From contig JAQGPB010000577.1 in NCBI GenBank assembly GCA_028293265.1, positions 1-5,171 of the forward strand: DNA of 5,171 nt, given 5' to 3'. Under the pieces are notes generated by a model that was not told the origin of the DNA, did not search any database, and saw nothing but the letters and a program-made list of their open reading frames with translations. This document shows, in pieces, positions 1 to 5,171 of this stretch (position 1 is its first letter; every line of letters begins with the position of its first letter). A program made the position numbers and the translations under genes. Source of the DNA: Pedosphaera sp. (GTDB lineage Bacteria; Verrucomicrobiota; Verrucomicrobiae; Limisphaerales; Pedosphaeraceae).

Positions 1-30
1 ATCCATGTCCATCATATTCGTGGTTGGCAT
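1..30 (-). CDS. 5' end of a further minus-strand gene (partial)
   Basis: Only the first ten codons are inside the window (MPTTNMMDMD), reading from an ATG at 30-28 and running off the left edge. The start is inferred from its leader: the 33 bases before it (31-63) contain no G on the minus strand, as with the other gene leaders here, and the motif CCACCCTCAAC also occurs before the neighbouring gene at 687. Two more in-frame ATGs follow within the ten codons, so the exact start is uncertain. The function cannot be told from so short a stretch; position suggests another gene of the same phage module. Confidence 0.45.
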   Translation of the reverse strand, partial: MPTTNMMDMD

Positions 31-63
31 GTGAGTTGAGGGTGGAAAGTTGAGGGTTGAGGG
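31..63 (-). repeat. CCCTCAAC short repeats in a G-free leader
   Basis: Read on the minus strand, three copies of CCTCAAC lie directly before the ATG at 30. The first two are in tandem at a 7-base period and the third follows a short CTTTCCAC insertion. No G occurs in these 33 bases. There is no Shine-Dalgarno sequence, so the segment probably acts as an unstructured translation leader rather than as a protein-binding site. Confidence 0.5.
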
Positions 64-102
64 CGGCGGGCTGGAATGAGCTTCGCGACCCTTTGCGGGA
101 AG

Positions 103-121
103 GTAGTTAACCAGTAGTTAA
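103..121 (-). repeat. Direct repeat TTAACTAC, 11-base period
   Basis: The octamer GTAGTTAA (plus-strand reading) occurs at 103-110 and again at 114-121, giving two sites about one helical turn apart in the spacer upstream of the gene starting at 30. This spacing is what side-by-side protein binding on one face of DNA would need. No -35/-10 pair is recognisable next to it, and two 8-base copies could be chance. Confidence 0.25.
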
Positions 122-123
122 AC

Positions 124-135
124 GCCCCGTAGGGC
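124..135 (-). terminator. Weak candidate terminator hairpin with UACG loop
   Basis: On the minus strand GCCC-TACG-GGGC forms a four-pair stem closed by a C(UACG)G tetraloop of the very stable UNCG class, followed by GTTTAACTA. It lies about 40 bases beyond the stop of the gene at 178-687. The stem and T-run are short, so it may be only a weak terminator or an RNA 3'-end stabiliser. Confidence 0.25.
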
Positions 136-177
136 TGCGAGAGTGCAAAACGGCTGGCTTGGGAGCGTGGCGCGGCG

Positions 178-687
178 TCAAAGCCGCTGGCGGGCAAGGC
201 GGTTGGCCAGGCGTTGCGCTGATCGCCGATGGTGGAACAATTGGACCAGTTGCCGCCGGATGCGCGGCGGCAAGGCGTGGTGGTAGGCCGATGGGGTGCC
301 TGTGCGCGGGTCCATCCGCTGCCAGGCGGCTTTGAACGACCGGGCATCACCGACGATAGCGGCATTAAGAAAACGTTGCAGGGCATCGGGCGAAAGCTTG
401 GGGCGGGTGCCGCGGTAGCGGAGCGCAATGGCATCCGGCGATTTGCCGTTGTCGCGCCACTGGTAATAAATACGAAGCAGCGTTTGCGCGCAGAATTTTG
501 CCGGGCTGGTTTTATCGCAGCGGTAGAAGCGGCTGGCCCAATACCAGGTGAACCAACGGACGCTTTTGCGGAGCGATTGGCCGCGCTGGATGCGGCCTTC
601 GATGTTTCGACAGATGCGGTGCAGGCGGCGGCAGCGTTCAAGCTGCCACTGGGGGACGGAGATTGACGGAGTGGTGACGGTGGACAT
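178..687 (-). CDS. Basic protein with possible helix-turn-helix (phage, unknown role)
   Basis: This encodes a 169-residue, strongly basic protein that I do not recognise as a named gene. Residues about 60-82 (KTSPAKFCAQTLLRIYYQWRD and following) read like a helix-turn-helix of the kind found in the N-terminal DNA-binding region of Mu-type transposases. The following RGTRPKLSPDAL (92-103) resembles the linker seen after such helices. The N-terminal half is rich in W, R and Y, and the C-terminus (142-169) is an Arg-rich helix. No DDE catalytic domain is present, so it is not a transposase by itself. ATG at 687 was chosen over the in-frame GTG at 696; neither has a Shine-Dalgarno site. It lies just beyond a terminator hairpin, so it may have its own promoter or depend on read-through. 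The opposite-strand frame in the same region is Gly/Ala/Val-rich, as expected of a shadow. DNA binding is inferred. Confidence 0.65.
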   Translation of the reverse strand: MSTVTTPSISVPQWQLERCRRLHRICRNIEGRIQRGQSLRKSVRWFTWYWASRFYRCDKTSPAKFCAQTLLRIYYQWRDNGKSPDAIALRYRGTRPKLSPDALQRFLNAAIVGDARSFKAAWQRMDPRTGTPSAYHHALPPRIRRQLVQLFHHRRSAQRLANRLARQRL

Positions 688-689
688 GA

Positions 690-735
690 GCAACACGGGG
701 TTGAGGGTGGATGATTAAAAGGCGAACCGTGTTGC
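690..735 (-). promoter_or_regulatory. Alternative hairpin competing with the terminator
   Basis: On the minus-strand RNA, GCAACACGG (735-727, the loop and part of the 3' terminator arm) is perfectly complementary over nine pairs to CCGUGUUGC (698-690), which ends two bases before the ATG at 687. Forming it would break the terminator at 719-748 while covering the start region of the next gene. A second copy of GGCAACAC (759-752) could also pair with the same site. This is attenuator-like logic, but it is inferred from pairing alone; a nine-base match over this distance can arise by chance. Confidence 0.3.
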
Positions 736-860
736 CACGGCTCGCCTTCATGTGTTGCCCTTTTGGAATTGAAAACGGAAACACCTTGAACGGTCAAGGT
801 GGAAAGTGACCGGGCGAGCGCCTTGAAGTGAGCGCCCGCCCGGCCGGGCTTGCAAGCCGG
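717..860 (-). ncRNA. Candidate structured RNA ending in a terminator
   Basis: Read on the minus strand, four stems follow one another. The first is a palindrome GGCTTGCAAGCC (858-847). The second is a 12-pair stem with arms 843-832 and 821-810 around a 10-base loop. The third is an 8-pair stem with arms 801-794 and 789-782 around a 4-base loop. The last is the 13-pair terminator. The one imperfect position in each of the second and fourth stems is a G-U pair on the minus strand and A-C on the plus strand, which points to function as minus-strand RNA. It could be a small RNA processed or transcribed from the end of the head operon, or a 5' regulatory leader of the gene at 687. No known RNA family is recognised with confidence. 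Confidence 0.4.
719..748 (-). terminator. Intrinsic terminator of the head operon
   Basis: The minus strand reads AAGGCGAGCCGTG, loop GCAA, CACGGTTCGCCTT, then TTAATC. This is a 13-pair stem in which the single imperfect pair is G-U on the minus-strand RNA but A-C on the plus strand, so the hairpin suits minus-strand transcription. The run of four Us includes the last two bases of the stem. It lies about 215 bases after the stop of the coiled-coil gene and about 30 bases before the ATG at 687. Confidence 0.7.
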
Positions 861-963
861 GACATTTCCGGCCTTCTTCGCCAGCACGTAACCAGTCCAA
901 CCAGGAATGAAAGTCCGGGGTGGAAAAACCGCGCTGGAAAATGTTTGGCGGCGGCGCACAGAA

Positions 964-1545
964 TTATTCAGTCGCAAAAGTCCACGGATTTTCCCCGGCG
1001 ATCAAGGCGGCGAGCACGGGCAATGCCTGCGCCGCGCGGTTTTCGATGTTCTCGCCATCGTTAAACCATCGGCGTTGAAAGAAGCCGATGAAACCAAGGT
1101 ATTCCGGGGCGAGCTTGACCACGGCTTCAAGGTGTGGGGAACTGCTGCCAAAAACAGGCTTGAGGGATTTGGCGATCCGCTTGGCGAGCTTGTCGCATTC
1201 CGGCAGGGTGGCGTGCGGGATCAGGCCGTTGAGACTATCCAGGTGGCGGGCCAGTTCCGCGCTTTTGTCCGGGATGTCGGCCAACAGTTTCGCAGCCTGG
1301 CGTTGCAGCAACTCCAATTGGGCGATCTTGCCTTTCAGGCTCAAGGAGGCTTCCTCATTGTTGTATGAAGTGCTTTCCTCCAATTGAACAATTTTTTGCC
1401 TCAAATCGGCCTCGTCTGTCCGCATCTTTCCCAATGTGGCGGAGACAAAGGTGAGATGCTTATAAAGCGGTTCAATGGCGCTGTAGGCCGACTGCAAGGC
1501 GGGAACCCTGGCGGGGTCAAGGGCGATGGACTGTTTTGGTGTCAT
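964..1545 (-). CDS. Coiled-coil protein downstream of the capsid gene, unknown function
   Basis: This encodes a soluble 193-residue protein with no signal peptide or membrane segment. Residues about 40-108 form a long amphipathic, Leu/Glu/Lys/Gln-rich stretch (for example DLRQKIVQLEES and LKGKIAQLELLQRQAAKLL) typical of a coiled coil, interrupted around residues 58-68 by an STSYNNEEAS segment. A more globular C-terminal part follows, with aromatic residues in EYLGFIGFFQRRWF (148-161) and a hydrophobic helix near 172-183. I do not recognise the family. It is the last gene of the run before the terminator, 32 bases after the capsid stop, where phages often carry head-completion, decoration or connector genes; that role is only positional inference. 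The ATG at 1545 is preceded by CACCAATAATT, nearly the same as the sequence before the capsid start. There is no Shine-Dalgarno site. Confidence 0.75.
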   Translation of the reverse strand: MTPKQSIALDPARVPALQSAYSAIEPLYKHLTFVSATLGKMRTDEADLRQKIVQLEESTSYNNEEASLSLKGKIAQLELLQRQAAKLLADIPDKSAELARHLDSLNGLIPHATLPECDKLAKRIAKSLKPVFGSSSPHLEAVVKLAPEYLGFIGFFQRRWFNDGENIENRAAQALPVLAALIAGENPWTFATE

Positions 1546-1577
1546 AATTATTGGTGTGGTATGTGGAGTTTTTCTGT
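1546..1577 (-). promoter_or_regulatory. SD-less, G-poor leader
   Basis: The 32 bases between the capsid stop and the next ATG contain a single G on the mRNA strand and no Shine-Dalgarno match. They end in CACCAATAATT directly before ATG. The capsid gene leader ends in CCCCAATAATTT, so CCAATAATT is shared by the two most closely similar leaders. Confidence 0.45.
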
Positions 1578-2528
1578 CTATATGAGAGCGCCCATCGCGC
1601 CGGGGTTGGTGATGGCCGGTAGCGTTGTCCAGTCCATTTTAAGCACTTGGTCGCGTTCGTCCTCGCTGGAGTAAGCGCCGGATTTGAACAAGCCTCCTCT
1701 GACCGTGAATGTCTTGGCAAACGATTGGTCCATGCGATTGGGCGTATCGCTGCTGGCGAACACCAGGACCATGTTGTCGAGAAAGAACTGAATGTTTTCC
1801 GGCATGCCTTCCGCGCTCATGTCAATCACCATCTGCGACATGCGGACCTGCGGTTTGGTCATCAGCATCTCGGATACGTCCTCAATCTGCGGGGAAAGCA
1901 ACCCCAATGTGCCGGCGGGGGCGGCGGGCAGATCGGATACCACGAACCGGGATTTTATGAGCGGGTTGTTTCGGAACTGTTTGAACTTGGAGGGGCCGAA
2001 AAGCACCTTGATCGGCGCGCCATTCTTGGCGGCCTTGACGACCTTTAAAATAAGGGCGTCAATCAAAGCGACGGGGTCAACGAAGGGGTCTGAGAAATCC
2101 GCCTCCTGGGTGAGCGGCGAGGCCAGCGAGGCCGCCTGTGCGCCGGTAATGATCTCATTTTCCAAAGCCATGGCGGACGCATCGGCAAGACAGCCGGTGC
2201 CTTCCATCATCGCAAATTGAAGCCCCTCATCACTCAAGTTGTCTGCATTGTGAATGGGGAAGTCCAGGGCATTGGGTTGCAGGACTGCAACAACATCGTC
2301 GGCGGAGAAGCCGATTTGAGTCACCCCGCCGCCTGGCTGCCGCCGGGTGATCGGCACCTTGTAACGGTTCTTTTCCGTGTATTTCTTGTAACGGAAATTG
2401 ATGTCCGGCACTTCGCAGATCGGCGCGATGAACTGGCCGACCGGTCGAATCGCATTCTGACTCGACGTAACGGCGAAGTTGGAAAGCAGGGGTGAGGTGG
2501 CGAATTGGGCTATGCGGGAGAGGGCCAT
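1578..2528 (-). CDS. Phage major capsid protein (HK97-fold type, putative)
   Basis: This encodes a 316-residue protein that would form the icosahedral shell. Features expected of this group of capsid proteins appear in order. FIAP with a following RYKKY (33-50) matches the pattern of a conserved Ala-Pro followed by a basic/aromatic strand. SADD and LDFPIHNADNLSDEGLQFA (75-105) introduce the long acidic helix. Then come the DPVALIDALILKVVKAA helix (151-167) and VLFGPSKFKQFRNNP (175-189), and then NMVLVFASSDTPNRMDQSFAKTF (252-274), a strand, loop and strand with a Ser-x-x-x-Thr-Phe end. The end, ITNPGAMGALI, resembles the VTNP-x-A-x-LI C-terminus common in the family. Length is normal for a capsid subunit. 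It follows the protease and the two repeat proteins, the usual protease-scaffold-capsid order. The family call is from memory of motifs, not a search. ATG at 2528 is the first start after the previous stop and has no Shine-Dalgarno site. Confidence 0.8.
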   Translation of the reverse strand: MALSRIAQFATSPLLSNFAVTSSQNAIRPVGQFIAPICEVPDINFRYKKYTEKNRYKVPITRRQPGGGVTQIGFSADDVVAVLQPNALDFPIHNADNLSDEGLQFAMMEGTGCLADASAMALENEIITGAQAASLASPLTQEADFSDPFVDPVALIDALILKVVKAAKNGAPIKVLFGPSKFKQFRNNPLIKSRFVVSDLPAAPAGTLGLLSPQIEDVSEMLMTKPQVRMSQMVIDMSAEGMPENIQFFLDNMVLVFASSDTPNRMDQSFAKTFTVRGGLFKSGAYSSEDERDQVLKMDWTTLPAITNPGAMGALI

Positions 2529-2580
2529 AAATTATTGGGGTTTGGGGCGGTGGTTGAGTTTTGGTGAGTGGTGGATTTGT
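2529..2580 (-). promoter_or_regulatory. Long SD-less leader of the capsid gene
   Basis: These 52 bases separate the 79-residue gene from the capsid start. They form the longest spacer between the head genes and contain only one G on the mRNA strand. They consist of C/A-rich blocks such as CCACCACTCACC and CTCAACCACC and end in CCCCAATAATTT before ATG. An unstructured leader would suit strong translation of a highly made protein without base pairing to 16S rRNA. Confidence 0.45.
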
Positions 2581-2820
2581 TTAAGCCGGCGCGGTTTCAC
2601 GCCGCGCCATGCCGATGGCCGTGGCCAGAGACAGGCCCGGATTTGCTGCTCGGATTTCAACGGCGCGGTTCATGATGAATTTTGCGCCTTCCTGGGCATG
2701 TTCATTTTGGGCCATGGCCGTCGCTGTAACCAGGGAAAGGCCCGGCGTGGCTTGTTGCAGGCGCGTGGCGCGGTTCAAGATTAACTTGGCGTCTTGATCG
2801 GACAGTGTGTTTGGTTTCAT
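2581..2820 (-). CDS. Small protein made of a tandem 35-residue repeat, scaffold-like
   Basis: This 79-residue protein consists almost wholly of two copies of one unit: residues 11-40 (AKLILNRATRLQQATPGLSL and onward) and 46-75 (AKFIMNRAVEIRAANPGLSL and onward). The 30-residue units share 17 identical positions and start 35 residues apart. The DNA of the two copies is still visibly alike, so the duplication is fairly recent or kept under constraint. The pattern (helix with N-R-A, turn at P-G-L-S, then an Ala-rich helix) resembles short helical motifs seen at the C-termini of phage head proteases and scaffolds. Its place between the protease and the capsid supports a scaffold or assembly role, which is inference. 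ATG at 2820 follows a 27-base G-poor leader with no Shine-Dalgarno site. The opposite strand has an open frame here, but it lacks the repeat-plus-context logic. Confidence 0.7.
   Translation of the reverse strand: MKPNTLSDQDAKLILNRATRLQQATPGLSLVTATAMAQNEHAQEGAKFIMNRAVEIRAANPGLSLATAIGMARRETAPA
2591..2790 (-). repeat. Two-copy tandem repeat, 105-base period, inside the small gene
   Basis: The block encoding residues 11-40 (2790-2701) and that encoding residues 46-75 (2685-2596) keep long similar runs, for example around the shared gcgcggttca and aggcccgg segments. The period is 105 bases, exactly 35 codons, so the reading frame is kept. This is a coding duplication rather than a mobile repeat. 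Confidence 0.6.
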
Positions 2821-2847
2821 TGTGTGGTGTTGGTTTTGTCTGCTGAA

Positions 2848-3168
2848 TCATTCCCCGGCCATGAACTTGAAAAGCTCAGGTTCGGCGCGACGCGTCCGGT
2901 CATATGCGGTTTCAAAATCCGAATTGTCGGCAGCCTGCCGGTTGAGGACCAGTTTGTTGAACCGGGTGGCCGCTTTGGCGCGGTTTTTCAACAGGCCGTC
3001 CTTTAAAATTTGCTTAAAACTGTCCGTGTCCGGCATGGCTTCCCACAGGTCGGGAAATTCCTTCATCACGGCGGCGTAAGCCTCGCTCCATGAAATGCCG
3101 CGCTCTTTTTTGAGTTGCGCGGCCTTGGAGTTGAAGGCGATGGCGGGGCTTTTGCTGTTTGGGAGCAT
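2848..3168 (-). CDS. Small head-module protein with two helical repeats, scaffold-like
   Basis: This encodes a 106-residue, charged, soluble protein. Two 34-residue segments align without gaps: from FNSKAAQLKKERGISWSEAY (12-31) to PDLWEAM (39-45), and from FNKLVLNRQAADNSDFETAY (70-89) to PELFKFM (97-103). They share F-N at the start, A-Y in the middle and P-(D/E)-L with a closing M. The same helix-turn-helix-like layout, with an acidic P-E-L end, is known at the ends of Mu-like protease/scaffold proteins and is echoed in the next small gene. A scaffold or scaffold-fragment role is therefore likely but not proven. The start at 3168 is six bases after the protease stop, so the two are very probably co-transcribed. 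No Shine-Dalgarno site is visible. Confidence 0.7.
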   Translation of the reverse strand: MLPNSKSPAIAFNSKAAQLKKERGISWSEAYAAVMKEFPDLWEAMPDTDSFKQILKDGLLKNRAKAATRFNKLVLNRQAADNSDFETAYDRTRRAEPELFKFMAGE

Positions 3169-3174
3169 AAATGT

Positions 3175-3780
3175 TTAACGGGGTCGGGAGTTGTGGGTTG
3201 GAGGGCGGAGCGCCGCACGGTTGGCATCCTCAAAAGCGCACTGAATATCATCGGCCAGGTTTATTTTCTCTTCCTGCGCCATGGTTGCGCGGTTGGTGAT
3301 GGGGGTGAGCAGTTCCTTGCCGTTGGCCGCATTGGTGAAACCAATGGTGTCCACCTTGAGGATGCGCACACGGTTGCCATCCAGCGGTTGAGTGTCTTGG
3401 GGATCGGCCACGAAACTGGTAAATTTGAACCGTTTGTTTTGGATGGCGGCGCGGCCTAGATCGGTAAGCCCGTCATCACTTGCCCAGATGCCATCGGCGC
3501 GCTTTTCAAAATCCTTGAACCAGGCAAAGGCGGCGGAGCTTTGCTTGTCGTCGTAAATAAAGTGCTCCTCGCCGGCATACAGGCCCGGCCAGTTGTCACC
3601 CAAACGCTTTTTGTCGGCGGCGAGGTTGGCCAGGATGGCATCCATGGATTTATCATCGAGGACTTGGACTATGCCAGCCTCGGGATTGGGCAACTCGCCC
3701 TTGGGGACAATGTGAATAAACCCGCCATCGGCGCTAATGGGGTTGGCGCGGTTGCAAATGATGAGATGGTGCGGATTCAT
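3175..3780 (-). CDS. Mu gpI-like phage head maturation protease
   Basis: This encodes a 201-residue protein of the Mu-like prophage I family, which cleaves scaffold and head proteins during capsid assembly. Motifs appear in family order: IHIVPKGELPNPEAG (22-36), the glycine/proline-rich N-terminal core; WPGLYAGEEHFIYD (64-77), equivalent to the conserved Asp/Glu-His-Phe segment with His73; a Ser/Ala run and FEKRADGIWA (91-100); then LGRAAIQNKRFKFTSFV (108-124), matching the family's R-x-Y-R-Y-x-S-P-V-F block with the candidate nucleophile Ser122; and IGFTNAANGKELLTP (146-160), matching the GLTN-x-P region. Which residues are catalytic is inferred from the family pattern. Mu gpI carries a longer C-terminal scaffold part; here only about 40 residues follow, and scaffold-like repeats sit in the next two genes. 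ATG at 3780 overlaps the upstream stop as ATGA, which suggests translational coupling. Confidence 0.85.
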   Translation of the reverse strand: MNPHHLIICNRANPISADGGFIHIVPKGELPNPEAGIVQVLDDKSMDAILANLAADKKRLGDNWPGLYAGEEHFIYDDKQSSAAFAWFKDFEKRADGIWASDDGLTDLGRAAIQNKRFKFTSFVADPQDTQPLDGNRVRILKVDTIGFTNAANGKELLTPITNRATMAQEEKINLADDIQCAFEDANRAALRPPTHNSRPR

Positions 3781-3968
3781 AAGGTGCGGTGATTCTTTTT
3801 CAATGCTTTGTAGCGTTGATGCAAGTCGGCACTGCCGATGCGTTTACTATTCAGGACCAGGCGGAGATGTTCCTCTGATACACCCAATTTAGACGCCATC
3901 ACTCCAATACCTTTGAAGCGCGTTTTTGCGCCCCAAGGTCTGCCGCGTTTAACGACGGTATTTGTCAT
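3777..3968 (-). CDS. Small AT-hook plus helix-turn-helix DNA-binding protein
   Basis: This 63-residue protein is the first gene of the minus-strand operon. KRGRPWGAKTR (7-17) contains the RGRP core of an AT-hook, the minor-groove motif. Residues 22-43 (VMASKLGVSEEHLRLVLNSK) fit a short Cro/XRE-type helix-turn-helix with the usual L-G-V-S turn and a V-L-N-x-K-R end. The total size is Cro-like. It diverges from the XRE repressor gene across the CTAAC-site region and overlaps the protease start by ATGA, so the two are made together. It may act on the divergent operators, like Cro, or as a late-gene regulator; both are inference. The ATG at 3968 has no Shine-Dalgarno sequence and follows a TATATG stretch, leaving room for a very short leader. 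Confidence 0.7.
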   Translation of the reverse strand: MTNTVVKRGRPWGAKTRFKGIGVMASKLGVSEEHLRLVLNSKRIGSADLHQRYKALKKNHRTL

Positions 3969-3974
3969 ATACGC

Positions 3975-4026
3975 CTAACCGTTAGCGTGTTTTGCTAACC
4001 TCGTCAATAGCATTTTGTGCTAACGG
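3975..4026. promoter_or_regulatory. Divergent operator region with four CTAAC half-sites
   Basis: Four copies of CTAAC or its complement lie within 52 bases between the divergent genes: CTAAC at 3975-3979 facing GTTAG at 3981-3985 around a single C, then GCTAAC at 3994-3999 and GCTAAC at 4019-4024. CCGTTAGC (3979-3986) and GCTAACGG (4019-4026) form an exact 8-base inverted pair. This is the expected layout of operators for an XRE-type repressor encoded next door. A TTGACG hexamer on the minus strand (4007-4002) is the likeliest -35 of the head operon and would lie among the sites; no convincing -10 goes with it. Confidence 0.5.
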
Positions 4027-4036
4027 AAATCCGCAA

Positions 4037-4065
4037 TTGCTCTTCCTCTTTGGCCGGATTATCAA
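4037..4065 (+). promoter_or_regulatory. Candidate promoter of the XRE gene
   Basis: TTGCTC (4037-4042) and TATCAA (4060-4065) are separated by 17 bases. Transcription would begin near 4072, just before the GTG starts at 4073 and 4082, so the mRNA would have almost no leader. The match to a sigma-70 consensus is moderate only. The CTAAC sites lie upstream of this -35, where a bound repressor could leave its own gene on. Confidence 0.3.
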
Positions 4066-4081
4066 TTCAGGTGTGGAAAAT

Positions 4082-4702
4082 GTGAAAGTCTCAAAAAGAA
4101 AACCGCTGGCGAAGCGCGAGCAGGGCGTTGGCAAAAGGCTGCGCGAGGCACGGGAACATCTGCGATTGTCCCAAAAGGAGTTTGCCGCCCAAGTTGGCAT
4201 TTCGCGCCAGCGTTTGGCGAGTTATGAAGAGTTGAGAGCGCCGCTGCGGTTTGACCTGGCCTTGAAAATATGTCGCCAGTTTGTAATTGGCGAAAAGTGG
4301 TTGGCAACGGGTAAGGGCGTGGCGCGGGCGTGCTATGATCTGGCCTCGGAAAGCGCCGCACATCACATCCCAATTGATATGCCTTATGGTCAATCTTTTG
4401 ATCAATGGCTTGGGAGAATCTATGATGAACTTGAATCGCAGGGCGGCGGGAAAAGTCACCTTCTGCTACACGACATGGATGGGGTTGACCTGATTAAGAA
4501 TTGGCTTCTTTTCTGCGTTGAAGTTTGGTTTAGCGCGGACAAAATTCACCCAATGCCAAAAGGTTTTTCTGGCGGTCTTTTCTCATTCTTATTCAACAAT
4601 GGCAATGACTATGTTGAGTTCGTGTTAAAGCATAAGAGGCTTCCAACGAAAGAGGATTTTGAAATCGGAATCGAAAAGCAAATGCCGGGCGCGGGGAAAT
4701 GA
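4082..4702 (+). CDS. XRE-family transcriptional repressor-like protein
   Basis: This encodes 206 residues from the chosen GTG. Residues 19-50 hold a classic Cro/C1 helix-turn-helix: RLREAREHLRLSQKEFAAQV, then GISRQRLASYE, in which the first helix carries Q31 and E33 and the recognition helix follows the G-I-S turn. LALKICRQFVIGEKWLATGKG (59-79) completes the five-helix domain. The C-terminal 120 residues are unlike LexA/CI peptidase domains: I see no Ala-Gly cleavage site or Ser/Lys pair, so SOS-type self-cleavage is not supported. Residues 145-183 are aromatic-rich (WLLFCVEVWF, FSGGLFSFLF) and of unknown role. It faces the head operon and probably binds the CTAAC sites between them. GTG at 4082 has an AGGTG at 4069-4073 with 8-base spacing; an in-frame GTG at 4073 is an alternative. 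A frame extension to TTG at 3992 would run through the operators. Confidence 0.8.
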   Translation: MKVSKRKPLAKREQGVGKRLREAREHLRLSQKEFAAQVGISRQRLASYEELRAPLRFDLALKICRQFVIGEKWLATGKGVARACYDLASESAAHHIPIDMPYGQSFDQWLGRIYDELESQGGGKSHLLLHDMDGVDLIKNWLLFCVEVWFSADKIHPMPKGFSGGLFSFLFNNGNDYVEFVLKHKRLPTKEDFEIGIEKQMPGAGK

Positions 4703-4723
4703 TTTAGTCTGCGCGGATCAATC

Positions 4724-4751
4724 TTGCCTTTGCGGCGTAGTGTGCTATCGT
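4724..4751 (+). promoter_or_regulatory. Candidate extended -10 promoter of the lipoprotein gene
   Basis: TTGCCT (4724-4729), a 16-base spacer and TATCGT (4746-4751), preceded by TG one base upstream (TGCTATCGT), make an extended -10 arrangement. The implied start near 4758 leaves a leader of about 14 bases before the ATG at 4772. It would let the lipoprotein gene be expressed independently of the repressor gene, as in phage morons. Confidence 0.35.
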
Positions 4752-4771
4752 GCGTCCGCACTTTTTCAAAT

Positions 4772-5171
4772 ATGATGCCTTCAAAATCATCCTCTCTGAT
4801 ACTCTTCGCGCTGGCATTATTGAGCGCCGGTTGTGATCGGCAGCAAGCATTGCCGCAAGAGCATGGCCGCATCATTTGGCAGTATCACATTGAAACCATC
4901 GAAAGCGGCGCGCATGAAGACCGGCCAAAAATCACCGCGCAGGCTACCAAAATGAATGATGCCGAATGGTTCCGCAAAATAAAGGAAGCAGACCAAAGAC
5001 CAGGCACGTTTTACCCCGATGAAAGCAAACTTAACGAATTGGGGAAAGCGGGATGGGAGATGGTGAGCAGTTATATCGAACCGGAAACTGTGTGGCCGAA
5101 TATTGCTCTTACCGAAGTTGACCCCATGCAGAGGCAACCAAACATCCGGGGCGCTCGCCTCGTGATGGTCT
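4772..5171 (+). CDS. Lipoprotein with DUF4177-like segment (3' truncated by window)
   Basis: The frame stays open from the ATG at 4772 to the window end, giving 133 residues; a second ATG follows immediately. Residues 1-21 form a lipoprotein signal: a Lys5 positive region, the hydrophobic core SLILFALALL and LSAGC with the lipidated Cys21. Asp at +2 (D22) would, by the enterobacterial rule, retain it in the inner membrane, though that rule may not hold here. After the signal, RIIWQYHIETIES (33-45) followed by LNELGKAGWEMVSSYIEPE (84-102) and RGARLVMV (126-133) matches the pattern of small DUF4177-type domains, in which a beta strand is followed by LN-x-LG-x-x-GWE-x-V. Function is unknown. It sits 69 bases after the repressor with its own likely promoter, so it may be a lysogenic-conversion gene or host DNA outside the prophage. 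No Shine-Dalgarno site is clear. Confidence 0.75.
   Translation, partial: MMPSKSSSLILFALALLSAGCDRQQALPQEHGRIIWQYHIETIESGAHEDRPKITAQATKMNDAEWFRKIKEADQRPGTFYPDESKLNELGKAGWEMVSSYIEPETVWPNIALTEVDPMQRQPNIRGARLVMV

Follow-up and report, generated by a model that had tools for sequence, protein, structure and literature searches.

What the chain of hairpins at the end of a phage head-gene row is for was the question raised by the stretch of DNA analysed here (the window; 5,171 nucleotides of a Pedosphaera sp. contig). The hairpins lie on the minus strand between the head genes and the next gene, and an earlier note, made from the letters of the window, had read them as a strand-specific folded RNA that might be linked to the capsid genes in the manner of the Mu-gpT-DE motif. 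We examined the genes around the segment, its stems and fold, its standing as a terminator, its relatives, and the hairpins found at the corresponding place in related phages.

Gene order and coding content

The gene order on the minus strand is p63, the Mu-like head maturation protease (3175-3780, with a PF10123 match below its cut-off), p106 (2848-3168), p79 (2581-2820), the major capsid protein gene (1578-2528; phrog_1005, E 4e-19), P2 (964-1545), the hairpin segment, and P1 (178-696). The plus strand carries an Xre-type regulator and one further open frame. Both p106 and p79 are short genes, and p79 is similar to the C-terminal end of the relatives' protease-scaffold gene. The nearest relatives of the capsid protein in the protein database are 66-67% identical to it, and the named records with relatives are mostly Verrucomicrobiota and related phyla (80/82 loci kept).

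The two genes that flank the hairpins are orphans. P2, on their 5' side, closes the row of genes in the proposed head transcript; P1, on their 3' side, starts at GTG 696 or ATG 687. A protein database search for relatives of P1 and P2 returned only P1 and P2 themselves, no P2 relatives were found in viral contigs, and the matches of both in genomes were at chance level only. The P1 frame is the best of the six for its stretch, yet its coding score is low (0.015 per codon), and its structure predicted from the single sequence had a mean pLDDT of 53.6. Several frames cross the hairpin segment itself, namely a 321-aa minus-strand frame (12-977) and shorter ones. The long frame scores -0.178 per codon versus +0.19 to +0.24 for the capsid, protease, p106, and P2 genes, which were part of the training set for the codon scoring. 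The description of the segment as carrying no gene therefore holds with regard to the coding score of the long frame but not with regard to open frames as such.

Some further features of the locus were observed. The leaders of p79, the capsid gene, P2, and P1 on the minus strand are A/C-rich and G-poor with no evident Shine-Dalgarno sequence, and several related loci are alike in this; the P1 leader, the 20 nt after the U tract of the last hairpin, is G-free. The last codons of p79 overlap a hairpin (2586-2610, minus strand; -14.8 kcal/mol) located 5' of the capsid gene. Within 964-4702, the protease and capsid genes adjoin a small gene and the divergent Xre-type regulator, and the terminase and portal genes that stand before the protease in the related locus L006 are absent. 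The protease is 201 aa long in the window versus 355 aa in L006. This stretch may be a capsid cassette in reduced form, satellite-like or domesticated, or else a rearranged or misassembled contig. In the related locus L010 (3289-7954), a capsid gene 63% identical to that of the window stands near HAD hydrolase and MurJ genes, the locus has no protease match, and the contig stops 865 nt after the capsid gene; it is either a solitary capsid gene or an assembly artefact.

Stems, fold, and strand

All four stems that had been described between the head genes and the next gene were found, and a fifth was taken from the fold. Listed by position on the minus strand, S1 (arms 719-731/736-748; 13 nt, 92%) has 13-14 pairs including one G-U and belongs to an element at 717-748 that has a UUUU tail at 717-720 and is the proposed intrinsic terminator. 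S2 (782-789/794-801; 8 nt, 100%) is a perfect hairpin followed by UUUCCGUUUU. S3 (810-821/832-843; 12 nt, 92%) reaches 15 pairs when extended to 808-845, exceeds all other hairpins of the contig in stability, and has no U tract. S4 (844-852/853-861; 9 nt, 89%) is a short GC-rich palindrome adjoining S3. S5 (arms 881-888/930-937), which lies beyond the coordinates of the earlier note, is a weak outer stem with a long loop and one G-U, and its energy is equal on both strands.

The argument for the minus strand had been drawn from the two longest stems, and it was borne out for both: the sole imperfection is G-U on the minus strand and A-C on the plus strand in S1 and, within 810-843, in S3, which gains a second minus-strand G-U when extended to 808-845. 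S1 has an energy of -24.0 kcal/mol on the minus strand versus -18.2 on the plus strand, and S3 has -31.7 versus -23.7. However, S4 is slightly more stable on the plus strand (-8.1 versus -6.2 on the minus strand), which counts against the minus reading, and its mismatch is uninformative on strand because it is C-C on the minus strand and G-G on the plus strand. A weak 7-pair stem at 856-872 has an A-C on the minus strand, contrary to the strand reading. Two to four concordant G-U pairs alone are weak evidence of strand, and for the window's own chain the strand evidence of this kind stays at its three or four pairs.

The minus strand of 717-863 folds at -78.5 kcal/mol compared to a shuffled mean of -48.0 (z -7.6), and none of 200 shuffles was as stable. 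Over 697-963, z was -5.3 on the minus strand versus -2.2 on the plus strand. When both strands of the contig were scanned in 150-nt intervals with 25 shuffles each, the four most unusual intervals were on the minus strand at the hairpin segment (z -6.7 to -4.0), and the best plus-strand interval had a z of -3.2. The fold of the hairpin segment is beyond chance and suits a minus-strand RNA. As a sign of a strand-specific RNA, the chain thus has the fold excess and a terminator signal that points along the minus strand on its side, and S4 and the stem at 856-872 do not agree with it.

S1 and the probable end of the head transcript

S1 has a stable GC-rich stem and a U tract on the transcribed strand, and it is directional and lies after P2 at the end of the gene row, with P1 close behind on the same strand. 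By a d'Aubenton-Carafa-type score, S1 (721-746, TTTTAATC tail) scored 24.3 and was the sole strong intrinsic-terminator candidate in the contig; the next-best score was 3.4, none on the plus strand was above 0, and the maximum of 30 shuffles was 13.8. S2 did not score above 0. A simple terminator scan with a stricter U rule lists S2 and omits S1, and it gave fewer sites in the window (5) than in shuffled sequences (8.5). S1 is like intrinsic (Rho-independent) terminators in its GC-rich stem, short loop, U tract, strand, and place at a gene-row end, and unlike them in that the U tract is short, two or three extra hairpins lie upstream, and a gene begins only 20 nt (GTG 696) or 29 nt (ATG 687) past the U tract.

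From the observed stems, strand asymmetry of the fold, terminator score, and gene order, we conclude that the segment probably provides the 3' untranslated region, including an intrinsic terminator, for the minus-strand transcript of the head genes, which comprises the protease, the short genes, the capsid gene, and P2. An operon end is the simplest reading of the segment, and such a terminator region is the most likely one, a new capsid-linked RNA class being less likely. The termination, read-through, protection, and expression ratios that we infer for it would arise in the following way. RNA polymerase passing P2 would transcribe S4, S3, S2, and then S1, where the hairpin and UUUU tail would release some or all transcripts. 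S2 may provide extra pausing or weak termination, and S3, which is very stable and has no U tract, may shield the message from 3'-end decay. P1 would be carried on read-through transcripts at a lower level. Since P1 starts 20 or 29 nt past the U tract, its expression from the head transcript, if this occurs, would make partial read-through likely.

Related loci also count for a terminator. In L001, L002, and L006, the next gene past the capsid gene is followed by a strong hairpin. Of 83 relatives, 21 have a terminator-like score above 10 no more than 150 nt from the capsid stop, versus 0 of 399 windows inside capsid genes. Counting against it, the U tract is only four long, a full stop sits oddly with a same-strand gene 20-29 nt beyond, no hairpin lies directly 3' of the window's own capsid gene, and S3 and S4 are unexplained by termination.

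The closeness of the P1 start to S1 also suits a different function, that of a cis-regulatory leader of P1, in which S1 would be an attenuator and an outer helix would mask the P1 start in read-through transcripts, switched by refolding or by a bound protein. The minimum free energy fold of 660-770 contains such a possible helix on the minus strand (752-760 with 688-696, span 688-760), which encloses S1 and covers the P1 start region. With S1 fixed, 28 of 1,000 flank shuffles were as stable, and over 620-810 this was the case for 2 of 500. However, the direct alternative that breaks S1, an antiterminator competing with it, is about 14 kcal/mol worse and was rejected, so that no switch is evident, the Rfam scan gave no known riboswitch or leader family, and no P1 relatives were found for a comparison. 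The outer helix over the P1 start is suggestive only, and we consider regulation of P1 by a leader unlikely.

The terminator reading can be compared to the signals of other phages. In T7, the terminator Tphi immediately follows the gene for the major capsid protein. The published account of the T7-like phage LUZ100 describes what appears to be a strong terminator directly behind its major capsid gene and likens it to T7 (PMC10134795). The window likewise has a hairpin signal where its capsid region ends; such a signal presumably sets capsid above downstream genes. In contrast, the proposed signal in the window is one gene further on and belongs to another host and polymerase. By analogy, the window's chain would act like late-operon terminators, one gene later.

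Searches for relatives of the segment

The Mu-gpT-DE RNA is placed downstream of gpT-type genes, and its likeness to the segment is that of an RNA near a Mu-like capsid gene. RF03012 bears this name in PMC7657543. Among the five Rfam matches to the window at E up to 10, all of which were below cut-off, RF03012 did not occur; the match to COG2827 RNA (RF02938; 808-859, minus strand) had 19.6 bits versus a cut-off of 49.1 and an E of 5.4. No Mu-gpT-DE match exceeded the cut-off of 49 bits in 9 relatives, and none did in 14 control genomes. At the gathering score, Rfam gave 0 matches in 11 and in 9 related loci. The proposed check of the segment against covariance models therefore yielded no family over cut-off, and a special capsid-linked RNA of the Mu-gpT-DE kind is not supported.

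Searches with the DNA itself gave a similar result. The minus strand of 697-1600 matched 11 phage records in short pieces only, and the capsid protein had no match in the same collection. In 9 of 13 related genomes or records, 697-963 matched in pieces no longer than about 40 bases. Among 288 genomes from the phylum of L008, two matches to S3 were found (36-39 bases, 85-86%), which are perhaps chance. The palindrome pattern of S1 occurred in none of the viral contigs, and that of S3 occurred in five. A homologous segment was found in none of the phage records, related loci, related genomes, sampled genomes of the phylum, or viral contigs. Conservation beside related capsid operons, which a special RNA had been expected to show, was thus not seen, and this weakens that interpretation. 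The best single piece, in L092, is 29 bases long and 97% identical to window 928-955 (E 2e-5 for a single genome), and it lies away from any similar segment.

Hairpins after capsid genes in related phages

Hairpins at the end of the capsid region were then compared across 88 of 91 related loci, which were kept if they had a plus-strand match, a stop codon, and 150 nt beyond it. A hairpin of -20 kcal/mol or lower was present within 150 nt of the capsid stop in 37 of the 88 loci versus 8 of 420 windows inside capsid genes, which, in this count as in the others that use them, are not an intergenic control. The comparison of gene ends is nearer to one. It used the 83 loci left when the near-duplicates L005, L044, and L078-L080 had been dropped; other close relatives remain among them. 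By a strand-symmetric measure, 17 of 54 recognised capsid ends had a hairpin versus 27 of 570 other plus-strand gene ends. The 54 are those among the 83 capsid ends that the ORF rule identified, and wrong frames may be present among the 570; the Fisher value of 8.5e-9 is inflated because of the remaining close relatives. The gene following the capsid gene had a hairpin at 6 of 74 ends, with little excess over the other ends (27/570). The excess therefore belongs directly after the capsid gene, and the window's chain lies one gene later than this position.

Individual loci varied. L013 has a strong hairpin at a distance similar to that in the window. By the stem measure of the strand test described below, no stem exceeded the limit over the 900 nt that follow the capsid gene in L003, L008, L011, and L012; nevertheless, an energy scan lists hairpins there in all four. 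A long palindrome (CCCTCTCCGCC...) occurs twice in L011 (697-727 and 1105-1135 from the capsid end) and near-identically in L012 (711-739), and it is repeat-like. The hairpins of the family are often not textbook terminators, since 7 of 17 strong post-capsid stems have at least five T in the next eight bases.

The strand test of the family treated G-T and A-C alike when stems were found and then counted them on the transcribed strand. In the 150 nt or less after the capsid stop, there were 27 G-T and 6 A-C (83 loci; P 3e-4), compared to 28:27 inside capsid genes and 56:57 over the next 2.85 kb with a score limit of 20. After stems similar to kept ones were removed and 9 loci were added, giving a set of the 88 loci and 9 of the 14 loci of a viral subgroup scan, the ratio was 26:5 (P 2e-4) versus 26:28 inside capsid genes; counted by stem, it was 17:2. 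The base composition after capsid genes has no bias toward G-T. The counts were 12:8 at non-capsid gene ends and 1:1 after the gene following the capsid gene, too few to judge. This clear G-U excess on the transcribed strand indicates that the stems directly 3' of the capsid gene are kept as RNA. The G-U argument that the earlier note had made for the window thus holds in related phages for the stems at that position.

A loop-conserved hairpin in one subgroup

Seven genome loci share the core CGTCCGATCCG (CGTCCAACCCG in L033) in a post-capsid hairpin whose stems differ. These CGUCCGAUCCG-loop hairpins lie at L017:8036-8064, L025:7981-8008, L031:7941-7970, L032:7977-8005, L033:7940-7967, L034:7953-7981, and L035:7931-7958. 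The stems of L031, L033, and L035 differ from that of L034, and their capsids are 92-95% identical to its capsid. The subgroup scan yielded 14 viral loci. In L160-L164 the core was found 16-29 nt after the capsid stop, and it was absent in L165-L169, as it was within 700 nt in L036; L170-L173 are distant and had no model match. The hairpin is therefore present in 12 of 18 branch-capsid loci (L017, L025, L031-L036, and L160-L169), some of which are near-duplicates. It stands alone right behind the capsid gene, and in most loci its 5' arm is bulged.

The core occurred once per fetched locus in 12 of 12, with 0.24 expected over all 12, which were loci chosen for having the core. In ten loci, at most 12 of 300 flank shuffles were as stable as the hairpin, and its stability was weak in L160 (73/300) and L164 (34/300). 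Of 11 pairs, 9 are altered on both sides across the seven sequences, and the covariation score was reached by 0 of 500 shuffles; three of these same sequences had supplied the model to which the alignment was fitted. Rfam 15 had no match for the hairpin in the seven loci at the gathering score or in L034 7900-8060 at E up to 10. The string GUCCGAUC was in no phage paper by title among the matches listed, and a keyword search gave none on the hairpin. The model (R1) matched 33 of 387 genomes with a per-genome E of no more than 0.05, and 30 matches were made into loci, mostly of about 3 kb, with a capsid match in none. Multiplied by 387, the best three E-values were about 0.03, 0.06, and 0.12 and the next was about 0.5, and we therefore do not claim a spread of the motif outside the capsid setting.

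The hairpin looks like a specific RNA motif that is possibly protein-binding. It is a candidate new RNA motif and a more novel lead than the window's chain. The window itself had no match to R1 at E up to 5 and so lacks this loop hairpin. The two are alike as transcribed-strand hairpins at the capsid region of related phages, and they differ in that the window has neither the conserved loop nor the post-capsid position.

These family results also bear on whether the window's segment might be a structured non-coding RNA or capsid-linked RNA element, either released from the head transcript or embedded in it. Its z of -7.6 over about 150 nt and its hairpins in series would suit such an RNA, as would the relatives' post-capsid stems kept as RNA and the loop-conserved hairpin that one subgroup has there. 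However, the segment has no Rfam match, no relative, no match to R1, and no shared loop, and S1 is accounted for by a terminator; we regard this possibility as quite unlikely. A DNA-level or repeat element (recombination, packaging, or mobile-repeat palindromes) with the RNA fold as a by-product is very improbable: the palindromes are GC-rich, an S3-like pattern occurs in five viral contigs, and L011 and L012 contain repeated palindromes, but in the strong stems the imperfect pairs agree with a single RNA strand, both in the window and after the capsid genes of the family, and no copies of the segment were found in the 13 related genomes or records or in the 288 sampled genomes, for which two candidates were scored per genome.

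Implications

An operon-end terminator region remains our preferred reading of the segment, and the earlier interpretation is partly supported overall. The segment marks a probable end of the head transcript, and its fold is explained without a new RNA class. Counting G-U versus A-C provides an alignment-free test of whether hairpins lacking sequence conservation function as RNA, and its outcome was clear for the post-capsid stems across a whole phage group. The CGUCCGAUCCG hairpin, to which this count also led, is a specific candidate motif that is open to a protein-binding test. As a broader and doubtful proposal, Mu-like phages of Verrucomicrobiota and their kin may control their head genes by RNA hairpins located where the capsid region ends. 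In one branch, the hairpin would be of a sequence-conserved, probably protein-binding type, with the CGUCCGAUCCG loop and a mostly bulged 5' arm, and it would perhaps be recognised by the capsid protein or by a regulator of the phage. The chain in the window would be a lineage-specific version of this control.
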